A stretch of 33,139 nt of DNA, from NCBI GenBank assembly GCA_026982655.1, contig JALSGO010000011.1, forward strand, positions 1-33,139. Direction: 5' to 3'. Each line of letters opens with the position of its first letter. Positions within the stretch are counted from its first letter, which is position 1. Positions 1 to 33,139 of the stretch are shown here, one piece after another. The stretch comes from Candidatus Bipolaricaulota bacterium. GTDB lineage: Bacteria > Bipolaricaulota > Bipolaricaulia > RBG-16-55-9. Both the position numbers and the translations under genes were made by a program. Under the pieces are notes generated by a model. The model searched no databases. It was given only the letters and a program-made list of their open reading frames with translations, and had not been told where the DNA came from.

Positions 1-322
1 CCTTGACCATGTCCTCCTCGCGCTCGCTCACCGTGAGCACGATCACCGGGATGCGCCGTAAATTTTCGTCCTTCTTGATCTCGGCCAGCACCTCGTGCCC
101 GCTCACCTTGGGGAGCTTTAAGTCTAATAAGATGAGATCGGGCCGAGGGGCGTCGGCGTGCGCCCCCTGTCGGCGCAGGAAGTCCAGGGCCTCCTGGCCG
201 TCGTTGACCACGAAGAGCTCGCTGCTCTCCTTGAGATGGGTCTTCTTGAGCGCCCGTTCCGCAATCAGCACGTCCTCCGGGTTGTCCTCCACAAGCAGTA
301 TGCGCAGTTTTTTCGGCTTCAC
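1..322 (-). CDS. Response regulator receiver protein (Rcp1/CheY-like), 3' end truncated by window edge
   Basis: Reverse-strand translation from GTG at 322: (M)KPKKLRILLVEDNPEDVLIAERALKKTHLKESSELFVVNDGQEALDFLRRQG...PDLILLDLKLPKVSGHEVLAEIKKDENLRRIPVIVLTVSEREEDMVK; classic REC motifs (VEDNPED, LLDLKLP). Missing from the ORF track because of the GTG start and the edge. Confidence 0.9.
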   Translation of the reverse strand, partial: MKPKKLRILLVEDNPEDVLIAERALKKTHLKESSELFVVNDGQEALDFLRRQGAHADAPRPDLILLDLKLPKVSGHEVLAEIKKDENLRRIPVIVLTVSEREEDMVK

Positions 323-364
323 GGTAGGTCGACCTCCCCTTTCTTCCTGTCCTGCCGGGTCCTC

Positions 365-2293
365 CTAGGGTTTGGATTTGGGTTTGGGTTTGGGTTCGAG
401 TTCGGACTCGGGCTCGGGTTCAGAGATAGAAGCCCGAGGAGAAGCGGCGGACACCTTCGCGGGCGGAGGGGCGTGATGGCGATGGCCGTTCCCGCTCAGC
501 CGCACCCCTTCCGGGCGCTTGGGGACGCTGAAGTAGAAGGTGCTCCCCTCGCCGGGGGTGGACTCCACCCAGATCCGGCCTCCCCACTCCTCGACGATGC
601 GCTTGCAGATCGCCAGCCCCGCGCCGGTGCTCTCCGGGTCGTCCACGGGGCCCAGGCGCTCGAAGAGCTCGAAGATCTTCTCCCGATAGCGCTCTTCGAT
701 CCCCATTCCGTTGTCTCGGACCCAGAAGACGAACTCGCGGGGCTTCTCCTCGCAGCCCACCTCCACGCGCTTGTGGGGCTTGTCGTTGTACTTGACGGCG
801 TTGCTGAGGAGGTTCGCGAAGAGCTCCGCGGTCCGCGTGCGGTTGGCCGCGATCGTGGGCAGCTCCCCCGGGACCACGAGCTCTACGTCCTGTAAGGTCG
901 CCCCCAGGTCGTCCTGCACCTCCTCGAGGACTTCCTTTACATTCACGGGCTCGAGGGGCTCGCGCTTCGTCCCGATGCGGGAGAGTTTCAGCAGGTCGTC
1001 GATGAGGTTCTTCATCCGCACGGAGGAGCGGTGGAGGCTTTCTAAGAACTTCACGCCCTGCTCGTCCAGCTTCTCTTGGTAGTCCTCCAGCAGGAACTGG
1101 GTGAAGGCCTGAATCGTCCGGAGGGGTTGCTTGAGGTCGTGGGAGACCACGTGGGAGAACTCCTCCAGCTTGCGGTTGCTCTCCTCCAAGCGGCGGGTCT
1201 TCTCCAACAGTTCCCGCTCCAGCTTCTTCATCTCCGTAAGGTCGATGTAGTGGTCGATCCGCCCCCCGCGGTAGCGCTCCGTCTCGATGGGGATGGAGCG
1301 GAACTCCAAGATGCGCTCCTCGGAGGGGTGGCCGTTCCCGTTCCCGCCCACCCGGGCCTTGAGGGGGAAGACGAAGTTCTCCTCCTCGGCCTCTAGAAGA
1401 CGCTCCAGCGTCTCTTCATCGGGGAGTCGGTCCTTCACTTTCAGGAGGAGCCGCTGGAGGTCCTCGCCGATCATCTCGTCCCGGTCGAGGTGGAAGAGGT
1501 ACCCCAAGGTGCGGTTGGCCCAGATGATCCGCCGATCCCGGTCCAGGAGCACGATGCCCGTGTCCAGCGTGTCGATGGCGTCCTCGATGAGGTAGCGATA
1601 GCGGGCCTCGGCCTCCCAGAGTTTGCGCTCGAGCTCCATGCGGTCGGAGAGATCCCGGAGCTCGATCCAGATCTCCTCCGCCGAGAGGCGTCGCAGGCGC
1701 AGTTCCGCAGGGAACGTCTCTTTGTCCCACGAGACGGCCCGCAGGGTGAAGCCTCCGGCCTCGCCTAGGGTGCGGGCCCGCTCCATCTCGCCGCGGACCC
1801 GCTCCAAATCGTCGATGTGAATGACCTCCGAGATGTGCTTGACCGTCCCCAAGAGCTCGACGGCCCGTTCGTTGCGGTCCAGGACCCGACCGCTGGGGTC
1901 GACGATGAGCATCGGGTTGAACGCCCTCCGGAAGACGTCCTCCGGGTACTGCTTGGGCTGCTTCGGGACGGGGCGACTCTTGCGCTCCTGGCGGCGGATG
2001 GCTCCCAGGGTCCCGCCCACGGCCAGAGCGCCCAGCGAGAAGCCCAAGGCCCAGCCCCAGGAGCCGGGCTCCCAAGGGAGGAGGGGCAACGCGAACAGGG
2101 GGAGCGCCACCGCCAGCAGCACGTTCCCCCCGACCTCCCACAGCAGGGCCGTGAGGAGATACCCCACGCCCAGGAGGGCGAAGACGACCTTGGGGGAGTG
2201 GACCGAGGTTCCGTACAGCAGGGCGAACAGGGCGGCATACACCGCCGCGGTGAGGAGGGCTCTCCCGATTCCGGTCCACGCTGTTCGATTCAT
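365..2293 (-). CDS. Membrane-associated PAS-domain sensor histidine kinase with EP/KP-rich C-terminal tail
   Basis: N-terminal TM helices; two PAS-like segments; HisKA 'FSHVVSHDLKQPLRTI'; HATPase N-box 'NLLSNAVKYND', 'VRDNGMGIEERYREKIFELFERL', G-box 'GAGLAICKRIVEEWGG'; low-complexity tail EPEPESELEPKPKPKSKP. Confidence 0.93.
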   Translation of the reverse strand: MNRTAWTGIGRALLTAAVYAALFALLYGTSVHSPKVVFALLGVGYLLTALLWEVGGNVLLAVALPLFALPLLPWEPGSWGWALGFSLGALAVGGTLGAIRRQERKSRPVPKQPKQYPEDVFRRAFNPMLIVDPSGRVLDRNERAVELLGTVKHISEVIHIDDLERVRGEMERARTLGEAGGFTLRAVSWDKETFPAELRLRRLSAEEIWIELRDLSDRMELERKLWEAEARYRYLIEDAIDTLDTGIVLLDRDRRIIWANRTLGYLFHLDRDEMIGEDLQRLLLKVKDRLPDEETLERLLEAEEENFVFPLKARVGGNGNGHPSEERILEFRSIPIETERYRGGRIDHYIDLTEMKKLERELLEKTRRLEESNRKLEEFSHVVSHDLKQPLRTIQAFTQFLLEDYQEKLDEQGVKFLESLHRSSVRMKNLIDDLLKLSRIGTKREPLEPVNVKEVLEEVQDDLGATLQDVELVVPGELPTIAANRTRTAELFANLLSNAVKYNDKPHKRVEVGCEEKPREFVFWVRDNGMGIEERYREKIFELFERLGPVDDPESTGAGLAICKRIVEEWGGRIWVESTPGEGSTFYFSVPKRPEGVRLSGNGHRHHAPPPAKVSAASPRASISEPEPESELEPKPKPKSKP

Positions 2294-2405
2294 TCCTTCT
2301 CCACCGGGGTGGGCTGCCCCCAGTCTAGGCGCCTCGGTGCGCTCGGAGAAGGACAGCTGTCCGGGCCGGGGGCCCCGTTTGTCTTGGCGAAATCATCCCC
2401 TTTAT

Positions 2406-3092
2406 TTAGATGATCAAGCTCTCGTCCAGGGAGAAGGGGAAGGGTTCGGCCATCTTCTGGAGGCTGTCGGGATCCAAGACGGTGATCGCCCGGTCGTTGA
2501 CAGAGATGACCCCGCGATCCTCGAGCTCCCCGAGGGTGCGAATGGCCGTCTTGGAGGAGACGCCGGCCATCTCCGCCAGCTCGGTGCGCGAGAGCTCGAT
2601 GCCGCTCTCCCCCAGCTTGAGGATGATGCGGGCCAGGCGCTCCTTGCTCCCGTTGTAGCTGCGCTCGGCCAGCTTGCACTGGAACGCCTTCAGCTCCTCG
2701 GAGAGCTTCTCGAACATGCGGAAGACCACCGAGGGGTGGCGCTCCAAGAAGCCGAAGAAGTCCCCCCGCTCGAGGAAGCCCACCTCCGCCGGGGTGAGCG
2801 TCTTGGCGTAGGCGATGTGGACCCCCTTGTCGAAGAGGGTCGTCTCCCCCAGGGTCTCGCCGGGTCCGACGATCTTTAAGATCTGCTTTTTCCCGCCCAG
2901 GGTGCGCTTGACCACCTTGACTCGTCCGGAGAAGACGAGGTAGAACCCGAAGGCCGGGGCCCCCTCTTGGTAGATGATCTCCCCCTGGCCATACTTGATC
3001 CGCCGGACCATGTTCTCCAAGACGGCGAGGTCCTTCGGACCCAAGTCGGCGAAGATCTTGAAGTCCCGGAGCTGCGTCATCCCTCTCACCAC
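2406..3092 (-). CDS. Crp/Fnr family transcriptional regulator (cNMP-binding domain + HTH)
   Basis: FKIFADLGPKDLAVLENMVRRIKYGQGEIIYQEGAPAFGFYLVFSGRVKVVK...GPGETLGETTLFDKG; C-terminal winged HTH 'SRTELAEMAGVSSKTAIRTLGELEDRGVIS'. Confidence 0.92.
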   Translation of the reverse strand: MVRGMTQLRDFKIFADLGPKDLAVLENMVRRIKYGQGEIIYQEGAPAFGFYLVFSGRVKVVKRTLGGKKQILKIVGPGETLGETTLFDKGVHIAYAKTLTPAEVGFLERGDFFGFLERHPSVVFRMFEKLSEELKAFQCKLAERSYNGSKERLARIILKLGESGIELSRTELAEMAGVSSKTAIRTLGELEDRGVISVNDRAITVLDPDSLQKMAEPFPFSLDESLII

Positions 3093-3216
3093 CCGCCTGC
3101 GATATGGAATTGAACTGGCTTCGCCCCTTCTGGCTGCCTCCGTCTCCCTCCCGTTGACCTGTCCCCGGTCGGTCGGCAGGCCCTCGAAGCTCGGGCTCGG
3201 GCTCCGAGGTTACCGT

Positions 3217-3245
3217 ATTATGATCGAACATCCCGACGATGTCAA
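3217..3245 (-). promoter_or_regulatory. Sigma70-type promoter upstream of Crp/Fnr gene
   Basis: Minus strand TTGACA (3245-3240), 17-bp spacer, CATAAT (3222-3217). Confidence 0.6.
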
Positions 3246-3308
3246 TAGGCGTTCGGCCCCTCAAGACGGGGCGGATAGGGGCGGCGGATCGGGTCTTCGC
3301 TCATCCTC

Positions 3309-4391
3309 TCATCTTGCTTCCCCCCGCGCCGTGCACTCGACCGACACGGTCTTCGCGGTGTTCTTCCCCAGCTCGTCAACTACGAGGACCTCCCAGACGA
3401 CCCGACCCTCTTGGGAGCAACGTGCCGTCAGTCGGAACGTCCCGGAGATGCGCCCTTTGACGTCGGGTGTGAAGACGCGGGCTACCGGCTTCAGCACCCC
3501 GGGGGAGGGCTGCATCTCGACTCGGGACAGGATGGCAAACGCTACATCCCGATCGGGATCTCGGAAGACCACGCTCACAGCGAACTCGGATCCGACGGGA
3601 ACCCGCCCGGGGAAGGTGAGGTCTAGGATCTGAGGACGCATGCTCCAATTCAGATCTCGCGCGAACAGGCGTGCCCGTCGGCATTGCTCGGGCGTAAGGG
3701 CACGTCCCCGCCCTCCGGAGACCATCAGGTTGCCGGAGAGATCCGAGTGGAAGAGCCCGAGGTTGTGGCCGAACTCGTGGGCAATCGTCCGGGTGGGGAT
3801 GCGGCCCAAGCTGCGCCACGCCACCAAGCTGATCCGGGCGTCCCTCCGGGCGGAGGGCAGCGCGCCCAGTCCCAGCACGTCGACCAGGGCGTCCACCACG
3901 AACAGGTTGATAGCACGGTACACGCGCTCTCCGGAGGGGAGGGCTCGGTTGGCCAATAGAGGGAGAGCCCGATAGTAGCTTGCGAACTCCTTGCGCTCTT
4001 GCAGGAGGGTCCTCCCGCTCGGGAGGGCAAGCCGTTGCGCCGCGACCACAGCCAGGACGTTCTGCTCAAAGCGCAGGGAGCAGACGGCCCACGTGCGGTT
4101 GACCCGCTCCAGGGCAAGCGCGACCAGTTGCCGAGCCAGGCCGCTGGGCGTTCCCAGCCAAGCGCCGGGCGCGGCAAAGGAGGGATCCCTTGCCAGAGGT
4201 GAGGGCGTCCCCCCAACGATGAAGACGTTTACCGGAACCGTGATCCAATCCTCACTGGCCTCGCGATCCCGATCGAGATCGGACACGGGTTGGGCCGACG
4301 CAAGGAGCGCCGCCCCCCCGACGACCAAGAGCCCAAGAAGAGCGCTGAGGCCCATCCTGCGGAAGCCCTCTTCGCCTTCGCCCCGGATCAC
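3309..4391 (-). CDS. Secreted metzincin-like zinc metallopeptidase
   Basis: N-terminal signal-like hydrophobic segment (LSALLGLLVVGGAALLASAQP); HExxHxxGxxH zinc motif 'HEFGHNLGLFH', followed by putative Met-turn 'GNLMVSGG'. Confidence 0.8.
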   Translation of the reverse strand: MIRGEGEEGFRRMGLSALLGLLVVGGAALLASAQPVSDLDRDREASEDWITVPVNVFIVGGTPSPLARDPSFAAPGAWLGTPSGLARQLVALALERVNRTWAVCSLRFEQNVLAVVAAQRLALPSGRTLLQERKEFASYYRALPLLANRALPSGERVYRAINLFVVDALVDVLGLGALPSARRDARISLVAWRSLGRIPTRTIAHEFGHNLGLFHSDLSGNLMVSGGRGRALTPEQCRRARLFARDLNWSMRPQILDLTFPGRVPVGSEFAVSVVFRDPDRDVAFAILSRVEMQPSPGVLKPVARVFTPDVKGRISGTFRLTARCSQEGRVVWEVLVVDELGKNTAKTVSVECTARGEAR

Positions 4392-4482
4392 AGCGGATCA
4401 CCTCCCCGCGCTTCTCTGCTCCTTCGTGTTTTATTATATGCTTTTCGTGCCCTCTTCCGGAGGTTTGGCATCCCGCCTATGG

Positions 4483-4839
4483 TCAATATACCGGAATGCG
4501 GAGAAGGATTCCGATCAGGCCGAGAGCGCCCACCACAACGGCCGCTTGGATCCAAGGGGAGGAGACGACGAGGAAGATCCAGGCGGCCCCCAGCGCCGTA
4601 AACACCAGCGCGATCACCTTGGCCCCTCGCGGCATCGCGCGCCGCTCCTCCCAGTTCCGAAGGTAGACGCCGAAGCGGGGATGGCGGGCGAGCCACCCGT
4701 ACAGCCGGGGGGAGCTGCGGGCGAAGCAGTACGCCGCCGCGAGCACGAAGACCGTCCCGGGAAAGAGCGGCAGGACCAGCCCCAAGAACCCCAGCCCCAG
4801 GAAGAACGTCCCGAGCGCGCGGTACAGGAGGATCCTCAT
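4483..4839 (-). CDS. DUF454 (YbaN-like) small inner-membrane protein
   Basis: MRILLYRALGTFFLGLGFLGLVLPLFPGTVFVLAAAYCFARSSPRLYGWLARHPRFGVYLRNWEERRAMPRGAKVIAL...; start is the ATG at 4839 (ATGA overlap with lipB stop), not the track's upstream Met. Confidence 0.85.
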   Translation of the reverse strand: MRILLYRALGTFFLGLGFLGLVLPLFPGTVFVLAAAYCFARSSPRLYGWLARHPRFGVYLRNWEERRAMPRGAKVIALVFTALGAAWIFLVVSSPWIQAAVVVGALGLIGILLRIPVY

Positions 4840-5573
4840 CGCCGTCTCAATCTCGGAGGCCGAAGCTCCCGCCGAAAGCGCTCCGCAAAGCGCACACCGA
4901 CCCGCTCCTTGACGGCTTCCATGGGCACGGGGCGCCCCAGCTCCCGCTCCATCGAGGTCATCACCGAACCGGGGAAGCCGCAGGGGGAGATCCAGCGAAA
5001 GTACGAGAGGTCCGTCGAGACGTTGAGCGCGAACCCGTGGTACGTCACCCAGCGCCGCACGGCCACCCCGATGCTCGCGATCTTCTTGCCCGCGGGGGTC
5101 CAGACCCCCGTGGCCCCCTCCCGACGTTGGGCTTCGATCCCGAAATCTTGGAGCACGTCGAGGAGCAGTTCCTCCAGCTCCCGCAGATAGCGGTGGAGGC
5201 CCCGCTCCTCGCCCTCCAAGCGCAAAATGGGGTAGCCCACGAGCTGGCCGGGGCCGTGATAGGTGGCCTCCCCGCCCCGCTCGACCTCGTAGACGCGAAC
5301 CTCGGGGGGAAGCGTGGGGGTCCGCAGGGGCGGCTGCGCGGGGCGCTTCCGGCCCAGCGTGATCACGTGGGGGTGCTCCACCAGCACCAAGACGTCGGGG
5401 ATCTCCCCCCGAACCCTTCGTGTGACCAGCTCCTTCTGCAGCTCCCACGCCTCTCGATAGTCCCGGAGCCCCAGGTCGAGGAGCCACGCCTCCCCCTTTC
5501 GCGTTCGGGATCGGAGGGGGACCTCCCCGCGGGATGGGTCGAATGCCGCCGTGGTCGTAGACTTCAACCTCAC
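4836..5573 (-). CDS. lipB: Lipoyl(octanoyl) transferase LipB
   Basis: LDLGLRDYREAWELQKELV...VLVLVEHPHVITLGRK...RGGEATYHGPGQLVGYPIL...KKIASIGVAVRRWVTYHGFALNVSTDLSYFRWISPCG; likely GTG start at 5573 overlapping the E2 stop (GTGA). Confidence 0.93.
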   Translation of the reverse strand: MRLKSTTTAAFDPSRGEVPLRSRTRKGEAWLLDLGLRDYREAWELQKELVTRRVRGEIPDVLVLVEHPHVITLGRKRPAQPPLRTPTLPPEVRVYEVERGGEATYHGPGQLVGYPILRLEGEERGLHRYLRELEELLLDVLQDFGIEAQRREGATGVWTPAGKKIASIGVAVRRWVTYHGFALNVSTDLSYFRWISPCGFPGSVMTSMERELGRPVPMEAVKERVGVRFAERFRRELRPPRLRRR

Positions 5574-6925
5574 GCTCCCACCAGGAGGTACTTCGGGTCC
5601 TCCAGGAAGGCCTTGACGTCCTTGGCGAAGGCCGCGCCGACGTGGCCGTCGATCACCCGGTGGTCGAACGAGACGGAGATCCACATCACGTCGCGGACGG
5701 CGATCTCGTTGTCGACGACGAGGGGCCGCTTCTTGATCTCGTGGACCCCTAAGATGGCCACCTCGGGCGTGTTGATGATGGGGGTGGCGAAGAGCCCCCC
5801 GATGGGGCCTAAGCTCGTGATGGTGAACGTCGAGCCCCTGATGTCCTCGAGGTCGATTTTGCCCTCGCGGGCCTTCTGCGACAGATATTGAATCTCCGCC
5901 GCGATCTCCAGCATGCTCAGCCGGTCGGCATCCTTCACGACGGGGACGATCAGCCCCTGGTCGGTGGCCGTGGCGATCCCGATGTGATAGTAGCGCTTTA
6001 GGATGATCTCTTCCTTCTCGTAGTCCACGTGGGCGTTGAGGGTGGGGTGCTTCTTGAGGGCGGCGACCACGGCCTTGACGATGAACGGAAGGTACGTCAG
6101 CTTCACCCCACGCTCCTCGGCTACGGGCAGCAGCGACTCGCGGACCTTCACCAACTCGGTGACGTCCACCTCGTCGACGTAGGTGAAGTGGGCCGCGGTG
6201 GACTTGGCGTGGTGCATGTGGTCCGAGATGCGCTTGCGAACCCCTTTGATGGGCACCCGCTCCTCGAGCTCCTCGTAGCGGACGGGCCGGGGTGCGGACC
6301 GCGGCGGCGCTTCCGCCTTCGGGGCCTCCGCGGTCACGGGGGGAGCGGCCTCGGGTGCCGGAGCCGGAGCTGTAGACGTAGGCGTAGGAGCGGCCACCGG
6401 GGCACCGCGTTCCGCGAACCTTCGCACATCCTCATCGGTGATGCGGCCTCCGGGGCCGGTCCCCTCGACTTGGGTGAGGTCGACGCCCAGCTCGCGGGCC
6501 AGTTTACGGGTGGCCGGGGTGGCCAGCACCCGCTTGCGCTTCGGAGTCGGAGGGGCCGGGGACGTCGGGGCTGCGGGGGCCGCGGAAGGCGTCGGGGAGG
6601 CGGCTGCGGCGGCTACGGGCTCAGGGGCGGCGGGGGCAGGAGCGGGGACGGCCTCGCGCTCCTTGCCGTCGGATTTGGGGGCCTCCCCGGCCTCGCCGAT
6701 CACGACGAGTACGGAGCCCACCTCCACCACTTCGCCCTCTTTCGCGCGGATCTCTAGAATGGTCCCGGCCACGGGGGAGGGCAGCTCCACGGTGGCCTTG
6801 TCCGTCATCACCTCGACGAGGGGTTGATCTTCTTTCACCGTGTCGCCCTCCTTGACGAGCCACTTGACGATCTCGCCCTCGTGGATCCCCTCGCCGATGT
6901 CGGGGAGCTTGAACTCAAACGCCAT
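5570..6925 (-). CDS. 2-oxoacid dehydrogenase E2 (dihydrolipoyl acyltransferase)
   Basis: Lipoyl domain 'VEVMTDKATVELPSP', peripheral subunit-binding domain 'ATPATRKLARELGVDLTQVEGTGPGGRITDEDV', catalytic 'FDHRVIDGHVGAAF'; start MAFEFKLPDIGEG chosen (track ORF extends to 6937). Confidence 0.93.
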   Translation of the reverse strand: MAFEFKLPDIGEGIHEGEIVKWLVKEGDTVKEDQPLVEVMTDKATVELPSPVAGTILEIRAKEGEVVEVGSVLVVIGEAGEAPKSDGKEREAVPAPAPAAPEPVAAAAASPTPSAAPAAPTSPAPPTPKRKRVLATPATRKLARELGVDLTQVEGTGPGGRITDEDVRRFAERGAPVAAPTPTSTAPAPAPEAAPPVTAEAPKAEAPPRSAPRPVRYEELEERVPIKGVRKRISDHMHHAKSTAAHFTYVDEVDVTELVKVRESLLPVAEERGVKLTYLPFIVKAVVAALKKHPTLNAHVDYEKEEIILKRYYHIGIATATDQGLIVPVVKDADRLSMLEIAAEIQYLSQKAREGKIDLEDIRGSTFTITSLGPIGGLFATPIINTPEVAILGVHEIKKRPLVVDNEIAVRDVMWISVSFDHRVIDGHVGAAFAKDVKAFLEDPKYLLVGA

Positions 6926-6977
6926 CTTCGCGATCACTCCTTTTGTAGTTCGCCTTCTCGATCTCAGCTCACTCCAC

Positions 6978-7958
6978 TCAATAGCGTGCGACTCTTAGGA
7001 TCGCATCGAGCACGCGCGCCTCGCTCGGGAGGTACTCCGTCTCCAGCGTGTAGGGGAAGGGCGCATCGAGCCCCGTGACCCTTACCACGGGGGCCGCCAG
7101 ATGGTCGACGGCCTCCTCGGCGATCGTGGCTGCGATCTCCGCCCCGAAGCCGCAGGTCTTGGGGGCCTCGTGGACGATCACGGCCCGGCCCGTCTTCTCG
7201 ATCGACGCGAGCACCGCTTCCTCGTCGAAGGGGAGCAGCGTGCGCAGATCGATCACTTCTACGGAGACGTCGTGCTCCTCCTCCGCTTGTTCGGCGGCGG
7301 CGAGAGCCACGTGGAGCATCGCCCCGTAGGCATACACCGTGACGTCCTCCCCCTCGCGGGCGGTACGGGCCTCTCCCAGGGGGACGCGGTAGTCCCCCTC
7401 GGGGACCTCCTCGCGCAGGGCCCGATAGATGCGCTTAGGCTCCATAAAGATTACGGGATCCTCTTCGTCCAAGATGGAGGCAAGAAGCAGTCCCTTGGCG
7501 TCGTAGGGGGTGGCGGGCACGACCACCTTGAGGCCGGGGGTGTGGCAGAAGTACGCTTCCGCGCTCTGGGAGTGGTACGCGCCGCCCTTGATCCCGCCGC
7601 CGTAGGGGGTTCTTATCACTACAGGGCAGGCGTACTCCCCGCCGGAGCGGTAGCGGAACTTGGCCAGCTCGCTCACGATCTGGTCGAACGCCGGGTAGAT
7701 GAAGTCCATGAACTGAATCTCCGCCACGGGCTTGAGGCCGTAGAGGGCCATCCCAATGGCGGTGCCCACGATGCCGGACTCCGCCAAGGGGGTATCGACC
7801 ACCCGCTCCGGGCCGAACTCTTCGTACAACCCCTCGGTGGCCCGGAAGACGCCCCCGACTTTCCCGACGTCCTCTCCCAACACCACGACGTCGGGATCGA
7901 GGCGCATCGCGGTGCGCAGGGCGTCGTTTACGGCCTGCAAGAGCGTACGCGGCGGCAT
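6978..7958 (-). CDS. 2-oxoacid dehydrogenase E1 component, beta subunit
   Basis: MPPRTLLQAVNDALRTAMRLDPDVVVLGEDVGKVGGVFRATEGLYEEFGPERVVDTPLAESGIVGTAIGMALYGLKPVAEIQFMDFIYPAFDQIVSELAKFRYRSGG; transketolase-like Pyr + C-terminal domain. Track start at 8117 looks like an over-extension. Confidence 0.93.
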   Translation of the reverse strand: MPPRTLLQAVNDALRTAMRLDPDVVVLGEDVGKVGGVFRATEGLYEEFGPERVVDTPLAESGIVGTAIGMALYGLKPVAEIQFMDFIYPAFDQIVSELAKFRYRSGGEYACPVVIRTPYGGGIKGGAYHSQSAEAYFCHTPGLKVVVPATPYDAKGLLLASILDEEDPVIFMEPKRIYRALREEVPEGDYRVPLGEARTAREGEDVTVYAYGAMLHVALAAAEQAEEEHDVSVEVIDLRTLLPFDEEAVLASIEKTGRAVIVHEAPKTCGFGAEIAATIAEEAVDHLAAPVVRVTGLDAPFPYTLETEYLPSEARVLDAILRVARY

Positions 7959-8213
7959 CGTCTCCTCCGCGCATATCCTACGCAGCCATCTCCCCTTCGA
8001 CAAGCCCTCCCCTGACGTGGTTTCGATTACCGATGCGGATGCCCCATTCCGGTAGGCTGCAAAGAGCGAGACGACCGGACCGAGTGGAGCGTCATGGAGT
8101 CGTCCGAGAGGCCGCATCCACGCAGGAGATCACGCACAGAGGGGGGGAGGAGAGAGCGAATGCACGAGCAAGGGGCGAGCGCTTTCCCGGGCCGAGGTCA
8201 AGCGGGAGGACCG

Positions 8214-9710
8214 ATGAGGATGGGGATGGGGACGAGGACGGGCTCTTCCTTCGTCCTCCTCTTGCTTGGGATGGCCTTATCCCTCCTTGTCGTCTTGGTT
8301 GTCTTGGAAGTCCCGGGGAGGGCGGACGTGACGGGGAGTTTTCGTCTCGATGTGGGGTTTTCTCCCATCGATTGTCGTTTCTGGTTCCTCAGCGATCCGG
8401 ACGCCGGCGGCTTCGAACCGCTGAGCGACCAACCCTGCGAGGGGACGATCTTTCGGTTTGACGTGCAGACGGATGCGGGGGTGTTTGTCACCGTAAGCGG
8501 GCTGACGGCCGGGTTCCACGTGCACATCGGGACCACAGGGTTTGAGGACGCCTTGATCTCCCTCTCGATGTCGTTGGGGGCCTTGGACCTCGCGGGCACG
8601 CTGGTGTTCGCCCAGCCCTTTGCGGATGGCCTGCTCCCTACAGGGCAGCGGGTGCCCCTCTGCCTGGAAGAGGAGATCGGCTCCGGCTCTTGTCCCCTCC
8701 TCTTCGTCAAGAAACGGCTGGAACTCACCCTTTCGCTGGGGGGGCTGACCTGGGAGAACCTAGCTCTGTTTGAGGACGTCAACTTCCCGGACTACTGTCA
8801 GGACTTCTTCGTGGGGTCTCTCGAGGTCTCCTATTACGACCTCTTCGGATGCGTGCCCCCGCTCAAGGGGGTGGACACAAGCCTCACCTACGGCGCGCAG
8901 TCGCAGCAGTTCGGCTTCGGAGACGTGATCGCGCTGGAAGGGCAAACCCCCTCGGGCATCACGGTACGAGCGACCACCGGGATCTGTGCCGAACAGTTGG
9001 TCAACGCGATCAAGAAACACGTCTGGCGGTACACGGTCAACCGCGATTGCTACGGTGGGGTGCAGACCCCTTCGGTCAAGCCCCCCATGGTGTTTAGCTT
9101 CGAGACGCTCAGCTTGGAAGGGATCCCCTTAGCCGCGGGACTCCGAGCCGACGTGCGGATCCGATGCGGCAGTCTGGCCGGGAGCGCGGAGGCCGGAGCC
9201 TTTTTCGCCTGTGCTTTCGAGGGGGTGGGCACGATCACCGGAGGGCCGCTCTTCGACACGGTGACGATCACGCTGGGCACCTTCAGCCCCCTGGGGGCCG
9301 GGATGCTGTCGGACCTCGAGGTGCAGGCGGCGGGCGGACCGGTCACCCTGCAGATGCGCATCAGCCCCTCCACACTGCTCCCGACGTTTGTCCTCTTCAC
9401 CGCGACCTTTCCCGTCAATCCGGACACGAACCCGGCCGAGCTGCGGCTGCAGCTGCGCGGGGATCCTAGCCTCATCGGCGTGGACGGACGACTCCGTCTC
9501 TGGCGGGCGGGGCTGCGCTTGCAGATCGATCTGAGCTACGATATCGACCCTCTCACACGCACCCTGGACTTCGATCGGCTGGCGGTGGGAGCGGAGGCAG
9601 CTGCCGGGGTGATCGGCTTTGACGCCGAGGTCATCCTCCTGGAGACGGGAACAGATCCGGAAGGCGCGTTCCTGGTAGGCGGTGCGCTCGGGTTGACCGT
9701 GCGCTTTTAA
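8214..9710 (+). CDS. Exported beta-rich protein of unknown function, C-terminal aromatic residue (outer-membrane barrel-like)
   Basis: ATG at 8214 after AGCGGGAGGACCG; signal-like helix SSFVLLLLGMALSLLVVLVVLEVPGRA; alternating hydrophobic beta-strand pattern; ends ...GGALGLTVRF. Confidence 0.7.
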   Translation: MRMGMGTRTGSSFVLLLLGMALSLLVVLVVLEVPGRADVTGSFRLDVGFSPIDCRFWFLSDPDAGGFEPLSDQPCEGTIFRFDVQTDAGVFVTVSGLTAGFHVHIGTTGFEDALISLSMSLGALDLAGTLVFAQPFADGLLPTGQRVPLCLEEEIGSGSCPLLFVKKRLELTLSLGGLTWENLALFEDVNFPDYCQDFFVGSLEVSYYDLFGCVPPLKGVDTSLTYGAQSQQFGFGDVIALEGQTPSGITVRATTGICAEQLVNAIKKHVWRYTVNRDCYGGVQTPSVKPPMVFSFETLSLEGIPLAAGLRADVRIRCGSLAGSAEAGAFFACAFEGVGTITGGPLFDTVTITLGTFSPLGAGMLSDLEVQAAGGPVTLQMRISPSTLLPTFVLFTATFPVNPDTNPAELRLQLRGDPSLIGVDGRLRLWRAGLRLQIDLSYDIDPLTRTLDFDRLAVGAEAAAGVIGFDAEVILLETGTDPEGAFLVGGALGLTVRF

Positions 9711-9731
9711 GACGATGGGTTCGGAAGTCGT

Positions 9732-11039
9732 CTAGCGACGAGGGTGCAGGAGGGAGACGATCCCAGCCCGCAGTTCTTCGGGGAAGCAGAGTCGATCCCG
9801 CACGACGAGCCGATTCGTGACGGCCCGGATCAGCTCCGAGTGCTCCGAGAGCTCCCGAAGGTTCAGCTCCCGATCCACGAGGAAGATGCTCTCGCCCACC
9901 TCTCGGGGATCGCGCCGGAAGAGCCCGTCGATGTAGGGGTCGCTTACGGCCCGATCGAGCACCACGTAGTAGTCGGGCTCCAAGCCGCGCCCGCGGGCCA
10001 GCTCCTCGAGTTCGGGTTTCAGGGCTTCGTAGCGCTCGGCCTCGATGGGGACCGTCTTGAAGATCCGTCGCTGCCGAAACCGTCGACAGAGGTCACTCAG
10101 AACGGGGTCGTCGCTCCGGCTCCAGATCCGCAGCGCGTAGCCCAGCACGACGTCGTCCAGCTCGAGGAACTCCTCGGGCGTAAGGGATCGGGGGCCCACC
10201 AAGAGCTTCCGCAGGGGGTCGGGGGCGAAGATCGCCCGTCCTTCACGGAGGAGCTCGGCGGCCCGGCGCAAGATGCTCAGCACCAGAACCCCCGCGGCCC
10301 GGCCCGTCTTGTGGTGGTAGACCTGCTGGTACATGTAGTATCGGGCCAGCACGTAGCTCTCCACGGCCCGTAAGCCCTTGTCGAGGTCGACGGCCACCTC
10401 CCAGTCGCCGTCCCGCTCTACGATTCTCAAACTGTGTAAGAGCCACTCCAGATCGAACCGTCCGTACCCCACGCCGGTGTGGTAGCTGTCCCGGAGCAGA
10501 TAGTCCATGCGGTCCACGTCGAGCTGGCTGCTGATGAGCTTTACGGCGAACGAGGGCTTGAACGTCCGCTCGAGGACCTGGGCTACACGTTCGGGGTAGT
10601 CGGGGTGATGCGCTTTAAGGATCTGATGCGCTTCCCCCTGAGGCCAGCGCAGGAGCTGAACGGACCGGCGCTCGTGGTCCTCGCCCGTGAAGGCCTCCAG
10701 CAGGTGCGAGAGGGGGAAGTGGCCGATGTCGTGGAGCAGGGCCGCGGCCAGCAGCAGCTCCCGGTGCTCCCGGAGCTGCTCGACGACGGCGCGGAAGCGG
10801 GGGTCGTCGCCCAGCCGCTCCATGCGCTCCAGGATGCGCTTCATCAAAAATGCAGCCCCCAGGGAGTGGGAGAAGCGGTCGTGCCGGGCCCCGGGATAGA
10901 CGACATAGCTTACGCCCATGAGCTTGATCGAGCGGAGGCGCTGAACTTCGCGGGCCTCGATGAGCTCTAGGACGAGCTTATCCCGCTCCAAGTCGAAGCT
11001 TAGGAGGTTGTGCACCGGGTCGCGGAAGACCTTCTCCAT
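9732..11039 (-). CDS. HD-superfamily phosphohydrolase (SAMHD1/dGTPase-like)
   Basis: VFRDPVHNLLSFDLERDKLVLELIEAREVQRLRSIKLMGVSYVVYPGARHDRFSHSLG...AALLHDIGHFPLSHLLE...DVDRMDYLLRDSYHTGVGYG. Confidence 0.9.
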   Translation of the reverse strand: MEKVFRDPVHNLLSFDLERDKLVLELIEAREVQRLRSIKLMGVSYVVYPGARHDRFSHSLGAAFLMKRILERMERLGDDPRFRAVVEQLREHRELLLAAALLHDIGHFPLSHLLEAFTGEDHERRSVQLLRWPQGEAHQILKAHHPDYPERVAQVLERTFKPSFAVKLISSQLDVDRMDYLLRDSYHTGVGYGRFDLEWLLHSLRIVERDGDWEVAVDLDKGLRAVESYVLARYYMYQQVYHHKTGRAAGVLVLSILRRAAELLREGRAIFAPDPLRKLLVGPRSLTPEEFLELDDVVLGYALRIWSRSDDPVLSDLCRRFRQRRIFKTVPIEAERYEALKPELEELARGRGLEPDYYVVLDRAVSDPYIDGLFRRDPREVGESIFLVDRELNLRELSEHSELIRAVTNRLVVRDRLCFPEELRAGIVSLLHPRR

Positions 11040-11077
11040 CGTCGTCCTCTCATACTCGCTAGGATCGCCCCCTCATC

Positions 11078-11599
11078 TCATCGGTCGCCGAGCCAGAGCA
11101 GGGAGACCTCGTCCGGGTCGAGTGCCTTAAGCTCCGGATCACCGGTGAGGAGGAAGGCGTTCTGTGCTTGGGCTGTGGCCACGGCGAACGCGTCGGCGTA
11201 GGAGATCGCCCAACGCATTTTAATCGCGGCTGCGCGAAAAACCAACGTGTGAGTCGCCCGTACGATCTCGATGGGAGCTCGCCGGATCTCCGCCACAATG
11301 TCCTGAGCTTCTTCCACGCTTCCCGTGACCCGCCCCACGACGTAGAAGACCTCCCCGAGGTTGATGACGTTCATGGCGAGACGAACGGCCTCGGGGTTAC
11401 CCGGGATTCGTTCTCCAAAACGGCGCAGAGTCGTCCGGCGGGCCTCCGAATTGCCCTCCGCCCAGGCGACCAAGTCCCGCACTCCCCCTCCCGAGGGCTC
11501 CCCTTGGAGCCAGGCAAGCACCGCCCAAGCATCCAAGACTACCCGTACCCAGCCGGAGGCCTGGGGAGATGCCTCATCGGCTGCCGCCCTTTTGGTCAC
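11078..11599 (-). CDS. PIN-domain ribonuclease toxin (VapC-like)
   Basis: [18 protein letters not shown]...[15 protein letters not shown]...[30 protein letters not shown]; acidic PIN motifs. Likely GTG start near 11599, start uncertain (track ORF begins 11659). Confidence 0.85.
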
Positions 11600-11834
11600 G
11601 TCTCCGTTCCTTCTCCCGCTCTTGCCGGTGGGTTTCCCGTAAGAACTCGAGAAGGTCATGCGTGCGCAGGCGCCCGTAGAGTCGCTCGCTTACTCCCTGA
11701 CGAACGGGCCGGAGCACGATCGCCTCTCCCTCGATCTCCACGCTCAACCGGGTCCCGGCCCGCAACTCCAACGCCTCGCGGACCGCTTTGGGGATCACGA
11801 TCTGTCCTTTGGTGGACAGCACCGTCGTCGCCAC
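11574..11834 (-). CDS. AbrB/SpoVT (VapB-like) antitoxin
   Basis: (V)[54 protein letters not shown] just upstream of GTG at 11834 (track start 11843). Confidence 0.88.
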
Positions 11835-11845
11835 GAGGATCACCT

Positions 11846-11862
11846 CTTACAAGGATTGTAAG
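11846..11862. promoter_or_regulatory. Perfect inverted repeat CTTACAA-GGA-TTGTAAG, probable VapBC autoregulatory operator
   Basis: 7-bp perfect arms, 3-bp spacer, immediately upstream of antitoxin start. Confidence 0.6.
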
Positions 11863-12037
11863 ACAAAGGCGAAGGGGGCACAAGCCGGGGAGCCGGAGCT
11901 CCCGCGCCGTCGTCCCGCTTAGACTCAGGGATAAGGCCCCCGCATTGGGAGAACCCTTCCCTATGAAGTATCATTCACCGTTGAGTTGCTGGAAGCTCCA
12001 CAAGGAGAGATCATCCTCAAGTGAGGCCCATATAAGA

Positions 12038-13285
12038 ATGAACGCTGCCGGAGAAGCGATTCGCGTAGAAGACGGCTCCCTCCGGGTGCCCCCGCAGCCC
12101 CTTATCCCCTACATCGAGGGGGACGGGATCGGGCCGGAGATCTCCCGGGCGGCTCGGGCGGTGCTCGACGCCGCCGTCGAGCAGGCCTATGGGAATACGA
12201 GGCGCATCCGCTGGGTCGAGATCTACGCCGGGGAGAAGGCTCAAAAGCTTATGGGAGAACTCCTCCCCCGGGAGACCCTGGAGGCGATTCGGGAGTTCAA
12301 GGTGGCCCTGAAGGGGCCGCTGGCGACGCCGGTGGGCTCCGGCCACCGCAGCCTCAACGTGGCGTTGCGCCAGGAGCTGGATTTGTACGCCTGCGTACGA
12401 CCGATCCGCTACCTGCCGGGGGTCCCCAGCCCTCTCAAAGACCCCCAAGACGTGGATTTTGTGATCTTCCGCGAGAACACGGAGGACGTCTACGCCGGGA
12501 TCGAGTGGGAGCGGGGCAGCCCCGAGGCCCGCAAATTCCGAGAGCTCTTGAAGGACCACTTCGGAGTGGAGATCCGCCCCGACGCCGGGGTGGGGGTCAA
12601 GCCCATCAGCGAGTTCGGCACCAAGCGCCTGGTGCGCAAGGCGATCGCCTACGCTCTTAGCCACGGGCGGAAGCGGGTTACCCTCATGCATAAGGGGAAC
12701 ATCATGAAGTACACCGAGGGGGCCTTCTGCCGGTGGGGCTACGAGGTGGCCCGCGAGGAATTCCCCGAACAGACGATCACGGAGGAGGAGCTCTTCTCAC
12801 GACACGGCGGAAAGATCCCCGAGGGCAAGGTGCTGGTCAACGACCGGATCGCGGACATCATGTTCCAGCACGTGATCACGCCCCCCCGGGAGTTCGACGT
12901 GATCGCCACGCCCAACCTCAACGGCGACTACTTGAGCGACGCCTGCGCCGCCCAGGTAGGGGGCGTGGGGATGGCCCCCGGAGCCAATCTGGGCGATGAG
13001 GTCGGGGTCTTCGAGCCCACCCACGGCACGGCCCCCGACATCGCGGGGAAGAACGTCGCCAACCCCACCGCGCTCATCCTCTCGGGAGCGCTGCTGCTGG
13101 ACCACTTGGGGTGGACGGAGGCCGCCCGACTCGTCCACGAGGCGCTCGCCCGCACCTTCCAACAGAAGCGGGTCACCGGCGACCTCGCGCGCCTCCTGGG
13201 GGGGACCGAAGGGCTCTCCACCGACGCCTTCGCCGAAGCCGTCGTGGAAAACGTCCAAACCCTTTCCGAGACCGAGGAGGCTTGA
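12038..13285 (+). CDS. icd: Isocitrate dehydrogenase (NADP-type family)
   Basis: [14 protein letters not shown]...[69 protein letters not shown]...[14 protein letters not shown]...[28 protein letters not shown]; start [13 protein letters not shown] rather than the track's far-upstream Met. Confidence 0.92.
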
Positions 13286-13289
13286 CGCG

Positions 13290-14237
13290 ATGCCGACCGA
13301 GTTGCGGTATGCCGAGCCGACGCCCGCCGACCCCAACCTCTTCGTGGTGGACGCCGAGATGCTCGGCATGAAGGGCTACGGCGGGCTCTACATCCTGAGG
13401 GCTCCGAAGCCCGCCCTCGTCGAGACGGGTTTCTCTCATACGACGCCCAAGGTCCTCAAGGCCCTGGAGGAGCTGGGGATCGCCCCGGACGACGTGGCCT
13501 ACATCGCGGTCACCCACGTCCACATGGACCACGCGGGCGGCGCAGGCTTCTTGGCCGAGCGCTGCCCCAACGCTCGGGTGATCTGCCACCGCGTGGGCGC
13601 GCCCCACTTGATCAACCCCGAAAAGCTCGTAAGGAGCGTCCAACGGGCCGTGGGGCCCTTGTTCCCCTACTACGGGGAGATGAAGCCGATCCCCGAGGAG
13701 CGCCTGGTGATCGTACAGGGCGGCGCGCGCTTCGAGCTGGGGGACGGCTACGCTCTCGAGGTGATCGACGCGCCGGGCCACGCCCCCCACCACGCCTGCT
13801 TCTACGAGCCTCAGACCCGGGGCCTGTTCACGGGGGACGCCGTCGGGATCTACCGCCGAGAGATCGGGTTCATCATGACCACCCCGCCCCCGTCGTTCCA
13901 CTTCGAGGAGAGCCTCGCCACCCTCAACAGGCTGCGGGAGCTAAAACCGGAGTGGCTCTACTTCACGCACTACGGTGCCCACCCGGAGCCCTCCACGCTC
14001 CTGGACGAGTACGAGAGACGTCTCCGGGCGTGGGTAGGCCGAATCGAGGCGAAGTGGCATGAGCTGGGCGACGAGAACGAGGAAGCCCTCTACACCCACT
14101 TCCTAGAGGAGGAATCGCAGAGCCCCCTGGCCCGGCTCTACGAGCCGCACGCCCTCCAGGCCGAGGTGCGCATGAACGTCACCGGCGTGCTCCTCTACCT
14201 GCGGCGGAGGCGGGAGTCCGGCACGGATCGCAACTAG
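13290..14237 (+). CDS. MBL-fold metallohydrolase
   Basis: AVTHVHMDHAGGAGFLAERCP (HxHxDH), IDAPGHAPHHACFYEPQTRGLFTGDAVG; starts 4 nt after icd stop. Confidence 0.9.
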   Translation: MPTELRYAEPTPADPNLFVVDAEMLGMKGYGGLYILRAPKPALVETGFSHTTPKVLKALEELGIAPDDVAYIAVTHVHMDHAGGAGFLAERCPNARVICHRVGAPHLINPEKLVRSVQRAVGPLFPYYGEMKPIPEERLVIVQGGARFELGDGYALEVIDAPGHAPHHACFYEPQTRGLFTGDAVGIYRREIGFIMTTPPPSFHFEESLATLNRLRELKPEWLYFTHYGAHPEPSTLLDEYERRLRAWVGRIEAKWHELGDENEEALYTHFLEEESQSPLARLYEPHALQAEVRMNVTGVLLYLRRRRESGTDRN

Positions 14238-14249
14238 CTCGACGAGGGA

Positions 14250-15194
14250 CTAAGGCCCGGAAAACCGCTCCAGCTCCTCCAAGAGGCGTTCGGCCTCCCG
14301 CTTGGCGATGCGGTTCCAGAAAGGCCATTCCCCGATGGGGGCCCCGAGCACGATCCGGATCTCGCGTTCGACGAGCTCCCGATCCCGCACGCCGTTCTTG
14401 TTCCCGAAGGCGTCGTAGGTGAAGCCCCAATACTCCGCGTACACCACGCGGTTGGTAAGGTAGTCGGGAACCAACTCGATCGCCCTTTCCAGATGGGCTT
14501 TGCCCTCTTCCGGGTTCCCGCCCAGGAAGCCGGGTGTGGTCACCAAGATGGCCCCCAAGGCATTGTGGCAGCTGGCCCCCCAGAAGGTCTCGTCCAGCTC
14601 CAAGCAGCGCCGGTGCATGACGATGAGCTTCCCCACGCCCGTGAGCCCCTGGAAGGGATCGAATTGGAAGATCCCGCCCCAGTTGTCTGCGGTCCAGAGG
14701 AGCGCGGCCACGTCCGTCACGAAGCCGATTGCCTTGGCGAAGTCGCGCTCCTCCCACTCGGCAAAGTCGGGGTTGAGGCGCAGGCTCCGGAACCCGTAGC
14801 CCTTTCCCGCCTCCAGCCACCGGCGCTTCTCGTCGGCTTCCCCTTCTTCGAATTCTAAGAGCACGCTCTTTTCGTAGTAGAACTGGGCCAGGCCGTTGAG
14901 CACCTTCGCTTGGTCCTCCCGGGAGAGGGTCTCCAGCCGGGGCAAGAGGTCCTCATACAGCGCGATCAGCTCGTCCAGGACCTCGGGCCGGTAGCGCTCC
15001 GGGAAGAGCGCCTCGGCGTGGGCGAAGACCGTCTCCGGCGCGGAAGGAGAGGGAACAGGATCCAAGAGGATCGCTCCGGAGGTCGCTCCCAGCCCTCCCA
15101 GGCTCGCGACCATCCCGAGGAGGAGAACGCGCAAGCTCCCTGCTTGCCGACGTGGACCCGTTCCACGGGCCGGATCACGCATTGCGGTGCACAC
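14250..15194 (-). CDS. TRAP transporter TatT (T-component)-like exported helical-repeat protein
   Basis: Signal-like N-terminus; TPR-like pattern and TatT-like motifs 'ALLWTADNWGGIFQFD', 'CHNALGAILVTTPGFLGGNPEEGKAHLERAIELVPDYL'. Confidence 0.7.
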   Translation of the reverse strand: MCTAMRDPARGTGPRRQAGSLRVLLLGMVASLGGLGATSGAILLDPVPSPSAPETVFAHAEALFPERYRPEVLDELIALYEDLLPRLETLSREDQAKVLNGLAQFYYEKSVLLEFEEGEADEKRRWLEAGKGYGFRSLRLNPDFAEWEERDFAKAIGFVTDVAALLWTADNWGGIFQFDPFQGLTGVGKLIVMHRRCLELDETFWGASCHNALGAILVTTPGFLGGNPEEGKAHLERAIELVPDYLTNRVVYAEYWGFTYDAFGNKNGVRDRELVEREIRIVLGAPIGEWPFWNRIAKREAERLLEELERFSGP

Positions 15195-15252
15195 CTCCTT
15201 GGTTTGCCCTGTTGGGTTTGCCCTGTCGTTTCGAACGCCTTCTCGTCTGGTT

Positions 15253-16284
15253 CTACGCCGTTCCCTCTCGTCCCGGGGGAGGAGGATCCGGGGGAGCGGT
15301 GGAGACCTGCTGTGTCAGGAGGATGGCCCCGAGGAGGAGGGCCGCTCCGATCCACTGCCCGCCCACCAGGCGCTCGCCGAGGAGGACGTACCCGAAGAGC
15401 GCCGCGAAGATGGGTTCGCTGGAGAAGAGAATCGCGGTCCTCCCCGCTCCCGAGAGGGGTTGAAAGCGCGTCTGCACCCAGAGGGCCAGCGCGGTGGCGA
15501 ACACTCCCGTCATGACGATCCCCTTCCAGGCCTGCCAAGAACTCGGGAGCGACGGGTCTTCCCATAGGAGCATCCCCGCCCCGCTGAGGACGGCTACCAT
15601 GCCCACTTGGGCCATCAGGATCGGCACGTGCGTCTCCGGCCGAGTGTAACGACTGAGAAGCAGGATCTGCAACGCGAAGGCCCCTGCGCACAGGAGGGTC
15701 AGGCCATCCCCCACGTTCCAACGAGGGATCCCGATCCCCTCCTCGACGAGGGGCATGGCTCCCCACGAGACCTCCGCCCCGAAGGCGATGCCCATCAGCC
15801 CCAGCACCGAGAGCACGGCTCCTGCCCAAATCGCTCGAGGCACCCTCTCCCGGAAGAGTCCGGCACCCAATACGGGGACGAGCACCACGGAGAGGCCCGT
15901 GAGAAACCCGCTGTTTGTCGCCGTCGTGTAGAGCAGCCCTATCGTTTGGAGGGCATACCCCCCGAAGAGGACGGCTCCGAGAAGGGCTCCCTTACGCCAA
16001 ACGTCCCCGCTTCTCCCCACCCCTCGCAGTTGTGGCCCGACGAGCACGCCGAGCAAGACCCAGGCCAGCGCGAACCGATAGAAGAGGAACGTGAAAGGGG
16101 GGACCTCCTCCAGGCCCTCTTTCACCAAGACGAAGGTCCACCCCCATACCGCCGCCACACCCAGCAGGAGCAAATCGGCCCACCGCCCGCTGCGGCCGCT
16201 CGAGGGGATAGCGGGAGCAGGGGGAATCGCTGCCTCCCGCTTCGCCTGCGCGGATACGGCATCGCGACGTTTGCCGGCCGGCAT
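15253..16284 (-). CDS. EamA/DMT-superfamily transporter
   Basis: ~10 TM segments, two EamA repeats: LLLLGVAAVWGWTFVLVKEGLEEVPPFTFLFYRFALAWVLLG ... SSEPIFAALFGYVLLGERLVGGQWIGAALLLGAILL; start MPAGKR at 16284. Confidence 0.88.
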   Translation of the reverse strand: MPAGKRRDAVSAQAKREAAIPPAPAIPSSGRSGRWADLLLLGVAAVWGWTFVLVKEGLEEVPPFTFLFYRFALAWVLLGVLVGPQLRGVGRSGDVWRKGALLGAVLFGGYALQTIGLLYTTATNSGFLTGLSVVLVPVLGAGLFRERVPRAIWAGAVLSVLGLMGIAFGAEVSWGAMPLVEEGIGIPRWNVGDGLTLLCAGAFALQILLLSRYTRPETHVPILMAQVGMVAVLSGAGMLLWEDPSLPSSWQAWKGIVMTGVFATALALWVQTRFQPLSGAGRTAILFSSEPIFAALFGYVLLGERLVGGQWIGAALLLGAILLTQQVSTAPPDPPPPGREGTA

Positions 16285-16323
16285 GATATTATAGTAGCGC
16301 ACCGAAACCGAAGGGGGCACGCC

Positions 16324-16767
16324 ATGTACCGAGACCTGGACCGGCGCCTTCTCCAAGCCCTTCAGGAGGACGGTCGGGCCAGCCTGAGGGAGCTGGCTCA
16401 GCGCCTGGGGGTCTCCTCGGTGACCGTGAGGAAGCACCTCCGACACCTACAGGAACGAGGGGTCATCCGCCGGTTCAAGCCCGTCCTCGACTACGAGAAG
16501 CTGGGGTTCCCGATCACGACGATCACCCAGATCAAGGCCAAGGGGAACCGCATCCCCGAGATCGTCCGAGCGCTCAAGCAAGACGAGTGCCTCACCCACG
16601 TCTACGAGATCACCGGGGAGTTCGACATCTTGGTGATCGGGAAGTTCAAGGACCAGGAGAGCATGAACCGCGAGATCAAGCGGCTGTTGAGCCATCCGGC
16701 CATCGAGGAGACGAACACCTCCGTGGTCCTCTCCGTGGTCAAGGAGGACGCGGAGATCTACCCCTAA
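16324..16767 (+). CDS. Lrp/AsnC family transcriptional regulator
   Basis: LDRRLLQALQEDGRASLRELAQRLGVSSVTVRKHLRHLQERGVIRRFKPVLDYEKLGFPITTITQIKAKG...THVYEITGEFDILVIGKFKD. Confidence 0.92.
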   Translation: MYRDLDRRLLQALQEDGRASLRELAQRLGVSSVTVRKHLRHLQERGVIRRFKPVLDYEKLGFPITTITQIKAKGNRIPEIVRALKQDECLTHVYEITGEFDILVIGKFKDQESMNREIKRLLSHPAIEETNTSVVLSVVKEDAEIYP

Positions 16768-16929
16768 GCCTTTAGATTGTAGATGACCCATGCGGTTGAC
16801 TTCCCAAAACCCCTCGGTGTATCGTAAAAGGGCTTCCGTTCGCAAGACCCTAACACCCAGGACCGAGAGGATCCAGTGAGGACGAGCAACGGAAGAGTAC
16901 GAGAGGAGAGAGAAGGAAAGGGGCGAGCG

Positions 16930-17814
16930 ATGAAACTCTACCTCAACGGCGAGTTCGTTCCGGAAGAAGAGGTCAAGATCAGCGCCTTTGACCACGGGTT
17001 TCTCTACGGCGACGGGGTCTTCGAGGGGATCCGCGCCTACGACGGCTACGTCTTCAAGCTGGAGGAGCACCTCGATCGCCTCTACGACAGCGCGCGGGCC
17101 ATCAAACTCGAGATCCCGCTCACCCGCGACCAGATGCGCGAGGCCATTCTCGAGACGCTGCGGATCAATCAACTGAGGACGTCGTACATCCGCCCGATCG
17201 TCACCCGCGGCGTGGGGGACTTGGGGATCGACCCGAAGAAGTGCCCCGGCCCGCCCACCGTCTTGATCATCGTCCGCGAGTGGAAGTCCCTCTACCCCGA
17301 GGAGCTCTACGAGAAGGGGCTGCGGGCGATCGTGGCCTCCACGCGGGCCCGCCCGCCGGAGAGCCTGTCGCCCACCATCAAGTCGCTGAACTATTTGACC
17401 AACATCCTGGCCAAGCTCGAGGCGAACGCCGCCGGGGCCGACGAGGCCATCATGTTGGACGTGCGGGGGTTCGTGGCCGAGGGGACGGCGGACAACCTCT
17501 TCCTGGTCAAGAGGGAGACGCTGTACACCCCGCCGGTGGCGACGAACCTTCCGGGGATCACCCGCGGGGTGATCCTCGAGCTGGCCCGGCAGGCGGGCTA
17601 CGCCGTGCGCGAAGAGTACTTCGGGGTGGCGCAGCTCTACACCGCCGATGAGGTGTTCTTGACGGGGACCGCCGCGGAGGTCGTGCCCATCGTCGAGATC
17701 GACGGACGCCCCATCGGGACGGGCCGCCCCGGCCCCGTAACCCGGGATCTGCGGGAGCGCTTCAAGGCCCTCACGGGCCGACCCGAAACGGGCGTGCCCA
17801 TCTACGAGAAATGA
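16930..17814 (+). CDS. ilvE: Branched-chain amino acid aminotransferase (class IV PLP)
   Basis: [58 protein letters not shown]...[50 protein letters not shown]. Confidence 0.93.
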
Positions 17815-17841
17815 ACACGAAAGAGCAAGGAGCGTGACGAA

Positions 17842-18453
17842 GTGCGTTCAACGATCGCCAAGACGGCGTCTATCGGGATCCTCCTCGCCGCCCTGGGGGT
17901 GGGGGCGGCGGGCGTCCCCGCTTGGTCCCAGGAGCCGGAGGGGGATCCCGCGGGGGGGACGTGGGCCGTCGGCATCCAGGCCAACTTCCCCTTCCTGGGC
18001 ATTAGCTTCCGCTATTGGTTGAGCGAGACCGTAGGAGTCGAGGTCAACCTAGCGCCGCTTCCCGACTGCGAGTTCGACTACGATCCCTGGAGGCCGCCTC
18101 CGGAGCCGGAACCGGGGGAGGAGCCGCCTCTTCCGCCTCCTCCGGTGGAGGAGCCCACGTGTCCGAACGCGCTCAACCTGCACTTCTCGGCCCGGGGGCT
18201 CTTCAAGGTGAGCGACAACCCGCGCGCGGACTTCTACGTGACCGCCGGGCCCTCGTTCACGTTGAAGTTCGTCCAGGACAAGCCGATGCGCGCGGAGCGG
18301 GCCATGCTCGCCGTCTTGGGGGAGATCGAGATCTCCGACTGGCCCATCGAGCGCGTCTTCCCCGTGATCGACTACGGCTTCTCCATCAACCTGCTGAACC
18401 TCTACGACTTCCGCTGGATCTCGGGGGGAGTGGGGTTTCACTTCTACTTCTGA
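17842..18453 (+). CDS. Exported small outer-membrane beta-barrel-like protein with Pro/Glu-rich insertion
   Basis: GTG start, signal peptide (IGILLAALGVGAAGVPAWSQ), amphipathic strands, PPPEPEPGEEPPLPPPPVEEP between two Cys, C-terminus ...GGVGFHFYF. Confidence 0.65.
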   Translation: MRSTIAKTASIGILLAALGVGAAGVPAWSQEPEGDPAGGTWAVGIQANFPFLGISFRYWLSETVGVEVNLAPLPDCEFDYDPWRPPPEPEPGEEPPLPPPPVEEPTCPNALNLHFSARGLFKVSDNPRADFYVTAGPSFTLKFVQDKPMRAERAMLAVLGEIEISDWPIERVFPVIDYGFSINLLNLYDFRWISGGVGFHFYF

Positions 18454-18561
18454 GCCCGATCTTTTCGGTTGCGATACAGCAGGCGCAGAGCCGAGGTCAT
18501 GAGGCCTTGAACCCCCTCGGCCTCCCGGAGCATTCACCTTGCGAAAGGAGGCGCAGATGCG

Positions 18562-19446
18562 ATGTGGGGTTGGGTCAAACTCCTGCTGCTCGCCGTAGGG
18601 GTAATGGTCCTACTCTCCCTCGGCTTGGCCTTTGCGATCACGGGCTTCGTCCTCCAAGCGCTGCAGGCGCACGGCGTGGATCTCGACGTGAGCTTGGACG
18701 TCGACCGCCCGTACGCGTTTTCCGAGACGGTCGAACAAACGATCGAGGCGACGGGGAAGACCACCCTACGCTTGGAAAACCCCCGAGGCGTCATCCGGTT
18801 GGTGGGATGGTCCCAGAACGCGGTTGCCTTGGAGATCACCCGAAAGGCGGACTCTCCCGAACTCCTCCGTCGGCTTGTACCGAGGATCTCTACGGAGGGC
18901 GAGAGGATCGACGTTCGGCTGACGGATCCGGAGGATGCGGAGGAGCGGGAGGGGCGAGCCTCCTGGTGGGTCGATTACGTCGTGAGGGTTCCCCCAGGGC
19001 TTCGGCTCCGGATCGAGCAGAAGGTCGGCGAGGTTCGCCTTCGGGACTACGAGACTCCTAGGGAAGTGAAGATCGAGCTTGGGGTGGGGAACCTTACGCT
19101 TCGAGACGTGCGCGCCTCCGAGGTGGAGGCGGACGTCGGCGTCGGCGGGGTGGAACTTCTGGGCCTAGCCGCCCCGAGGGTGTGGGCGGACGTGGGCGTT
19201 GGGGATTTGAAGGTCACGATCCCCAAGGGCGTGACGCTTCGGGTGAACGCCCGGGTGAGCCTGGGAAGCTTGGACGTCGAAGTTCCTCCCGAGCTTTTCG
19301 TAGGCCCTTGGGAGATCGTGCGCAGCGGGGTCGGACCCCAAAGCGGCTCGTTCCTGCTGCAGACGGGAGATGCTGAGCCTGAGACGATCGGGGATCTCAG
19401 GCTTCGCGTGGGGGTTGGGAATCTCACGATCGGCCTGGAGGACTGA
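18562..19446 (+). CDS. Membrane-anchored DUF4097-like beta-repeat protein
   Basis: N-terminal TM; repeated turns 'ELGVGNLTLRDV / ADVGVGGVELLG / ADVGVGDLKVTI / RVGVGNLTIGL'. Confidence 0.65.
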   Translation: MWGWVKLLLLAVGVMVLLSLGLAFAITGFVLQALQAHGVDLDVSLDVDRPYAFSETVEQTIEATGKTTLRLENPRGVIRLVGWSQNAVALEITRKADSPELLRRLVPRISTEGERIDVRLTDPEDAEEREGRASWWVDYVVRVPPGLRLRIEQKVGEVRLRDYETPREVKIELGVGNLTLRDVRASEVEADVGVGGVELLGLAAPRVWADVGVGDLKVTIPKGVTLRVNARVSLGSLDVEVPPELFVGPWEIVRSGVGPQSGSFLLQTGDAEPETIGDLRLRVGVGNLTIGLED

Positions 19447-19569
19447 TGTCGGCAGCTCTACCCGGAGAAAGAACGATGCGGCGAAGCCTCCCGCATGTTC
19501 ATGTTGACGCCATCGGATCTCTCCCCGTAAAGTCTTGTGCGCAGGAAGCCGTAGGAAGGGGGGAGAACG

Positions 19570-20526
19570 ATGGTAGAGCGAGTTCTGCTGGTGCTCTTTC
19601 TCATCGGGGTGATCGTCTCGGCGGGGTTCTTCCTGCAGCTCCCCTTGAGCGTCTACGAGGAGCCGACCCCCGCGGGGACGACCCCGTCGCCCGCTCGGGA
19701 AGAGCCGGAGAGCGGCGAGCGGCTAGCGGCGTTGGAAGCGCTCATCGAGCGGCTGACGAGCTATCCCGATCCCTCGGGTGGGCTCCGGCGCGTCCGGCTG
19801 CTCCCGGGGGAGCTGCCCTCGGGACTGCCGTTTGAGATCCCGCTCCCGCCGGAGGCCCGCGTGATCGGGAGCGCGGTCGGCGAAGCCGACGGGACGATCC
19901 TCCTCGACGTGCCCCAGTCCCCGGAGGAGGTCGAGGCCTTCTACGCCCGGGAGCTGGCCGCCCGCGGCTGGGAGGAGCAGCGCCCGTACTTGGAGGAGAG
20001 CGGCTTCGTCTCCGCCGGAGTCGAAAGGGGCGGCGGTAGGTTCTGCCGCGGCAAGGGAGGACCCTCCCTGCGGGTGTCGGCCTTCGTCCGGCCCGAGGGG
20101 ACGACGGACCTGCGGATCTTCTACACCCTGGAGTCCCGGTTCTCCTTCTGCGACCGTCCCCGGGCGGTCCGGGAGAAGCCGCTCCTCGAGGTCCGGGAAG
20201 AGGTCCTGCCGCGCCTGGTCCATCCCGAGGGCAGCCGCCAGCGGCGCGGCGGCGGGGGCGCAAGCGACGATTACGTCAGCAGCTATGCCCTCGTGCGGCT
20301 GCCCTCGACGTCGGCCTGGAGCGCGGAAGGGTTGAGGGCGTACTACGCCGAGCAGCTCCGGGCGGCGGGCTGGACGCCGAGGGAAGAGGGGAAGACGGGC
20401 GCGGTCGCCTGGAGCCGCTGGGACGTCGCCTACGAGGGGGAGCGCTGGCAGGGGCTTCTCTTCGTCGTCGACCGCGGCGAGGGGTGGTTCTTCACGTACC
20501 TGCGGGCGGACCTCATGGAACCCTAA
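19570..20526 (+). CDS. Membrane-anchored protein of unknown function with two related domains
   Basis: N-terminal TM; 'SPEEVEAFYARELAARGWEEQ' and 'SAEGLRAYYAEQLRAAGWTPREE' mark two similar alpha/beta modules. Confidence 0.65.
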   Translation: MVERVLLVLFLIGVIVSAGFFLQLPLSVYEEPTPAGTTPSPAREEPESGERLAALEALIERLTSYPDPSGGLRRVRLLPGELPSGLPFEIPLPPEARVIGSAVGEADGTILLDVPQSPEEVEAFYARELAARGWEEQRPYLEESGFVSAGVERGGGRFCRGKGGPSLRVSAFVRPEGTTDLRIFYTLESRFSFCDRPRAVREKPLLEVREEVLPRLVHPEGSRQRRGGGGASDDYVSSYALVRLPSTSAWSAEGLRAYYAEQLRAAGWTPREEGKTGAVAWSRWDVAYEGERWQGLLFVVDRGEGWFFTYLRADLMEP

Positions 20527-20577
20527 GCGGATCCGGGGTTGCCGGAACCGCTCGGACCGGATACGCTGGACGGCATC

Positions 20578-22041
20578 ATGGTTTCCCCAAAGCCCCGAGT
20601 CCGTTTCGCGCCCAGCCCCACGGGGGAGCTCCACGTGGGCGGGGCCCGAACGGCCCTGTTCAACTGGCTCTTCGCCCGCAAGCACCGGGGCGTCTTCCTC
20701 TTGAGATTTGAGGACACGGACGTCGAACGCAACCGCCCGGAGCTCGTCGAGCCCATCCTCGAGAGCTTGAGGTGGCTCGGCCTCGAGTGGGACGAGGGGC
20801 CGTACTTCCAGAGCCAACGGCTGGAGCTCTATCGGGAGTACGCCCAAAAGCTCTGGGAGGAGGGCAAGGCCTACCCCTGCTACTGCACCCCGGAGGAGCT
20901 GGAGGCCAAGCGCCGACAGGCCCTGGCCGAGAAGCGCACCCCCCGCTACGACGGGACGTGCCGTCATCTCACCCCCGAGGAGCGCCGACGCTTCGAAGCC
21001 GAAGGCCGAAGGCCCGCCTTGCGGTTCGTCTCCCCCGGGGAGGGGACCACGGTCGTCGAGGACGTCGTCCGCGGTCCCGTCGAGTTCCGCAATGAAGAGA
21101 TCGACGATTTCATCCTCGTACGATCGGACGGACGCCCCACGTACAACTTCGCCGTGGTCGTGGACGACCTCACGATGGGGATCACCCACGTGATCCGGGC
21201 CGACGAGCACCTCAAGAACACGCCCAAACAGATCCTCATTTACCGAGCCCTGGGGGCGGAGTTGCCCGTCTTCGCCCACGTGCCCATGGTCTTGGCCAAA
21301 GATCGCACGAAGCTGAGCAAGCGCCACGGGGCCACCGCCGTCTTCGAGTACAGAGAGCGGGGGATCCTCCCCGAGGCCTTGGTGAACTACCTCGCCCGAC
21401 TCGGCTGGTCCTACGGCGACCAGGAGATCTTCTCGCGGGAGGAGCTCATCGAGAAGTTCTCGCTGGAGGGGATCCACCCCTCGCCCGCGATCTTCGACGA
21501 GGAGAAGCTCCTCTGGCTCAACCAGCACTACCTCAAGACGGGGGACCCTCAGCGCTTGGGGCGGCTTGTCCGGGAGTTCGCGCTCAAGAGGGGCTTTCTC
21601 GCCGAGGAGGAAGCGGAGGAGATCCCGGAGGAGCGCTGGGCCCGGGCGGTGGAGCTCTTCCGCGAGCGCAAACGCACCCTGGTGGAGCTGGCCGAAGCCG
21701 CCGTTCCCCTGCTCACCGAGCGCGTGGAGTACGATGCAAAAGCCGTCACGAAGTTCCTCACCTCCGAGAAGGCGGCGCTGCTTCAGGAGCTGAGCGGACA
21801 TCTGGAGTCGGTCCCCAACTCCGAGTGGACCGCGGAGCGCTTGGAGCGCGAGATCCGGGGGTGGCTGGCGGAGCGGGGCCGCGAGCTCAAGGAGCTCGCG
21901 CAGCCCTGCCGGGTGGCGCTTACGGGCGTCACCCGGGGCCCGGGGCTCTTCGAGACCCTGGAGTTCGTGGGCAAGGAGCGAACCCTCCGACGCCTCCGAC
22001 AAGCTCCTCAAGCGTCCCCGCCCTCTCCCGCGGGGAGCTGA
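20578..22041 (+). CDS. gltX: Glutamyl-tRNA synthetase
   Basis: VRFAPSPTGELHVGGARTALFNWLFARKHRGVFLLRFEDTDVERN...KDRTKLSKRHGATAVFEYRERGILPEALVNYLARLGW. Confidence 0.95.
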   Translation: MVSPKPRVRFAPSPTGELHVGGARTALFNWLFARKHRGVFLLRFEDTDVERNRPELVEPILESLRWLGLEWDEGPYFQSQRLELYREYAQKLWEEGKAYPCYCTPEELEAKRRQALAEKRTPRYDGTCRHLTPEERRRFEAEGRRPALRFVSPGEGTTVVEDVVRGPVEFRNEEIDDFILVRSDGRPTYNFAVVVDDLTMGITHVIRADEHLKNTPKQILIYRALGAELPVFAHVPMVLAKDRTKLSKRHGATAVFEYRERGILPEALVNYLARLGWSYGDQEIFSREELIEKFSLEGIHPSPAIFDEEKLLWLNQHYLKTGDPQRLGRLVREFALKRGFLAEEEAEEIPEERWARAVELFRERKRTLVELAEAAVPLLTERVEYDAKAVTKFLTSEKAALLQELSGHLESVPNSEWTAERLEREIRGWLAERGRELKELAQPCRVALTGVTRGPGLFETLEFVGKERTLRRLRQAPQASPPSPAGS

Positions 22042-22056
22042 GCGTCGACCGCTGCA

Positions 22057-22611
22057 ATGCGCATCACCGGCGGCACCTTGCGGGGTCGAAAGCTGATCGC
22101 TCCTAAGAGTTCCGCGATCCGCCCCATGCGCGATCCGGTCCGCTCGGCGCTTTTTAGCATCTTGGACGATTTCGTGGAGGGAAGCCGCTTTCTCGACCTC
22201 TTTGCGGGCACCGGGAGCGTGGGGATCGAGGCCCTCAGCCGCGGAGCTTCGTTTGCGGTCTTCGTGGATCGGGGGCGTGAGGCCGTCGAGATCATCGAGC
22301 GCAACCTCCAAGAGCTGGGGCTCATCTCCCGTGCGGAGATCGTACAAGACGACGTCTTCCGCGCCCTGGAGCGCCTCCGTCGCCGGGGGGAGCGCTTCGA
22401 CTTGGCCTTTGTGGGCCCGCCTTACGGGCAGAACCTCGCCCACCACACCCTGGAGCGCTTGGGGGAGCTTTCGCTCCTTCGCGACGACGCCGTGGTGGTC
22501 ACCGAGGTCTTCAAAAAAGAGCGGCTCGAGGATCGCTACGGGGCGCTGGAACTCGTGGACGAGCGGACGTACGGCGACAACGTCTTGAAGTTCTACCGAA
22601 GGGCCGACTAA
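22057..22611 (+). CDS. rsmD: RsmD-like 16S rRNA (guanine-N2) methyltransferase
   Basis: MRITGGTLRGRKLIAPKSSAIRPMRDPVRSALFSILDDFVEGSRFLDLFAGTGSVGIEALSRGA; motif IV reads GPPYG. Confidence 0.88.
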   Translation: MRITGGTLRGRKLIAPKSSAIRPMRDPVRSALFSILDDFVEGSRFLDLFAGTGSVGIEALSRGASFAVFVDRGREAVEIIERNLQELGLISRAEIVQDDVFRALERLRRRGERFDLAFVGPPYGQNLAHHTLERLGELSLLRDDAVVVTEVFKKERLEDRYGALELVDERTYGDNVLKFYRRAD

Positions 22612-22625
22612 AGTGAGGGGTCGCG

Positions 22626-23306
22626 ATGGGGGACTTCTGGATCGCTTTGCTGATCGCGCTGGTAGCCGGGGCGATTGCCTATTGGCAGTACCGGGCGGCC
22701 CAGCAGCGCCGCCAGGCCCTGCAGAAGTGGGCCGCCTCCGAGGGGCTCACCTTCGACCCCGGGCGGGACTTCACCGTGGACGAGCAGTTTCCCTTTGCGT
22801 GTTTGAGACAGGGCTCTCGGCGCTACGCCTACAACCTCACCGCGGGGAACTGGCGCGGCTACCCCTATCTGGGCTTCGATTACCACTACGAGACGTACTC
22901 TTACGGAAAACACGGTCGACGAACCCATCATCACCACTTCTCCGCGGTGGTGCTCAAGTGCCCCATCCCCTTCCGCCCGCTTTTTATCCGGCCCGAGGGC
23001 TTCCTCGACAAGCTCACGGAGTTCCTCGGCTTCGACGACATCGACTTCGAGTCCTTGGAGTTCAGCCGGGCGTTCTACGTGAAGTCCCCCGACAAGCGCT
23101 GGGCCTACGACGTCCTCCACCCCCGCACGATGGAGTTTCTGTTAAACTCCCCGCGGTTCAGCCTCCAATTTGACGGGGAGTACGCGATCGCCTATCGTTC
23201 GTATAGGTTTTCCGTGGAGGAGTTCGAGCAGGCGGCGGAGGTGCTGCGCGGGATCTTCGAGCGCCTGCCGCGCTATCTCGTTCAAGAACAGAGGAGCGGG
23301 GGGTGA
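22626..23306 (+). CDS. Membrane-anchored protein of unknown function (DUF3137-like)
   Basis: N-terminal TM helix (FWIALLIALVAGAIAYWQY), soluble domain 'GRRTHHHHFSAVVLKCPIPFRPLFIRPEGF', adjacent to LemA. Confidence 0.6.
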   Translation: MGDFWIALLIALVAGAIAYWQYRAAQQRRQALQKWAASEGLTFDPGRDFTVDEQFPFACLRQGSRRYAYNLTAGNWRGYPYLGFDYHYETYSYGKHGRRTHHHHFSAVVLKCPIPFRPLFIRPEGFLDKLTEFLGFDDIDFESLEFSRAFYVKSPDKRWAYDVLHPRTMEFLLNSPRFSLQFDGEYAIAYRSYRFSVEEFEQAAEVLRGIFERLPRYLVQEQRSGG

Positions 23307-23322
23307 GGGCGACGTGGACGCG

Positions 23323-23871
23323 ATGTATCTCACGCTGATCATCCTGGCGGCGATCGGACTGTGGGCCATGGTACTGTACAACGGCCTCATCCGCGCCCGG
23401 AACGCCTGCGACGAGGCGTGGTCCAACGTCGAAGCCGAGCTCAAGCGGCGGTACAACCTGATCCCCAACCTGGTGGAGACGGTCAAGGGCTACGCGGCCC
23501 ACGAGCGGGAGACCCTCGAGCGGGTGATCGAGGCCCGCAACCGGGCGCTCGCCTCCACGGGGAGCCCCTCGGAACAAGCCAAGGACGAGAACGTTCTCGT
23601 AGGAGCTTTGAGGCAGCTCTTTGCGCTCGCGGAGAACTACCCCCAGCTGCGGGCGAACGAGAACTTCCTCAAGCTCCAAGAGGAGCTGGCCAACACGGAG
23701 GACCGCATCCAGGCGGCCCGGCGGTTCTACAACGCGAACGTGCGCGACTTCAACAACCGCTTGGAGGTGTTCCCCTCCAACGTGATCGCGCAGTGGCTCG
23801 GGTTTACGAAGCGGGACTACTTCGAGATCGAGGACGCCCGCGTGCGCGAGGTGCCCCGGGTGCAATTTTAG
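23323..23871 (+). CDS. lemA: LemA family protein
   Basis: YNGLIRARNACDEAWSNVEAELKRRYNLIPNLVETVKGYAAHERETLERVIEARNRA...QLRANENFLKLQEELANTEDRIQAARRFYNANVRDFNNRLEVFPSNVIA; GTG at 23314 is an alternative start. Confidence 0.93.
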   Translation: MYLTLIILAAIGLWAMVLYNGLIRARNACDEAWSNVEAELKRRYNLIPNLVETVKGYAAHERETLERVIEARNRALASTGSPSEQAKDENVLVGALRQLFALAENYPQLRANENFLKLQEELANTEDRIQAARRFYNANVRDFNNRLEVFPSNVIAQWLGFTKRDYFEIEDARVREVPRVQF

Positions 23872-23873
23872 TC

Positions 23874-24731
23874 TTAGTCGGGAGCCACCAGCTCGATCTC
23901 GAAGAGCTTGGGCCACCGCTTTCCCGTGACGAACAGTCGGTCGTTCTCGGGATCGTAGGCGATCCCGTTGAGGACGTCCTCTTGTCCGGTGCGCCCTTCG
24001 GGGGGCAGCAATCCCGTGAGGTCCACCCAGGCGCCTACCCGACCCGTCTGCGGGTCGATCACGGCGATGCGGTCCGTCTGCCAGACGTTGGCCCACACCC
24101 GGCCCCCGATGAGCTCCAGCTCGTTGAGCCGCACCACGGGCCGTCCGCGGTCGCGGACCTCCACGCGCCCGATCTCCTCCAACGTGTCGGGGTCCCAAAA
24201 GTACAGGGCGGCGGAGCCGTCGCTCATGATCAGGCGTCCGTTGGCCGGGTCCGAGGTGATCCCCCAGCCCTCCGTCCCGTAGGAGAACTGCCGGAGCAGG
24301 GCGAAGCTCTCTTGATCGTAGACGAACCCGGTGCGCGACTGCCAGGTGAGCTGGACGATCTTCCCGTCCCAGAGGGCGATCCCCTCGCCGAAGTAGCGAT
24401 CGGGCAGCTCGTGGATCTGCAGAACTTCCCCCGTCTCCAGCTCCACCCGACGGAGGGAGGAGCGGCCCCACAGCCCGGTCCCCTCGTAGAGGACGCCCTC
24501 TTGGGGGTCGTAGACGAGCCCTTGGGTGAACGCCTCCGGGTCGTGGGGGTAGGCGTTCACCACGCGATAGCCGTAGACGGGGGGATCTTCGGGATCGAAC
24601 GCGATCCGGGACGCTTGGAGGGTTCCCTCGTCCGGGGCTTGCGAGGGTCGAAAGAGAGAACAGGCGCTGAGCGCGCTCAAGAGCAGGAGGATCCCTAAGC
24701 CGAGGGTGAGGAGTCGGGCCCGGGCACTCAT
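23874..24731 (-). CDS. Glutaminyl-peptide cyclotransferase family lipoprotein
   Basis: Lipobox LLSALSAC; 'VVNAYPHDPEAFTQGLVYDPQEGVLYEGTGLWGRSSLRRVELETGEVL...FGEGIALWDGKIVQLTW...VLNGIAYDPENDRLFVTGKRWPKLFEIEL'. Confidence 0.9.
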   Translation of the reverse strand: MSARARLLTLGLGILLLLSALSACSLFRPSQAPDEGTLQASRIAFDPEDPPVYGYRVVNAYPHDPEAFTQGLVYDPQEGVLYEGTGLWGRSSLRRVELETGEVLQIHELPDRYFGEGIALWDGKIVQLTWQSRTGFVYDQESFALLRQFSYGTEGWGITSDPANGRLIMSDGSAALYFWDPDTLEEIGRVEVRDRGRPVVRLNELELIGGRVWANVWQTDRIAVIDPQTGRVGAWVDLTGLLPPEGRTGQEDVLNGIAYDPENDRLFVTGKRWPKLFEIELVAPD

Positions 24732-24809
24732 CGGAGCCCCCTTGGATCGAGAGGGGATCGCGGAGTGTTAGGACGCGAACCCGAAGGGTTTCGCTCGCTC
24801 GTCATAGGG

Positions 24810-24882
24810 TGGAGACGACCGGGCTCGAACCGGCGACCTCCGGCTTGCAAAGCCGGCGCTCTCCCAGCTGAGCTACGTCCCC
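24810..24882 (-). tRNA. tRNA-Ala (TGC)
   Basis: GGGGACGTAGCTCAGCTGGGAGAGCGCCGGCTTTGCAAGCCGGAGGTCGCCGGTTCGAGCCCGGTCGTCTCCA; complete cloverleaf. Confidence 0.96.
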
Positions 24883-24894
24883 TTATGATTAAAG

Positions 24895-24969
24895 TGGTGG
24901 GGCTAGAAGGGATCGAACCTTCGACCTCACGCTTATCAGGCGTGCGCTCTACCACTGAGCTATAGCCCC
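24895..24969 (-). tRNA. tRNA-Ile (GAT), CCA encoded
   Basis: GGGGCTATAGCTCAGTGGTAGAGCGCACGCCTGATAAGCGTGAGGTCGAAGGTTCGATCCCTTCTAGCCCCACCA; complete cloverleaf. Confidence 0.96.
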
Positions 24970-25096
24970 ACGCGCGGGGATAAGTGTATCGGAGCCCGGG
25001 AGGATCGTCAAGCCTTTCGGGAGAGCCCATACCGTACCCGGACCTGTCCCGCGTCATTGCGCTGGGACAACCGGCCGGGTAGACTTCATCTCAATC

Positions 25097-26806
25097 ATGG
25101 TCCGTGAGGTCGTGGGGGTTTTTGCATCGAAGTGGGTTGTGGGGGGCCTGTTGGTCCTCACGCTGTCCGGGATGTTCCTCTCCCTGACCCGCCCCGACCT
25201 CCTACCGCCCGTGCAGTTCTTCCCGGTCCCATGGTTCGGGGGCGGGGTGTGGTACACTCGACTCCTCTGGATGCTCTTGGCCGTCAGCCTCTTGGCCCTT
25301 GCCCTCCGCAGCCTGCCGGGGGCTCTCCGCAGCGTGCAGGAGAACGGTCTGCTCGGCGCCCTGTATCGGTTCTTCACCTCGATCCGCTTGGCCGTGGTGC
25401 TCATCGCGCTCCTGGTGCTCTTGGGACTGATCAGCACGCTGGTGCCCCAGCTCGCCCTCAACCGACGGATCGACTTGATCGCCCGCTATGGCCAAGAGAA
25501 CTTCGATCTACTCTACGAGCTGGGGATTTTTACCATCTTCAGCACGTGGTATAGCTACGTGATCACAGCCCTCTTCGTGATCAACTTGAGCGCTTGTACG
25601 ATCAAGCGTTTGCGCGCTTCCATCCGATACGCCCGCACGCCCATGACCCCCAAGCGCCCGGATGCCCTACGACGGATGCCCCACTACGCGGAGTTGATCC
25701 TCTCGTCGACGCCGACGCCGACGGCAGGGGGCTCCTCCGCGTCGCTGCAGGAGCACGTCATGGGGGTACTTCGCCGGAGGCGCTTCCGCATCCGGAAGGA
25801 AGGCAACCAGATCCTGGCGGAGAAGTGGCGCTCGGAGCGCTTTGCCATCGACATCTTCCACATCAGCATGCTGGTGACGATTGCCGGCCTGCTCATCACC
25901 GACCTCTTCGGGTACAACTACCTGACCGTTCAATACGAAGGCAGCGTCTTTTCCGTGCCGGGGCGGGACTTCCAGGTTCGGGTAGACGCGCTCTGGAGCG
26001 AGAACTATCCCGGAACGGAACGGGTGATGGACTGGAAGACTCGCCTGACCATCCTCGAGGAGGGGCGCGAGGTGGAGACGGCGACCATTGAGGTCAACCA
26101 CCCCTACACCTACCAGGGGATCAGCTTCTACCAAGCCGCCATGGGGGAGGACTGGCTGGGGAAAGCTCGCGTCGTAGTCCGAGTGGTCCGCGCCGACGAC
26201 GGGGCCGACCTGGGAGAGTATCGGGTGATGGTGGGAGAGAGCTTCCTGGTGCGCGACGCGGGCCTCCAAGTTCGGTTCGTCGCCTTCCTGCCCGACTTCG
26301 CCCTCGCGGACGGAATCCCCTACAGCAAGACCCTCAAGTTGCTCAACCCGGCCGCCTTCTTCGAGGTCTACGACGTCGAGAGCGGAGAGCTCCTGTTCCG
26401 CACGTGGTCGTTCTCCCAGCTCCCCGAGATGCAGCTGGTCGTGGACAACCCCTATCGGTTCTTCTTGGAGGGGATGACGGCATGGGAGTTCACGGGCATC
26501 GAGGTGAGTTGGGACCCCGGCCTACCCATCGCCTATGGGGGGTTTGCCCTCATGACCCTGATGACCTTGGCGTACGTCTTCCTGCGCCATCAGATGATCT
26601 GGGTCCACCTCGATGAGGAGGGAGGCCGGCTGTGGGTGGGGGGACGGGCCCGCAAGGGGGATCTCTCCACCGTCTTTCAGCGTATCGTAGACGACCTTTG
26701 TGCCCACCCCTCCATCCGCAGGGCGGACCCGGACCTCCCTGCCTCTGAGGTGCAATTCCAAGAGAGGGCAACCCCCTCTCGCGAGCAAGAGGTAGTACAG
26801 ATGTAA
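25097..26806 (+). CDS. resB: Cytochrome c biogenesis protein ResB (Ccs1)
   Basis: FFTSIRLAVVLIALLVLLGLISTLVPQ...IFSTWYSYVITALFVINLSACTIKR...FHISMLVTIAGLLI...VNHPYTYQGISFYQAAMG. Confidence 0.92.
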   Translation: MVREVVGVFASKWVVGGLLVLTLSGMFLSLTRPDLLPPVQFFPVPWFGGGVWYTRLLWMLLAVSLLALALRSLPGALRSVQENGLLGALYRFFTSIRLAVVLIALLVLLGLISTLVPQLALNRRIDLIARYGQENFDLLYELGIFTIFSTWYSYVITALFVINLSACTIKRLRASIRYARTPMTPKRPDALRRMPHYAELILSSTPTPTAGGSSASLQEHVMGVLRRRRFRIRKEGNQILAEKWRSERFAIDIFHISMLVTIAGLLITDLFGYNYLTVQYEGSVFSVPGRDFQVRVDALWSENYPGTERVMDWKTRLTILEEGREVETATIEVNHPYTYQGISFYQAAMGEDWLGKARVVVRVVRADDGADLGEYRVMVGESFLVRDAGLQVRFVAFLPDFALADGIPYSKTLKLLNPAAFFEVYDVESGELLFRTWSFSQLPEMQLVVDNPYRFFLEGMTAWEFTGIEVSWDPGLPIAYGGFALMTLMTLAYVFLRHQMIWVHLDEEGGRLWVGGRARKGDLSTVFQRIVDDLCAHPSIRRADPDLPASEVQFQERATPSREQEVVQM

Positions 26807-26821
26807 GGAGGGACCCATTCC

Positions 26822-27787
26822 ATGAGTGTATGGAGCGACAGCACGTTTTACTTCTTCCTGAGCACGCCGGCCTACTTCCTGGCGATGTTCTTCTATCTGC
26901 TGGCGATCGCGTTTCCAGCGAGGCCTGCTCCCCCTGTGAGGAACTCCGGCGATCGCAGGCCCTCTTCGGGCTTGAGCGTACTGGGAATCGCGGCGGTTCC
27001 CGCAGCTCCCCCGCACCCACGGGAGGGGGAAGGAGCCTCGAAGTTCTCCTGGTACGCCCTGGCGCGGGGGAGCCTGTGGATTGGGGTGATCCTCTCCACG
27101 GCGGGGATCGTGCTGCGCACCTTCGAGCTGGGCCACGCCTCGAACTGGGCGATCACCGTGTTCCTGCCCGTGACCACTACCTACGAGACGCTCACGTTCA
27201 TGGCCTGGATCATCCCCCTGGCCTATCTCTTCCTGGAGCGGCGCTATCGCTTCCCTGGGGTGGGGGCGATCGTGACCGGGATCGCCTTCGCCATGCTGGC
27301 GGCGGCGGCCTCTCCGGTGATCGCGCCGCGGGCCGTGGCCCCCGTCGTCCCCGCGCTCCAGAGCTACTGGCTCGTGATCCACGTCATCTTCCTGATGATC
27401 GGAATCGCGCTCTTCACCACAGGGTTTGGGGCCAGCGTGCTCTACCTCTGGAAGCGCCGCCGGGGGGGGAACCCGGAGCTGCTCCAGAAGATCGAAGAGC
27501 TGGCTTACAAGGCCAACGCCCTCGGGTTCCCCTTCTACGGCATCGGAGGACTGATCTTCGGCTCGATCTGGGCTAAGGAAGCCTGGGGACGCTACTGGGA
27601 GTGGGACCCCAAGGAGACCGCGATGCTCATCGCTTGGCTCGCCTATGCCCTCTACCTCCACGCGCGGCTCTTCCTCGGCCCGCGGGACGTGCGGGTGTCT
27701 TGGCTCTCCATTGCGGCCTATATCGTCGTGCTCTACACCTGGATCGGGATCAACTATTTCGTAGCCAGCCTGCACAGCTTTACGTGA
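26822..27787 (+). CDS. ccsA: Cytochrome c biogenesis protein CcsA/ResC
   Basis: TTYETLTFMAWIIPLAYLFLERRYRFPGVGAIV...HVIFLMIGIALFTTGFGASVLYL...AKEAWGRYWEWDPKETAMLIAWLAYALYLHARL (WWD-type motif). Confidence 0.93.
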   Translation: MSVWSDSTFYFFLSTPAYFLAMFFYLLAIAFPARPAPPVRNSGDRRPSSGLSVLGIAAVPAAPPHPREGEGASKFSWYALARGSLWIGVILSTAGIVLRTFELGHASNWAITVFLPVTTTYETLTFMAWIIPLAYLFLERRYRFPGVGAIVTGIAFAMLAAAASPVIAPRAVAPVVPALQSYWLVIHVIFLMIGIALFTTGFGASVLYLWKRRRGGNPELLQKIEELAYKANALGFPFYGIGGLIFGSIWAKEAWGRYWEWDPKETAMLIAWLAYALYLHARLFLGPRDVRVSWLSIAAYIVVLYTWIGINYFVASLHSFT

Positions 27788-27827
27788 GTCCTTCAAACCG
27801 CAAAGGAAAAAGGAAAGAGAAAGAGGG

Positions 27828-27852
27828 AAGGGCGGCCCTTGGGGCCGCCCTT
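27828..27852. terminator. Perfect 11-bp GC-rich hairpin between convergent ccsA and cca
   Basis: AAGGGCGGCCC-TTG-GGGCCGCCCTT; a C/T-rich tract follows on the minus-strand side (CCCTCTTTCTCTTTCCTTTTT). Confidence 0.6.
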
Positions 27853-27991
27853 GGAGGTGAGAGGGTTTGCAACCACTTGGCTCGGAGAGCCAAGCCCAAG
27901 GAGGTGATACCGCTCCCACTATAGTCGAAGGGCCGACCGGAATCTGTGATTTCGGGCACAGTGGCGACGGACAACCCGCGTTCCGAGAGGG

Positions 27992-29446
27992 TCAGGCCTC
28001 CTCGGAGCGAAGGAGTTTGTGCACATAGCGAAGAGCTTCCTCCCGACTGCGCAGCTCCCCGGCGTAGATCTTATCGTAGATCCTCTCCAACAGCTCCCCG
28101 ATCCGGGGTCCCGGAGGCACCCCCAGCGCGAGGAGGTCGTGCCCGTCGATGAGCCTGCGGGCCTCCGTCAAGCGTTCCAGCTCTTGGAGGTCGATCAGCA
28201 GCCGCGGGAGGAGCTCGATCACGGGGAGCCAGCCCCGGGAGCGCATCGCGCTCGCCTGGCAGTCTGCGATCATGAGCTGCACCAGCTTCGCGAACCACGG
28301 ATACCTCCGACGAAAGTCCTCTATGGGATGCGAGGGGTCCTCACGGGATTTGAGAAAGCGGACCTGCTTGCCCCGCCCCATCTCGGGGAAGTGGCCGATC
28401 CGCTGGTGCTCCTTCACCAGGAAGACGACGAGCTCCGTCTCCGCGTTGCTGAACCGGAGGCGCTTGCAGATCGCTTCTGCCATGCGCGCCCCGATCGCGT
28501 CGTGCCCCGCGGCGTTCTCGCCTTGGTTTTTCTCCAACGCCTCGCGCTTCCCGACGTCGTGGAGGAGCAGAGCCCACTTCACGAGCGGGTCTTCCACGAA
28601 CCCATCCGCGGCCTCCAGGGCCAGGAGGGTATGGACGTACACATCCCCTTCCGGGTGATATTCTTCCGGCTGGGGCACCCCTTGGCAGGCCTTGACCTCA
28701 GGCAAGACGATCTCCAGCAGGCCCAGCTCGTCCAGGAGCCGCACCCCGCGGGCGGAGCGGCGGGTCTTGAGGATCGCCAGCAGCTCGTCGCGGATCCGCT
28801 CGGCGGAGATCAACATAATGCCTCGGCGGTGCCGGCGGATGGCCTCCCGGGTCTCGGGGGCGATCTCGGCGTCGAGCTTGCAGGCGAAGCGCACCGCCCG
28901 CAGCAGCCGCAAATAATCTTCCCGAAACCGCTCGTCGGGGTCGCCGATCGTCCGGAGGATGCGCTTTCGTAGGTCCTCTATGCCTCCTACGAGGTCGACG
29001 ACGGTCCCGTCGGGCCGGGCGGCGAGGCCGTTTACGGTGAAGTCCCGCCGGCGGACGTCTCGGTCGAGGGAGCGGACGAGCTCGACGCGCTGCGGACGGC
29101 GCCCGTCGTACTCCCCCTCGGTGCGGAAGGTGGCGACCTCGTAGAGCCGTCCGTCGGGGGCCTCGATCTTGAGCACCCCGAAGGCCTTTCCCACCTCGAC
29201 GATCCGGCGGTCGGGGAAGAGCGCGCGGATCTCGTCGGGGAAGGCGGAGGTGGCGAAGTCCACCTCTTCGGGGACCCAATCCTCGTCCCCGGCCCACTCG
29301 GCCCAGAGGGCGTCTCGGACCACGCCGCCGATGAGGACGGCCTCGTGGCCCGCCTCGGTGAGCGTTCGGAGGATCTCGCGGGCGAAGGGGTGATGGGCGA
29401 AGATCTTCTCTAGGGGGACACGGGGCGGGTTCGGCGAAGAGCCCAT
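27992..29446 (-). CDS. cca: CCA tRNA nucleotidyltransferase with HD domain
   Basis: AVLIGGVVRDALWAEWAGDEDWVPEEVDFATSAFPDEIRALFPDRRIVEVGKAFGVLKIEAPDGRLYEVATFRTEGEYDGRRPQRVEL...RDFTVNGLA...DYLRLLRAVRFACKLDAEI; HD 'LLHDVGK'. Start MGSSPNPP at 29446. Confidence 0.92.
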   Translation of the reverse strand: MGSSPNPPRVPLEKIFAHHPFAREILRTLTEAGHEAVLIGGVVRDALWAEWAGDEDWVPEEVDFATSAFPDEIRALFPDRRIVEVGKAFGVLKIEAPDGRLYEVATFRTEGEYDGRRPQRVELVRSLDRDVRRRDFTVNGLAARPDGTVVDLVGGIEDLRKRILRTIGDPDERFREDYLRLLRAVRFACKLDAEIAPETREAIRRHRRGIMLISAERIRDELLAILKTRRSARGVRLLDELGLLEIVLPEVKACQGVPQPEEYHPEGDVYVHTLLALEAADGFVEDPLVKWALLLHDVGKREALEKNQGENAAGHDAIGARMAEAICKRLRFSNAETELVVFLVKEHQRIGHFPEMGRGKQVRFLKSREDPSHPIEDFRRRYPWFAKLVQLMIADCQASAMRSRGWLPVIELLPRLLIDLQELERLTEARRLIDGHDLLALGVPPGPRIGELLERIYDKIYAGELRSREEALRYVHKLLRSEEA

Positions 29447-29452
29447 GAGGGG

Positions 29453-29518
29453 TGGGCGGTGAGGGACTTGAACCCCCGACCTTCTGCACGTCAAGCAGAC
29501 GCTCTGCCAACTGAGCTG
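29453..29518 (-). tRNA. tRNA-Val(GAC)-like gene lacking a complementary 5' acceptor strand (probable att fragment or pseudo-tRNA)
   Basis: CAGCTCAGTTGGCAGAGCGTCTGCTTGACGTGCAGAAGGTCGGGGGTTCAAGTCCCTCACCGCCCA: D-, anticodon- and T-arms fold. The preceding 7 nt AAAATCC form no pairs with ACCGCCC. Confidence 0.75.
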
Positions 29519-29733
29519 GGATTTTTCGCTGAGGAACCGGATTTTAGGCCGTCCCGTCTCCTTGGAGCCTTCCCCAAGTGCGTCTGCTCAAGCTCCCTCC
29601 CTCCCGCGTCACCTCCTTCCAGAAAGCACCCTAGCATAACCCCTATCCCCGGTGTCAAGTCCTCCCCGCACCTGGGACGGTGACGGAAGCACTTCCTCTA
29701 CCTTGGGCCTCTTCCCGAGGTAAAATCCTGGGC

Positions 29734-30018
29734 ATGACGCAGAGGGATGAGCTACTCCGGGAAGAGCAACGGGTTAAGCGCCACGTCTCTTATGCCCTGC
29801 AGTCCTACGTGCAGTGGGGCTGGCGTGGGGATTACCAAGAGCTGCGACGGGAACTCACCCAGGAGGCGTGGCTGGGGTTGCTGCTGGGACGGCGAAGAGG
29901 ACAAGACAGCAAGCACGTAGACAACGCCATCCGACGCGCGCTCAATAGGTGGTGGCGCAGGGAACGAGAGTGGCTGGAGCACGTGGAAGTGCGCTCCATC
30001 GATGCGCCGGGCCTTTAG
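29734..30018 (+). CDS. Small protein resembling sigma-factor region 2
   Basis: MTQRDELLREEQRVKRHVSYALQSYVQWGWRGDYQELRRELTQEAWLGLLLGRRRGQDSKHVDNAIRRALNRWWRREREWLEHVEVRSIDAPGL; 'ELTQEAWLGLL...AIRRALNRWWRRER' pattern. Confidence 0.5.
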   Translation: MTQRDELLREEQRVKRHVSYALQSYVQWGWRGDYQELRRELTQEAWLGLLLGRRRGQDSKHVDNAIRRALNRWWRREREWLEHVEVRSIDAPGL

Positions 30019-30092
30019 CATACCCCCTGGGGGGTGAGAGGGGGAGGCCGGGGATGCCCTGCGCGCCTAAGATTTTCAGAGGGAGGGGGATC

Positions 30093-30590
30093 TTATCGGA
30101 AACGGCCAAATGGCCGATTTCGATAAACTCCTAGGCCAACCCCGGCCTCAACGCTGCCGAATGGGGACGCAGACTGGGCGTCCCCGAACGCACCGTCCAG
30201 CGCTGGGTCTCCCACATCACCGAACGCTGGAGGAGAACACGCGAAGTCCAAGCTTGGCACCTCTACAAGCTGGGTTGGACTCAAAAAGAAATTGGGGAGA
30301 AGTTGGGAGTTGATCAGAGCGTCGTTAGTCGCCTTATGCAAAACCGTCAAATGACGGATTTGCATAAACTCCTCGGCTCGGACTGGAACGAGAAGGGTGT
30401 TCAGCAGGAGGCCGAGCGTTTGGGGATCCTTTGGGTTAGTCGCCTTGTCCAAAAACGGCCATTTGGCCGAATTTGGACAGCTCCTGGGTTCCGACTGGAA
30501 TGAGAAGGGTGTTCAGCAGGAGGCCGAACGCTTGGGGATCCTTTGGGTTAGTCGCCTTATGCAAAACGGCCATTTGGCCGATTTGCATAA
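30093..30590 (+). repeat. Array of four related 34-36 nt hairpins (30093-30126, 30334-30367, 30445-30480, 30557-30590); the last three spaced 111-112 nt apart
   Basis: Consensus TTATGCAAAA-CGGCC-(AAAT|ATTT)-GGCCG-ATTTGCATAA followed by A(A/G)CTCCTNGG; arms differ between copies but pairing is kept. Confidence 0.9.
30135..30503 (+). pseudogene. HTH-containing protein fragment with tandem HTH-like 37-aa module (frame-disrupted)
   Basis: Open frame after TAG at 30132: ANPGLNAAEWGRRLGVPERTVQRWVSHITERWRRTREVQAWHLYKLGWTQKEIGEKLGVDQSVVSRLMQNRQMTDLHKLLGSDWNEKGVQQEAERLGILWVSRLVQ...; continues in the shifted frame (ORF 30397-30651) as KNGHLAEFGQLLGSDWNEKGVQQEAERLGILWVSRLMQNGHLADLHKLLG. Confidence 0.6.
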
Positions 30591-30662
30591 ACTCCTGGGG
30601 GTGAGGGGAGGCCGGAGCCCCGGAGAGAGGCCCCGGCCCCCGGTCAGGTAAGAGGGAAGGGA

Positions 30663-31109
30663 TCAGCCACCGTAAGTACACCTACCGCACCTCATCCCTG
30701 TCATGACGCGCTCATCTGCCGGGCCTCCACACTCCGGGCACCGGAGGACCGGCACCGTCAGCTCAAGCCATCCCCGACGGTCGCAAGCTTGGCAGTCGCA
30801 GAGCTCCCCGTCCAGCAACGTCTTCTTCCAACCTTGGCCTCCGCACTCCCCGCAGGCCACTCTCACTGTCGTCCACTCCCATGTGTCCTTGACTTGGCGC
30901 TCATTGGCCCGTATTTTGGATTTGGCGACGGGAGCCGGGTGGAGGTCCCCGGCCAGGGACGCCCGGCTCTCTGTCGTGCTCTCAGCCCCATTCTGGGAGA
31001 GATCGCGCTCCATCAGCTCCGCCCCGATCGCCGTCCTCAACGCCTCCAGCTCTTGCTCCGTAAGCGTGTTGAGGCTTTCGATTAGACTTTGTGCTTTTGC
31101 ACTGAGCAT
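30663..31109 (-). CDS. Zinc-ribbon protein with eight Cys in CxxC-type pairs
   Basis: CGECGGQGWKKTLLDGELCDCQACDRRGWLELTVPVLRCPECGGPADERVMTGMRCGRCTYGG; SD-like GGGGGAGA before ATG at 31109 (track start 31145). Confidence 0.7.
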   Translation of the reverse strand: MLSAKAQSLIESLNTLTEQELEALRTAIGAELMERDLSQNGAESTTESRASLAGDLHPAPVAKSKIRANERQVKDTWEWTTVRVACGECGGQGWKKTLLDGELCDCQACDRRGWLELTVPVLRCPECGGPADERVMTGMRCGRCTYGG

Positions 31110-31362
31110 TTCCGGCTCTCCCCCTTTCGGATTTGACGATTTCAACCGCCAGCATGTGCTTGCACCACTTGATTTCCTTGCCCCTTCTTCGGTAGTCAGG
31201 ACAAGTGCACGTCCCGTTGACCATGTAGAAAGCTCCGTGAGAGCCCTCTACAATCCAATAGTCGTCCGCGCCTTCGATCCGGTGAACTTTACCCGCCCTC
31301 ACGATCTCCTTGGCCTTCTCCAGCCGCCGGTGGGCCGCCTCAATCCGCTGCACAACCGTCAT
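30982..31362 (-). CDS. SWIM zinc-finger protein, overlapping the zinc-ribbon gene
   Basis: MTVVQRIEAAHRRLEKAKEIVRAGKVHRIEGADDYWIVEGSHGAFYMVNGTCTCPDYRRRGKEIKWCKHMLAVEIVKS (CxCx(n)CxH); ATG at 31362 (track ORF extends to a TTG at 31434). Confidence 0.75.
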   Translation of the reverse strand: MTVVQRIEAAHRRLEKAKEIVRAGKVHRIEGADDYWIVEGSHGAFYMVNGTCTCPDYRRRGKEIKWCKHMLAVEIVKSERGRAGNAQCKSTKSNRKPQHAYGARAGGVEDGDRGGADGARSLPEWG

Positions 31363-31457
31363 CACTGATCCCCCCTCTCCTCTCTCAGTAGCTTGCTTTC
31401 GCTTCGCTTGCTTTCGCCGGTGTTCACTTGTCAAAGATCCTTTGATCTTGCACTGTA

Positions 31458-31486
31458 ATCATACCACATGGTGGCATGATTGTCAA
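31458..31486 (-). promoter_or_regulatory. Sigma70-type promoter driving the SWIM/zinc-ribbon genes, overlapping a 25-bp inverted repeat
   Basis: Minus strand TTGACA-N17-TATGAT; region AATCATaCCAC-ATG-GTGGcATGATT is nearly perfectly dyad-symmetric. Confidence 0.75.
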
Positions 31487-31558
31487 GGGGGTAACGCCGG
31501 GTAAATGAAGGGACATTCGTCACCAGAAAAAGTGGCTTACCGACACTGCAAGTCTAAC

Positions 31559-31587
31559 TTGCAATTGGTAAACGCAAGTGGTATGAT
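31559..31587 (+). promoter_or_regulatory. Sigma70-type promoter for the 31594 operon
   Basis: TTGCAA-N17-TATGAT, followed by gacacc and then the ATG. Confidence 0.7.
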
Positions 31588-31593
31588 GACACC

Positions 31594-31908
31594 ATGTTTC
31601 TCGCGAAACAGAGGAAGAAGAAACCGGAGGGCGGATACTGGACAGCTTGGGTGCTGCGGGACAGCTATTGGGATCGGGAAGAGAAACGGATCAAGCAACG
31701 GTATATCGCTTACGTTGGGAAAAAGCAGACGATCACGGAGTCCCAAGCCCGGGAACTGGCGTGCAAGGTGGCAGTGAAACTGGGGATCACGGAGGAAGAG
31801 GCGTGGCAGAAGCTGCGGAGGGTGAAGCGCCTGCGGATCGTGCCGGATGAGGAGCCGGAAGGCGGGGTGCTCACCCTGGCTCAGCATCGCAAGCGCGTCG
31901 CCCCATGA
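31594..31908 (+). CDS. Small accessory protein of unknown function
   Basis: MFLAKQRKKKPEGGYWTAWVLRDSYWDREEKRIKQRYIAYVGKKQTITESQARELACKVAVKLGITEEEAWQKLRRVKRLRIVPDEE... Confidence 0.7.
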   Translation: MFLAKQRKKKPEGGYWTAWVLRDSYWDREEKRIKQRYIAYVGKKQTITESQARELACKVAVKLGITEEEAWQKLRRVKRLRIVPDEEPEGGVLTLAQHRKRVAP

Positions 31909-32228
31909 CGGCCCACCGCAAAACCGTAGACGTAGAGCTGGAGCGAGCCGAGGACGTGCGGGAGCGCCGTACCTTCGAGCTTGAGCGGGGCAAGGTCCGG
32001 GCCTTCCGGCTGCAACTGGAGGTCCGCGTACAGGGCGAATGGAAGCCCGTCATCCGCTACGACACCGCCCACGGGTTCGTCGATTGTGATCGCTACGACT
32101 TGACAGGGAAGAAGTATAAGACGATACTCAACGTGTCCTTGGAAGAGGGTTTGACGTTGGCTCAGAACGACCTAAATGCGAATTGGGCCGTTTACCGAGA
32201 ACGATTCCTCCAGGGGTTGAAGCCCTAA
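31905..32228 (+). CDS. Small protein of unknown function (DUF7718-like)
   Basis: RGKVRAFRLQLEVRVQGEWKPVIRYDTAHGFVDCDRYDLTGKKYKT; ATGA overlap with upstream gene. Confidence 0.65.
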   Translation: MTAHRKTVDVELERAEDVRERRTFELERGKVRAFRLQLEVRVQGEWKPVIRYDTAHGFVDCDRYDLTGKKYKTILNVSLEEGLTLAQNDLNANWAVYRERFLQGLKP

Positions 32229-32275
32229 CTTGAGCCATGGGCCGGGGAAAGAGACAAAGGGAAAGGGAAGGAAAG

Positions 32276-32551
32276 ATGACTACATACGAGCGCAAGAACA
32301 CCCAGCTTATCGCCCTATTTGACGAGTTGACCCGCCGCCGACCGGATCTGCTGGGCGAGATCCCCAGCAGTGTTGCGTTGGTCATGCAGATCGATGGGGA
32401 TGAAGAGTTCAACCGCTGGGCCCGGGAAGTCGCCGAGCACAACAGCCCCGACCGTCCGAAGTTGTTGGTGGTCTTCCGCTTCGCGCAGCTTCCCCCGAAG
32501 AAGGCCCCTGCGTGGGAAGACGTACAAGCGTGGGAGTTGCAACCCGCCTAA
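32276..32551 (+). CDS. Small protein of unknown function (DUF5647-like)
   Basis: MTTYERKNTQLIALFDELTRRRPDLLGEIPSSVALVMQIDGDEEFNRWAREVAEHNSPDRPKLLVVFRFAQLPPK; SD GGAAGGAAAG upstream of ATG at 32276. Confidence 0.65.
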   Translation: MTTYERKNTQLIALFDELTRRRPDLLGEIPSSVALVMQIDGDEEFNRWAREVAEHNSPDRPKLLVVFRFAQLPPKKAPAWEDVQAWELQPA

Positions 32552-32907
32552 GCTTCTCCCCAAAGGCGCTTAGCGAGCGTATTGAGCACCCGCCGCAGCC
32601 TGCGCTCCCAAGCGTCCGAAAACCGGAAGTTGCCCGTCTCCAGCTTGCTGATGTCATCCCGCCTAACTCCCGACAAGCGTGCCAGATCCGCTTGGCGCAT
32701 CCCCAGCTCCTTGCGGGCCTGCTGAAGCAGAGAGCCATAGGCTTTGGCCACCCAGCGGGGGTCGTCGCTAAAGGTTTTCGCAGTAACTTCCAAAGCCTCC
32801 GCTAGCCGCTGATGCCAACGCTCGTCATCCTCCAAGAGCTGGGCCTCCCGATAGAGAAACCTTCGACGTTCTTCCTCATTTGCAAACTTAACTAACGCGA
32901 TGTGCAA
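32548..32907 (-). CDS. XRE-family HTH regulator
   Basis: YGSLLQQARKELGMRQADLARLSGVRRDDISKLETGNFRFSDAWERRLRRVLNTLAKRLW; start uncertain (TTG at 32907). Confidence 0.8.
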   Translation of the reverse strand: MHIALVKFANEEERRRFLYREAQLLEDDERWHQRLAEALEVTAKTFSDDPRWVAKAYGSLLQQARKELGMRQADLARLSGVRRDDISKLETGNFRFSDAWERRLRRVLNTLAKRLWGEA

Positions 32908-32911
32908 GTTT

Positions 32912-33139
32912 CTAATGAGCCAACAAGGTGTCGAACTGCAGCGGCTCTCTTCCCCTTTGCAGGTTGAGGTAGACCGCCAAGGTGTGGCTCAAGACCTTGC
33001 GGTAGACCCTCACCCCCAAGTGCCACCGGTCCCGAGCCCACGTCCGTTTCGCCCGAAACCGCTCGACCCGCTGCCCAATCACCGTCTCAATGCGTCGGCG
33101 CTTTTGGGTGAGCCACCGGCTCCACCTCCCCGGGTCCTG
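32912..33139 (-). mobile_element. C-terminal part of IS982-like transposase (continues beyond window)
   Basis: Reverse-strand translation QDPGRWSRWLTQKRRRIETVIGQRVERFRAKRTWARDRWHLGVRVYRKVLSHTLAVYLNLQRGREPLQFDTLLAH*; RRIETV..Q..ERF..KR.WARD.WHL pattern. Not in the ORF track (no in-window Met). Confidence 0.7.

Follow-up and report, generated by a model that had tools for sequence, protein, structure and literature searches.

Background

The window analysed here, a stretch of 33,139 nt from a Candidatus Bipolaricaulota bacterium, contains between positions 30093 and 30590 four palindromes (A–D) that differ in sequence from copy to copy and are self-complementary in each. This locus raises the question of what keeps the two arms in step: folding of a single strand, a process of DNA replication or movement, or a protein recognizing the double strand. 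The preliminary description had interpreted the palindromes as hairpins on an integrated element. The features relevant to this question are the following.

29461..29517, minus strand: 3' fragment of tRNA-Val(GAC), Rfam tRNA 43.8 bits (model 9-63 of 71), attachment-site remnant
29733..30018, plus strand: element ORF upstream of the palindromes (MTQRDELLREEQRVKRHV...), without family match
30093..30126, no strand: palindrome A, TTATCGGAAACGGCCA-AA-TGGCCGATTTCGATAA, outside a recognizable HTH reading frame
30138..30503, plus strand: ORF with two HTH motifs (HTH_23 and HTH_3, above Pfam cut-off), ...GVPERTVQRWV... and ...GWTQKEIGEKLGVDQSVVSRLMQN plus palindrome B
30324..30585, plus strand: 112-nt tandem repeat, 2.4 copies, 84 % matches, comprising palindrome and HTH coding remnant
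30334..30367, no strand: palindrome B, core CAAA-A-CCGTCA-AA-TGACGG-A-TTTG, directly after the second HTH recognition helix
30355..30651, plus strand: second ORF of 98 aa, in a different frame from the HTH ORF and spanning C and D, no Pfam match
30445..30480, no strand: palindrome C, 36 nt, one additional base per arm
30557..30590, no strand: palindrome D, central 24 nt (CAAAACGGCCATTTGGCCGATTTG) identical, in the same frame, to a phage DUF3102-family gene (L002)

Form and covariation of the palindromes

A palindrome scan of the whole window ranked A–D, found at the positions originally given, as the four best sites (scores 13.5, 13.5, 11 and 11), with one further site equalling the minimum of 11; the maxima of 20 dinucleotide-shuffled windows were 8-11. 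The common form, a coding palindrome CAAA-N-(5-8 variable bp)-centre-(complement)-N-TTTG, is matched exactly by B and D, with one A more per arm by C, and as GAAA/TTTC by A, which contains a single G-T pair. While the overall architecture proposed earlier was retained, its 5-bp inner stem and 4-nt loop had to be redrawn as an inner arm of 6 bp with a non-complementary 2-nt centre (CGGCCA-TT-TGGCCG). Likewise, copy C, formerly described as carrying an AA.AA mismatch, possesses one more base in each arm, whereby symmetry is preserved and the reading frame shifted.

Copies B, C and D are not independent, since they are members of one 112-nt tandem repeat; their arms were altered jointly after duplication. 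Alignment of A, B and D with two phage sites yielded 93 % paired cells and changes on both sides in 5 of 15 pairs, and the covariation score of these five sequences only was 0.373 compared to 0.141 upon shuffling (1/500), falling to at most 0.08 once the partner was slid. The compensatory nature of the arm changes, previously read by eye, is thereby corroborated. When the peptides surrounding B and D were recoded, none of 2000 synonymous recodings of either was as palindromic as the observed sequence, so that the arms covary beyond coding constraint, in agreement with the suggested selection on, or active maintenance of, these sites.

The integrated element and its HTH frames

The four palindromes reside in decayed repeats of HTH coding sequence and belong to an element inserted at tRNA-Val, confirming the assumed location on an integrated element. 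The tRNA-Val fragment marks the end of this element, and the palindromes lie 0.6-1.1 kb inward of it. A stretch of 68 nt (tRNA fragment plus flank) is identical to an intact tRNA-Val on contig C28 of the same assembly, which adjoins a tyrosine recombinase gene (assigned by sequence, not by family search). A single integrative element probably has one of its ends at the fragment in the window and the other at the tRNA-Val/recombinase pair of the other contig. In sequence L343 of the same assembly, the intact tRNA-Val is located at 1502-1576 and the tyrosine recombinase at 478-1440. Further genes of the element (30982-33139) code for a SWIM zinc-finger-like protein (just under the Pfam cut-off), DUF7718, DUF5647 and an XRE-type HTH protein, and the contig end (32940-33139) presumably harbours a possible transposase remnant.

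The final codons of the second recognition helix (VDQSVVSRLMQN) already contain the start of palindrome B, which follows this helix directly and in frame and encodes MQNRQMTDLHK after VDQSVVSRL; A has no adjoining HTH. Copies C and D are preceded by shortened HTH-like remnants lacking a Pfam match, and the repeat unit is there in a frame different from that of the HTH ORF, which is broken at C. The HTH frame matches HTH families (e.g., HTH_23 and HTH_3) and does not belong to DUF3102/phrog_1748.

Neither the remaining host genome nor 60 relatives contained further palindrome copies, and homologues of the HTH gene were absent from 100 genomes of the phylum as well as from the searched collections; the phylum-wide protein search returned one sigma factor only, which is not a close relative. 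Nucleotide searches with copy D gave weak unrelated matches in phages and none in plasmids. A genome-wide scan for the window-type pattern detected 59 loci, 19 of which have complementary inner arms and resemble terminators or chance matches, with no HTH gene carrying this palindrome among them; the pattern CAAAACGG-N8-CCGTTTTG yielded only chance matches in viral contigs.

Intragenic palindromes in DUF3102 genes of transposable phages

The 24-nt core of copy D recurs exactly and in the same frame in viral contig L002, within a gene unrelated to that of the window, and a compensated variant is present in a second viral contig (L024). Both genes belong to the DUF3102/phrog_1748 family, a class of unknown function in Mu/B3-like transposable phages; in B3-like phages, the DUF3102 gene adjoins transposase A. 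For about 112 of 122 DUF3102 genes, the top-scoring palindrome lies at one and the same alignment position, right after the recognition helix (...ERTARRFM...), and about ten genes lack it. The site has the form CAAA-N-(6-8 variable bp)-N-TTTG and occurs essentially as one strong site per genome, at homologous position and with variable sequence; in B3 and Fc22, it is the best palindrome of the respective phage genome.

Under a synonymous-codon null, the mean palindrome score of the DUF3102 genes was 10.1 versus 4.7 (top null-set mean, 5.0), with 57 of 89 genes at p<=0.01, and a score of 11 was reached by 39 % of the genes versus 4 % of control ORFs. For 22 distinct phage sites, the covariation score was 0.681 versus 0.142 for shuffled sequences (0/500). 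Watson-Crick pairing amounts to 78-100 % at pairs 2-7 of the even class of sites (27-70 % in shuffles), with as many as four pair types in use, and the central pairs 1 and 2 are complementary in 82 % and 97 % (63 % and 35 % shuffled). G-T wobble was found in 5 of 40 sites at even-class pair 3, mostly in one clade, and is nearly absent from the other inner pairs. The position of the A-A mismatch in the window palindromes corresponds to the inner pair that is least strictly kept in the phages.

The AlphaFold model of DUF3102 is all-helical and confident (pLDDT 89). A putative HTH is formed by helices 95-102 and 107-123, and the palindrome encodes helix 126-132. This HTH assignment is based on the predicted helices and the helix-base correlation described below, since Foldseek comparison of the full model and of its DNA-binding part with solved structures gave no significant match; the Noc DNA-binding domain scored non-significantly (E 6.6), and Pfam yielded no ParB match. 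The literature searched holds only passing mentions of DUF3102 without a function, and a limited search for DUF3102 together with palindromes, intragenic operators or intragenic parS retrieved nothing on point. Distant DUF3102-like genes from gammaproteobacterial genomes (L223, L224 and L225) possess strong CAAATGTC- or AAATGTC-type palindromes after an HTH-like helix. A search for an HTH/methylase-like family with a palindromic segment after the helix found none, and this candidate was dropped.

Correlation of recognition helix and palindrome

Distances between recognition helices are correlated with those between palindromes when the remainder of the protein is controlled for (partial Mantel r=0.45 and 0.52, 0/2000). 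Mutual information links helix position 6 with core position 3 (z 14.7) and helix position 3 with core position 4 (z 13.0), these z-scores ignoring the relatedness of the phage sequences, which the Mantel and nearest-pair tests address in part. The CGG half-site accompanies R at helix position 6 in 16 of 20 cases and non-R residues in 0 of 44, the core register being ambiguous wherever CAAAA occurs. Among 42 disjoint nearest pairs, an identical residue went along with an identical core in 16 of 19, and a different residue with a different core in 21 of 23 (p 8e-7); in the nearest pair L059/L056, for example, a change from R to Q is accompanied by one from CGG to CCG. The correlations run from helix position 6 (bases 2-3) via position 3 (bases 3-4) to positions 1 and 4 (base 5), in the order that docking of an HTH would produce.

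Applied to the window, this phage code (R, CGG; Q, NCG) fits B only, where the first HTH has Q and the site CCG. The CGG of palindromes A, C and D, a half-site associated with R in the phages, does not fit.

Exchange of the helix cassette and displaced palindromes

The phages B3 and Fc22 are near-identical along the DUF3102 gene except for ~200 nt containing helix and palindrome. Phages Ps60 and PM105 share 96.5 % identity across 11 kb; in both, the DUF3102 gene is devoid of the palindrome, each repressor gene carries one with differing arms at the equivalent place, and the DUF3102 helix cassette differs as well. The segment of Ps60 (L329, 10942-11241) and the matching part of PM105 (L330) comprise the repressor HTH domain and the palindrome, swapped together with the DUF3102 helix cassette. 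As the HTH part of the repressor is itself exchanged, the repressor is a possible reader of the displaced palindrome in these two phages. In L297, the XRE repressor gene (2846-3370, minus strand) carries CAAATGTCGCGACGTCGCGACATTTG, identical to the palindrome of the L289 DUF3102 gene, the helix of which resembles that of the L297 DUF3102 protein.

Interpretation and alternative explanations

Palindromes of the A–D type are probably dsDNA recognition sites for dimers of HTH proteins, situated inside the coding sequence of mobile elements. From the features seen in the sequences, i.e. palindromy beyond coding constraint, covariation, the fixed place by the helix, helix-base correlation, cassette exchange and displaced palindromes in repressor genes, we infer binding and dimerization. 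The DUF3102 gene would encode an HTH protein and also contain the target of this protein, placed a few codons past the recognition helix; very likely, the protein reads this site within its own gene. The outer CAAA...TTTG is constant, and the inner 5-8 bp per arm would be read by the recognition helix. As site and reader are contained in ~180 bp, both may be exchanged jointly by recombination, and specificity could change without uncoupling. With respect to function, autoregulation appears as the foremost candidate, ahead of a partition-like role and, in third place, a role resembling that of an enhancer beside the transposase gene.

In form, reading frame, encoded peptide, lax pair and surroundings, the window sites agree with those of the phages; they differ from them in gene family, number (four), broken frame and code fit (B only). 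Taken together, these likenesses and differences render it likely that they are dsDNA sites of the phage design; that the neighbouring HTH protein reads them is only possible, the other candidate reader being an unseen protein of the element. Most likely, the same design was multiplied here into the 112-nt tandem array and became partly detached from the working frame, the array probably being a tandem, partly decayed relative of the phage arrangement.

Hairpins in mRNA, acting like intrinsic terminators or in translational control, could account for the self-complementary arms and for the A-run/stem/T-run form of some copies, and several genome matches to the window-type pattern resemble intergenic terminators. 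However, the complementary central pairs 1-2 of the even class (82 and 97 %) would be unpairable in a loop, G-T pairs are rare at the variable positions, helix residues predict bases, and Rfam has no match at the site, making an RNA hairpin very unlikely. The symmetric central pairs and scarce wobble of the phage set point to a dsDNA dyad and speak against the selection for a folded strand initially supposed; of the proposed ssDNA/RNA-protein recognition sites, recognition by a protein is favoured and the single-stranded or RNA target is not. Quasipalindrome correction by template switching during replication is a known mechanism that would generate symmetry devoid of function. The gain of one base per arm in C at the expense of the frame and the recent common origin of the tandem copies B–D would conform to it, and it may have contributed to the joint change of the arms. 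As the sole cause it is nonetheless unlikely: the position within the gene is fixed, helix residues go with particular bases, and displaced palindromes vary jointly with the helix cassette, none of which it explains.

The sharing of 24 nt, read in one frame, by two unrelated genes, and the occurrence of an identical palindrome in the L289 DUF3102 and the L297 repressor gene, would also be expected of a mobile palindromic insertion element similar to those of Rickettsia, as formerly considered. This notion is highly improbable given one locus in the host genome, no dispersed copies there or in 60 relatives, and phage sites confined to about one strong site per genome at homologous position with variable sequence. 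For the window only, the palindromes might have no connection to the HTH frames and serve, close to the attachment site, as accessory sites of the element's tyrosine recombinase or its excision factor, which would agree with the array lying 0.6-1.1 kb inside the tRNA-Val junction. Yet B–D each follow HTH coding remnants and encode nearly the peptide of the phage sites, and palindromic dimer sites are unusual as arm-type sites; accessory sites are therefore unlikely.

Preference is accordingly given to dsDNA sites read by HTH proteins. If this is true, DUF3102 is a family of sequence-specific DNA-binding proteins with a target readable from each gene, and its numerous natural pairs of protein and site would allow a recognition code to be drawn up ahead of experiments. 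It would furthermore account for rapid change of DNA-binding specificity in phages with the match retained, turn the puzzle of covarying hairpins into a testable prediction, and supply a search rule, a palindrome right after an HTH helix, for operators of uncharacterized mobile-element regulators. More tentatively, and with somewhat greater doubt than trust, a self-addressed cassette (helix and cognate palindrome within ~180 bp, swapped together) may be conceived as a general module of mobile elements that originated in several HTH families not related to one another (DUF3102, the window HTH gene and an LmbU-like phage gene), its sites having been multiplied into an array in the window.

Comparison with known systems

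Pairs of HTH proteins and operators are of a known kind. We know of no description of a self-contained arrangement beside the recognition helix that diversifies as a unit, and a limited literature search found no such unit of helix and palindrome. In ParB-parS (with parS also inside parB/spo0J) and repABC, an HTH protein reads a palindrome near or inside its own operon, which separates related replicons. DUF3102 resembles these systems in combining a putative HTH reader with a palindrome near its own gene, but has no ParB match, and most of its sites lie few codons after the helix and are exchanged with it.

The enhancer (internal activation sequence) and operators of phage Mu are likewise early-region sites near repressor and transposase genes, and a Mu-like placement is apparent from DUF3102 adjoining transposase A and from the displaced palindromes within the repressor gene, where their role is putative. 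Mu employs the N-terminal domain of the transposase itself and several operators, whereas the DUF3102 phages have a separate protein and one palindrome.

For regulators of the LmbU family, the binding site CGCCGGCG was reported (PMC6510168). An LmbU-like gene on a viral contig (L250, 2141-2833) contains CAAATGT-CGCCGGCG-ACATTTG after the helix, with the family motif in its centre. This is a single case, though: six members from Streptomyces/Pseudonocardia are without a palindrome at that place, and LmbU relatives from plasmids lack one at the equivalent place.

Rickettsia palindromic elements are dispersed repeats of conserved sequence; they share with the present sites the palindrome within coding sequence, which is here confined to one fixed site with variable arms. 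Inverted repeats in protein-coding genes are also known from the mitochondria of Nematomorpha, where coding palindromes form perfect inverted repeats of up to 284 bp (PMC6649704) and are thus, unlike those described here, far longer, perfect and mitochondrial.

Follow-up and report, generated by a model that had tools for sequence, protein, structure and literature searches.

A tandem repeat in the genome of a Candidatus Bipolaricaulota bacterium raises the question of what has been duplicated and then preserved: a module of a DNA-binding protein, or a DNA site lying within the sequence that encodes it. The repeat occupies positions 30324-30585 of the window, the 33,139-nt stretch of one contig that was analysed (TRF score 371, 2.4 copies), and is found nowhere else in its own genome (a 2.08-Mb, 169-contig assembly). 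A sequence-only reading of this DNA had proposed that a 111-nt unit encodes an HTH-like module, that all substitutions between the copies are synonymous, and that the array possibly belongs to a modular tandem-HTH protein. The tandem repeat is real. The item most carefully repeated in it, however, is a palindromic DNA site and not a protein module, and the palindrome is a feature absent from that reading. The features of the locus are as follows.

30093..30126, unstranded: palindrome C0, TTATCGGAAACGGCCA-AA-TGGCCGATTTCGATAA, which includes the ATG at 30110
30135..30503, plus strand: frame with two HTH domains (LNAAEWGRRLGVPERTVQRW, WTQKEIGEKLGVDQSVVSRLMQN), between stops at 30132 and 30501
30324..30434, plus strand: repeat unit A (111 nt), with the recognition-helix end VSRL, a palindrome and the linker LHKLLGSDWNEKGVQQEAERLGILW
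30334..30367, unstranded: palindrome A, TTATGCAAAACCGTCA-AA-TGACGGATTTGCATAA, its score reached by 2 of 2000 synonymous shuffles
30435..30546, plus strand: repeat unit B1 (112 nt), with the frame change inside it
30446..30479, unstranded: palindrome B1, TGTCCAAAAACGGCCA-TT-TGGCCGAATTTGGACA, its left arm with a run of five A against four in A and B2
30547..30600, plus strand: partial repeat unit B2 (VSRLMQNGHLADLHKLLG), in the frame of the ORF at 30397-30651
30557..30590, unstranded: palindrome B2, TTATGCAAAACGGCCA-TT-TGGCCGATTTGCATAA, its score reached by 0 of 2000 synonymous shuffles

The unit start, GTTAGTCGCC, recurs at 30324, 30435 and 30547. The first step accordingly measures 111 nt, as had been claimed, and the second measures 112 nt; the two copies that had been compared at a spacing of 111 nt (30372 and 30484) are in fact 112 nt apart. 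A step of 111 nt followed by one of 112 nt puts the last copy out of frame with the first. Translation in the first copy's frame is stopped at 30501-30503, only a frame other than that of the HTH domains is open through the last copy, and the change of frame sits at the run of five A in B1. Duplication during assembly is ruled out as the origin of the repeat, given that the copies differ by 8-19%. The contig ends at 33139, 2.5 kb from the array.

The HTH-like character ascribed to the module is borne out for the sequence that precedes the array, where in-frame HTH domains are found at 30144-30350 (Pfam HTH_23, 5e-8; HTH_3, 1e-7) and predicted helices are present. The second of these domains superposes on the DeoR HTH at 0.7 A over 48 columns, with a Foldseek E of only 0.45, and a weak KorB/HTH_ParB profile signal also falls on the window HTH. 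The repeated unit, in contrast, is not a whole HTH; it begins inside the recognition helix (VSRLMQN), and a profile search with the translated tandem copies gave no HTH match. The frame carrying the domains has no ATG, GTG or TTG start upstream of 30303, and the ATG at 30110, the sole start codon close to where the HTH region begins, is in a different frame. The frame at 30135-30503 is a decayed or frame-broken gene. Close relatives of the window HTH were found neither in the family or phylum nor among phages or viral contigs, and a plasmid search returned one weak HTH match. The genome and viral matches that were inspected proved to be sigma factors and other HTHs.

Two parts of the repeated unit have diverged in different ways. 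Between its copies at 30369 and 30481, the linker LLGSDWNEKGVQQEAERLGILWVS shows six codon differences, all of them synonymous (L, G, S, N, E, R), for which P is about 1e-4 if changes are random. Purifying selection on the linker at the protein level after duplication, as had been suggested, is supported by this comparison, with six silent changes and none replacing. The broader claim that all substitutions are synonymous holds for the linker and fails in the palindrome: of the 11 codons compared (A at 30336, B2 at 30559), four differ, each of them by a nonsynonymous change (R/G, Q/H, M/L, T/A), and the palindrome is kept. The contrast between six silent and no replacing changes in the linker, and none and four in the palindrome, points to two constraints, and it would seem that a protein constraint acts in the linker and a DNA constraint in the palindrome.

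Each repeat unit holds a 34-bp near-perfect palindrome, and a fourth copy, C0, lies upstream at 30093-30126 with flanks related in sequence to those of the other copies. The palindromes begin immediately after the M of SRLM, and three of the four lie directly 3' of the recognition-helix codons or of the duplicated helix end. At equal strictness no comparable arms were found in the rest of the 33-kb window, and in the organism's own genome the palindromes occur only at this locus. Across the four copies, 92% of cells in the 16 pairs are Watson-Crick or G-U, seven of the 16 base pairs have changed on both sides (one pair being G-U-compatible), and none of the slid registers is more than 40% paired. 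The middle bases read CGGCC three times and CCGTC once; since they vary among the sites, one protein is not expected to prefer all four. Rfam recognised only a tRNA, and when the palindrome served as a short BLAST query, phages, plasmids and E. coli yielded chance-level matches or none. A loose pattern for the class, applied to 100 genomes of the phylum, picked out no well-paired sites except A and B2 of the window. On the minus strand at 30344-30580, three of the palindromes resemble weak terminators with short T runs, a number close to chance, for which 1.4 are expected.

Sites of the same class occur elsewhere, in genes of the DUF3102 family (PF11300), most of which belong to transposable phages. 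The 24-bp core of B2 (30562-30585) is identical to positions 3476-3499 of a viral contig (L028), inside a DUF3102-like gene, and a homologue of that gene (L031) carries a compensatory variant of the 24-mer. Further homologues, from Pseudomonas phage Fc22 and from plasmid records of E. coli and Citrobacter, have perfect or near-perfect palindromes of 24-26 bp with other sequence at the corresponding place, and the gene there adjoins the transposase. The survey was widened by 80 loci, and 81 DUF3102-like genes were compared. The site is present in 74 of these, and in 59 of the 74 it lies at exactly 20 nt past the M that ends the recognition helix (RFM). For 58 of 68 genes no better hairpin exists anywhere in the gene, the mean palindrome score is 10.0 as against 4.9 in synonymous shuffles, and for 50 of the 81 genes at most one of 200 shuffles was as good. 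The layout of the class is consistent, with an outer CAAA/TTTG and an inner CCA/TGG that are mostly constant and a middle that varies alike on both arms; this palindrome is a feature recognised in the present analysis and does not enter into the Pfam definition of the family. Additional sites were sought in the whole genomes of phages Fc22 and Bise, and each has one site.

Several other loci bear on the distribution of the class. Two DUF3102 loci (L150:1535-2343 and L168:1953-2761) have three sites of one half-site type each, two of them where the adjacent gene codes for its product's C terminus (KSAKLADL, KSANLANL) and the third in the DUF3102 gene; the extra sites repeat the TCCGCC half-site of that third one. 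A gene resembling that of a BRO-N antirepressor contains a further member of the class, a perfect palindrome (L190:3424-3448). At L173:2290-2670, an intergenic array of about ten mutually different near-perfect palindromes (24-26 bp, many of them CAAAT..ATTTG) adjoins a gene that fuses a BRO-N-like part to a DUF3102-like HTH part. Among the pattern matches set aside, that in L034 is an ordinary terminator-like hairpin, and those in L029, L030 and L032 have middles that are not fully paired and a different coding context.

The variable bases of the DUF3102 sites follow the residues of the recognition helix. With the rest of the protein controlled for, the distance between half-sites is related to the distance between recognition helices (partial Mantel r 0.33, reached in 0 of 2000 permutations). 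Apart from windows encoded by the palindrome, those over the helix score highest in the protein, and windows elsewhere reach only 0.19. A table of residues and bases was drawn up over 47 clusters, and it is descriptive, as its classes were set after the data had been inspected. Helices of the type R..R have CGG in both halves in eight of nine clusters, a combination seen in one of the 38 others, in none of the 14 with R..Q and in none of the eight with R..small/Y. For R..Q helices the bases are CG[CTA] in 13 of 14 clusters, as against five of the 33 others, none of these with R at the first position. Where R is followed by Y, A, S, H or V, the half-site has TGCC in all eight clusters and in none of the 39 others. 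The comparison of R..R with the other two R classes gives a Fisher p of 1e-6, the classes being post hoc. Binding of the DUF3102 protein to the palindrome within its own gene would explain this coupling most simply. The palindrome pattern itself is well supported by sequence; its function, and its application to the window protein, are inferred.

The window gene shares with the DUF3102 genes of B3/BcepMu-like transposable phages an HTH helix (SRLMQ in the window, RFMQ in DUF3102) followed by a palindrome that is of one class by sequence, palindromicity and position, along with the exact 24-bp match to copy B2. There are also differences. DUF3102 genes are intact and have one site, mostly at the 20-nt offset, whereas the window has four sites, adjoining the helix codons, in a gene whose frame is broken. 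The window gene also belongs to another sequence family. Alignment of the window HTH to DUF3102 by hhalign covers 18 columns, of the helix only, at a probability of 4%, and the PF11300 profile has no match in the organism's own genome or in 100 genomes of the phylum. Membership of the window protein in DUF3102 is thus not demonstrable from such comparisons. For DUF3102 itself, searches of the PDB by sequence and by fold returned nothing convincing.

We lean, by a little, towards reading the region as what is left of an HTH gene from a mobile element, one that had palindromic binding sites both inside its own coding sequence and next to it. The DUF3102 protein would dimerise on the palindrome within its own gene, and the bound site could serve as a roadblock or an autoregulatory site in an operon that runs into the phage transposase gene. 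The HTH protein of the window may have done likewise, although this is less certain than for DUF3102, and C0, which lies over the likely start codon at 30110, would then be an upstream autoregulatory operator. An in-frame 111-nt tandem duplication, begun inside the helix codons, would have multiplied the site, with the frame of the gene lost later. The coding sequence would have served both a protein, whose linker accepted silent changes only, and a DNA site, whose palindrome tolerated amino-acid changes. Against this stands the distance from the window HTH to its site, directly after SRLM, which is unlike the 20 nt of DUF3102.

Of the other explanations, one supposes that the palindromes work as a folded strand, either an mRNA hairpin or a DNA cruciform, so that selection acts on the fold and not on recognition of double-stranded DNA. 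The changes on both arms in the window, with one G-U-compatible pair, agree with this, as does the resemblance of three sites to weak minus-strand terminators. The differing palindromes arrayed in a single genome at L173 also favour it, ten such sequences suiting a structural element better than the site of a single protein. A fold alone, however, does not predict that the variable bases of DUF3102 sites track the recognition helix, conservation extends to the sequence itself of the outer CAAA/TTTG and the inner CCA/TGG, and an RNA hairpin with a two-base loop and a constant internal mismatch would be a poor one; the explanation is considered unlikely. A purely mutational origin has less to recommend it. 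Template-switching repair, in which a quasi-palindrome is corrected from its own other arm, is a known mechanism in bacteria, and it would produce arm-paired differences such as those among A, B1 and B2 without selection. Left unexplained are the nearly constant position of the site across diverged genes (74 of 81), the conservation of its outer and inner bases, and the link to helix residues. Such an origin is already disfavoured for DUF3102, and overall we regard it as improbable. The coupling with helix residues counts against the folded strand and the mutational origin alike for DUF3102; for the window both keep some probability.

A similarly small probability attaches to the proposal with which the analysis of the locus began, namely a modular tandem-HTH protein under purifying selection in which the palindromes are incidental. 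The six synonymous linker changes and the two HTH domains in the frame preceding the array are the parts of that proposal that stood. The unit itself is incomplete as an HTH and matches no HTH profile, the frame is broken, and the palindromes both exceed synonymous shuffles and override amino-acid conservation. Homologues with variable module counts were found in none of the 100 phylum genomes, phages or plasmids searched, which gave no close homologue of any kind. Finally, the sites could form a parS-like cluster concerned with segregation or condensation of a mobile element and not with the control of transcription. Single or clustered palindromes near the gene of their own binding protein recall ParB and parS, and the weak KorB/HTH_ParB signal on the window HTH is in keeping with this. 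On the neighbouring window proteins that were scanned, however, neither ParA nor a ParB N-terminal domain was found, and DUF3102 adjoins a transposase in these phages, which leaves a parS-like role very improbable.

Operators and parS sites are known in or near their own genes, and the ParB/parS and KorB/operator systems, as here, place palindromic sites inside an HTH protein's gene or close to it. In the present case the site is, by comparison, tied to a fixed place beside the helix codons. The Rickettsia palindromic elements offer another parallel, being in-frame palindromes in coding sequence, but they are dispersed through many unrelated genes of one genome, whereas the palindromes of the window are confined to one locus. 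The difference in specificity between ParB and Noc is reported to have been examined as a switch at the level of the helix (PMC7383237). The part of the literature that was covered contained nothing on the function of DUF3102 and no report of such intragenic sites. As far as could be found, then, a site at a fixed place beside the helix codons that co-varies with the helix is new.

A more general reading, for and against which we see an even case, is that some mobile-element HTH regulators carry their own palindromic site in frame, just 3' of the recognition-helix codons. The same joint reading, held with the same even balance throughout, takes specificity and target to be one inherited, co-evolving unit with a readable residue-to-base code, and has arrays such as that of the window arise through tandem duplication of the helix end together with the site. 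If it is true, a phage protein family carries its target within its own gene, and specificity and site move together. A site in the gene that tracks the helix would constitute a natural data set for the protein-DNA recognition code, and for DUF3102 it opens a direct and cheap route to function. There is also a warning here that conserved "peptides" beside HTHs, such as KSANLAVL and QNGHLADL, can stem from selection at the DNA level.

The surroundings of the array have a foreign appearance. Upstream, the ORF at 29734-30015 has no family match, and downstream, at 30663-32907, are small genes of a mobile-element type, for SWIM zinc-finger-like, DUF7718, DUF5647 and Xre-type HTH proteins. On the minus strand at 29461-29517 lies a tRNA-like sequence, recognised by Rfam (positions 9-63 of 71) and not called by ARAGORN. 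It lies at the border of the foreign-looking stretch around the array, perhaps as the mark of an integration site.
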